A stretch of 27,460 nt of DNA from positions 1 to 27,460 of the IMG/VR virus record IMGVR_UViG_3300030390_001071, one strand, 5' to 3'. The translations under genes were made by a program, and so were the position numbers. Shown here piece after piece: positions 1 through 27,460 of the stretch. Numbering within the stretch: the first letter of the stretch is position 1; the number at the start of each line of letters is the position of its first letter. Under the pieces are notes generated by a model. That model saw only the letters and a list, made by a program, of their open reading frames with translations, made no database searches and was not told where the DNA came from. This DNA comes from a virus.

Positions 1-171
1 TCTCCTAATAAAATCTTCCCATAAAGGCTTTATCATTTTATGATTTTCAGAAACTTTTTCTGCCATAATAGCTGTTCTCTTATCTACCTCAATCAAAGTT
101 GATATAGACCATCCAATAGCACCTGCAAATAAAATTATCATTACACCAGTTGAAAATTCTTTAGTATTCAT
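1..171 (-). CDS. Membrane miniprotein, 3' end cut by window edge
   Basis: An open frame runs leftward from an ATG at 171-169 to the window edge: 57 codons with no stop, so the C-terminus is missing. The start MNTKEFSTGVMIILFAGAIG includes one hydrophobic segment (about residues 10-25), followed by a charged stretch (EVDKRTA, EKVSENHK), which suggests a single-pass membrane protein with a soluble C-terminal part. Its ATG shares a base with the stop of the gene upstream (TAATG), so translation is probably coupled. A spanin- or holin-like role is possible but not shown. I do not recognise the family. Confidence 0.6.
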   Translation of the reverse strand, partial: MNTKEFSTGVMIILFAGAIGWSISTLIEVDKRTAIMAEKVSENHKMIKPLWEDFIRR

Positions 172-467
172 TAGCACTTCCACCTTCTACGAGCTTGACG
201 TAAACGACTATTAGGATCTTTTGCAGCTTTAGGAAATTTCTTCATTTGACCAGCTGATCGTGCACAATATGACTTACGTCTCTTTGCAGCAGTGCTACCT
301 TTTTTTACTTTACCAGTAACAGCTGTTTTAAGTTTACTTCCAGGGTTGTCCCTACGATATTTAGCAACACCCTTTGCAGTCATTCCAGCACCAGATTTGG
401 TGGGACGCTTTTGCCCACCACCTATGGTGTGTCCCTTCATAGTACCTTTTTTCTTTTTCTCAGCCAT
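171..467 (-). CDS. Small Lys/Arg-rich conserved phage protein (DUF6321-like)
   Basis: 98 residues, extremely basic. Characteristic stretches are SGAGMTAKGVAKYRRDNPGS, KTAVTGKVKKGS, SYCARSAGQM and a C-terminal RLRQARRRWKC. From memory this matches a small conserved domain common in marine and cyanophage genomes, which I believe is DUF6321; its function is unknown. The charge pattern and position among late genes suggest a DNA-associated virion component, but this is inference. It lies 9 bases after the 477-1109 gene and overlaps the start of the next gene by one base. Confidence 0.8.
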   Translation of the reverse strand: MAEKKKKGTMKGHTIGGGQKRPTKSGAGMTAKGVAKYRRDNPGSKLKTAVTGKVKKGSTAAKRRKSYCARSAGQMKKFPKAAKDPNSRLRQARRRWKC

Positions 468-476
468 ATTAAAAGC

Positions 477-1109
477 CTATGCGTGAAAGTAACTCATCAT
501 GTCTACTGTAGTATTAGTCCACACGATATATAAACCACTGCCAAATACAACGCCATTTTGTGGTATTGTATTATCTATTGTAGTATTATCTGTACCAAGT
601 GTTCTAGCTTTAAATAAAGCAGATCCACTATTATTAGGATCACCATCAAAGAACTCAACAACCCCAGCAGTTCCACCAGAAACTATAGAATAGCCTTTTA
701 ATCTGGTTCTTTCTACATTAACTACTTCTGCGGCAGAAGTTGTGGTTCCTGCTACAACGGTTCCCGCTGGATCACCAACGGCAGTAATACTCGCAACTGT
801 TCTAAAGAAATTTGTACTTGTAGCAGTTGCTGAATCAACACCTGTAAGAGACTCTGTTATAGCATCTCCATTAATACCAGTTCCTACAATAGTAAAAGAT
901 ATACCTGAATCATCTCCTCCTGAAGTAACTACTATTTTTCTTGCTGCACCTGCTAAAGCTATAGCATTACCAGAGTGTAAAGCACCACCTATTACTAAAG
1001 CGGCATTATTGGCTACTTGTGCTGATGCAGAAATACCATCTGGATCTGCAGCTATCTCGTCAGTTATAAAGGCAACTTTTACGTCTGATTTACCACCCGA
1101 CATACTCAT
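477..1109 (-). CDS. Gly/Thr/Ser-rich virion protein
   Basis: 210 residues, low in Lys and aromatics and rich in Gly, Ala, Ser, Thr and Val, with beta-strand-like stretches such as ARKIVVTSGGDDSGISFTIV and GTAGVVEFFDGDPNNSGSAL. This composition is typical of phage capsid decoration, fibre or tail-surface proteins. It follows the major capsid gene and a similar 208-residue protein, so a structural role is likely. No catalytic motif or signal peptide is visible. An AAGGAG-type Shine-Dalgarno precedes the ATG. The exact role (head decoration or adsorption structure) cannot be decided. Confidence 0.7.
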   Translation of the reverse strand: MSMSGGKSDVKVAFITDEIAADPDGISASAQVANNAALVIGGALHSGNAIALAGAARKIVVTSGGDDSGISFTIVGTGINGDAITESLTGVDSATATSTNFFRTVASITAVGDPAGTVVAGTTTSAAEVVNVERTRLKGYSIVSGGTAGVVEFFDGDPNNSGSALFKARTLGTDNTTIDNTIPQNGVVFGSGLYIVWTNTTVDMMSYFHA

Positions 1110-1152
1110 ATTAATCTCCTTCTAAAAGATGGGGGTATAAAACCCCCAAATA

Positions 1153-1779
1153 TTAAGCTTCGTAGCCATTCAATTCAATTAATAATTTACCTGCTGTGAA
1201 GTCACCATCTGTAGTTGTACCACAAGTTAAGTATAAAAATTGATCGGCTGCGGGAACGGCAGTAAAGTAAACTTTACTTCCTAGTGTTGCATCACCTGCG
1301 TTTACCAATAATGTTTCTGCTAAACCACTAATTGCACCATCCTCAACACCTGTACCTTCATCGGCAGAGTGAATGTTAATGTCTGGGTCACCACCAGTTG
1401 GAGCTTCAAAACATTCCATACTACCAGTTAAGATAGTTCCGTTTTGTGCAGCAGTTATTTGTCCAATATGACAAACTAAAGCAGTTCCATTAACACCAAT
1501 AATATCACCACCAGCTGTAGATCTTAAACCAGTTAGATCAATTAGAATTTTAGTTGTGATAATACCACCAATTCTTTGAATAGAACTTCTATAGATAGTT
1601 CCAGAACCAGTTGTTATACCAGTACCTGCTTCTGTTGCTAAAGTGTTTGCATCAAAAGATGCGATACCACTTGAATTTATGCTTGATTGTGTAGTAATTG
1701 CTCCAGTTGTAGCGTCTTTACTTATTGTAGTAAATCCACCTTCTGATCGGACTGGACCCGAGAAAGTTGTATTAGCCAT
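1153..1779 (-). CDS. Putative virion surface/decoration protein
   Basis: 208 residues starting MANTTFSGPVRSEGGFTTIS, then a long beta-rich Gly/Thr/Ala region (TGAITTQSSINSSG, GTGITTGSGTIYRS, GGDIIGVNGTALVCHIGQIT). The N-terminus resembles a small structural protein family I recall from marine phages, placed next to the capsid gene. It is the first gene after the terminator that follows the major capsid gene, so it may depend on read-through or on its own weak promoter. It is probably a virion protein; the specific function is unknown. Confidence 0.7.
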   Translation of the reverse strand: MANTTFSGPVRSEGGFTTISKDATTGAITTQSSINSSGIASFDANTLATEAGTGITTGSGTIYRSSIQRIGGIITTKILIDLTGLRSTAGGDIIGVNGTALVCHIGQITAAQNGTILTGSMECFEAPTGGDPDINIHSADEGTGVEDGAISGLAETLLVNAGDATLGSKVYFTAVPAADQFLYLTCGTTTDGDFTAGKLLIELNGYEA

Positions 1780-1847
1780 ATCAATCTCCTTGTCTTGGCA
1801 AATGTCAGTCAGTTTATCCGACTGTCAAGGTTTAGTTTATTATACAC

Positions 1848-1874
1848 AAAAAAGGGCAGTATGTAACTGCCCTT
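1848..1874 (-). terminator. Rho-independent terminator after major capsid gene
   Basis: Read leftward there is a stem AAGGGCAGT (1874-1866), a 5-base loop, and ACTGCCCTT (1860-1852), with a T6 run at 1853-1848. It starts 24 bases past the capsid stop codon. It would trim the abundant capsid transcript and reduce expression of the downstream genes. Confidence 0.85.
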
Positions 1875-1897
1875 CTCTGAGAAAATATTTATTAAGC

Positions 1898-2800
1898 TTA
1901 CGCTCCTGGTGAACCAAACACGGCACGAGGATCAGAGAAACCAAAAGAATATCTTTCTCTTGCTTTATATCTCATGTTTCCTGTCTCGAAGTCTGGATCC
2001 ATCGCAGTAGCTAAAGACATTCTTTCGAAGTGCTTTAGACCATTTGGTGCATCTGTCTTAATGAAGAAAGCATCTGTATCAGTTAAGAAATCATTCACAA
2101 CATAACCATTTGGCAACATGCCCATTGATTGATGTGCATTCACATCGTTGTCTGCTGTTCCTGGTCTCATATTAGAAGCCATCAATCTTTCTGCTACAAA
2201 TTGTAACTGACGAGGGATAATTAACTTCATGCCTCTTAAAGCAATGATTAATCCTCTCTCATCTGTAAAACCTGCAATATTGATTAATGCATCTTCTAAA
2301 GATGTTTCATTAAGATCTGCCGCTGAAACATTGTCTAGAGATCCACCATTTGTTAATGGGTGATCTGCTACACATAATGCTTTTCCGTCACCACCAGTTA
2401 CGCCAGTGTCGAATGCACTATTTAATACTCCTGCTGCTTTTACTTGCTTAGTATGTGCCATAGATCTTGCAAGTGCTCTTGTATAACGAGAAGAGATTTT
2501 GTCATAAAGGTTATCCTCTACGGCTTCTTCTGTTATTGAGAACGCCATTGCAACTGTCTCATGGTTATACCTTGCAGTATAAGCCTCATTTGCATCGTCA
2601 AATGTTACTGCGTTACCCTCTGACTTAGTGGGTGCAGCTCCAAATCCACTCAACATTACTTCTTCTTCAAACGCTCTGTCAGATGACTCGGTGTCAAAGA
2701 TTTCGGAATGTTGACCTTCATACCTATTATACTCCATACCAAAGAGGGCGTTTAAACCCGGCTCTAATTCCTTGGCGAGTTGTGCTCTTGAAATTGCCAT
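1898..2800 (-). CDS. Major capsid protein (HK97-fold, Mu gpT-like)
   Basis: 300 residues. The N-terminus MAISRAQLAKELEPGLNALF, the acidic early helix (residues about 25-50), the VAMAFSITEEAVEDNLYDKI segment, the ADHPLTNGG loop and LIIPRQLQFVAERLM resemble the Mu gpT-like major head subunits of HK97-fold phages. The order portal, scaffold, major capsid along the leftward transcript agrees. It has a good Shine-Dalgarno (AAGGAG, 9 bases before ATG) and a strong terminator just downstream, as expected for a highly expressed gene. No prohead-protease gene is seen in the window. Confidence 0.9.
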   Translation of the reverse strand: MAISRAQLAKELEPGLNALFGMEYNRYEGQHSEIFDTESSDRAFEEEVMLSGFGAAPTKSEGNAVTFDDANEAYTARYNHETVAMAFSITEEAVEDNLYDKISSRYTRALARSMAHTKQVKAAGVLNSAFDTGVTGGDGKALCVADHPLTNGGSLDNVSAADLNETSLEDALINIAGFTDERGLIIALRGMKLIIPRQLQFVAERLMASNMRPGTADNDVNAHQSMGMLPNGYVVNDFLTDTDAFFIKTDAPNGLKHFERMSLATAMDPDFETGNMRYKARERYSFGFSDPRAVFGSPGA

Positions 2801-2813
2801 TGTTCATCACTCC

Positions 2814-3437
2814 TTATGATATAGCAGCATCAGCATCACCAGAAGAACTGGCAAAGACATGATTGTTGATTTTAACGATATAAGAAATACCACCTGCAGC
2901 GAAATCTTCGTTAGTCACATCTTCTTGAATACCCACAATCATTAGAGGGTTAGAAGGATCTGATGCTTCAGCTGTTGATATATCAATCATAGCACTTGAA
3001 ATACCAGTTGTGGTATTTCCAGCAGTAGCAGTAGCTAATTGTGCTGTTTTGAATATATCTGCTCTTGCGGTTGCCTTATTAGTGCTAGTCGTATCAGATG
3101 CAATAATATATTTCTGCATCGGATTGTCATAGACAAAACACTTTATATCGAAGTTAGTGTTGGCAGTACCTGACCCTGCCCATGTGTTTTTAAAGGTTAA
3201 TTTACCTGTTGACGCATCAACGTATTCACATCCAGCAAAAACACCAAGGAGTTGTTTACCATCTCCATCGGCACTTGTAATTATTGCTGCGGTTCCACCT
3301 GTCAACTCGACTTCAACTGGAGAACCCTGAAAAATCGCTGAAGCATCGCTTTTGATAAAATACTGACTAGTAGAATTGATGCCACCACCAATAACACTAA
3401 TCGGCTTTAACCCAAACTTTACGTTTACATTAGCCAT
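2814..3437 (-). CDS. Capsid-associated structural protein
   Basis: 207 residues starting MANVNVKFGLKPISVIGGG, beta-rich, with TSQYFIKSDASAIFQGSPVE and FDIKCFVYDNPMQKYIIASD. It lies immediately upstream of the major capsid gene (13-base gap) in the same leftward unit. Small beta-rich proteins at this position in marine phages are usually found in virions and may be decoration or head-stabilising proteins; I infer the same here. No enzymatic motif is seen. Confidence 0.7.
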   Translation of the reverse strand: MANVNVKFGLKPISVIGGGINSTSQYFIKSDASAIFQGSPVEVELTGGTAAIITSADGDGKQLLGVFAGCEYVDASTGKLTFKNTWAGSGTANTNFDIKCFVYDNPMQKYIIASDTTSTNKATARADIFKTAQLATATAGNTTTGISSAMIDISTAEASDPSNPLMIVGIQEDVTNEDFAAGGISYIVKINNHVFASSSGDADAAIS

Positions 3438-3466
3438 TTATTTAGCTCCTTATAGCTTCATTATAG

Positions 3467-3937
3467 TTACTCGGTTGGTTTTGCTTTACCACCGAAAGAT
3501 ACACGACTTTGCCTTTCATTACTGATTGGCATCGAGGGATGTTGTTCCCTCATTAGGTTTTCATCCACGGCTTTCATCTGGTTGCGGGTCTGGTCCCGAT
3601 AATATTCAGTTCTTTCCTCTACCGTTTCTTCTGGTATTCGAGCAAGCATTAAACCACCTACACCGATTACCCCTGCATTCTTACCATCTTCAATTGTTGG
3701 ATACATTTCTCCAGCATCTGGATACTCATCCGCTCTAACTGGTTCCCAGCCTTCCCGAAGTCTTGAGTGCATATTCGTTTTATCATCCTCACCTCTTAAA
3801 TGAGTTCTGATCCAACGATGTTTATACCCAGCGGGTGCGTCTGGCATAGCCAACTTTGATGGTGGTGCCCACGGTTTTCTTCTTGCCGGGGTCTTTGCAC
3901 GACTTTCATTATCTCGTGTTGTTCTTTTTTCTGCCAT
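3467..3937 (-). CDS. Conserved hypothetical phage protein of the head region
   Basis: 156 residues, charged and Arg-rich. The core KPWAPPSKLAMPDAPAGYKH, then RWIRTHLRGEDDKTNM and REGWEPVRADEYPD, resembles a small protein I recall next to scaffold and capsid genes of marine phages. It starts 4 bases after the scaffold stop codon, indicating coupled expression. The middle GVIGVGGLMLARIPEETVEE looks like a short beta hairpin plus helix. The function is unknown; head assembly or connector association is possible. Confidence 0.65.
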   Translation of the reverse strand: MAEKRTTRDNESRAKTPARRKPWAPPSKLAMPDAPAGYKHRWIRTHLRGEDDKTNMHSRLREGWEPVRADEYPDAGEMYPTIEDGKNAGVIGVGGLMLARIPEETVEERTEYYRDQTRNQMKAVDENLMREQHPSMPISNERQSRVSFGGKAKPTE

Positions 3938-3941
3938 GTTT

Positions 3942-4817
3942 CTACTCCTTCACATATTTAGCATATTCTTCAAGCGGAACATTCAGACGTTTCGCAATCG
4001 CTATCTGCGAAGCAGTCAACTTGACTGTTCTGCGTCCCTTTGGTGATGACGACTTAGAAGCCGTTGTCCCAGCAGAGGCGACTCTGGGAGCATTGGATTT
4101 TTTCTGGAATTTCTGTGGAAATGCCGATCTAATCCTATTATCAAGTTCATTATAGTACTCATCTGACGTTGCGTCAAACCCTTCATCCTCAATTAATTGT
4201 TTATGCAAACCAAACGCAGCATAAGTCATAGTTTGATCTTGCCCGAACCATGTGTTCTTACTTGCCCAATCTTCTGCTTTAGGGTCTGGTTTTGCTTGAG
4301 GTTGTTGTGCTTGAGGTTGTTGTACTTGAGGTTGTTGTGCTTGTTGTGCTTTGGTTTCTCTATCTGCTTTTAGTTGAGAAAGCTTAGATTCTTCCAATGC
4401 AATCCTAGAAATATTCTGTTGAGCCTCGTACATAGCATCTGCATTACCCTCTTCTAATGCTTTTTTATATGCTTCTTTTGCAGCTATTGATTGAGATTGA
4501 ACTCTCGTATCAAATTCGCCAACATAAGTCGTATCTAGCTTATCAATTCTAGTTTTTAATTCTTCGTTTTGTTTTTTAACGGCTTCAGCATATTCAACAG
4601 CAGCTTGTCTCTGTCTCTCTTCCTCACGAAATCTGTTCGTAAGTTTGCTAATCCGTTTCTTAACAGAGTCAGAATACTCAGACAAGTCATCACCATCCTC
4701 AGATTTTGGCTTATCCTTTGCTTCAACAGTAACTTCATCTGTCTCTTGCTCCTTCTCTATTACTTCAATTTCTTGACCTTCTTCTTCGATTTCTTCAACC
4801 TTAACATCTTCTTGCAT
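3942..4817 (-). CDS. Putative capsid scaffolding protein
   Basis: 291 residues. Residues 1-50 are highly acidic (runs of E, D and V), residues about 50-165 look like long coiled-coil helices (SVKKRISKLTNRFREEERQR), residues about 160-185 are a Gln/Pro repeat, and the C-terminus is basic (SSSPKGRRTVKLTASQIAIA). An acidic helical body with a basic C-terminal tail, encoded just before the capsid genes, is typical of internal scaffolds that bind the capsid shell through their C-terminus. Identification rests on architecture and position. Confidence 0.75.
   Translation of the reverse strand: MQEDVKVEEIEEEGQEIEVIEKEQETDEVTVEAKDKPKSEDGDDLSEYSDSVKKRISKLTNRFREEERQRQAAVEYAEAVKKQNEELKTRIDKLDTTYVGEFDTRVQSQSIAAKEAYKKALEEGNADAMYEAQQNISRIALEESKLSQLKADRETKAQQAQQPQVQQPQAQQPQAKPDPKAEDWASKNTWFGQDQTMTYAAFGLHKQLIEDEGFDATSDEYYNELDNRIRSAFPQKFQKKSNAPRVASAGTTASKSSSPKGRRTVKLTASQIAIAKRLNVPLEEYAKYVKE
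4295..4339. repeat. Three tandem 15-bp repeats in scaffold gene
   Basis: Three copies of CTTGAGGTTGTTGTR at 4295, 4310 and 4325, encoding the Gln/Pro repeat QPQ(A/V)Q of the scaffold linker. A fourth degenerate half copy follows. Copy number could vary by slippage. Confidence 0.85.
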
Positions 4818-4818
4818 A

Positions 4819-4879
4819 CTATACTCCGTATGTTTTGGATGCCGTCAGGATCGACAATGGTTACTCTAGTTTCTCCACC
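4819..4879 (-). pseudogene. Decayed duplicate of the groES 3' end
   Basis: Between the GroES stop (4890) and the scaffold ATG (4817) there is a second, shortened copy of the GroES tail. Read leftward it gives GGETRV then TIVDPDGI, matching GGEVRI...TIVDPDDI of the intact gene, and it ends TACGGAGTATAG, matching TACGGAGCATAA. The middle (INDDEVIA equivalent) is deleted and one base is inserted near the end, so the copy has no continuous frame and no start. It looks like a recombination scar. Confidence 0.65.
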
Positions 4880-4889
4880 CCTATTGTCT

Positions 4890-5318
4890 TTATGCTCCGT
4901 AAGATTTTATGTCATCAGGATCAACGATAGTCGCAATAACTTCATCATCGTTAATAATTCTAACTTCTCCACCTTCGATTTGAAATCTAGAACCTGCGTA
5001 ACGACCAATACAAACCCAATCGCCTTCCTTACACCAAGCTCCTTCTTCTCCAAATTTATCTGTATCTTTATATGCAAGAGGTCCGATCTTAGCTACATAA
5101 GCCGTAACTGTGGCTCGTGCTTCTCTTTCTCTTACTGGATCTGGGACATAAACACCACCTTCAGTTTTATCTCTGCCCATATAAGGCATAACTAATATTC
5201 GCCAACCTGTTGGCTGTGGTATTCTTTGTGTTAAATTTAATTTCTTCGCTTCTTCTTCGGCTTTTTTCTTAGCGTTCTGTTGTGCTAGAACGTATTCTGG
5301 TACTATTAGAGTCATCAT
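4890..5318 (-). CDS. groES: Phage co-chaperonin GroES (Cpn10)
   Basis: 142 residues. After a basic N-terminal extension (about residues 1-37) comes a Cpn10 domain: GWRILVMPYMGRDKTEGGVY, VPD, then ATVTAYVAKIGPLAYKD, GDWVCIGRYAGSRF and a terminal NDDEVIATIVDPDD. The TEGGVYVPD segment corresponds to the mobile loop that contacts GroEL. Phage Cpn10 proteins such as T4 gp31 replace host GroES to fold the capsid protein; the position one gene before scaffold fits that role. The start overlaps the 5269-5499 gene by 50 bases. The extension is longer than bacterial GroES, and an internal start is not excluded. Confidence 0.93.
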   Translation of the reverse strand: MMTLIVPEYVLAQQNAKKKAEEEAKKLNLTQRIPQPTGWRILVMPYMGRDKTEGGVYVPDPVREREARATVTAYVAKIGPLAYKDTDKFGEEGAWCKEGDWVCIGRYAGSRFQIEGGEVRIINDDEVIATIVDPDDIKSYGA

Positions 5319-5499
5319 CCACCTTTTTTAGCAGGGTTTGTATGTGTTCCAATGCGTAAGTCAATCCCTGAATCTCACCTACCATTGCCTTGTAATGACC
5401 AATATCAGATGCACTGCCACTGGTCAAGGAAATACTTATGTCTTCTACTCTAGTTTGTAAATCTTTTTTATATTTGTTTAAAAAGTCTGCTATGTACAT
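5269..5499 (-). CDS. Small helical conserved protein upstream of GroES
   Basis: 76 residues: MYIADFLNKYKKDLQTRVED, then a helical pattern with HYKAMVGEIQGLTYALEHIQ and a polar tail. It resembles a short protein I recall beside GroES or head genes in marine phages; the function is unknown. It overlaps the GroES start by 50 bases in another frame, so the two are tightly coupled. No membrane segment or metal site is seen. Confidence 0.7.
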   Translation of the reverse strand: MYIADFLNKYKKDLQTRVEDISISLTSGSASDIGHYKAMVGEIQGLTYALEHIQTLLKKVDDDSNSTRIRSSTTER

Positions 5500-5502
5500 A
5501 GA

Positions 5503-6315
5503 CTATGGTTTACCAGAATTGGTAGCAAAGTCAATTAATCCTTTAACTGCGTCTGAAGCTTGTTTTGAGACTCCTTCTCCATAAAGAGCATCTATTGTGT
5601 TTGCCATATAACCTTTGTCATAAGTTTCTGCATCAAAATCTTTATTCGTTGGATCTCTTGCGGGTTCGTATTGAGAAGCATCTGCTGGGACATAGTTGGA
5701 TCGATTCGACATCATGTTAGCAAAAATAGAAGGGAGACCTGCACCTGCAAGACTGAAAGCAGTTAATGCTCCCGTGTCCATGCCCGATAAAGCATCTGGT
5801 CTTTGTTCTTTCATTAGACCTAATTGTGTTGACTCTCCTAACGAACTACCAAACAAAGAACCAAAGCCTCTGTTTATATCTCTTTGTGTTTCACTAGCTA
5901 ATTTGTTCGGATTAAACCCCGGCAATTTAGGATCGTTCATAGGATTAACATAGCGTCTATAGTTTATATCAGCCATTTCTTTTATATCACCCAAAGATGT
6001 TTGACCACCATAGGTGTAGTCTATGTTCTCTGGTTCTATACCAAAATTTTTGGTAAAAAAGCCTTCATAACCATACGGATTAGTTGCAGTTATACCTCTA
6101 GCTGTTTGTAAGGCTTGTTTTGCATCATAGGTATCAATGAAACCTCCACCACCGCCTATGTTTTGATTTTGCATGTCTTGAGCAATACGGGCCGCACCTG
6201 CAAGTCGTGAGCTTAAATCGTTATCTTGAGAAGGGTCATAGCCACCACTATCAATACCCATCGAATTTGAATTACTGTAAGTACCAGAAGTATCTTGACT
6301 GAAATCATCAACCAC
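5503..6315 (-). CDS. Hypothetical virion-module protein, Gly/Asn-rich
   Basis: 270 residues. The N-terminal third is Ser/Gly/Asp-rich and probably disordered (SGTYSNSNSMGIDSGGYD, NIGGGGGFIDT). The middle has IDYTYGGQTSLGDIKEMADI and FNPNKLASETQRDINRGFGS. A mildly hydrophobic segment GALTAFSLAGAGLPSIFANM lies near residues 182-201. It abuts the next upstream gene (6316). No family is recognised; by location it could be a minor virion or internal protein. Confidence 0.6.
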   Translation of the reverse strand: MVDDFSQDTSGTYSNSNSMGIDSGGYDPSQDNDLSSRLAGAARIAQDMQNQNIGGGGGFIDTYDAKQALQTARGITATNPYGYEGFFTKNFGIEPENIDYTYGGQTSLGDIKEMADINYRRYVNPMNDPKLPGFNPNKLASETQRDINRGFGSLFGSSLGESTQLGLMKEQRPDALSGMDTGALTAFSLAGAGLPSIFANMMSNRSNYVPADASQYEPARDPTNKDFDAETYDKGYMANTIDALYGEGVSKQASDAVKGLIDFATNSGKP

Positions 6316-6900
6316 TTATCTAACTCCTTTAAACCCTAGTCCTTGAATAGCGATGCCACCACCACGAGAAAAACCTGGGACTCCACGACCTTTCAAGATA
6401 TCTTTTTTAGTAACTTTACCATCACCCGTTAAGTCTGGAAAACCTCCACCATCTTTTCTTTTGATCAGTAACATTTTCCTAATCATTTTTTGAGCTTCTT
6501 CTGGGGAAATTTTACCATTTACCGCATCATTTTTAATGTTGGTAAATTGAGCCAACTGTGCTTTTGAAAGTTTGTCTGTATTCATTGTGGTTACGTTAGA
6601 CCCACCTTTTGAATATAGATCTGGCTTCATACCACTAAGATCTGGATTGTCCATTTCTTTTCTATATTCAGTTGTTCTGAATCCATCTTTAAGATCTTCT
6701 TTTTTCATAACAGGTCCTCTACGACCAATATCTGGCTTTAGTTGTTTTTTCTTTTTCTTTTTCTTTTTATCTGTATCAGACATTACACTCTCCAAGATTT
6801 GTGATCCACCGTCTCTTCGGTTACGACCTTTGTTAATTAAGTCTTTAGCTTTTTTTGTGCTTATAGCTAAATCGTCTGCGAATTGTTTTATTCTTACCAT
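6316..6900 (-). CDS. Basic protein with EF-hand/dockerin-like loop and FKGV tail
   Basis: 194 residues. The N-terminus MVRIKQFADDLAISTKKAKD looks like a small helical domain and is followed by a run of eight lysines (about residues 45-52). A single calcium-loop-like DLTGDGKVTKKDILKG motif sits near residues 157-172. It ends GFSRGGGIAIQGLGFKGVR, related to the RGGxFKGTY tails of two small proteins at 15770-16674. The Lys run is encoded by an A-rich tract prone to slippage. It is probably a DNA-binding or virion-internal protein, but this is inference. Confidence 0.65.
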   Translation of the reverse strand: MVRIKQFADDLAISTKKAKDLINKGRNRRDGGSQILESVMSDTDKKKKKKKKQLKPDIGRRGPVMKKEDLKDGFRTTEYRKEMDNPDLSGMKPDLYSKGGSNVTTMNTDKLSKAQLAQFTNIKNDAVNGKISPEEAQKMIRKMLLIKRKDGGGFPDLTGDGKVTKKDILKGRGVPGFSRGGGIAIQGLGFKGVR

Positions 6901-7007
6901 TATGCTTTTTTCTTTTTAATCACTTTAGTTAAAGACTTAGCTTGTTTTGCGTGTAACTTAGACGCTTTCTTCAAACCCTTAATAACTTTCTTAATTGTTC
7001 TTTTCAT
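6900..7007 (-). CDS. 35-residue Lys-rich peptide
   Basis: The ATG at 7007-7005 and TAA at 6902-6900 give MKRTIKKVIKGLKKASKLHA then KQAKSLTKVIKKKKA: 15 of 35 residues are Lys or Arg, none acidic, with an amphipathic-helix pattern. Both junctions are TAATG, with the holin stop upstream and the next gene's start downstream, which supports real translation. Comparable small basic peptides bind nucleic acid or membranes; the role here is unknown. Confidence 0.65.
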   Translation of the reverse strand: MKRTIKKVIKGLKKASKLHAKQAKSLTKVIKKKKA

Positions 7008-7405
7008 TATTTTTTTCCCATTAGTTTCATAGCTTGTCCAACACCCTTAATACCAAATGAACTACTTACCGCTATAAATAATAAATACTGATACCAATCT
7101 GGTAAAGTGTTTAATACTTCAAAACCAGTTCTTACATACTCTGTAAATGACGGAATGAAGACTAAAATTGCGGGAGCTAATAGGACAACTAAGGCAAATT
7201 CGTCCTTCCAACTTCCATCAGTAGCGTCAGCCATAGACTTTTCCCACTCGACCTCGCCAGCTGCAACTCTCTCTGCAACTTTTGCTTTAGCCATAACAGT
7301 AGCAACTTTTGCCTTGCCTTCTGCTTTTGTTTTCTCGACCTTGTTGTCCATCCAGCTAGTCGCTAGATTTGCAATGGGTCCAATTAATGCTGCGAACACT
7401 TGCAT
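7007..7405 (-). CDS. GTA-type holin (three-TM holin family)
   Basis: 132 residues. A helical N-terminal part (IGPIANLATSWMDNKVEKTK, then Ala/Lys-rich coiled coil) is followed by EWEKSMADATDGSWKDEF and two hydrophobic segments, about residues 69-87 (FALVVLLAPAILVFIPSF) and 103-122. This fits the family of holins for gene-transfer-agent release (GTA_holin_3TM), which make lesions in the inner membrane at lysis. A small membrane protein overlaps its start. No endolysin gene is visible in the window. Confidence 0.8.
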   Translation of the reverse strand: MQVFAALIGPIANLATSWMDNKVEKTKAEGKAKVATVMAKAKVAERVAAGEVEWEKSMADATDGSWKDEFALVVLLAPAILVFIPSFTEYVRTGFEVLNTLPDWYQYLLFIAVSSSFGIKGVGQAMKLMGKK

Positions 7406-7530
7406 TCCTTTTTAGAAAATCTGCTGTCTATCCAAACCTTACCATAGTATAAGATAAAAAGCCAAATTGTAAATAGTGTTCCTTCTATGTATGATAAATC
7501 ATTCCACGCATCTAATACCATGTTTTCCAT
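7384..7530 (-). CDS. 48-residue membrane miniprotein overlapping holin
   Basis: The ATG at 7530-7528 is preceded by GGAGAT at good spacing. The protein begins MENMVLDAWNDLSYIEG, then has one hydrophobic segment (TLFTIWLFILYYGKVWI, about residues 18-34) and a Cys/Lys tail. Its last 22 bases overlap the start of the holin gene in another frame. The arrangement suggests a partner or antagonist of the holin, which is inference. Confidence 0.65.
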   Translation of the reverse strand: MENMVLDAWNDLSYIEGTLFTIWLFILYYGKVWIDSRFSKKECKCSQH

Positions 7531-7539
7531 TTATATCTC

Positions 7540-8301
7540 CTATTTTGCTATACTTCTTAAACTTTCCATCACCGAGTCAATTGATGGTTCTTTTCCGTTA
7601 GGATTCAATTTACACCTGAAACTTTTTACACATCCAATTCTGGTGTCCTGAAACGATAATTCAAATGTTCTATTGGCTCCTTGATATATACATCCAACTT
7701 TGTTTTTGTATATCTTTTGTTTTTTTAATCTGCATACTGTTAGAACTGGTGGCTTAATTATACCTTGGTTAATTTTTTGTTGTCTGGTCAGAGATTTACT
7801 TTTATATGTATAGCCATCTGCATGTGATCGATTAGAAAATATACTGGCAAGAAGTAATAAAGCTCCACCCACAACTAGACCAAGAAACAACCAAGCAATA
7901 CCCTCACCAATCTGTCTTCTCATTTGTTGTTGTTTATAAATTGTTTGTTGACGCTGTTTTCTAATCTGACCTTCCATTTGTAGAAGCTCATCATAAGCTT
8001 GTGGCCCATGAGTTAAATTTAAGAACATTTTTAGCTCATAACGCTGTTCTTCTAATTTCTTTTTTGCAGCATATGCAGCCATCGCCGCCTCCTCAATGGA
8101 ACCTGCACTAAACAATTTACCAAACAGAGGAGGATTCTTAGCTTGCTTGTCGGCATTATCAACATCTGACACAGCTCCCATCCAACGCCCAATATCTCCC
8201 GACATTTGTTCAATGTCACGACCTACGGCAAATCCTTGCTTGATTGCACTAAAAGCTTTTGATGCTACGCCAACGGCTAATGATATAGTTACTGGATCCA
8301 T
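7540..8301 (-). CDS. Membrane-anchored protein with coiled coil and Cys-containing C-terminal domain
   Basis: 253 residues. Residues 1-65 (MDPVTISLAVGVASKAFSAI, DIEQMSGDIGRWMGAVSDVD) are followed by a helical, Gln-rich coiled coil (about 70-130), one strong transmembrane segment (about 133-155, IAWLFLGLVVGGALLLLASI) and a basic C-terminal domain with four cysteines that would lie across the membrane. The N-terminus resembles proteins I recall from pelagic phages between portal and lysis genes. A spanin-like or injection-related role is possible. No catalytic motif is seen. Confidence 0.65.
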   Translation of the reverse strand: MDPVTISLAVGVASKAFSAIKQGFAVGRDIEQMSGDIGRWMGAVSDVDNADKQAKNPPLFGKLFSAGSIEEAAMAAYAAKKKLEEQRYELKMFLNLTHGPQAYDELLQMEGQIRKQRQQTIYKQQQMRRQIGEGIAWLFLGLVVGGALLLLASIFSNRSHADGYTYKSKSLTRQQKINQGIIKPPVLTVCRLKKQKIYKNKVGCIYQGANRTFELSFQDTRIGCVKSFRCKLNPNGKEPSIDSVMESLRSIAK

Positions 8302-8320
8302 AACCAGATTATATCATAGG

Positions 8321-10714
8321 TTACTTACCTTTCAAAGATGCCGCGGTATTAATACGATAGATGTTCACATCGTTTCGATCTTCGGCAATACTCTCTTGTA
8401 GAGTTTGTCTTTGTTGAGCTAACTCATAAGCTTGTTGTAATTTAGCTTGATCAACAGCAAAATCCATTTGATCATTCATTGTTTTACGTTGTAGCTCGAC
8501 AGTATCGTTTTCTAGTTCTTTCTTTCTAATATCCACCAATGGATCTTCTGGTGTTGGCGGTGCTAGAGCTGGCATTAACTCATTTAGAATCTCACCAACT
8601 TGTTGAGCGATTGCCGCTTCAACGGCTGCAGGATCGATAGGTGGAACTTGTTGCCCAGCCATTTGAGCTTCTTGCATCGCTTTTTGAAAGTATGTTGTTA
8701 CTTGATCACGAGCCATCATACCCACATGTTCTTGTACATGTGCTTGTAACATGATGTAACCTTGTGGATTTGCTTGTGATGTTTGACTAGATAACATGGA
8801 TATATGTGCTCTAACATGAGCTTCATGATCTTGCTCTGGAAACACTTGTAATGGCATGTTTTTCATGGCATTACCGTTCTCGGTTGCGGGATCAATCGGT
8901 TTAGGTTCGGGCTTCGGTGGTAAAATAGCCTCAATATTCTTAATATCCAAGGCATCATACATCCGTCTGTACGCTTCATTTACATCATGTATCTGTGGAG
9001 CGGCTTGAGCCAGCTGTAATTGTGTTTGAGCCAGTGATAATCGTTGTGCCATAGAGAAAATGTTAGGATCTGACACCGGAAGTATGTCCACACGACCATC
9101 AAAGTCGGATTGCATGGTCTCTGGGGGCACATTTCCAACAAAATAAGGATATGGAACTGGATTTTCGGCAAAAATCTCTGCTAACATACGGAATTCTTGC
9201 TTTTGAGCGTAATGTAAACGCTTATGTATGGAAGATATGATCTTAGAGCCTTGTTCTATCAATGCAACAGTCGTTCCAACGGGTGCTTGTGAGTTCATAT
9301 CAGCTACTTTTGCATCAGCTACTTGTGCAAAACGTCTACCAGAGTCTACAACCACACCTAATAGGTTTGCTAGTGTGGCAGACGGCTCTTTGTATGGCAG
9401 TGGGATGATTGAGTTTTTAAGATCTCCGCCTGGGACATCGATATCTCTGAACTCGCCAGGATTAAGAGGCTCGTCATCATTACGAATACGAACACCCCTC
9501 GATTTAAAACCTGCTGGAAGATTTGATAAAGTACCTGCATCTATTAACTGCCTTAATATAGAAGTTGCTGCACGAGATAATCCTCCGATTGTGTGCAATA
9601 ATCCGAGACCATAAAACCCAAATCCTGGTAAGAACTTGAAGTGAGCAAAGTAGTGTCTCTTTCTCTTTAATGGGTCTTGTTCTCTATAGTTTCTAGAAAT
9701 CGAAAGCACTTTTCCAGAACCTTGATCAAGGGTAACAATATAAGGTAGCATAATGCCCGAAGAATTCCCCTCCATATCCTTGTCTTCAAAACCTTCAAGA
9801 TCCAAGTCCATGTGGCATTCCAACAAGGTATAAGTGTCATCAGAATGGTTTGGACGTAGTCCCAACAACTCATCAGCACGCTCTTGGATAGCTCCTTCGT
9901 CTTCACCATCATTTGTTTCAGATAGTTCAACATCTCTGTATACTCCTGCTATTTGTAGTTTGCGAATATCATTATAGGTCATTCTAACTACATGTGTAAC
10001 CCTTTCTGCTGTTCTTAAATCAGAAGCTGAATACGGTACAACCATATCTTCTGCTGGAACAAACTTAGAAACGGCTCTCTGTTTGGTTTCATCAAAATAA
10101 ATCTTTTTAAAGGTAGAACCCGTCAACGGCAAATAAAATAACATTTGATCTGTGTCTGGATCATATTCTTCCATGATTTCAGTAATCTGATAATTCATGA
10201 AATCTTCTACACGCTGTGCTTGTGCTTCAGTTTCTTGTGTTGGAGTTCCGAGAACTTGAGTTTTTACAGGTCCGCCACTTGGTAACATCTCTTTATAACT
10301 TTGTGCTTGAAACTGTGTTACGGCTTCTGACAGTAGAGGATGTGTTACACCACTTGATCCTAAGAAAGGCTCACTTCTATCTTCATAATTTATACCAAGA
10401 AGTCCTAATCCTTTGGATATAGTTTCTTCCCAATCTTCTCTAGACTCTAAGTCTTCACGAACTTTAGCTTGTATATCAGATGATAGTTCTCCAAGAATAT
10501 CATCGTCAAGAACCTCTGCGAGATTGGCATCATGTCTATATTCTTCTGTTTCAACTTCTACTGCCTCTTCATCTGCTAGTTCTATACCTTCTGGTAATAC
10601 GTCTTGAGTGTCATCTAGTTCAATGGCTAAACTATCTTCTTCGGGCATCATCTGACCCCCTGATCCCATTGACTCTTCTACCATACCTGCTATTTGTCTT
10701 GGTTCTATTGCCAT
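8321..10714 (-). CDS. Portal protein
   Basis: 797 residues, the size range of podovirus portals. After an acidic N-terminus (about residues 15-75) comes the portal core: GLGLLGINYEDRSEPFLGSS, a helical segment, FYLPLTGSTFKKIYFDETKQ, VPAEDMVVPYSASDLRTAER and FLPGFGFYGLGLLHTIGGLS. The C-terminal 200 residues are Gln/Ala-rich helices, as in the P22-type barrel. It forms the dodecameric DNA channel at the head vertex and docks the terminase. Its ATG overlaps the stop of the 1605-codon gene (TAATG). Confidence 0.9.
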   Translation of the reverse strand: MAIEPRQIAGMVEESMGSGGQMMPEEDSLAIELDDTQDVLPEGIELADEEAVEVETEEYRHDANLAEVLDDDILGELSSDIQAKVREDLESREDWEETISKGLGLLGINYEDRSEPFLGSSGVTHPLLSEAVTQFQAQSYKEMLPSGGPVKTQVLGTPTQETEAQAQRVEDFMNYQITEIMEEYDPDTDQMLFYLPLTGSTFKKIYFDETKQRAVSKFVPAEDMVVPYSASDLRTAERVTHVVRMTYNDIRKLQIAGVYRDVELSETNDGEDEGAIQERADELLGLRPNHSDDTYTLLECHMDLDLEGFEDKDMEGNSSGIMLPYIVTLDQGSGKVLSISRNYREQDPLKRKRHYFAHFKFLPGFGFYGLGLLHTIGGLSRAATSILRQLIDAGTLSNLPAGFKSRGVRIRNDDEPLNPGEFRDIDVPGGDLKNSIIPLPYKEPSATLANLLGVVVDSGRRFAQVADAKVADMNSQAPVGTTVALIEQGSKIISSIHKRLHYAQKQEFRMLAEIFAENPVPYPYFVGNVPPETMQSDFDGRVDILPVSDPNIFSMAQRLSLAQTQLQLAQAAPQIHDVNEAYRRMYDALDIKNIEAILPPKPEPKPIDPATENGNAMKNMPLQVFPEQDHEAHVRAHISMLSSQTSQANPQGYIMLQAHVQEHVGMMARDQVTTYFQKAMQEAQMAGQQVPPIDPAAVEAAIAQQVGEILNELMPALAPPTPEDPLVDIRKKELENDTVELQRKTMNDQMDFAVDQAKLQQAYELAQQRQTLQESIAEDRNDVNIYRINTAASLKGK

Positions 10715-13700
10715 TAACTTACCTTTCTAAACTTCTCAAATATACCACCTTTTTTATATTGAGCAATTGCTTTACCTTTGAAGTCTTTATTAAATATTAA
10801 TTTAGTAACGGGTCTCTTTGAAGGATACACCTTACCAGACTTTCCTTTGTATTCCATAGGATGATCATATATAACAGTTGCCCCCGTTTCTTTAGCTATT
10901 TCATCCAATACTTTTTTAGGTATTGCTTCATATTTATTTAAACCAAAAGTTTCTGCTGTTCCACCTCGATCTCCAGGAACCTCATACATATCTAATCTAT
11001 GAGGTATTATAATTCCATCTAAACCTTTTTCTCCTGTTTCAGGATTAGGCATATCATTCATAGCATAATGTATTAAATTTCTATAGCTAAATCTGTCTGC
11101 TGAAGAGCTTTCTCCGAAAGCGGGTGTTCTAAAATTAATATCGCCAGAATTTATAGCTTTAATTAAATCTTTAACTTGTTGTGGGTCTACACCACTAAGA
11201 TCCGCCGACATTAAAGAAAGTCTTCTTGCTAATTCTTTACCATCGGGATCGAATCCTTCAAATGCTTTTTTTGATTCTTCTACTTCTTGTCTTAATTTAG
11301 CTAACTTTCTAGCCGATTCAAACTGATCTTTTTTTATAGACTGCATACTAAGACCATCAGTGTTTTTTTGTAATGTTTTTTGTGCCGCTAGTTGTTCAAA
11401 AACATTAGGGTTAAAGTTTGAAATTGCTGAAAAGCTATCAACATCAGAAGGAAGATTAAGCTCACTTGGATTTATCATATTTAAATTAATAGTTTTTGCT
11501 ATATTAGTTCTTATAGAATTTAATCTATCTTCTCTATTAGTAAATGGAGTATTTCCTGCATCACCCATATCTACAAGGGAACCCCCACTCGCACCAAAAT
11601 CCACTGTTTCTGGTGCAAATACTGGAACAAAACCTAACTCTTTTGTATATTTATCCATTAATTTTTTGTGTGTTCGTTCTGCTGTATCTTTAGCTTTGTT
11701 TGAAAGCATATCTCTCATTAGCTCTGCATTTAAAACGAAATCGGGATCTTGACTGTCCGAAAATTGTATTTGATCTAGCTCGTTCTTATGTTTTCTTCTA
11801 ACTTCATTAGCCGTTTTTCTTGCTATAATATTAGCTGCTTGCCTATTCAAAACTTCTTTTGTAATTATATTTTGTACCATACGATAAATTTCAGAAGGTT
11901 TTATATTTCTACTTAAAGCAGTTAAAATAAAACTATCTATGTTTTGAGTACGCTCTGCGAAATCTTGTGCTTCTGATGCAGTTGCTTTATCATCAATTCC
12001 AGGTTTTATTGATTTTCTTCTGTGCCATGTGGTGTTGTTATCTTTTCCAGCGTCTTGAAAATCTGCGGTTTGTACCATTTCTGCTATTGTGAATTTAGTT
12101 GATCTATCACTAAAACCTTTTGCTCTTATTTCGTTGGCAAGAATATCTAATGAGACTTGAAAATCGTTTCTTTTATTACTGTCTGTTGGATAGTACTTTC
12201 CATTGTGACTTGCTTTATTTATCAAAATAGTATCGGGTCCATACATCATATGATTACTTAAAAACAGTGGATGAGGTTGAGAACCAAAGACGGGTTCGTC
12301 TGGCTCTGGATTTCTTGAGTCAGGATCCACCTGAAGTTCTTGTCCATAGTAAGTATGAATCGGTTCCTCACCTTGAAGACCACCAGCATCTCGTACTAAT
12401 TGATTTTCAGCATATCCCGGCATAAAAGAAGGCACACCATCTAAAAAGGTATACACAGGATTAAATTTCTTTTGTTGACTTGTTTTATCATACCTATTTC
12501 CATCGCTGGAATCTTTTTTTATAGATAGAATACTTTGGTTTAATGCTTTTCTGTTTTTTAACATTTCATTATATTTAGAAATATCTCCTCCAGAAGATAG
12601 CTCGGCTTCATAGAAATCATTTTTAAGATTTCTAATGGCTCTTAAATATTCACTCTCTTTAATTTTATCAAAACGAGAGTCTAGAGCCTCTATTAATTGT
12701 GGCTCATTTTTCAAAAGGTATTCGTTTATCTCTTTTTCAGTAGGCTCATTATTAGTAGTGTCATCAAATAAAAACTCACCTCTTTCAGCTCTTATTGCTT
12801 CTCTTGCTCTTGATTTAGCATTTCGCAAGAACTCTGGATCTCCAGAAAAGCCGTCATCATCTAAACCTTTTTCTTGTTCAATATTCCGTTGAATTTTATT
12901 ATTTGTGTTTTTAAAAAACTTAGGTAAGAATTCTTTTGTAAACTCGTACTCTTGTTCTTCTAATCCTTCAATTCTATCTTGAACAAATTCTAAATTTTGT
13001 AATTCTTTCTCGGCTTTTTGATGTCCATTATAGTTAACTACTTCTACATCTTCTTCATAAGATTTTTTAGATAAAGCTTCTTTAAGTGATTTCTTGTCTT
13101 CTTCATAAGTAATAAGAGAGTCCTCTGGCTTTGAGTCAATCGTAGCACCTTTTGCCTCATCAAGAGTTCTCATGTCACTAGGTGTTAATGTTCTTCTATT
13201 TCCACTAGATGTGTCAAAAGACCACGCTCCTGGCTCTGGTAAAGCCTTATCTAGTTCTTTTTCGTACACTCTTTGATTATCACCTTGTGTTTCAGAAGCT
13301 TGTGCATAGAATTTACCATCTATTGCATCTTTAATAACTCCTCCTCTAGTATGACTTTGTGCCGTAGGCTCACCTTTTTTAGGATCTATTACTGGTTCTC
13401 CCGTTTCATCACCATCAACTTGAATAGATTCAGTCTCGTAATACTTATGATTCGGTACTCCTTCCGTTTTTCGGTCAAGCACTTGTCCAAATGGATCATC
13501 GTAGCCTAATCGTTGTGCTAAAGAGTTAAGCTCTGCTACTGTGCTAGGCTCATTTTTCAAAAGCCATGCATCAATCTCATCATTAGTGGGATTATCATTA
13601 GTAGAGTCATCAGACTCTATTGCTTGTCTTGCTCTTGTTATAGAATCTGTGTTTTTTCTTTGAAATTCTTCATCTTGCTTTTTAGTTGGGAAAGGAAACT

Positions 13701-15531
13701 TAGTACGTCCTAAAAGCATTCTTTGATTTGGTGTATATTGAACAATACCGAAGTCATCATAGCTAGTATCAAACTTAAGATCAGGTGTATTTGGAGCTCC
13801 AATAGTTGTATAGCCCTCAACCAGTTGTTCAATTCTTTGTAAATATTCTAAACTACCACCACCAAATGTTCCATGAGCGTTTGCTCCTTCACTACCTAAA
13901 AGAAGTCTTGTTTTTATTTCTGGTCTATATGCTTTATATTCACCTAATAGTTCGTCTTTAGAAATTTTATTATCTAAATTTTTAAATAGAAAATCTTCTA
14001 ATCCAGATTGATATAAGTCTCCACCTTTATTTGAAGACGGAGTGGAGCTAGACACAAACTCAGGTTTTGCATTACCTTGGTCGTCCATGACAAAATTTCC
14101 AGGTACTTTTACTTGTTTATTAAATGTAAATGTTGGAGCAGGACCTTTAATTGTAACTGGTTTGGCTTCATTATCTAGTACAGGAATAGTTTCAACTAAA
14201 TCGGCGGGTGGGACTTCTCCTGCTTTTTTGGCTGCTATAAATCTGTCTTTGTCTTCTTTTGAAAGACCTTTTTTCATTGCAGATTTGACACGAGGAATAC
14301 CCGTATCAACATTTCTTACTTCAGTTATCGATCCTATGTAGTCTCTTTTCTTTTCATTCGATGGCATTTTATTATCTTGCTCTCCAAGAACACCTAACTC
14401 TTGAAGAACTTGTCTACCCGTCAAACCTTCTGCATCAAACGGAAGTTGTTGTAGTCTTAAAGCTAATCTTGAAAAGTGTCTGCCACCATCAGTCATGGCT
14501 ATGTTGTCATCGGGATCTCTTGTTAGCTTATCTGCATTCTCTGCCATAATTGGATCTACTGGAGTACCCCCTCCAGTTTCATCTCCAGCTTTCTCACTCA
14601 TTAATATTTCAGCACTTGTCTTTGGTACGTCTGGTATTAAAGACATCTGTGCTCGGTCTGGACTAAGTTGTGCTCCTGCCATAGCCATCTGTGGAGTAAG
14701 ACCCCCAGGCCCAGGTCCCGACATAATATCTTGTATTTGATTCACAACTCCAGGACCTTGACGCAATGCTTCAATGCCCGTTGTCGTGCCACCACCCATT
14801 GTGCCACCTAAAAGAGTTCCTTCTAAAATTCTATCGGCAACCTCAAGTCCAGTATATTCACCACCAGTTATACCAGTGGCTCCCATAACAACTCCCTCTT
14901 GTACACCTTCTGTTGCACCCTCAAAAGCTATCGACTTACCAATTCGTTTTCCTATTTCTTTAGCTGCATCTGTTTTACCTTCTGCACCTAAAGCTTTGAT
15001 CAACTGCTTTCCTGTCATGGATAGTAGTTCATCTTTTGGAATCACTTTTCCAGCACCAAATCTATCTAAGATACCAATAATGGTTCCTGCACCGATGGCG
15101 ACTGCTTCGTTGTAGTCACCCGTTTTCTGTTCCATTTCCTCGGCAGTTTCACCAGTGCCCATGATGCCCGAACCAACGAGTGTCGCTCCACCGATCAAGG
15201 CTGCAACGGGCACACTAAACGGAGCCGTTAAAGCAGACGCTAATCCACCAACTAAAGCTGCACCACCACTTGCTACGTTCTCACCAGTTTTTTCTAGTAA
15301 CCAACCAATACCATCATCTAACCCGCCTTGGTTATAGGCTTCACGAAGCCCGACTGTATATTGTGGTTTGTATTGTCCAAGACGTATATCCTCGTCTTGT
15401 TGTTTGACTATTTCTTGTCCGTAGTTGAAAATAGATTCAATACCAGCGGCACGACCAATAACCTCGACCCCTTTACCAAACATACGTTGAGCTTGGTCAA
15501 TACTATATTCAACAGCGTTATCTCTAGCCAT
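10714..15531 (-). CDS. Giant 1605-residue polyvalent virion-type protein
   Basis: Encoded between small basic proteins and portal. Residues about 80-260 are Gly/Ala-rich and partly hydrophobic (GGAALVGGLASALTAPFSVP, AVAIGAGTIIGILDRFGAG), suitable for membrane insertion during DNA delivery. Two segments (about 629-670 and 905-952) are internal duplicates. The stretch around residues 727-755 (HTRGGVIKDAIDGKFY, ETQGDNQ) and a later GQELQVDPDS resemble EEIQSD-type motifs of large polyvalent proteins. Near the C-terminus come LDGIIIPHRLDMYEVPGDRG and a KKGGIFEKFRKVS ending. I infer an internal ejection protein carrying effector-like domains. No lysozyme or transglycosylase motif was found by eye. 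Confidence 0.65.
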   Translation of the reverse strand: MARDNAVEYSIDQAQRMFGKGVEVIGRAAGIESIFNYGQEIVKQQDEDIRLGQYKPQYTVGLREAYNQGGLDDGIGWLLEKTGENVASGGAALVGGLASALTAPFSVPVAALIGGATLVGSGIMGTGETAEEMEQKTGDYNEAVAIGAGTIIGILDRFGAGKVIPKDELLSMTGKQLIKALGAEGKTDAAKEIGKRIGKSIAFEGATEGVQEGVVMGATGITGGEYTGLEVADRILEGTLLGGTMGGGTTTGIEALRQGPGVVNQIQDIMSGPGPGGLTPQMAMAGAQLSPDRAQMSLIPDVPKTSAEILMSEKAGDETGGGTPVDPIMAENADKLTRDPDDNIAMTDGGRHFSRLALRLQQLPFDAEGLTGRQVLQELGVLGEQDNKMPSNEKKRDYIGSITEVRNVDTGIPRVKSAMKKGLSKEDKDRFIAAKKAGEVPPADLVETIPVLDNEAKPVTIKGPAPTFTFNKQVKVPGNFVMDDQGNAKPEFVSSSTPSSNKGGDLYQSGLEDFLFKNLDNKISKDELLGEYKAYRPEIKTRLLLGSEGANAHGTFGGGSLEYLQRIEQLVEGYTTIGAPNTPDLKFDTSYDDFGIVQYTPNQRMLLGRTKFPFPTKKQDEEFQRKNTDSITRARQAIESDDSTNDNPTNDEIDAWLLKNEPSTVAELNSLAQRLGYDDPFGQVLDRKTEGVPNHKYYETESIQVDGDETGEPVIDPKKGEPTAQSHTRGGVIKDAIDGKFYAQASETQGDNQRVYEKELDKALPEPGAWSFDTSSGNRRTLTPSDMRTLDEAKGATIDSKPEDSLITYEEDKKSLKEALSKKSYEEDVEVVNYNGHQKAEKELQNLEFVQDRIEGLEEQEYEFTKEFLPKFFKNTNNKIQRNIEQEKGLDDDGFSGDPEFLRNAKSRAREAIRAERGEFLFDDTTNNEPTEKEINEYLLKNEPQLIEALDSRFDKIKESEYLRAIRNLKNDFYEAELSSGGDISKYNEMLKNRKALNQSILSIKKDSSDGNRYDKTSQQKKFNPVYTFLDGVPSFMPGYAENQLVRDAGGLQGEEPIHTYYGQELQVDPDSRNPEPDEPVFGSQPHPLFLSNHMMYGPDTILINKASHNGKYYPTDSNKRNDFQVSLDILANEIRAKGFSDRSTKFTIAEMVQTADFQDAGKDNNTTWHRRKSIKPGIDDKATASEAQDFAERTQNIDSFILTALSRNIKPSEIYRMVQNIITKEVLNRQAANIIARKTANEVRRKHKNELDQIQFSDSQDPDFVLNAELMRDMLSNKAKDTAERTHKKLMDKYTKELGFVPVFAPETVDFGASGGSLVDMGDAGNTPFTNREDRLNSIRTNIAKTINLNMINPSELNLPSDVDSFSAISNFNPNVFEQLAAQKTLQKNTDGLSMQSIKKDQFESARKLAKLRQEVEESKKAFEGFDPDGKELARRLSLMSADLSGVDPQQVKDLIKAINSGDINFRTPAFGESSSADRFSYRNLIHYAMNDMPNPETGEKGLDGIIIPHRLDMYEVPGDRGGTAETFGLNKYEAIPKKVLDEIAKETGATVIYDHPMEYKGKSGKVYPSKRPVTKLIFNKDFKGKAIAQYKKGGIFEKFRKVS
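12701..12830. repeat. Internal duplication, copy B, in the giant gene
   Basis: Encodes about residues 905-950 of the giant protein (AREAI, TNNEPTEKEINEYLLKNEP). It begins with GGCTCATTTTTCAAAAG (plus strand), identical to 13547-13563. Boundaries are approximate. Confidence 0.7.
13547..13670. repeat. Internal duplication, copy A, in the giant gene
   Basis: Encodes about residues 629-668 (ARQAI, TNDNPTNDEIDAWLLKNEP). It shares a 17-base identical start and scattered identity with 12701-12830. The repeated unit ends in a small helix with an invariant LLKNEP. Confidence 0.7.
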
Positions 15532-15770
15532 TAAGTAATCCTTGTTGTTCTCTTTTTTTCTGGAAGCATTCTATCTGAAAATTTATTAGTAATAGTATAA
15601 CCGCCTAAATTTCTTTTCTTACCTTTATTAGCACCTTCTTGAATCTGAAGAAGAAGGTCCACGCCAAACGGATCTAATTGCTTTATCTCTTCTTTCGATA
15701 AATACTTATCTAATTTATGTTTACCAGTAAAATTGACTACTTTACCTTTAGGTTTCTTTTTGCCAGCCAT
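15531..15770 (-). CDS. Small basic hypothetical protein
   Basis: 79 residues: MAGKKKPKGKVVNFTGKHKL then DKYLSKEEIKQLDPFGVDLL and a basic tail. Both ends join their neighbours through TAATG, so it sits inside a coupled set between terL and the giant gene. The N-terminus is Lys-rich; the centre looks like one amphipathic helix pair. The function is unknown; a nucleic-acid-binding packaging accessory is one possibility. Confidence 0.6.
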   Translation of the reverse strand: MAGKKKPKGKVVNFTGKHKLDKYLSKEEIKQLDPFGVDLLLQIQEGANKGKKRNLGGYTITNKFSDRMLPEKKRTTRIT

Positions 15771-16309
15771 TAGTAAGTTCCTTTAAACATTCCACCACGG
15801 TTCTTCATAACACCACCCATGTTCATACGTTTTAACACATTTTTTCTAGGACCAGTAAATTCTCCACCTAGTTTTGGACCACCCTTGGTTTTCTTTACAT
15901 TGGATTCTTCTTGTTTCTTTTTAAAATCAGCATCGTCTTTTGCTTGAGTTTTCTTAATTCTTTCTATTCTCTGAAGATCTGTTTCTCTTTCTTTCTTTAC
16001 AGATGACGGTGCATTTTTTCTAGTAATATTACCGATACCCGGTATTTTATCTTTGATCGTTCCTTCTCTTATCTTTCGTGTTTCTTTTTCTTTTTTATCC
16101 GCTTCAGATTTTTTCATAGGAGGACCAGGATTTTTTCTATCCTCTTTTTCAATTAAATCTTGTATACGGCTTAGCTCTCTTTCACTCTTTGCTCTCAAGA
16201 AATTTTTTTGTTTTGTTGTCAAATTCTTTGGAGAATTCTTTTTAGCTTTCTGTTGTGCTTTTTTTACAGCAATAAATTCAGCTTGTAATCTTTTTCTATC
16301 ATCTGACAT
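15770..16309 (-). CDS. Basic coiled-coil protein with RGGMFKGTY tail
   Basis: 179 residues, about one third Lys/Arg, with heptad-like helices (DRKRLQAEFIAVKKAQQKAK, ERELSRIQDLIEKEDRK) and little hydrophobic core. It ends MNMGGVMKNRGGMFKGTY, almost the same as the protein encoded just upstream, and the DNA for this tail is nearly identical (15771-15829 versus 16310-16366). Start and stop overlap the neighbours by TAATG. It is probably a disordered or helical nucleic-acid-associated virion or packaging protein, by composition only. Confidence 0.6.
   Translation of the reverse strand: MSDDRKRLQAEFIAVKKAQQKAKKNSPKNLTTKQKNFLRAKSERELSRIQDLIEKEDRKNPGPPMKKSEADKKEKETRKIREGTIKDKIPGIGNITRKNAPSSVKKERETDLQRIERIKKTQAKDDADFKKKQEESNVKKTKGGPKLGGEFTGPRKNVLKRMNMGGVMKNRGGMFKGTY
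15771..15829. repeat. Repeat encoding shared C-terminal tail, copy 1
   Basis: Plus-strand bases starting TAGTAAGTTCCTTTAAA, then a CATTCCACCACG and CACCACCCATGTTCAT core. This matches 16310-16366 with few differences, including the stop codon and the overlapping start of the next gene. Confidence 0.8.
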
Positions 16310-16674
16310 TAGTAAGTTCCTTTAAATGTTCCACCACGAGCTTTCATAACACCACCCATGTTCATTTTCTTTGTTGCTTTCTTCAAAGCAAGTTGAGCTT
16401 TTTTCTTTTTTTTAAGTTTTGTAGAAACATCTTTTACTTGACCATCACCGTACATAGCATTTGTTTTAGGCTTCGGTGTCTTTGGGTTGTCTACCGATTT
16501 AAAGATAGCATCTTTAGCAGAGGCAGGCATATAACTGTACTGTTGAGTATTTCTTCCAGTTCTTAAATTACCTTCTATGTTTGAGCCTTGACCCTTAACA
16601 TTTTTTTGTTGTTTCTTATTTTTCTGTTTTTCTTTTTTAGTTAAAGGTCCTTCGTTTCCTGTGGATAATCCCAT
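16309..16674 (-). CDS. Basic protein with RGGTFKGTY tail
   Basis: 121 residues: MGLSTGNEGPLTKKEKQKNK, Lys/Gln-rich and probably disordered, then YSYMPASAKDAIFKSVDNPK, a second Lys cluster and the C-terminal MNMGGVMKARGGTFKGTY shared with its downstream neighbour. It begins 15 bases after the terL stop. A role around terminase and portal, or as an internal virion protein, is inferred from position. No known domain is visible. Confidence 0.6.
   Translation of the reverse strand: MGLSTGNEGPLTKKEKQKNKKQQKNVKGQGSNIEGNLRTGRNTQQYSYMPASAKDAIFKSVDNPKTPKPKTNAMYGDGQVKDVSTKLKKKKKAQLALKKATKKMNMGGVMKARGGTFKGTY
16310..16366. repeat. Repeat encoding shared C-terminal tail, copy 2
   Basis: Second copy of the block at 15771-15829. 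It encodes the identical MNMGGVMK core and the RGGxFKGTY end. The high DNA identity suggests recent duplication or gene conversion. Confidence 0.8.
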
Positions 16675-16688
16675 AATCGTCTCCTTAT

Positions 16689-18188
16689 TTAATAATACTC
16701 TCTTGCTCTACGAGGATACCAATTCTCTGGGATCTCTTCGCCTTTTAAATCGATAAACCCGCCTTGCCTAAAACGCATCACTGCCATTGTCATACTATCA
16801 CAATAGTCATCATGATCGCCATTCGGAAAAGATGCAACTTCTTCAATAACATCTTCTGCAAATTTCTCTCCTTCAGGATACCATACTTTTCCAGATTCGA
16901 AAATAGGTGACACGATATGCATTCTCATAGTTTTATCGACACCCCCACCACCTTTTCGTCTGCCAGGACTAAACGTAGTAACGGGAAGATTTAATAATCT
17001 TAGTTCATCAGCAAGCGGTTGACCAGATGCCTTCGCCTCAATTAGCATCAAATCTGGTTCCCAATATTCATTTTCTTCTATAGCTATTTCTTTTAACTCT
17101 GGAAAATTCCAACGCCCCTTTTTCGCATCCAACATTATTAAATGTTGCTCACCATCTTCCTTTGGCTCAAACACTCCCCAAGTTGTAATAGCACTATAGT
17201 CAGCAGTCTCTTTTTTAGAATATGCCGTATCATAACTCTGCACTATATAATCTAATCTGGGTGTATCTTCTCTCTCCCACGCTTGCCACCAATCTCTCTT
17301 GATCATGGCAACGGCTTCCGAGGTTGGGTTCTGCTGCCATTGAGCGTTCCACTTGACCGGGGACAGTGAAGCCTTGACCTTTAATAGTTCATCAACTTCC
17401 CAGAACTCGGGCCATAGTGCTTTATCATTTGGAAGTATCGCTGGAAATTCTATAACCTCCCATTGATCGGACATACTGTCCATTGCCATATTCTGTACTA
17501 ATCGCCCCGTGAGGTCTTTCTTAGACCATCTTGTCTGCACAATAATGATGGTACCCCCCGGTTGCAATCTCTGCCTCGGTCCAGATGTGTACCACTCATA
17601 TGTATTATCATAAGCAACCGTGGACAATGCATCTTGTTCCGAGTGCGGATCATCAATGATCAACAAATCGGCACCACGACCTGTCATTGCAGCACCCACC
17701 CCTGCAGCGAAATATTCCCCACCAGCACTAGTCTCCCAACGACCTGCAGCTTGGCTATCCGGTTTCAAGTCCGTCTTGGGAAAGATCTCAGCATATATGG
17801 GATCGGCAATGAGATCACGAACCTTCCTACCGAATCTTACAGCAAGTTCCGTGTTCATGGTAGCCTGTATGATTTTTAATTTAGGATTACGACCCAAGAA
17901 CCACGAAGGCATTAAATATGAGGCTAATTCTGATTTCGAGTGTCTAGGAGGCATGTTGATGATCAAACGCTTCAAGTTACCCGATGCAATGTCCTCGAGC
18001 TTTTCGGAAATGACACGATGATGTCTACCCTCTATAAAACCGTCATATACATGTTTAGCATAGGATAGAAATTTAGTTTGAGCTTCTTCACGAGTTTCAA
18101 GTCGCTTGTGCTGTTGTTCCAGTAACAGAACTTCTTGTAACACTTCTTTAGGTAAGGCTTCATAATTCATACCCGAACAATAATACAT
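16689..18188 (-). CDS. terL: Terminase large subunit
   Basis: 499 residues. The ATPase half has a Walker A-like MPPRHSKSE (residues 79-87), Walker B LLIIDDP (175-181) and a coupling motif TRW (219-221). The C-terminal nuclease has metal-binding acids at SYDTAY (D320), LIEAKASG (E384) and GDHDDYCDSM (D459-D461). It packages DNA into the prohead through the portal and cuts it. It is the first gene of the leftward module. Neither ATG1 (18188) nor the in-frame ATG7 (18170) has a clear Shine-Dalgarno, so the start is uncertain by six residues. The small subunit is not adjacent; it lies at 26272-26769. Confidence 0.96.
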   Translation of the reverse strand: MYYCSGMNYEALPKEVLQEVLLLEQQHKRLETREEAQTKFLSYAKHVYDGFIEGRHHRVISEKLEDIASGNLKRLIINMPPRHSKSELASYLMPSWFLGRNPKLKIIQATMNTELAVRFGRKVRDLIADPIYAEIFPKTDLKPDSQAAGRWETSAGGEYFAAGVGAAMTGRGADLLIIDDPHSEQDALSTVAYDNTYEWYTSGPRQRLQPGGTIIIVQTRWSKKDLTGRLVQNMAMDSMSDQWEVIEFPAILPNDKALWPEFWEVDELLKVKASLSPVKWNAQWQQNPTSEAVAMIKRDWWQAWEREDTPRLDYIVQSYDTAYSKKETADYSAITTWGVFEPKEDGEQHLIMLDAKKGRWNFPELKEIAIEENEYWEPDLMLIEAKASGQPLADELRLLNLPVTTFSPGRRKGGGGVDKTMRMHIVSPIFESGKVWYPEGEKFAEDVIEEVASFPNGDHDDYCDSMTMAVMRFRQGGFIDLKGEEIPENWYPRRAREYY

Positions 18189-18250
18189 TCGAATGAAATT
18201 ATCAATCTTTGTAATATAGATGTGTAAGTAACCCTTATGCCCCCGTATTT

Positions 18251-18264
18251 AGGGGGTACCCCCT
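18251..18264. repeat. 14-bp perfect palindrome AGGGGGTACCCCCT
   Basis: Perfect inverted repeat 62 bases past the terL start codon side. The G5 arm can also pair with the C5 run at 18240-18244 as an alternative hairpin. It stands out in very AT-rich DNA. Confidence 0.75.
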
Positions 18265-18309
18265 CTTAGTAATCTTAAGTCAGTTACCTTTTGCTATCAG
18301 TTACCCCCG

Positions 18310-18401
18310 TTGCTTAAAAGGACTAGCTTCGCAAGCTACACTAGGTCTCGTTCCTCGCCCAAGTTTCACTATCGAAGCTAGTCCTTTCGGCAAATTTTTT
18401 T
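18310..18401 (+). ncRNA. Long hairpin with T7 tail; possible small RNA or terminator
   Basis: A 15-base perfect stem (AAAGGACTAGCTTCG at 18317-18331 with its complement at 18373-18387) is extended by TTGC (18310-18313) with GCAA (18390-18393). The 41-base loop region contains a small AGCTT/AAGCT hairpin. A T7 run follows at 18395-18401, as at the 3' end of a terminated transcript. No rightward gene lies upstream, so this may be a small RNA or a barrier to transcription. Its flanks resemble the hairpin at 20471-20515 (TCCTTT, GGCAA, T run, then TCGCA). Confidence 0.5.
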
Positions 18402-18409
18402 GGGTCGCA

Positions 18410-18458
18410 TGTGACATATATGTCACACTTTGTTGCAAAAATGTCACAGACTGTGACA
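18410..18458. promoter_or_regulatory. Two TGTNACA palindromes (operator-like)
   Basis: TGTGACATATATGTCACA (18410-18427) is a perfect 18-bp palindrome. TGTCACAG and CTGTGACA (18442-18449 and 18451-18458) flank a single A. The second overlaps one copy of the 17-base box TTGCAAAAATGTCACAG (18433-18449), also found twice at 19741-19778. The half-sites resemble CRP-type TGTGA/TCACA, but the 8-base spacing of the first palindrome is not the CRP one. Confidence 0.65.
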
Positions 18459-18474
18459 TAAATACCAGGCCTCG

Positions 18475-18532
18475 GATAGTTAACATGTTAATAAGAAAGT
18501 TGGTAGATAGTTAACATGTTAATAAGAAAGTT
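18475..18532. promoter_or_regulatory. Two tandem operators with TTAACATGTTAA core
   Basis: A 27-base unit is repeated exactly at 18475-18501 and 18506-18532, a spacing of 31 bases (about three helical turns). Each unit contains the perfect palindrome TTAACATGTTAA followed by TAAGAAAGTT. The second copy ends two bases before the promoter -35, so a dimeric regulator bound here would act directly on early transcription. Confidence 0.75.
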
Positions 18533-18533
18533 C

Positions 18534-18563
18534 TTTACATCCCATATCATCCCATGGTATAAC
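18534..18563 (+). promoter_or_regulatory. Early rightward sigma70-like promoter
   Basis: TTTACA (18534-18539), an 18-base spacer, then TATAAC (18558-18563). The first early gene starts 47 bases further on with a strong AAGGAGG site. It abuts the tandem operators. Confidence 0.7.
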
Positions 18564-18609
18564 ATATATAGGGAATAATCCCTTTAACGTACAAACCAAG
18601 GAGGACAAT

Positions 18610-18882
18610 ATGTCTGATGTACAATATGCCATCGAAGAGTTGGTAAACGAGCAAGTGGATAATCGTATCGAAGATGCGATAAATGAGAACTCCGAGATCT
18701 CATCTATCAGAGATGAAATCTCAGAACTCCAAGACAAACTTAATGGGGACTTTGCAGACGAAGTTACTAAGGCAGTCTTGTTAAACATCACAACTAAGTT
18801 GGTCGCTTGTAATGATGAGCAATACATCATGGTCAAGAAGGACTATCTTGCACAACTTCAATCAAAAAAGGAGGAGGGATAG
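18610..18882 (+). CDS. Small acidic coiled-coil protein (first early gene)
   Basis: 90 residues. Strong Shine-Dalgarno AAGGAGG before ATG. The N-terminal two thirds is acidic and helical (VNEQVDNRIEDAINENSEIS, RDEISELQDKLNG), followed by VLLNITTKLVACNDEQYIMV. It is transcribed from the operator-controlled promoter and closed by a terminator five bases after its stop, so it forms a near-monocistronic early transcript. No helix-turn-helix is evident. Function unknown. Confidence 0.75.
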   Translation: MSDVQYAIEELVNEQVDNRIEDAINENSEISSIRDEISELQDKLNGDFADEVTKAVLLNITTKLVACNDEQYIMVKKDYLAQLQSKKEEG

Positions 18883-18886
18883 AATT

Positions 18887-18907
18887 GGGAGCTTCGGCTC
18901 CCTTTTT
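18887..18907 (+). terminator. Rho-independent terminator, TTCG loop
   Basis: GGGAGC stem, TTCG tetraloop, GCTCCC, then T5. It directly follows the first early gene. Confidence 0.9.
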
Positions 18908-18920
18908 CCTTTATAAAAAT

Positions 18921-19082
18921 ATGGATAAAACTAGAACATTATTAGACCTTTGTTACAAGCGAGGAACATTAATCGGTCTTAAACAAGCGATGGTAGAAGT
19001 TAATAAACAAGAACTCAATCTTCTAAAAGAGATCAGAAAGATCGAAGAAGAAATAAGAGAGTTAGAAAAGGAGGATGCATAA
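18921..19082 (+). CDS. 53-residue coiled-coil protein
   Basis: Starts at ATG 18921: MDKTRTLLDLCYKRGTLIGL, then a long charged helix rich in Glu and Lys (KEIRKIEEEIRELEKEDA). A TTG start at 18885 would be longer but would place the terminator hairpin inside the coding region, so I prefer the ATG even though its Shine-Dalgarno is poor. It precedes the zinc-ribbon gene with no gap. Function unknown. Confidence 0.6.
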   Translation: MDKTRTLLDLCYKRGTLIGLKQAMVEVNKQELNLLKEIRKIEEEIRELEKEDA

Positions 19083-19373
19083 ATGAAGTGTTCCATTTGT
19101 ACTAACGATATAGATGTACAATCGAATGGATGGGAGGAAGGGCATAATGCTCTTCCTCTTTCCAATGGAAGATGTTGTACTATTTGTAATGATACCGAAG
19201 TTGTTCCGATGAGAATGGCTTTTATTTCTTTGGGTCGCAGTATTCCAAAAGAAGGCTTGAAAGAAATAATAGACACGCAAAGAAAAGCGAGATCCATTGC
19301 CAACGTATCATTAAATAATATAACTAGAGAAGTTAATCTTATAAAGAAAAAAGGAAAGTTGAGGAGGAAATAA
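19083..19373 (+). CDS. Zinc-ribbon small protein
   Basis: 96 residues. MKCSICTNDIDVQSNGWEEG begins with a CxxC pair (C3, C6); a second CCTICND follows at about residues 31-37, so four cysteines could bind zinc. The rest (EVVPMRMAFISLGRSIPKEG, then a basic tail KKKGKLRRK) is helical and positively charged. It resembles a small protein I recall from marine phages. An auxiliary nucleic-acid-binding or host-takeover role is possible. AGGAG precedes the start; the stop overlaps the next ATG (TAATG). Confidence 0.75.
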   Translation: MKCSICTNDIDVQSNGWEEGHNALPLSNGRCCTICNDTEVVPMRMAFISLGRSIPKEGLKEIIDTQRKARSIANVSLNNITREVNLIKKKGKLRRK

Positions 19374-19603
19374 TGAATAGACAATTACAAGAGCATAACG
19401 AATTTAATTATTCAACTGATGCCGAATGGGATAAAGAAGATGCAAGAATAAGAGGAGAGCAGAACCAACAATCTCCTTGGATATGTAGTGATCGAGATGT
19501 GTGGTATGTAAATCCTTATTGGGGAAAGTACGATGCTAATGGTCAACCATTGCAAGAAGATGGCACTCGTTGTCGTCATCCAGAAGATTATGATGAAGAA
19601 TAA
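19373..19603 (+). CDS. Acidic, Trp/Tyr-containing small hypothetical protein
   Basis: 76 residues: MNRQLQEHNEFNYSTDAEWD, then SPWICSDRDVWYVNPYWGKY and an acidic end. It is rich in aromatics and Asp/Glu and has two cysteines, suggesting a small surface-binding inhibitor or adaptor rather than an enzyme. Coupled to the zinc-ribbon gene by TAATG and followed by a terminator after 22 bases. No family recognised. Confidence 0.65.
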   Translation: MNRQLQEHNEFNYSTDAEWDKEDARIRGEQNQQSPWICSDRDVWYVNPYWGKYDANGQPLQEDGTRCRHPEDYDEE

Positions 19604-19625
19604 TAAAGTTTCCTTGGTGGAAAGG

Positions 19626-19651
19626 GGAGGGCTTCGGCTCTCCTTTTTTTT
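19626..19651 (+). terminator. Rho-independent terminator, TTCG loop
   Basis: GGAGGGC stem, TTCG loop, GCTCTCC (one G-T pair), then T8. It ends the three-gene unit 18921-19603. Confidence 0.88.
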
Positions 19652-19688
19652 GTTGGGGTCGATGCTCAGAGTTGTGGTTCGCAGTTTT

Positions 19689-19724
19689 AAAAAAACGAAA
19701 CTCGCAAACTCGTTTCGTTTTTTT
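19689..19724. repeat. Hairpin 1 with TCGCAAACTC loop
   Basis: 13-base perfect arms (AAAAAAACGAAAC at 19689-19701 and complement at 19712-19724) around the loop TCGCAAACTC. Symmetric A and T tracts could make it a bidirectional terminator. The same loop recurs in hairpins at 20478 and 20542. Confidence 0.85.
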
Positions 19725-19740
19725 GTCAAGTTTTTTTAAG

Positions 19741-19778
19741 TTGCAAAAATGTCACAGAGTGTTGCAAAAATGTCACAG
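19741..19778 (+). promoter_or_regulatory. Two copies of 17-base box TTGCAAAAATGTCACAG
   Basis: Copies at 19741-19757 and 19762-19778, a 21-base period (two helical turns). A third copy is at 18433-18449. Copies at 18433 and 19741 end about 82-84 bases before the -35 of their downstream promoter, suggesting a shared regulator. Confidence 0.7.
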
Positions 19779-19839
19779 TCAAACAATAAGATTTGATATG
19801 CAGTATCACAAAAAATGATGCACAAAACCAGGTTTTTGC

Positions 19840-19868
19840 TTGACTGTTTCATGATCCCAGATTATCCT
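19840..19868 (+). promoter_or_regulatory. Rightward promoter candidate
   Basis: TTGACT (19840-19845), 17-base spacer, TATCCT (19863-19868), followed by the AT-rich TATATAACAATTAA. The gene at 19903 follows with AAAGGG as ribosome site. Confidence 0.55.
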
Positions 19869-19902
19869 ATATATAACAATTAACCAATTAAAGGGAAATA
19901 AA

Positions 19903-20067
19903 ATGACCAAATCAGAACTAGAAATAATTTACGAAACAGTATCAACATTAAATAAAATGTGTAGTTCTAATCATGATTTTAGTATGACGCTTGTTGACGA
20001 AATGAAAACATTAGTCGGAATTATTAAAACTATGGATATAAGATTACAAAAAATGGAGGCAAAATAA
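19903..20067 (+). CDS. 54-residue helical protein
   Basis: ATG at 19903 preceded by AAAGGG. MTKSELEIIYETVSTLNKMC, a middle with HDFSMTLVDEMKTLVG and the end MDIRLQKMEAK read as two or three amphipathic helices. The stop is followed at once by the ATG of the next gene, whose GGAGG site lies inside this gene. Function unknown. Confidence 0.7.
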   Translation: MTKSELEIIYETVSTLNKMCSSNHDFSMTLVDEMKTLVGIIKTMDIRLQKMEAK

Positions 20068-20415
20068 ATGGGATTGAAAAAACAATTAACTCAAACACAT
20101 TTCGAGGCTTACGATTATTTTAAAACTAATTTTTATTATCATAAGAATGATACGATTTACTGTATTATTAAGCATGTTTCAAAAAGTGGAATGACAAGAC
20201 ACATTTCATTTTTTTATATTCGAGACAATGAGCCTAGATTTATAACTTCTAGAATTTCCGATTTTCTAGAATATAAAATGAATAAATATCATGATGCGAT
20301 TGTAGTTGGTGGGTGTGGAATGGATATGGCTTTTTCGGTTGTCAACCATTTACAACAACAACTACAACACTATCACTATAGAAAAGATTTTAAATTAAAT
20401 CATCGTATCATTTAA
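20068..20415 (+). CDS. Conserved hypothetical phage protein (SKSGMTRHISFF type)
   Basis: 115 residues. The core IIKHVSKSGMTRHISFFYIR and a later GGCGMDMAFSVVNHLQQQLQ match a small conserved protein I recall in many phages and plasmids, where the SGM-R-IS and GCGMDM stretches are the most conserved. It has no assigned function. The pattern suggests an alpha/beta fold with a conserved GCGMD loop. It ends the 19903-20415 unit before a strong terminator. Confidence 0.75.
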   Translation: MGLKKQLTQTHFEAYDYFKTNFYYHKNDTIYCIIKHVSKSGMTRHISFFYIRDNEPRFITSRISDFLEYKMNKYHDAIVVGGCGMDMAFSVVNHLQQQLQHYHYRKDFKLNHRII

Positions 20416-20420
20416 CCGAA

Positions 20421-20445
20421 GGGGGGCGAAAGCCTCCCTTTTTTT
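20421..20445 (+). terminator. Rho-independent terminator, GAAA loop
   Basis: GGGGGGC stem, GAAA tetraloop, GCCTCCC (one G-T pair), then T7. It follows the 20068-20415 gene by five bases. Confidence 0.9.
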
Positions 20446-20470
20446 CCGTTTTTTTTTATCCCCCAAATAT

Positions 20471-20515
20471 TAAAAGCACAAAGTTCGCAAACTCACTTTG
20501 TCCTTTGGCAATTTT
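20471..20515. repeat. Hairpin 2 with TCGCAAACTC loop
   Basis: Arms ACAAAGT (20478-20484) and ACTTTGT (20495-20501), extended past a C-C mismatch by AAAG and CTTT, around the same 10-base loop as hairpins 1 and 3. It is followed by GGCAATTTTTT, matching the flank of the long hairpin at 18310-18401. Confidence 0.8.
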
Positions 20516-20517
20516 TT

Positions 20518-20952
20518 CTAGTTCGCAGAAACCTTCGGTGTAAAACCATGAAACTCGCAAACTCGTTTCATGGTTTTTTCATTCGCAGATTGCAAACATT
20601 GACCCATTGATCCATGAAACACGAAACATGGTTGTTCTTGTCCTAAAACAATGGAATTTGCTACAGAAAATCCGTCAAATAAAAATGCATTAGAGGTGCG
20701 AGGGTCTTTAACCAAGATAAAAGAAATATAATTATTCTTGTTTATCCTTAAATGTGTTGATACTTGGGACTTTTCAAGTTTTATCCTATTTCCTTTTATA
20801 GGTGCTTTTAATTCAATAAATAAAGGTAATGTTTCAGTAATAATGATTAGGTCTGGAAAACCAGAATTGTATTTATTCTCTATTTTTTGGATGAAATTTG
20901 ATTTATTTAATGATGCTTTTATTTGTTTAAAAAAGTTCTTTTCGCTTGACAT
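20518..20952 (-). CDS. VRR-NUC-type PD-(D/E)XK nuclease
   Basis: 144 residues on the minus strand inside the rightward module. SGFPDLIIITETLPLFIELK carries the PD and E-x-K catalytic elements, followed by KSQVSTHLRINKN with the conserved Gln of the VRR-NUC fold. Such nucleases act on branched or replication intermediates and are common in phages. The last 20 or so residues are encoded through hairpin 3, so the native C-terminus may have been replaced. The start codon overlaps the -35 of a divergent promoter (20946-20974). Confidence 0.8.
   Translation of the reverse strand: MSSEKNFFKQIKASLNKSNFIQKIENKYNSGFPDLIIITETLPLFIELKAPIKGNRIKLEKSQVSTHLRINKNNYISFILVKDPRTSNAFLFDGFSVANSIVLGQEQPCFVFHGSMGQCLQSANEKTMKRVCEFHGFTPKVSAN
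20542..20577. repeat. Hairpin 3 with TCGCAAACTC loop, inside nuclease 3' end
   Basis: Perfect 13-base arms AAAACCATGAAAC (20542-20554) and GTTTCATGGTTTT (20565-20577) around TCGCAAACTC. TTCGCAG lies on both sides (20522 and 20582). It encodes residues TMKRVCEFHGF of the nuclease. Confidence 0.85.
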
Positions 20953-20974
20953 GATTATTATATTATCCCATAAT
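20946..20974 (+). promoter_or_regulatory. Strong rightward sigma70-like promoter
   Basis: TTGACA (20946-20951), 17-base spacer, CATAAT (20969-20974). It drives the long gene cluster from 21006 onward. Confidence 0.75.
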
Positions 20975-21005
20975 TACTTATATTATTTTATTCGGAGGAT
21001 TTAGA

Positions 21006-21677
21006 ATGTTAACGACTACACGATATAAAAAGAATATACATAATTTAGAAGATTATCAATTTAAAGTTTTAAAACCAAGTACAAATAAAAAGCTTGGGAA
21101 AAAAGTTTTAAAGGGATCATTTAAAGATTATAAATTTTATACGTTAACATTAGTTGAAAGGGAAACATGTCCAAAAGATTGTTTCCATTGGAAAACATGC
21201 TTTGGAAATAATATGCCATTCGCACATAGAATGAGTAATAAAGACGAATTACTTTTAACAACAAGAATTCACGATGACATTAAAGATTTAAAAGGTAAAA
21301 AAGCATTAATAAGATTGCATATACTAGGCGATTTTTTTAATGTTGAGTATGTTTATTTTTGGGATTTAATGTTAAAATTATATCCTAACATTGCCATTTA
21401 TGGATATACTGCAAATAGTACTAGTTCAAAATATCAACAATCACGATACATTGCTCAAGCAATTTTAAGTTTAAGAATTAAACATAAGAAAAGATTTTCT
21501 GTTAGATATAGTAATGATCTAAAACAAGAATTTTCTGCAAATTCAGAAGAATTACAAACTCCCCAAAAAGATAAATCTATACAATGCCCAGAACAAATTG
21601 GTTTAACCAATTCTTGTGGTAGTTGTGGTTTATGTTGGGAGCAACCAAAAAGACAAGTTATTTTTAAAACTCATTAG
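21006..21677 (+). CDS. Cys-rich conserved phage protein (GP88-like)
   Basis: 223 residues. LTLVERETCPKDCFHWKTCF and GNNMPFAHRM in the N-terminal half, then IRLHILGDFFNVEYVYFWDL, IYGYTANS, VRYSND and a C-terminal GSCGLCWEQPKRQVIF. The paired cysteines and RLH-x-x-GDF motif match a phage family of unknown biochemistry that I associate with Pfam GP88; metal or Fe-S binding is plausible. It is the first gene of the 21006-26215 cluster behind a strong promoter, with GGAGG before the ATG. Confidence 0.75.
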   Translation: MLTTTRYKKNIHNLEDYQFKVLKPSTNKKLGKKVLKGSFKDYKFYTLTLVERETCPKDCFHWKTCFGNNMPFAHRMSNKDELLLTTRIHDDIKDLKGKKALIRLHILGDFFNVEYVYFWDLMLKLYPNIAIYGYTANSTSSKYQQSRYIAQAILSLRIKHKKRFSVRYSNDLKQEFSANSEELQTPQKDKSIQCPEQIGLTNSCGSCGLCWEQPKRQVIFKTH

Positions 21678-21691
21678 GAGGAATTACTATA

Positions 21692-21826
21692 ATGGAAAAC
21701 ACTAAACTAATAAAAAAGATAAAAGAATATTTAGATGCAGATATAAAAGATAATAATGATTTAGATGCTCAAGCATATGCAGAACAGTTAATGTTTTGGA
21801 TTGAAAATTGGGAGGAGCAAAAATGA
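21692..21826 (+). CDS. 44-residue acidic helical protein
   Basis: ATG at 21692 after AGGAGG. MENTKLIKKIKEYLDADIKD, then an Ala/Gln stretch and MFWIENWEEQK. The stop overlaps the next ATG (ATGA), indicating coupled translation. Function unknown. Confidence 0.65.
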   Translation: MENTKLIKKIKEYLDADIKDNNDLDAQAYAEQLMFWIENWEEQK

Positions 21827-21978
21827 TTAATAAAAAATCAATTACTTTAAGTAAAAATGATTTAAAATTATTAGTAGAATTAGCAGAATTTAAAGAGTTC
21901 TTAGATAAACAAAAAGAAAAATCTAAATATAGAAAAATGGTAAAACAATCGTTTAAAAGGAGGAATGGAAATGCATAA
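21823..21978 (+). CDS. 51-residue basic helical protein
   Basis: ATG 21823 overlaps the preceding stop. MINKKSITLSKNDLKLLVEL, then AEFKEFLDKQKEKSKYRKMV and a basic tail. The gene's end contains the AGGAGG site for the next gene, whose ATG lies 8 bases inside. Function unknown. Confidence 0.65.
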   Translation: MINKKSITLSKNDLKLLVELAEFKEFLDKQKEKSKYRKMVKQSFKRRNGNA

Positions 21979-22138
21979 TAAAAAATCAACCTATCCATTA
22001 TTTCATGAATTCAAAATAATAAAAATTGGCAATATATTATTCAATACGAATGTAGATGATATATTAGATCAAGAAATTGAAGAGACTACAATAATAATAA
22101 ATCAATTAAAAGATATTAACCAATTTTTGGAGGTTTAA
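21971..22138 (+). CDS. 55-residue hypothetical protein
   Basis: ATG 21971 with AGGAGG 7 bases upstream. MHNKKSTYPLFHEFKIIKIG, then Ile/Asn/Asp-rich sequence ending DINQFLEV. It overlaps the preceding gene by 8 bases and is two bases from the next start. No family recognised. Confidence 0.65.
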   Translation: MHNKKSTYPLFHEFKIIKIGNILFNTNVDDILDQEIEETTIIINQLKDINQFLEV

Positions 22139-22140
22139 TA

Positions 22141-22365
22141 ATGACCATTTATGAAGAGTTAAGAAAAATTATAGAGAGAAATTCTTGTTGGCAAGAAGAA
22201 GGTCGCAAGTTTGAATTACTTTGGAACCTACTTTTATCAAGTGATAAGAGAAGTTTTTCCGAGTATTTCGATGAAGAACATAGCATTAAATTATACGATG
22301 CTATGACGTTTAAGGAAATATTAATTTTATGTAGAGACTACAATGTTGGAGGGAGATTTAAATGA
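22141..22365 (+). CDS. 74-residue hypothetical protein
   Basis: MTIYEELRKIIERNSCWQEE then GRKFELLWNLLLSSDKRSFS and TFKEILILCRDYNVGGRFK. Mixed helical pattern with two cysteines and three tryptophan/tyrosine positions. GGAGG lies 7 bases before the ATG. It overlaps the next gene by four bases. Function unknown. Confidence 0.68.
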   Translation: MTIYEELRKIIERNSCWQEEGRKFELLWNLLLSSDKRSFSEYFDEEHSIKLYDAMTFKEILILCRDYNVGGRFK

Positions 22366-22565
22366 GTAGATTAAAAGATAAATTGTTAGAGGTTGAATTG
22401 TTTGTTGGAGAAAAACTACAAGATTTAACTAATGAGCAAGTAATAAAAGAAGTTCGTAAACATTTCGGATCGCAGATGTTTGTTGATCATGCAAAAGACG
22501 TATTATATGAGTTTCAACAAGATGTTAATTTTGAACGATTACAAGAGAGGTCGCAACCATGGTAA
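22362..22565 (+). CDS. 67-residue helical hypothetical protein
   Basis: MSRLKDKLLEVELFVGEKLQ, then DLTNEQVIKEVRKHFGSQMF and VDHAKDVLYEFQQD. Predominantly charged helices. The ATG overlaps the upstream stop (ATGA), and the gene ends seven bases inside the next gene. No recognised family. Confidence 0.66.
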   Translation: MSRLKDKLLEVELFVGEKLQDLTNEQVIKEVRKHFGSQMFVDHAKDVLYEFQQDVNFERLQERSQPW

Positions 22566-22906
22566 GATCAGAAGAAAAACTATTTAATGTTATTAGTGCA
22601 TTGACTGATGAATATAATAATTATCCACATAAGAGGCTTAAAAAATCAGAGGTGCAGAATTTAGTACACGATTTAGAAGTTGTAGATGCAGAATTTCATG
22701 ATTTAAAAATGCCTCCAATAACTGATGACATACAATTAGATAATAAAGTTTGTATGTTTTATATTATTAACAGATTAAAAGATATGATCACAGAAAATGA
22801 TGACGAACAAAAGATAATTCTTTTAACAGAATTCTATAATGAATTAGTTTTTAATCTTGGCATCAATGCTTTACATAACCATAAAAATGATTGGGAAGAT
22901 AGATAA
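22559..22906 (+). CDS. 115-residue acidic helical protein
   Basis: MVRSEEKLFNVISALTDEYN, a charged KRLKKSEVQNLVHDLEVVDA segment, then PPITDDIQLDNKVCMFYIIN and TEFYNELVFNLGINALHNHK. All-helical with a mildly hydrophobic core, likely a small soluble protein. GAGAGG precedes the ATG. The stop shares a base with the next ATG (TAATG). Function unknown. Confidence 0.68.
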   Translation: MVRSEEKLFNVISALTDEYNNYPHKRLKKSEVQNLVHDLEVVDAEFHDLKMPPITDDIQLDNKVCMFYIINRLKDMITENDDEQKIILLTEFYNELVFNLGINALHNHKNDWEDR

Positions 22907-23160
22907 TGGCAACATTTTCTTTAGAACCAAATGAATTATATCTTCGCATACACAGAAACAAATTATCAAAATCTGTAACTTGCGATGGGTGTGCAGAAAT
23001 GTTTGATGAAAGTGAAATAGACTTTACTCATGCAGATTATTTTAGGTGCGAAGACTGTGCCGAAAAACATTCCGAAGAGGGATATAGACTTTATTGGGGA
23101 AAGCCTAGTAAAGACTATCAACAAAAACTATCTGACAAAGGGGATAAAAATGACAGATAA
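22906..23160 (+). CDS. Zinc-ribbon small protein, paralogue of 24390-24542
   Basis: 84 residues with four cysteines in two CxxC pairs: VTCDGCAEMFDESEIDF and DYFRCEDCAEKHSEEG. The order CDGC-x-x-FD...Y-x-C-x-DC is repeated in the 50-residue protein encoded at 24390, so the two are paralogues. Zinc ribbons of this size usually bind nucleic acid or a protein partner. The next gene begins 11 bases before its stop. Confidence 0.72.
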   Translation: MATFSLEPNELYLRIHRNKLSKSVTCDGCAEMFDESEIDFTHADYFRCEDCAEKHSEEGYRLYWGKPSKDYQQKLSDKGDKNDR

Positions 23161-23587
23161 ATTTACAAAACCAATTTTAAGAAATATTAGAGATATCTTT
23201 GACGAGTCTTTAAAAAGATATGTTAATGAAATGTATGACAACAAGTTTGAGTTTCATCTTGGTAATTGTTCTTTTGAAGAAGACCAAGCAAAGTTTCAAT
23301 TAGTTGTTACTTTCAAAGGTAATTCTGTTCAAGATATTGCAAGGAAAAAAGAGAAAGAAGACTTAGAGCAGTTTGCAAAATACTCTGACATAGACTTGGA
23401 GAGAAAACATCCACGATACACTCTCGTTGGTTATAAAGTCAAATCCAGGAAATTGCCTTGGATTGTTTTCGACAGTCAAAAAAAGGGAGAATATATAATC
23501 TCTGATGACCAAGCAAAAAAGTTGTTTGGTAAACAAGATGTTGATAGTTTTCTTAAAGGTCAAAGGGAGGCTCAAATAAATGGATAA
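23150..23587 (+). CDS. Conserved hypothetical phage protein, 145 residues
   Basis: Start chosen at ATG 23150 (MTDKFTKPILRNIRDIFDES), preceded by GGGGAT; an ATG 120 bases upstream would overlap the zinc-ribbon gene extensively. The body EFHLGNCSFEEDQAKFQLVV, HPRYTLVGYKVKSRKLPWIV and GEYIISDDQAKKLFG fits a small beta-rich family I recall from phages (a KF-L-V segment, then VGYK-KSRK-P). Function unknown. Ends eight bases inside the next gene. Confidence 0.7.
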   Translation: MTDKFTKPILRNIRDIFDESLKRYVNEMYDNKFEFHLGNCSFEEDQAKFQLVVTFKGNSVQDIARKKEKEDLEQFAKYSDIDLERKHPRYTLVGYKVKSRKLPWIVFDSQKKGEYIISDDQAKKLFGKQDVDSFLKGQREAQING

Positions 23588-23822
23588 ATTAAGGTTAAGT
23601 GATCTTAATGATCTTAGAGCATGGGTTGATCAAATGTATTGGGACTTTGATCGACTTAGTAGTAGTGGTCAAGAAACTCTAGATAAAATCGCAGAGAAAC
23701 TTGGCATGGAAACTAATGCAGATGTTGAAAGTAGGATTAATAAATCTATCAAAGATTTAGAAGAAAGAAATCCAACTTGGACAAGAGACAAAGTTTATTC
23801 GGAGGCATTGAAACTTGGCTAG
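23580..23822 (+). CDS. 80-residue hypothetical protein
   Basis: MDKLRLSDLNDLRAWVDQMY, then WDFDRLSSSGQETLDKIAEK and NPTWTRDKVYSEALKLG. Helical and acidic/basic mixed. AGGGAGG precedes the ATG by seven bases; it overlaps both neighbours by eight bases. No recognised family. Confidence 0.66.
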   Translation: MDKLRLSDLNDLRAWVDQMYWDFDRLSSSGQETLDKIAEKLGMETNADVESRINKSIKDLEERNPTWTRDKVYSEALKLG

Positions 23823-24102
23823 AAAATTAAATCCAAAAACAGTTGAGAAATGGAGGCGACAAGGTGTCGTCTCTGTTCCTCGTTATCATTTTACAGAAGT
23901 TCCAAACAATCCATATGGTCGTCTTTTTATTAAATGCTTGAAGAAGTTTTTAAATAAAGATGGTTATTATATTACTGTCAAAGGTCAACATCTAAGGAAA
24001 GATTTAGATTGGCGAAAGTATGAGTTTGGTCAACCAATAAATGCATCAACTCATCTTAGGGTTTATTTAGATAGGAGAAAAGATAATGTCAGTTTTGAGT
24101 AA
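23815..24102 (+). CDS. Basic 95-residue protein with TTG start
   Basis: Starts at TTG 23815 (GGAGG ten bases upstream), overlapping the previous stop by eight bases; no suitable ATG is available at the N-terminus. MARKLNPKTVEKWRRQGVVS, RYHFTEVPNNPYGRLFIKCL, YYITVKGQHLRKDLDWRKYE and THLRVYLDRRKDN are basic and beta-rich, suggesting nucleic-acid binding. Function unknown. Confidence 0.65.
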   Translation: MARKLNPKTVEKWRRQGVVSVPRYHFTEVPNNPYGRLFIKCLKKFLNKDGYYITVKGQHLRKDLDWRKYEFGQPINASTHLRVYLDRRKDNVSFE

Positions 24103-24262
24103 AGAACAAAGGTCTAGAATAATGGAAGAAGCAATAAACGAATTAGATGTTATTACCGAGAGTGATTGGTTTAAAGATTTGGTAGAACAGAAAGTTCGCA
24201 AAGTATTAGAAGAGCAGTTTCCATTTTTAAGTACACCAAATGAGAATGAGGAGGTGCATTGA
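24086..24262 (+). CDS. 58-residue helical acidic protein
   Basis: ATG 24086 after GGAG, overlapping the previous gene by 17 bases. MSVLSKEQRSRIMEEAINEL, then DVITESDWFKDLVEQKVRKV and an acidic tail. The stop overlaps the next ATG (TGATG). Function unknown. Confidence 0.65.
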   Translation: MSVLSKEQRSRIMEEAINELDVITESDWFKDLVEQKVRKVLEEQFPFLSTPNENEEVH

Positions 24263-24393
24263 TGAAAGAATATAATCAATTGCTTGAATGTTTAGAAGAC
24301 ATTGTTCTTCAAATGCAAAGTCAAAAGATAACACTTGAACAAGCAGTAGAAATTATAAAAAGTTTACACCTCTACTATGAGGAGGGCAAATGA
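24262..24393 (+). CDS. 43-residue helical protein
   Basis: ATG 24262 with GAGGAGG nine bases upstream. MKEYNQLLECLEDIVLQMQS, then QKITLEQAVEIIKSLHLYYE. Looks like two short helices. The stop overlaps the next ATG (ATGA). Function unknown. Confidence 0.62.
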   Translation: MKEYNQLLECLEDIVLQMQSQKITLEQAVEIIKSLHLYYEEGK

Positions 24394-24542
24394 TTAACTT
24401 TTGTGAAGAATGGATATGTGATGGTTGTGGTAATATTTTTGATAAAACAGAATTAGTGGATTCAATACAACTACCATATTATGCATGTCAAGATTGTGAA
24501 GCAGATTTAAAAAAAGATTTGGAGGATTGTGTAAATGATTAA
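24390..24542 (+). CDS. 50-residue zinc-ribbon protein, paralogue of 22906-23160
   Basis: ATG 24390 after GGAGGG. MINFCEEWICDGCGNIFDKT then YYACQDCEADLKKDLED: CxxC (C10, C13) and CxxC (C33, C36), with an extra Cys at 5. It lacks the C-terminal extension of the 22906 paralogue. Its end contains the GGAGG site of the methyltransferase gene and overlaps it by eight bases, so it is directly coupled to the methyltransferase. Confidence 0.7.
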   Translation: MINFCEEWICDGCGNIFDKTELVDSIQLPYYACQDCEADLKKDLEDCVND

Positions 24543-25665
24543 AGAAGTTTCTTTATGTAGTGGGATCGGAGGTTTCTCTCTCGGTTTCGAATGGGCAAAA
24601 TTCGCAGAGCCTATAATGTTCTGCGACTTTGATGAATGGTGTAGAAAAGTTTTAAAAAAGAATTGGAAAGATGTTCCAACTTATAACGATGTTAAGGAGA
24701 TCGCAAATGACCCAAGAAGATTTATTTCAAGCAAAATCAACAAAGGAGAAAAGTGGGTACTCACAAGTGGATACCCATGCCAACCCTTCTCGGTCTCGGG
24801 AAATCGCAGAGGAGAAGAAGACCCTCGGCACATCTTTCCGTACATCCATAGAATTGTTGAACAAACTAGACCCACTTATTGTGTTTTCGAAAACGTTTAT
24901 GGGCATGTCTCAATGGGACTTGACGAGGTACTCTTTGAAATGGAAAGGATCAACTACCATACGAGGCAATTTGTTGTTTCGGCTTCAAGTGTCGGAGCGA
25001 GACACAAAAGAGACAGACTCTGGATCATCTGTAAAAATGTGGGCGACACCGAATACAATGGATGCTCTACCTCCGAGATCGGAAGAGGGGACGAAGAAGT
25101 TGCAAGAGGGTCACAGAAAAGGTCGGAAGAGACCGAGCAATCTAAGGGAGCAAGTGGACAAGAAGACAATGGCTCTTTACGAAACGAATTATCCAACTCC
25201 AACAACGAAGGGATTCGGTCATGCCTCGGAGGGAATGACATTGATCTTCAGAAAGAAAGTGGAGAGAGGAGAGATGACGGAACAAGAGGCTCAAGCAATG
25301 ATGAACGGAGTAACCTTGAGACCACCTCGGATGAAAGAGTGGAAATATCCGACACCGAATGCAGGTTTAGTGAAACACAGTTACAACGGCAATCACGAAT
25401 ACTACAAGAAGAGATTGAGGGACGGCAGACAAATAGACTTGGCTCACAAGATTTTTCAAGAGGAGGGAGACGGCAGACTCAATGCGAATTGGACGGAGTG
25501 GCTAATGGGTTATCCTATTGGATGGACGAACCTCGAGGAGTCCCAAGAGTTACAGTCGAACAAAAAAACAGACCTCAAAGATTGAGGATGTTGGGGAATG
25601 CAATAGTTCCCCAGATAGCAATGCAAATAGGTTTAGCTTTAAAGGAGGATATGAAAAATGGATAA
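24535..25665 (+). CDS. dcm: DNA (cytosine-5) methyltransferase
   Basis: 376 residues, complete. Motif I LCSGIGGFSLGFEWA (7-21) binds S-adenosylmethionine; PCQPFS (81-86) carries the catalytic Cys82; ENV (119-121) and GARHKRDRLW (154-163) are motifs VI and VIII; RLRMLGNAIVPQIA near 349-362 gives motifs IX/X. Residues about 170-320 are Ser/Glu/Arg/Asn-rich and poor in hydrophobics, unlike a normal target-recognition domain. Residues about 58-350 overlap the +1-frame gene 24707-25585. A sample line here (25081-25140) has 32 of 60 G+C against 16 of 60 at 24301-24360. No restriction enzyme gene is seen, so it probably protects phage DNA from host restriction. Confidence 0.93.
   Translation: MIKEVSLCSGIGGFSLGFEWAKFAEPIMFCDFDEWCRKVLKKNWKDVPTYNDVKEIANDPRRFISSKINKGEKWVLTSGYPCQPFSVSGNRRGEEDPRHIFPYIHRIVEQTRPTYCVFENVYGHVSMGLDEVLFEMERINYHTRQFVVSASSVGARHKRDRLWIICKNVGDTEYNGCSTSEIGRGDEEVARGSQKRSEETEQSKGASGQEDNGSLRNELSNSNNEGIRSCLGGNDIDLQKESGERRDDGTRGSSNDERSNLETTSDERVEISDTECRFSETQLQRQSRILQEEIEGRQTNRLGSQDFSRGGRRQTQCELDGVANGLSYWMDEPRGVPRVTVEQKNRPQRLRMLGNAIVPQIAMQIGLALKEDMKNG
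24694..24699 (+). promoter_or_regulatory. Internal ribosome binding site for the overprinted gene
   Basis: AAGGAG lies 7 bases before the ATG at 24707, inside the methyltransferase gene. It selects 24707 rather than the ATG at 24671 as the start of the overlapping gene. Confidence 0.75.
24707..25585 (+). CDS. Overprinted gene in +1 frame of the methyltransferase
   Basis: 292 codons wholly inside dcm. The start MTQEDLFQAKSTKEKSGYSQ follows AAGGAG. Residues 24-28 (HANPS) are read from the bases that encode PCQPFS. There are repeated aromatic-x-TP motifs: MWATPNTMDALPPRS (111-125), NYPTPTTKGFGH (161-172) and KYPTPNAG (213-220). The C-terminal GRLNANWTEWLMGYPIGWTN (256-275) is read from bases that encode LDGVANGLSYWMDE of the methyltransferase. 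From memory, similar proteins occur in other phages, often named methyltransferase-related. The function is unknown; a partner or specificity factor is inference. Confidence 0.75.
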   Translation: MTQEDLFQAKSTKEKSGYSQVDTHANPSRSREIAEEKKTLGTSFRTSIELLNKLDPLIVFSKTFMGMSQWDLTRYSLKWKGSTTIRGNLLFRLQVSERDTKETDSGSSVKMWATPNTMDALPPRSEEGTKKLQEGHRKGRKRPSNLREQVDKKTMALYETNYPTPTTKGFGHASEGMTLIFRKKVERGEMTEQEAQAMMNGVTLRPPRMKEWKYPTPNAGLVKHSYNGNHEYYKKRLRDGRQIDLAHKIFQEEGDGRLNANWTEWLMGYPIGWTNLEESQELQSNKKTDLKD

Positions 25666-25843
25666 TTATTATAAACAATTAGAAGGTTTTGCTATCAATA
25701 AATATTTAGGAGAAAGTGAGGATGGATTTCCTAGATTTTTATTGAAAGCACCAAACCAAGAAGATGTTTTAGTTGAAGTAAGTGCAGATGAAGAAGGTAA
25801 TCATGGTGGGTTTTTATTTATAGGAGAATATAAAAATGGATAA
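25658..25843 (+). CDS. 61-residue acidic hypothetical protein
   Basis: MDNYYKQLEGFAINKYLGES, then GFPRFLLKAPNQEDVLVEVS and GGFLFIGEYKNG. Probably a small beta-sheet protein. It overlaps the methyltransferase stop by eight bases at AAAATGGATAA, and the same junction is repeated with the next gene. AGGAGG precedes the start. Function unknown. Confidence 0.65.
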   Translation: MDNYYKQLEGFAINKYLGESEDGFPRFLLKAPNQEDVLVEVSADEEGNHGGFLFIGEYKNG

Positions 25844-26021
25844 ACCAATAGAAGTAAAAAGAAGAGGTTATTTAAACTTCTTCAAAGATGGGATAACTGA
25901 TGCTTTAGTTAATGGGTGCAGAGATGAGGATAAATTATTCTCTGCTTACTATAAGCAAGGTTATGATTTTGGATTAGTTTTGTATAATGATTTATATGGT
26001 AAAGATTGGGAGAATGAATAA
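25836..26021 (+). CDS. 61-residue hypothetical protein
   Basis: MDKPIEVKRRGYLNFFKDGI, then DALVNGCRDEDKLFSAYYKQ and GYDFGLVLYNDLYGKDW. Compact alpha/beta pattern, aromatic-rich. GGAG precedes the ATG; it overlaps its neighbours by 8 and 1 bases. No recognised family. Confidence 0.65.
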   Translation: MDKPIEVKRRGYLNFFKDGITDALVNGCRDEDKLFSAYYKQGYDFGLVLYNDLYGKDWENE

Positions 26022-26215
26022 TGGCTTTTAATGAAATGAATATTGAAGATATGTTATGCGATATGTATGACATAAGGAGAATGGCTAAGTTTACAACTTT
26101 TGATCAATCTCCTAAAGATTCTAATGGAACTATTTTTACAATTAAAGATTGTATTGATAATGTTATTGAACAATTGGAAGATCATGCAGAGAGGAATAAT
26201 ATTGAAGTTGCTTGA
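26021..26215 (+). CDS. 64-residue hypothetical protein
   Basis: MAFNEMNIEDMLCDMYDIRR, then MAKFTTFDQSPKDSNGTIFT and IKDCIDNVIEQLEDHAERN. Last gene of the 21006-26215 rightward cluster; it joins the previous gene by TAATG and faces terS convergently across 56 bases. Function unknown. Confidence 0.63.
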   Translation: MAFNEMNIEDMLCDMYDIRRMAKFTTFDQSPKDSNGTIFTIKDCIDNVIEQLEDHAERNNIEVA

Positions 26216-26271
26216 CTTCCCAGGTTTAATAATGCTAAACAGAAACTGCACGGAGCAATATCAGGAATTGC

Positions 26272-26769
26272 TTATGTTTGGTCGGAGAGTTTTGTCCTCC
26301 CCTTATCCTCTCCGACCACCTTAAAATCACCTTCAATAAAAGCAGATGGATGTTGTTTTCTTATTTCAGAGAGTCTGGCTACTATTTCTTCACGAGATAA
26401 TTGATCTAATTGATGGGTTGTTTCTCTTCGATCTATAGTTAAACCTCCGAGTGCAGAGCGTATCTTCTCGGCATTAATCGCAGAGCTATACTGACCAGAC
26501 TCCTCTGCTCCTATACTAAGCTTAGATAATCTTCTAAGTTGTCCTATAAGAGTGACACCATATTTTCTCTCTCTAATCTCTCGGAGTTCTTTAAGATGTT
26601 CAGTTACCAAAGGGAAGTCACGACCATTCAACAAAAGACTTGCAGTCTTATATGCTTGTCCTTCGGAATAACCTGCTCTTCGGCAACACTCGGCATTACT
26701 ATAGATGCCTTCACAAACAAGTTTGCAGAATTCTTTTTGTCTATTAGTAAGGAATTTTTCTTTAGCCAT
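26272..26769 (-). CDS. terS: Terminase small subunit
   Basis: 165 residues. LTNRQKEFCKLVCEGIYSNA, CCRRAGYSEGQAYKTASLLL and NGRDFPLVTEHLKELREIRE form the helix-turn-helix type DNA-binding part; GVTLIGQLRRLSKLSIGAEE, AINAEKIRSALGGLTIDRRE and LDQLSREEIVARLSEIRKQH form the oligomerisation part. It recognises the packaging site and regulates TerL. It is separated from terL by about 8 kb of opposite-strand genes. A promoter at 26776-26804 leaves almost no 5' leader and no Shine-Dalgarno is present. Confidence 0.92.
   Translation of the reverse strand: MAKEKFLTNRQKEFCKLVCEGIYSNAECCRRAGYSEGQAYKTASLLLNGRDFPLVTEHLKELREIRERKYGVTLIGQLRRLSKLSIGAEESGQYSSAINAEKIRSALGGLTIDRRETTHQLDQLSREEIVARLSEIRKQHPSAFIEGDFKVVGEDKGRTKLSDQT
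26280..26317. terminator. Hairpin between convergent genes (possible terminator)
   Basis: Ten-base perfect arms GGTCGGAGAG (26280-26289) and CTCTCCGACC (26308-26317) with an 18-base loop, inside the last codons of terS. No T tract follows on either strand, so terminator function is uncertain. Confidence 0.4.
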
Positions 26770-26775
26770 AAAAGT

Positions 26776-26804
26776 ATAATAGGTTTATTCTCATATTATT
26801 TCAA
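26776..26804 (-). promoter_or_regulatory. terS promoter, probably giving a leaderless transcript
   Basis: Read leftward: TTGAAA (26804-26799), 17-base spacer, TATTAT (26781-26776), then six bases to the terS ATG at 26769. The start of transcription would fall on or beside the start codon. Confidence 0.65.
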
Positions 26805-26851
26805 TTCAAAACGAAAAAAAATGTTTGCGGCTTCACTCGTAGCCTATTCAA

Positions 26852-26938
26852 GTGTAACAAGTGTAACACAAAGTGTAACAGATAATTCTATACACAACAA
26901 CAGTTACAGAGCTTCTGTTACAATGTTACAATGTTACA
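26852..26938. repeat. Inverted array of TGTAACA / TGTTACA boxes
   Basis: Three GTGTAACA copies (26852, 26861, 26873) face three TGTTACA copies (26916, 26924, 26932) across about 35 bases, with an additional GTTACAG at 26903. This lies in the 288-base gene-free stretch between terS and the gene at 27058 and could be a packaging (pac/cos), origin or regulator-binding site. Confidence 0.75.
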
Positions 26939-27005
26939 CCTATTTTGAAAAAAAATAAAACAAAACAAAAAATTATGAGAGAAACCCTATATGAAATTAA
27001 ACTGC

Positions 27006-27034
27006 TTGACTTTTATAAGATTATTTAGGACAAT
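27006..27034 (+). promoter_or_regulatory. Rightward sigma70-like promoter
   Basis: TTGACT (27006-27011), 17-base spacer, GACAAT (27029-27034), ahead of the gene at 27058. It shares GCTTGACT with the promoter at 19840. Confidence 0.6.
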
Positions 27035-27057
27035 TAATAAAAAACTAGGAGCTTACA

Positions 27058-27228
27058 ATGGAAACTTTAGATAGAAGAGTAGACATGCCTATAGAAGAAG
27101 CAATTAACAGACTAGAAAGAGTAGTGTCAGATAATTGTGACGACTTGAGAAAAGTAGACGGAGGTTACATCTATGCAGATGAACTTATGTCGGCCTGGAA
27201 AAAAGTTTTGAACGAAACAAGAATCTAA
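27058..27228 (+). CDS. 56-residue acidic hypothetical protein
   Basis: ATG 27058 after AGGAG at seven bases. METLDRRVDMPIEEAINRLE, then RVVSDNCDDLRKVDGGYIYA and DELMSAWKKVLNETRI. Helical, acidic. First gene behind the promoter at 27006; the next ATG follows the stop directly. Function unknown. Confidence 0.68.
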   Translation: METLDRRVDMPIEEAINRLERVVSDNCDDLRKVDGGYIYADELMSAWKKVLNETRI

Positions 27229-27444
27229 ATGTTCAAAGCATTGTTATTAGTTTGCTCCTTGGTTCATGGATCGGGAGACGAGAGAAGTTGTTTCGAGTTA
27301 CATGATCTGGAGGCTCCAAATGGCTACATAACGAAAGAGGAGTGTATGAATAGGGTGCATGATATGGTTGACATAACAAGAATCATGGTTCCCTTTCCAC
27401 ATTACGTTAAATATAAATGTGAAAAAATTTTTGAGAGGACATAA
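27229..27444 (+). CDS. Small Cys-containing protein with signal-like N-terminus
   Basis: 71 residues. MFKALLLVCSLVHGSGDERS has a short hydrophobic start like a signal peptide or lipoprotein leader, then SCFELHDLEAPNGYITKEEC and a final KYKCEKIF. The spaced cysteines (C9, C21, C40, C64) suggest disulphide or metal pairing. It resembles small proteins I recall from marine phages with a D-x-x-GPY-x-T-x-EEC pattern. Function unknown. Confidence 0.7.
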   Translation: MFKALLLVCSLVHGSGDERSCFELHDLEAPNGYITKEECMNRVHDMVDITRIMVPFPHYVKYKCEKIFERT

Positions 27445-27452
27445 GGGGACAA

Positions 27453-27460
27453 ATGAATTG
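27453..27460 (+). CDS. Start of a further gene, cut by window edge
   Basis: An ATG at 27453 lies 7 bases after AAGGGG, in the usual tight spacing of this module. Only the first two codons are present, so nothing can be said about the product. Confidence 0.35.

Follow-up and report, generated by a model that had tools for sequence, protein, structure and literature searches.

Hairpin elements between terL and a nuclease gene

The window, the whole stretch of DNA analyzed here, comprises 27,460 nt of a genome fragment in IMG/VR (virus record IMGVR_UViG_3300030390_001071, positions 1 to 27,460). Four hairpin elements lie between a terminase large subunit gene (terL) and a nuclease gene, together with shorter words, terminators, and promoter-like sites:

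16689-18188, minus strand: terL, left border of the element region
18317-18387, plus strand: first element, a long hairpin (first noted as 18310-18401), arms about 16 bp, TTCGCAA inside a GCTT-CGC-AAGC mini-hairpin
18405-18409, plus strand: TCGCA word, after the T-run trailing the first element
18534-18563, plus strand: TTTACA-18-TATAAC, promoter-like by consensus only, downstream of the first element, TCCCA repeat in the spacer
18887-18902, plus strand: ordinary terminator with TTCG loop, outside the hairpin family
19619-19648, plus strand: ordinary terminator upstream of the second element
19678-19684, plus strand: TTCGCAG word preceding the second element
19689-19724, plus strand: second element, loop TCGCAAACTC on a 13-bp stem, between two plus-strand operons
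19740-19746, plus strand: GTTGCAA word, after the T-run trailing the second element
19840-19868, plus strand: TTGACT-17-TATCCT, promoter-like by consensus only, downstream of the second element
20418-20441, plus strand: ordinary terminator upstream of the third element
20473-20506, plus strand: third element (perfect core 20478-20501), 7-bp stem, C-C mismatch, four further pairs, loop TCGCAAACTC
20518-20952, minus strand: PD-(D/E)XK/VRR-NUC/Hjc-like nuclease (profile matches weak but concordant), right border of the element region
20522-20528, plus strand: TTCGCAG word between the third and fourth elements
20542-20577, plus strand: fourth element, 13-bp stem, loop TCGCAAACTC, within the part of the nuclease ORF that encodes the C-terminus
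20582-20588, plus strand: TTCGCAG word after the fourth element, on the minus strand also encoding part of the nuclease ORF

The three hairpins first noted for a common 10-base loop are all perfectly self-complementary around the identical TCGCAAACTC, with stems of 13, 7, and 13 bp, and the window holds three exact copies of this loop, one in each. The weakest is 20478-20501, with the C-C mismatch directly outside its 7 bp; at the orthologous site in the relative L001, the same stem is intact and carries a long loop. The words claimed to be common to the long hairpin and the second hairpin (TTAAAAG, TTCGCAA, and a trailing TCCTTT/GGCAA/T-run/TCGCA) are present, and TTCGCAG does recur beside the hairpins, with three copies on the plus strand of 18189-21005 and none on the minus strand. 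YGCAR follows within 45 nt of the element in 79 of 125 cases. The first element lies in the gap that separates terL from the divergent first plus-strand operon, a position kept in relatives L211, L212, L219, and L221 with both arms changed, and near-identical copies of the second element occur in L001 and L013. Read on the minus strand, the fourth element encodes MKRVCEFHGF of the nuclease ORF.

The nuclease was considered as a dedicated partner of the elements and rejected: the gene is also found in relatives without elements and is therefore not specific to them. The window, a genome fragment, yielded no vRNAP-like protein; its largest ORF (1605 aa) has no Pfam match and a weak structural PHROG match.

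A hairpin family in related marine phages

The family is far larger than the three hairpins first noted, occurring at matching positions in dozens of related contigs of uncultured marine phages. An IMG/VR search for the long-loop form alone recovered 42 distinct sites, 39 of which had an 8/8 Watson-Crick stem, on 17 different arms. The loop-only pattern search is blind to the stem and is therefore a cleaner test than a covariance model. Among loops of at least 6 nt in 90 loci (1.1 Mb), solely TCGCAAACTC recurs on five different 7-bp stems, the runner-up reaching three. When hairpins from 164 loci were ranked by the 5-mer that starts the loop, TCGCA came first (24 distinct hairpins versus 1.2 expected) and TAAAA second (13 versus 5.5 expected).

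Each element is a near-perfect palindrome with a stem of about 8-22 bp and a one-sided loop beginning TCGCAA or TCGCAG. The common loop classes are a short one, TCGCAA..CTC, and a long one, TCGCAA.GCGACC.ACTTCGTT, and loops range from 10 to 50 nt across the family. Loop lengths also show helical phasing, clustering at 10-12, 20-22, and 30-32 nt, with none at 13-19 or 23-29 nt (54 distinct elements, in a set that includes two L093 matches of another hairpin type); 10-nt duplications could explain this spacing.

Beyond the phage lineage, hardly any spread was seen; one copy with the same 20-nt loop lies in a Prevotellaceae MAG contig. An exact 16-nt search with loop plus stem hit 13 contigs, eight of them by chance matches without an element. 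The window had no megablast match among isolate phages, and the sole match in a distant search with a relative's region was a terL stretch of HTVC027P; thus, no cultured carrier is known here. An Rfam scan at gathering score matched no family to the hairpins and returned only Mu-gpT-DE, elsewhere in the window. Constant-loop intergenic hairpins of this kind in phages are not described in the open-licence PMC papers searched, and two pelagiphage papers (PMC9599517, PMC12753301) make no mention of hairpin, terminator, promoter, or intergenic.

Stem covariation and base pairing

Covariation was scored within each loop class, leaving a mixed alignment of both classes out of the counts. In the long class, 12 of 12 pairs change on both sides, with a score of 0.652 versus 0.212 for shuffled and at most 0.165 for slid alignments; the short class scores 0.842 versus 0.256 shuffled. 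The alignments contain no constant sequence at the base of the stem. Nineteen of 22 distinct arm pairs are entirely Watson-Crick, the exceptions being one with a longer loop, one chimera, and one with an A-C pair. In L288 and L289, the loops are identical and the flanks match at 92% or more; four pairs are changed, each on both arms. Relatives thus hold both further examples, on 17 arms, and covariation beyond the first copies, which strongly supports the selection for (or active maintenance of) structure put forward in the original prediction.

G-U pairs account for 1 of 366 in the long class, versus 27 of 219 in TTCG-loop and 22 of 191 in GAAA-loop ordinary terminators of the same contigs (11-14%). 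Such changes suggest a hairpin that is important as DNA and not as RNA, and we infer that its structure is maintained at the DNA level. Two other conditions would leave few G-U pairs as well: an RNA hairpin needed in transcripts of either strand, since a G-U in one is a C-A in the other, or correction of palindromes by template switching without any function.

Orientation, position, and terminators

Gene context was assigned by marker genes, terminators, and manual reading; a classification by ORF length was rejected, as it placed 69 of 140 elements inside an ORF, a failure of gene calling. Elements are oriented opposite to terL in 61 of 61 cases, opposite to the nuclease in 71 of 71, and the same as GP88 in 17 of 17; like the other counts given here, these are drawn from related, partly overlapping contigs and are not independent. 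Orientation is fixed although some flanking genes point the other way, according to a gene-order table that serves as support only, with rough ORF calls and some rows without named genes.

From terL to the resolvase-like nuclease gene, the elements border small transcription units: the first is usually in a divergent gap with no plus-strand gene upstream, and a tandem pair lies at the convergent nuclease border. A separate terminator is found within 140 nt upstream of 38 of 47 middle elements (control 1) and 38 of 42 nuclease-side elements (control 0), so that 76 of these 89 follow another terminator, as does 1 of 36 terL-side elements. Of the 47 middle elements, 29 are followed by T5 within 28 nt, versus 3 in the control. 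A T-tract, defined as at least five T in the eight positions next to the stem, adjoins 64 canonical elements on the sense side in 16 cases, the antisense side in 25, both sides in 7, and neither in 30. Stems have a median of five G-C pairs. In the window elements, A-rich sequence precedes the stem and T-rich sequence follows it, and several from the window, L001, L011, and L013 pass as terminators.

An RNA role (terminator, stability element, or protein-binding RNA), which the original prediction had also allowed, is poorly supported by these data, given the near-absence of G-U, the separate canonical terminator just upstream, the few stem T-tracts, and an orientation that is fixed whatever the direction of neighboring genes. 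A version in which the elements act in RNA as intrinsic terminators between transcription units, either as back-ups or in both directions (insulators), and the loop also binds a protein, accommodates the position between units, the tandem pair at the convergent border, the A-rich and T-rich flanks of the window copies, the T-tracts on both sides in 7 of 64, and the T5 runs after middle elements. We nevertheless consider it rather unlikely, as 30 of 64 elements lack a T-tract on either strand and 16 have one in their own orientation, a terminator is already there upstream, the first element usually lacks an upstream plus-strand gene to terminate, and five G-C pairs with loops of 10-50 nt make poor terminators.

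Replication offers another route to wobble-free stems. Template switching (quasipalindrome correction) could keep palindromes perfect, or snap-back copying could make them; they would be tolerated in gaps, with the loop spread by recombination and the hairpin functionless. Template-switch homogenization of inverted repeats is an established process (PMC7202029, PMC8604942), and it would account for the near-perfect arms and for abrupt double changes such as those between L288 and L289. It leaves unexplained, however, why the loop is conserved rather than the stem, and why the same loop, fixed orientation, and matching unit borders hold over a wide range of relatives, and we regard it as improbable.

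Module exchange at the elements

Homology between relatives breaks at an element in 26 of 41 module exchanges, versus 9.7 expected, and elsewhere in 15 of 41; the element set is the one used for loop lengths, including the two L093 matches. Whole units of gene plus element are gained or lost with the border at the element, as in L294 compared with L281 and L069, where the 54-bp overlap is the element itself. At L311:1659-1703, two element types are joined in the common loop, one contributing the 5' arm and the other the 3' arm. Two copies at one site in L288 correspond to one in L299. The exchange between L310 and L311 swaps about one ORF and the element stays. One gene family is inverted between elements in the gene-order table, subject to its rough ORF calls.

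Several of these features would suit an integron-like cassette array, with the elements as structure-recognized sites of a putative recombinase and the small genes as cassettes: orientation is constant while genes vary, one gene family is inverted, gene-plus-element units come and go at element borders, and DNA hairpins are wobble-free. Yet a tyrosine recombinase (PF00589) was found in none of 18 records (all partial, 14-35 kb), the units have their own terminators and promoter-like sites, some exchanges leave the element untouched (L310 versus L311), and ordinary homologous recombination at common loops explains the same borders. We therefore hold such an array to be quite unlikely.

The original prediction's other option, a mobile palindrome, is partly supported. 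Relatives differ at element borders in the number of elements and in the modules beside them, but copies are also retained at equivalent positions, and spread outside the phage lineage was hardly seen. An ordinary mobile or repetitive palindrome (REP/MITE/RPE-like) spreading without a dedicated role is very improbable despite the varying copy number (L288, L299), the copy that forms a tail inside the nuclease coding end, and the Prevotellaceae copy, since mobile copies are expected to share stems, and here positions are conserved and solely the loop is common.

A proposed role as DNA hairpin sites

The reading we favor, at about even chances, is that the hairpins are a lineage-specific family of DNA sites whose TCGCAA loop is read by a putative protein and which double as joints for recombination between small gene modules. 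We propose that one strand folds into the hairpin while the region is single-stranded or under negative supercoiling; a protein would read the loop, and the stem would need merely to close. Candidates for the primary job are recombination, replication or priming, and control of where transcription starts. The elements may act as joints for the gain, loss, and exchange of modules because all copies share the loop. A more specific version is tentative: the elements could be phage DNA sites recognized by structure plus loop, single-strand or cruciform hairpins with an oriented TCGCAA loop read by a dedicated phage or host protein, that delimit a modular early-gene region and drive module exchange there. 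If true, this would in effect be a phage module-shuffling system without an integron integrase.

DNA hairpins that have a job are known from few systems, such as the N4 promoters; attC sites and single-strand origins are others. Here, natural variation has already performed the experiment, with dozens of stems, one loop, and almost no wobble pairs. If confirmed, the family would be a clear example of a helix maintained in DNA and would offer a handle on small-gene exchange among marine phages; G-U counts, set against those of neighboring terminators, would become a simple way to separate DNA from RNA hairpins in metagenomes.

Comparison with known systems

Like the N4 early (vRNAP) promoters, the elements are DNA hairpins upstream of phage genes; in N4, non-conserved stem bases are irrelevant while the hairpin is kept, and supercoil-driven extrusion precedes reading by a protein (PMC4496689). 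The N4 hairpins, three in number, each combine conserved bases in a short stem with a loop of 3 bases and are used by a virion RNA polymerase, whereas our elements have loops of 10-50 nt and variable arms.

Integron attC sites are single-strand-type hairpins with structure conserved beyond sequence, bordering small genes in one orientation, with R boxes (RYYYAAC/GTTRRRY) at the stem base and the tyrosine recombinase IntI encoded by the integron. The elements share the single orientation (61/61, 71/71, 17/17) but conserve the loop and not stem-base boxes; many exchanges occur away from an element, and no integrase was found in the 18 partial records. With intrinsic (Rho-independent) terminators, they share a hairpin between units, some with flanking T-runs, but differ in their weak stems, long loops, usual lack of an adjoining T-tract, and 1/366 G-U versus 11-14%. 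As short palindromes in gaps, with one in an ORF end, they resemble REP and Rickettsia palindromic elements. Those elements share stem sequence, and a transposon-borne palindrome would also have an associated transposase; the phage stems differ from copy to copy.

Finally, the extended start-associated sequences (ESAS) of cluster K mycobacteriophages are likewise inverted repeats recurring between phage genes, adjacent to start-associated sequences, with imperfect 17-bp arms that are conserved and a spacer of 4-13 bp that varies (PMC3203893). The elements described here reverse this arrangement: their arms vary, and the loop is constant.

Genomic setting of the hairpins

The window, a virus record of 27,460 bases, probably represents part of a podovirus-like genome, because its terL is similar (~58% identical) to those of Pelagibacter phage HTVC027P and Phage DSL-LC04 and because it encodes an SU10-type portal. 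All main genes left of ~18.2 kb run leftward, and the hairpins occupy the interval bounded by terL and a small nuclease gene:

1777-1830, minus strand, Mu-gpT-DE RNA (Rfam, 60.9 bits)
16689-18188, minus strand, terL
18317-18387, plus strand, hairpin element
19689-19724, plus strand, hairpin element
20473-20506 (core 20478-20501), plus strand, hairpin element
20542-20577, plus strand, hairpin element
20518-20952, minus strand, nuclease ORF
24535-25665, plus strand, C5-cytosine DNA methylase

The Mu-gpT-DE RNA lies in the gap separating two genes of the leftward-running late block, and the methylase is overlapped by a long ORF in another frame (24671-25585).

A hairpin family with a constant loop

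Re-reading the window sequence confirmed exactly the three hairpins of the original prediction, with a common 10-base loop and different stems. This loop is absent elsewhere in the 27,460-base record, and exact copies were found in the window and its close relatives L001, L002, L006, L011, and L013. Reading the same gap in relatives, which in the phage lineage are metagenome contigs throughout and mostly fragments, showed patterned loop variation: loops start with TCGCAA or TCGCAG, and then end in CTC (short class) or carry GCGACC.ACTTCGTT (long class). The loops of 54 distinct elements from 78 regions fall into three length clusters (10-12, 20-22, and 30-32 nt), and the ranges 13-19 and 23-29 nt are empty; these sets overlap in that one contig may give several loci, with duplicates removed by sequence.

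We used the long loop by itself, with no stem requirement, as an IMG/VR query; this gave 40 stretches and 42 distinct viral sites that had sufficient flanking sequence. In 39 of these, the loop is closed by 8/8 Watson-Crick pairs, using 17 different arms; the remaining three comprise a stem further out (longer loop), a chimera, and a single A-C. These sites and the covarying arms in relatives supply the further examples and covariation on which the original prediction hung. The same search of an 84,980-genome collection gave six stretches, five of them without a stem. The exact 20-nt long loop also occurs on a Prevotellaceae MAG contig (L319; L324:8092-8111), outside the phage lineage, within a palindrome that by eye comprises ~34 pairs with 3 mismatches; this contig also has ParA-like and resolvase-like ORFs.

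Covariation and turnover of stems

In the long class (46 distinct elements), 12/12 pairs change on both sides, with 136 double-change cells vs 37.8 in shuffles and a covariation score of 0.652 vs 0.212 shuffled and ≤0.165 with the partner slid; the rows are related, so counts are not independent events. The short class (17 elements) scores 0.842 vs 0.256 shuffled, and its both-side-changed pairs and further pair types do not exceed shuffles. One-side-only stem changes are almost absent.

Stems are identical in 49 of 67 orthologous pairs with flanks ≥80% alike. The non-identical pairs hold 27 both-arm and 17 single-arm differences, the latter restricted to the outer pairs 10 and 11, comparisons with a chimeric element in relative L311, and the window/L001 pair. 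Relatives L288 and L289 share the loop, have flanks that are 92% alike, and differ in four pairs on both arms, a difference that would reflect either whole-stem replacement or one-step rewriting.

Position, orientation, and neighboring sequences

Elements were found at equivalent positions in relatives, a check suggested by the original prediction, with the general map terL< E unit> E unit> E E nuclease< (E, element; gene calls are rough). Across 73 canonical elements from 37 loci, all testable elements have a single orientation, opposite to that of terL (61/61) and of the nuclease (71/71) and the same as that of a GP88-like gene (17/17). This orientation is unchanged where the terL-adjacent gene family is inverted. 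The family of window 18610-18882 appears inverted beside terL in L046, L283, L288, L289, L305, L308, and L310. The first element is usually in the divergent gap beside terL, and the nuclease side has one or two, the innermost often overlapping the C-terminal codons of the nuclease, whose C-terminal tail varies among relatives, as does the overlapping element.

The nuclease ORF and 32 relatives share E25, D34, E47-x-K49, and Q63. Its PDB profile matches are weak but concordant [4qbo “Nuclease” (2e-4), 4tkd Hjc (9e-4)], its Pfam matches (PDDEXK_9, VRR_NUC, Hjc) are all sub-threshold, and its PHROG matches are Holliday-junction resolvases, with the top PHROG labeled “DNA helicase.” A role as special partner of the elements is not supported, since the nuclease is present in relatives where no element was found.

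Other repeats occur nearby. A direct repeat, TGGGA-N5..7-TGGGA (or complement), lies in the spacer of promoter-like sites, including window 18534-18563; the 78 terL-nuclease regions hold 48 such pairs vs 1.0 expected from shuffles, and a pattern with a -35-like hexamer in front has 41 matches. It is possibly the operator of a phage regulator. TTGCAAAAATGTCACAG-like blocks, which look like binding sites, are repeated after the first and second elements (18415-18449 and 19744-19778). A block containing the palindrome TTAACATGTTAA is present in two copies at 18478-18530, and similar palindromes lie upstream of terL in L032, L041, L067, L074, and L076. More distant relatives (L070, L073, L086, L090, and L093) have other perfect hairpins upstream of terL, for example with arms AAAAAACCTGC, then CGGGCGCAAG or CGCGCGCAA; these may be an analogous family with another signature.

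Recombination joints

Of 41 unique clean insertions between relatives, 26 have their break at an element vs 9.7 expected from random placement, although pairs are not independent; the other 15 break elsewhere. When relative L294 is compared with L281 and L069, two homology blocks overlap by 54 bp, which is the element. Copy number also differs, with two elements in L288 vs one in L299, and two in L305 vs one at that place in L308. In the L311 chimera, a 5' arm from one element type and a 3' arm from a different type flank the shared loop, an arrangement that we read as exchange caught within the loop. Counting against exchange at element borders, approximately one ORF is replaced between L310 and L311. 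Because of the chimera and the breakpoints, recombination at the loop is indicated, whether as purpose or as by-product of shared sequence.

DNA or RNA

Helices maintained as RNA evolve through G-U intermediates, whereas DNA hairpins, palindromes subject to correction, and RNA hairpins needed on both strands do not. Stem-blind detection of the long class gave 365 Watson-Crick, 1 G-U, and 2 other pairs (46 of 47 loop matches, excluding one with its stem further out). For comparison, G-U makes up 27/219 pairs in TTCG-loop and 22/191 pairs in GAAA-loop ordinary terminators from these contigs. Counting distinct arm pairs with none excluded, 19/22 elements are wholly Watson-Crick, and 7/14 CTTCGG terminators contain G-U. 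In the short class, a loose pattern that includes misregistered loops gave G-U in 10/232 pairs, and strict alignment gave 1 G-U in 183 paired cells.

A separate canonical terminator lies ≤140 nt upstream of 38/47 middle elements (1 in control windows) and 38/42 nuclease-side elements (0 in control windows); therefore, little transcription would be expected where the elements lie. T-tracts adjoin the stem in its own orientation in 16/64 elements and are on neither strand in 30/64. With G-U scarce, a separate terminator upstream, and few stem T-tracts, the RNA option of the original prediction is poorly supported. From the scarcity of one-sided changes and G-U, together with position, we infer that the elements act as DNA rather than RNA.

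Comparison with N4 promoter hairpins

Most economically, the elements would be DNA hairpins recognized through the loop, with a stem that would only have to close. Calculated single-strand energies of the window hairpins are -11, -5, -11.3, and -15.9 kcal/mol. The N4 promoter hairpins show that such a mode exists: as described in PMC4496689, their non-conserved stem bases are not required provided that the hairpin is retained.

Follow-up and report, generated by a model that had tools for sequence, protein, structure and literature searches.

Overlapping reading frames in a phage genome probably encode two parts of one C5-cytosine methyltransferase, with recognition modules in the +1 frame

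Results

We analyzed a 27,460-nucleotide stretch of viral DNA (the window; IMG/VR record IMGVR_UViG_3300030390_001071), which also carries terminase, portal and head genes. A terminase small-subunit-like gene (PHROG_51; 26272-26769, - strand) is distant from the large terminase (16689-18188). Near the 3' end of the window, two genes that we call alpha and beta overlap on the same strand, with the following features:

24521..24525, + strand: GGAGG, probable ribosome-binding site of alpha, 9 bases 5' of the ATG at 24535 (sequence reading)
24535..25665, + strand: alpha, C5-cytosine methyltransferase with motifs I-VIII and X, without motif IX; 376 aa
24694..24699, + strand: AAGGAG, internal ribosome-binding site of beta (sequence reading); AAGGAG and ATG are retained by many relatives
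24707..25585, + strand: beta, +1-frame protein with recognition modules and motif IX; 292 aa (PHROG_1008, selection, conservation)
24707..25036, + strand: N-terminal part of beta, over alpha motifs IV-VIII, constrained in both frames (synonymous codon identity)
24775..24792, + strand: alpha motif IV, PCQPFS, with catalytic Cys82; invariant in alignments
24889..24897, + strand: alpha motif VI, ENV; invariant
25036..25518, + strand: hydrophilic spacer separating motifs VIII and X of alpha; follows the beta codons (substitution positions, hydropathy)
25040..25189, + strand: beta module 1, WATPNTMD...; 59 family members, found in 37 contexts
25190..25345, + strand: beta module 2, YPTPTTKGFGH...; 8 members sharing at least 60% identity
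25346..25477, + strand: beta module 3, YPTPNAGL...
25478..25528, + strand: beta motif IX, LNANWTEWLMGYPIGWT (invariant residues; alignment to motif IX of monomers)
25594..25611, + strand: alpha motif X, GNAIVP (sequence reading)

A first-pass annotation, made from the sequence alone, had described a complete C5-methyltransferase frame with PCQPFS, ENV and GNAIVP, and motifs together with Pfam, NCBIfam and PHROGs profiles bore this out at 24535-25665. Alpha scored 127.6 bits against PF00145 (cut-off 22) and 103.2 bits against TIGR00675 (cut-off 100.65), and it matched PHROG_363 with an E-value of 3e-53. The motifs expected of PF00145, namely I, IV (PCQ), VI (ENV), VIII and X, are all there and are nearly or fully invariant in relatives. 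The alpha profile aligned with M.HhaI over motifs I-VIII only. Motif IX is missing from alpha and found in beta, so that a complete C5 enzyme exists only as alpha plus beta.

Reading the sequence gave the same 292-codon +1 frame from 24707 to 25585 behind AAGGAG that had been described before. The AAGGAG ends seven bases 5' of the ATG at 24707, and a second ATG in the beta frame lies further upstream, at 24671. The three aromatic-x-TP repeats and Trp-rich C-terminus that had been noted in beta correspond to three [WY]xTP motifs and LNANWTEWLMGYPIGWT. Beta matched PHROG_1008, labeled 'DNA methyltransferase' (E 1.6e-21), and in profile searches of Pfam and NCBIfam no family exceeded its cut-off.

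An open +1 frame could arise by chance from skewed base composition, with alpha alone being a real gene, and the first-pass annotation had itself cautioned that low T content lengthens open frames. We therefore turned to codon permutations. In 5,000 synonymous shuffles of the alpha codons, no +1 ORF reached the observed 309 codons (null mean 98, maximum 285), and the overlap was never without +1 stops (mean 5.3). Every shuffle of the beta codons put stops into the alpha frame (mean 14.9). With 28 stops, the third frame is closed. Because the permutations beat the composition null in both directions, low T content cannot explain the open +1 frame. The selection tests and the conservation across phyla described below also contradict a chance ORF, and we consider that explanation to be practically negligible.

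A tblastn search with beta identified 54 phage records, mainly Paenibacillus larvae phages, in which several annotators give a pair of methyltransferase genes that overlap, or an 'internal gene'. Additional loci came from IMG/VR (160) and from GTDB species genomes (80), with some repeats. The best beta ORF overlapped the alpha ORF at +1 in 247 of 248 loci, and beta without alpha was found in none of the 248. A strict motif test was passed by 216 of the 248, and about seven more passed on inspection (L105, L162, L213-217); the remaining failures were mostly cuts at contig ends or a motif missed by the regular expression. Alpha has a stop upstream of motif X in L170 and L195. The distance from motif IX in beta to motif X in alpha had a median of 50 nt (216 loci). 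Since most loci were found via beta, the integrity of alpha is no by-product of that search. The strict set was selected for intact alpha, so the count of zero alpha-frame stops in its 101 non-redundant loci is partly by construction; the alpha-frame permutation test on the window itself is free of this effect. The alpha/beta arrangement is kept in hundreds of phages and bacteria. An old, conserved overprinting had been proposed from phage proteins with HANxS and EWLMGxPIGWT, and both frames indeed persist across phages and bacterial phyla. Five copies of the locus lie on one Roseovarius sp. chromosome (L213-L217; MAG OX638333.1).

The first-pass annotation had proposed a check for purifying selection, and substitution positions, rates and synonymous codon identity showed constraint on both frames. 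For 25 close relatives we counted the variable sites by alpha codon position (1/2/3), which gave 6/3/31 in the part 5' of the overlap and 1/1/13 in the part 3' of it. In the recognition region, between motifs VIII and IX, the same relatives gave 68/12/11, and alpha position 1 is the wobble position of beta. Per-opportunity rates in the alpha-only 5' part were 0.41 for synonymous and 0.02 for nonsynonymous changes. In the N-terminal part of the overlap, changes that are alpha-synonymous and beta-nonsynonymous occurred at 0.16, and changes that are alpha-nonsynonymous and beta-synonymous at 0.026, which argues for constraint on both frames. In the recognition region these rates were reversed (0.04 and 0.27, respectively). 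Identical alpha residues shared codons 1.53 times as often as expected from codon usage in motifs IV-VIII, compared with 1.03 and 1.08 outside the overlap, in a test on 72 diverse sequences with saturated distances. We conclude that both frames are under purifying selection, and that from motif VIII to motif IX the conserved frame is that of beta, with the alpha frame apparently a passenger kept stop-free.

The central region of alpha had earlier been called hydrophobic-poor. It is hydrophilic, and we refine the description to that of a spacer dictated by beta, because its hydropathy matched the prediction from the beta codons plus the absence of stops. Such a spacer resembles a passenger that needs only to stay open for translation to reach motif X. 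Selection on the spacer for hydrophilicity was considered and rejected, as the beta codons and the absence of stops suffice.

Beta ends in the consensus LN..W.EWLMGYP.GW, in which L and LMG are invariant, and N nearly so, in our alignments. Profile comparison (hhalign) of beta with the region of single-frame monomers that spans the modules and motif IX gave a probability of 97-98%. These monomers occur in mycobacteriophages and have the same modules, motif IX and motif X; relatives with 1-5 LPTP modules exist there alongside split forms, with everything in one frame in Fancypants and a split arrangement in Tucker. Taking the homology together with the motif division, beta is probably the half of this enzyme that recognizes the target. 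The earlier suggestion of a partner or specificity factor thus gains support for the specificity role from this homology. It needs revision for the partner, as beta would be the missing piece of this enzyme and not an unrelated protein.

Alternatively, beta could be an unrelated accessory protein, for example an inhibitor, a nuclease or a regulator, whose gene is overprinted on that of the enzyme. Its lack of a Pfam domain above cut-off would fit, and a published phage methylase gene does contain a homing HNH endonuclease out of frame (PMC11855218). However, beta shares homology with monomers over their recognition region and motif IX, alpha is without motif IX, no beta lacking alpha was present among the 248 loci, and beta had no significant HNH match. 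We find an unrelated accessory protein highly improbable. An HNH-type insertion in beta was rejected as a candidate, the only match being a sub-threshold one to GH-E, with 12.5 bits against a threshold of 25.

Modeled alone in AlphaFold, beta gave a weak model (pLDDT 64, pTM 0.30) that is uninformative on fold novelty. Foldseek with this model returned nothing in the PDB with an E-value below 0.001, and the beta profile had no match among PDB sequences. In the model of monomer L262, the catalytic part and the IX-X region were confident and the modules had pLDDT below 50. This model had a VIA match to HhaI (Z 23.9, 3.2 A, 234 aligned), which says little about the modules because of their low confidence.

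Several relatives divide the enzyme differently, and these natural variants point to the same identity for beta. In L226, LNPDWVEWLMGFPVGW lies in the alpha frame just 5' of motif X and the modules remain in beta, and in L208 and L209 alpha ends after motif VIII, with modules, IX and X all in the frame of beta. L275-L277 are like L226, with IX and X in the alpha frame and LPTP modules at +1 (checked for L275). The mycobacteriophage loci L279 (split) and L282 (monomer) are near-identical in DNA, with a one-base length difference at a junction just past motif VIII and some module differences downstream of the junction. The one-base difference falls at about base 2097 of each locus, in a G-rich stretch, and this junction is possibly a phase-variable site. 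The mycobacteriophage monomers L282, L284, L264 and L258 retain a +1 ORF with the N-terminal part of beta and at least one module, so that both frames carry modules.

We examined the modules in 143 non-redundant betas, which have 1-7 in tandem of about 41 aa each, mostly starting with W/Y/F-P-T-P or W-A-T-P. They cluster into 204 groups at 60% identity. The commonest group is that of module 1 of the window (59 copies in 37 contexts), relatives of module 2 stand at positions 2 or 3 of other arrays, and other groups shift between positions 1 and 6. The PTP(T/N), PTPTA core resembles the TL consensus given in PMC2413257, and we treat this resemblance as a lead. Multispecific phage methyltransferases have tandem recognition domains, and exchange of whole units would fit such enzymes (PMC8936443). 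The tandem units between motifs VIII and IX, exchanged among contexts, agree with this type in architecture only; by analogy, each module may read one target sequence. On balance we lean slightly toward a widespread class of multispecific methyltransferases in which an exchangeable module array sits in the alternate frame of the catalytic gene, shuffling that keeps both frames open evolves specificity, and single-base indels interconvert one- and two-protein forms.

An SD-like sequence and a start codon in the frame of beta just 5' of the alpha PCQ were present in 71 of 101 loci, compared with 31 for the third frame. The commonest spacings were 50 and 47 nt, and the AAGGAG plus ATG pattern was recurrent; 30 of the 101 loci had no obvious SD and start for beta in the scanned stretch. 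These data bear on programmed frameshifting, which would join the +1 frame to alpha in one polypeptide made from both frames. Collinearity with the monomer is consistent with it: motifs I-VIII (alpha), modules and IX (beta) and X (alpha) follow in order, with about 50 nt between IX and X. Two opposite shifts would be required, however, and in the 71 loci an SD and start codon specific to beta are present. Neither the selected N-terminal part of beta over motifs IV-VIII nor the open alpha spacer would be needed for a shift. We therefore regard frameshifting as very unlikely.

Discussion

Taken together, these results lead us to propose, with a probability of about 0.9, that the region encodes in two frames what would be a heterodimeric phage C5-cytosine methyltransferase. 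One mRNA would be read from two starts. The start at 24535 would yield alpha, with the cofactor-binding and catalytic domain (motifs I-VIII), the passenger spacer and motif X, and the internal start at 24707 would yield beta in the +1 frame, with the conserved N-terminal part, three tandem recognition modules and motif IX. Alpha and beta would then assemble into one enzyme that takes its small DNA-reading domain and motif IX from beta. As a probable origin, indels may have moved the recognition region of a monomer out of the catalytic frame, with internal initiation maintaining its translation. No restriction endonuclease was recognized among the window proteins scanned. Given this and the virus record, the enzyme is probably an orphan methyltransferase, and its marks would protect phage DNA from restriction by the host.

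Long overlaps between genes of one strand are commonly held to be rare, recent and hard to prove. The alpha/beta overlap is old and occurs in many phages and across bacterial phyla. Because intact one-frame relatives exist, the origin of the overprinted gene can be traced stepwise. In the literature searched, we found no report of such overprinting in phages. Annotation is affected as well, for both E. coli prophages and Salmonella phage epsilon15 have this arrangement. In a prophage of E. coli ECCTRSRTH03 (L286; NZ_CP041110.1, 747-1958 and 859-1887), alpha (404 aa) and beta (343 aa, +1) are both open, and RefSeq shows two incomplete methyltransferase pseudogene pieces instead. In Salmonella phage epsilon15 (L251, 1352-2395), beta lies at +1 inside an annotated methyltransferase and is itself absent from the annotation; it contains QLNPAHSRWLMGLP and four modules of the GWxTP type. 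A split methyltransferase of natural origin, in which modules can be swapped, would also offer a test system for phage evasion of restriction.

The closest known enzyme is M.EcoHK31I, whose two ORFs overlap in different frames. It is a two-polypeptide C5 methyltransferase for YGGCCR with motifs I-VIII and X in the large subunit and IX in the small subunit, and its predicted recognition domain has been reported to belong to the large subunit as well, leaving IX alone in the small one (PMC3404938). The window is alike in having I-VIII and X in alpha and IX in beta, and differs in having both the recognition modules and IX in beta, the equivalent region of alpha being a passenger spacer. A recognition domain in alpha is not what we found, as the region is selected in the frame of beta and beta matches the monomer modules. 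The recognition-domain assignment of M.EcoHK31I itself may deserve re-examination. M.AquI is similar in having motifs I-VIII in the large subunit and the distal half of the recognition part with IX in the second polypeptide. Its second subunit also has motif X, whereas X of the window is in alpha; among the relatives, only L208, L209 and Tucker (L253) have this AquI-like division with X in the small subunit.

The multispecific enzymes of Bacillus phages SPR, SPbeta and H2 are single polypeptides read in one frame, whereas the window encodes its array at +1, as part of another subunit. The likeness is that they too are phage C5 enzymes with tandem recognition domains, for several targets (PMC8936443). 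In ShiLan, a second protein also lies out of frame within a phage methylase gene, but it is an inserted homing HNH endonuclease in the third frame (PMC11855218). The second frame in the window instead encodes the recognition part of the enzyme itself and runs from motif IV to motif IX. In contrast to M.EcoHK31I, a probably multispecific, exchangeable module array stands in the alternate frame.
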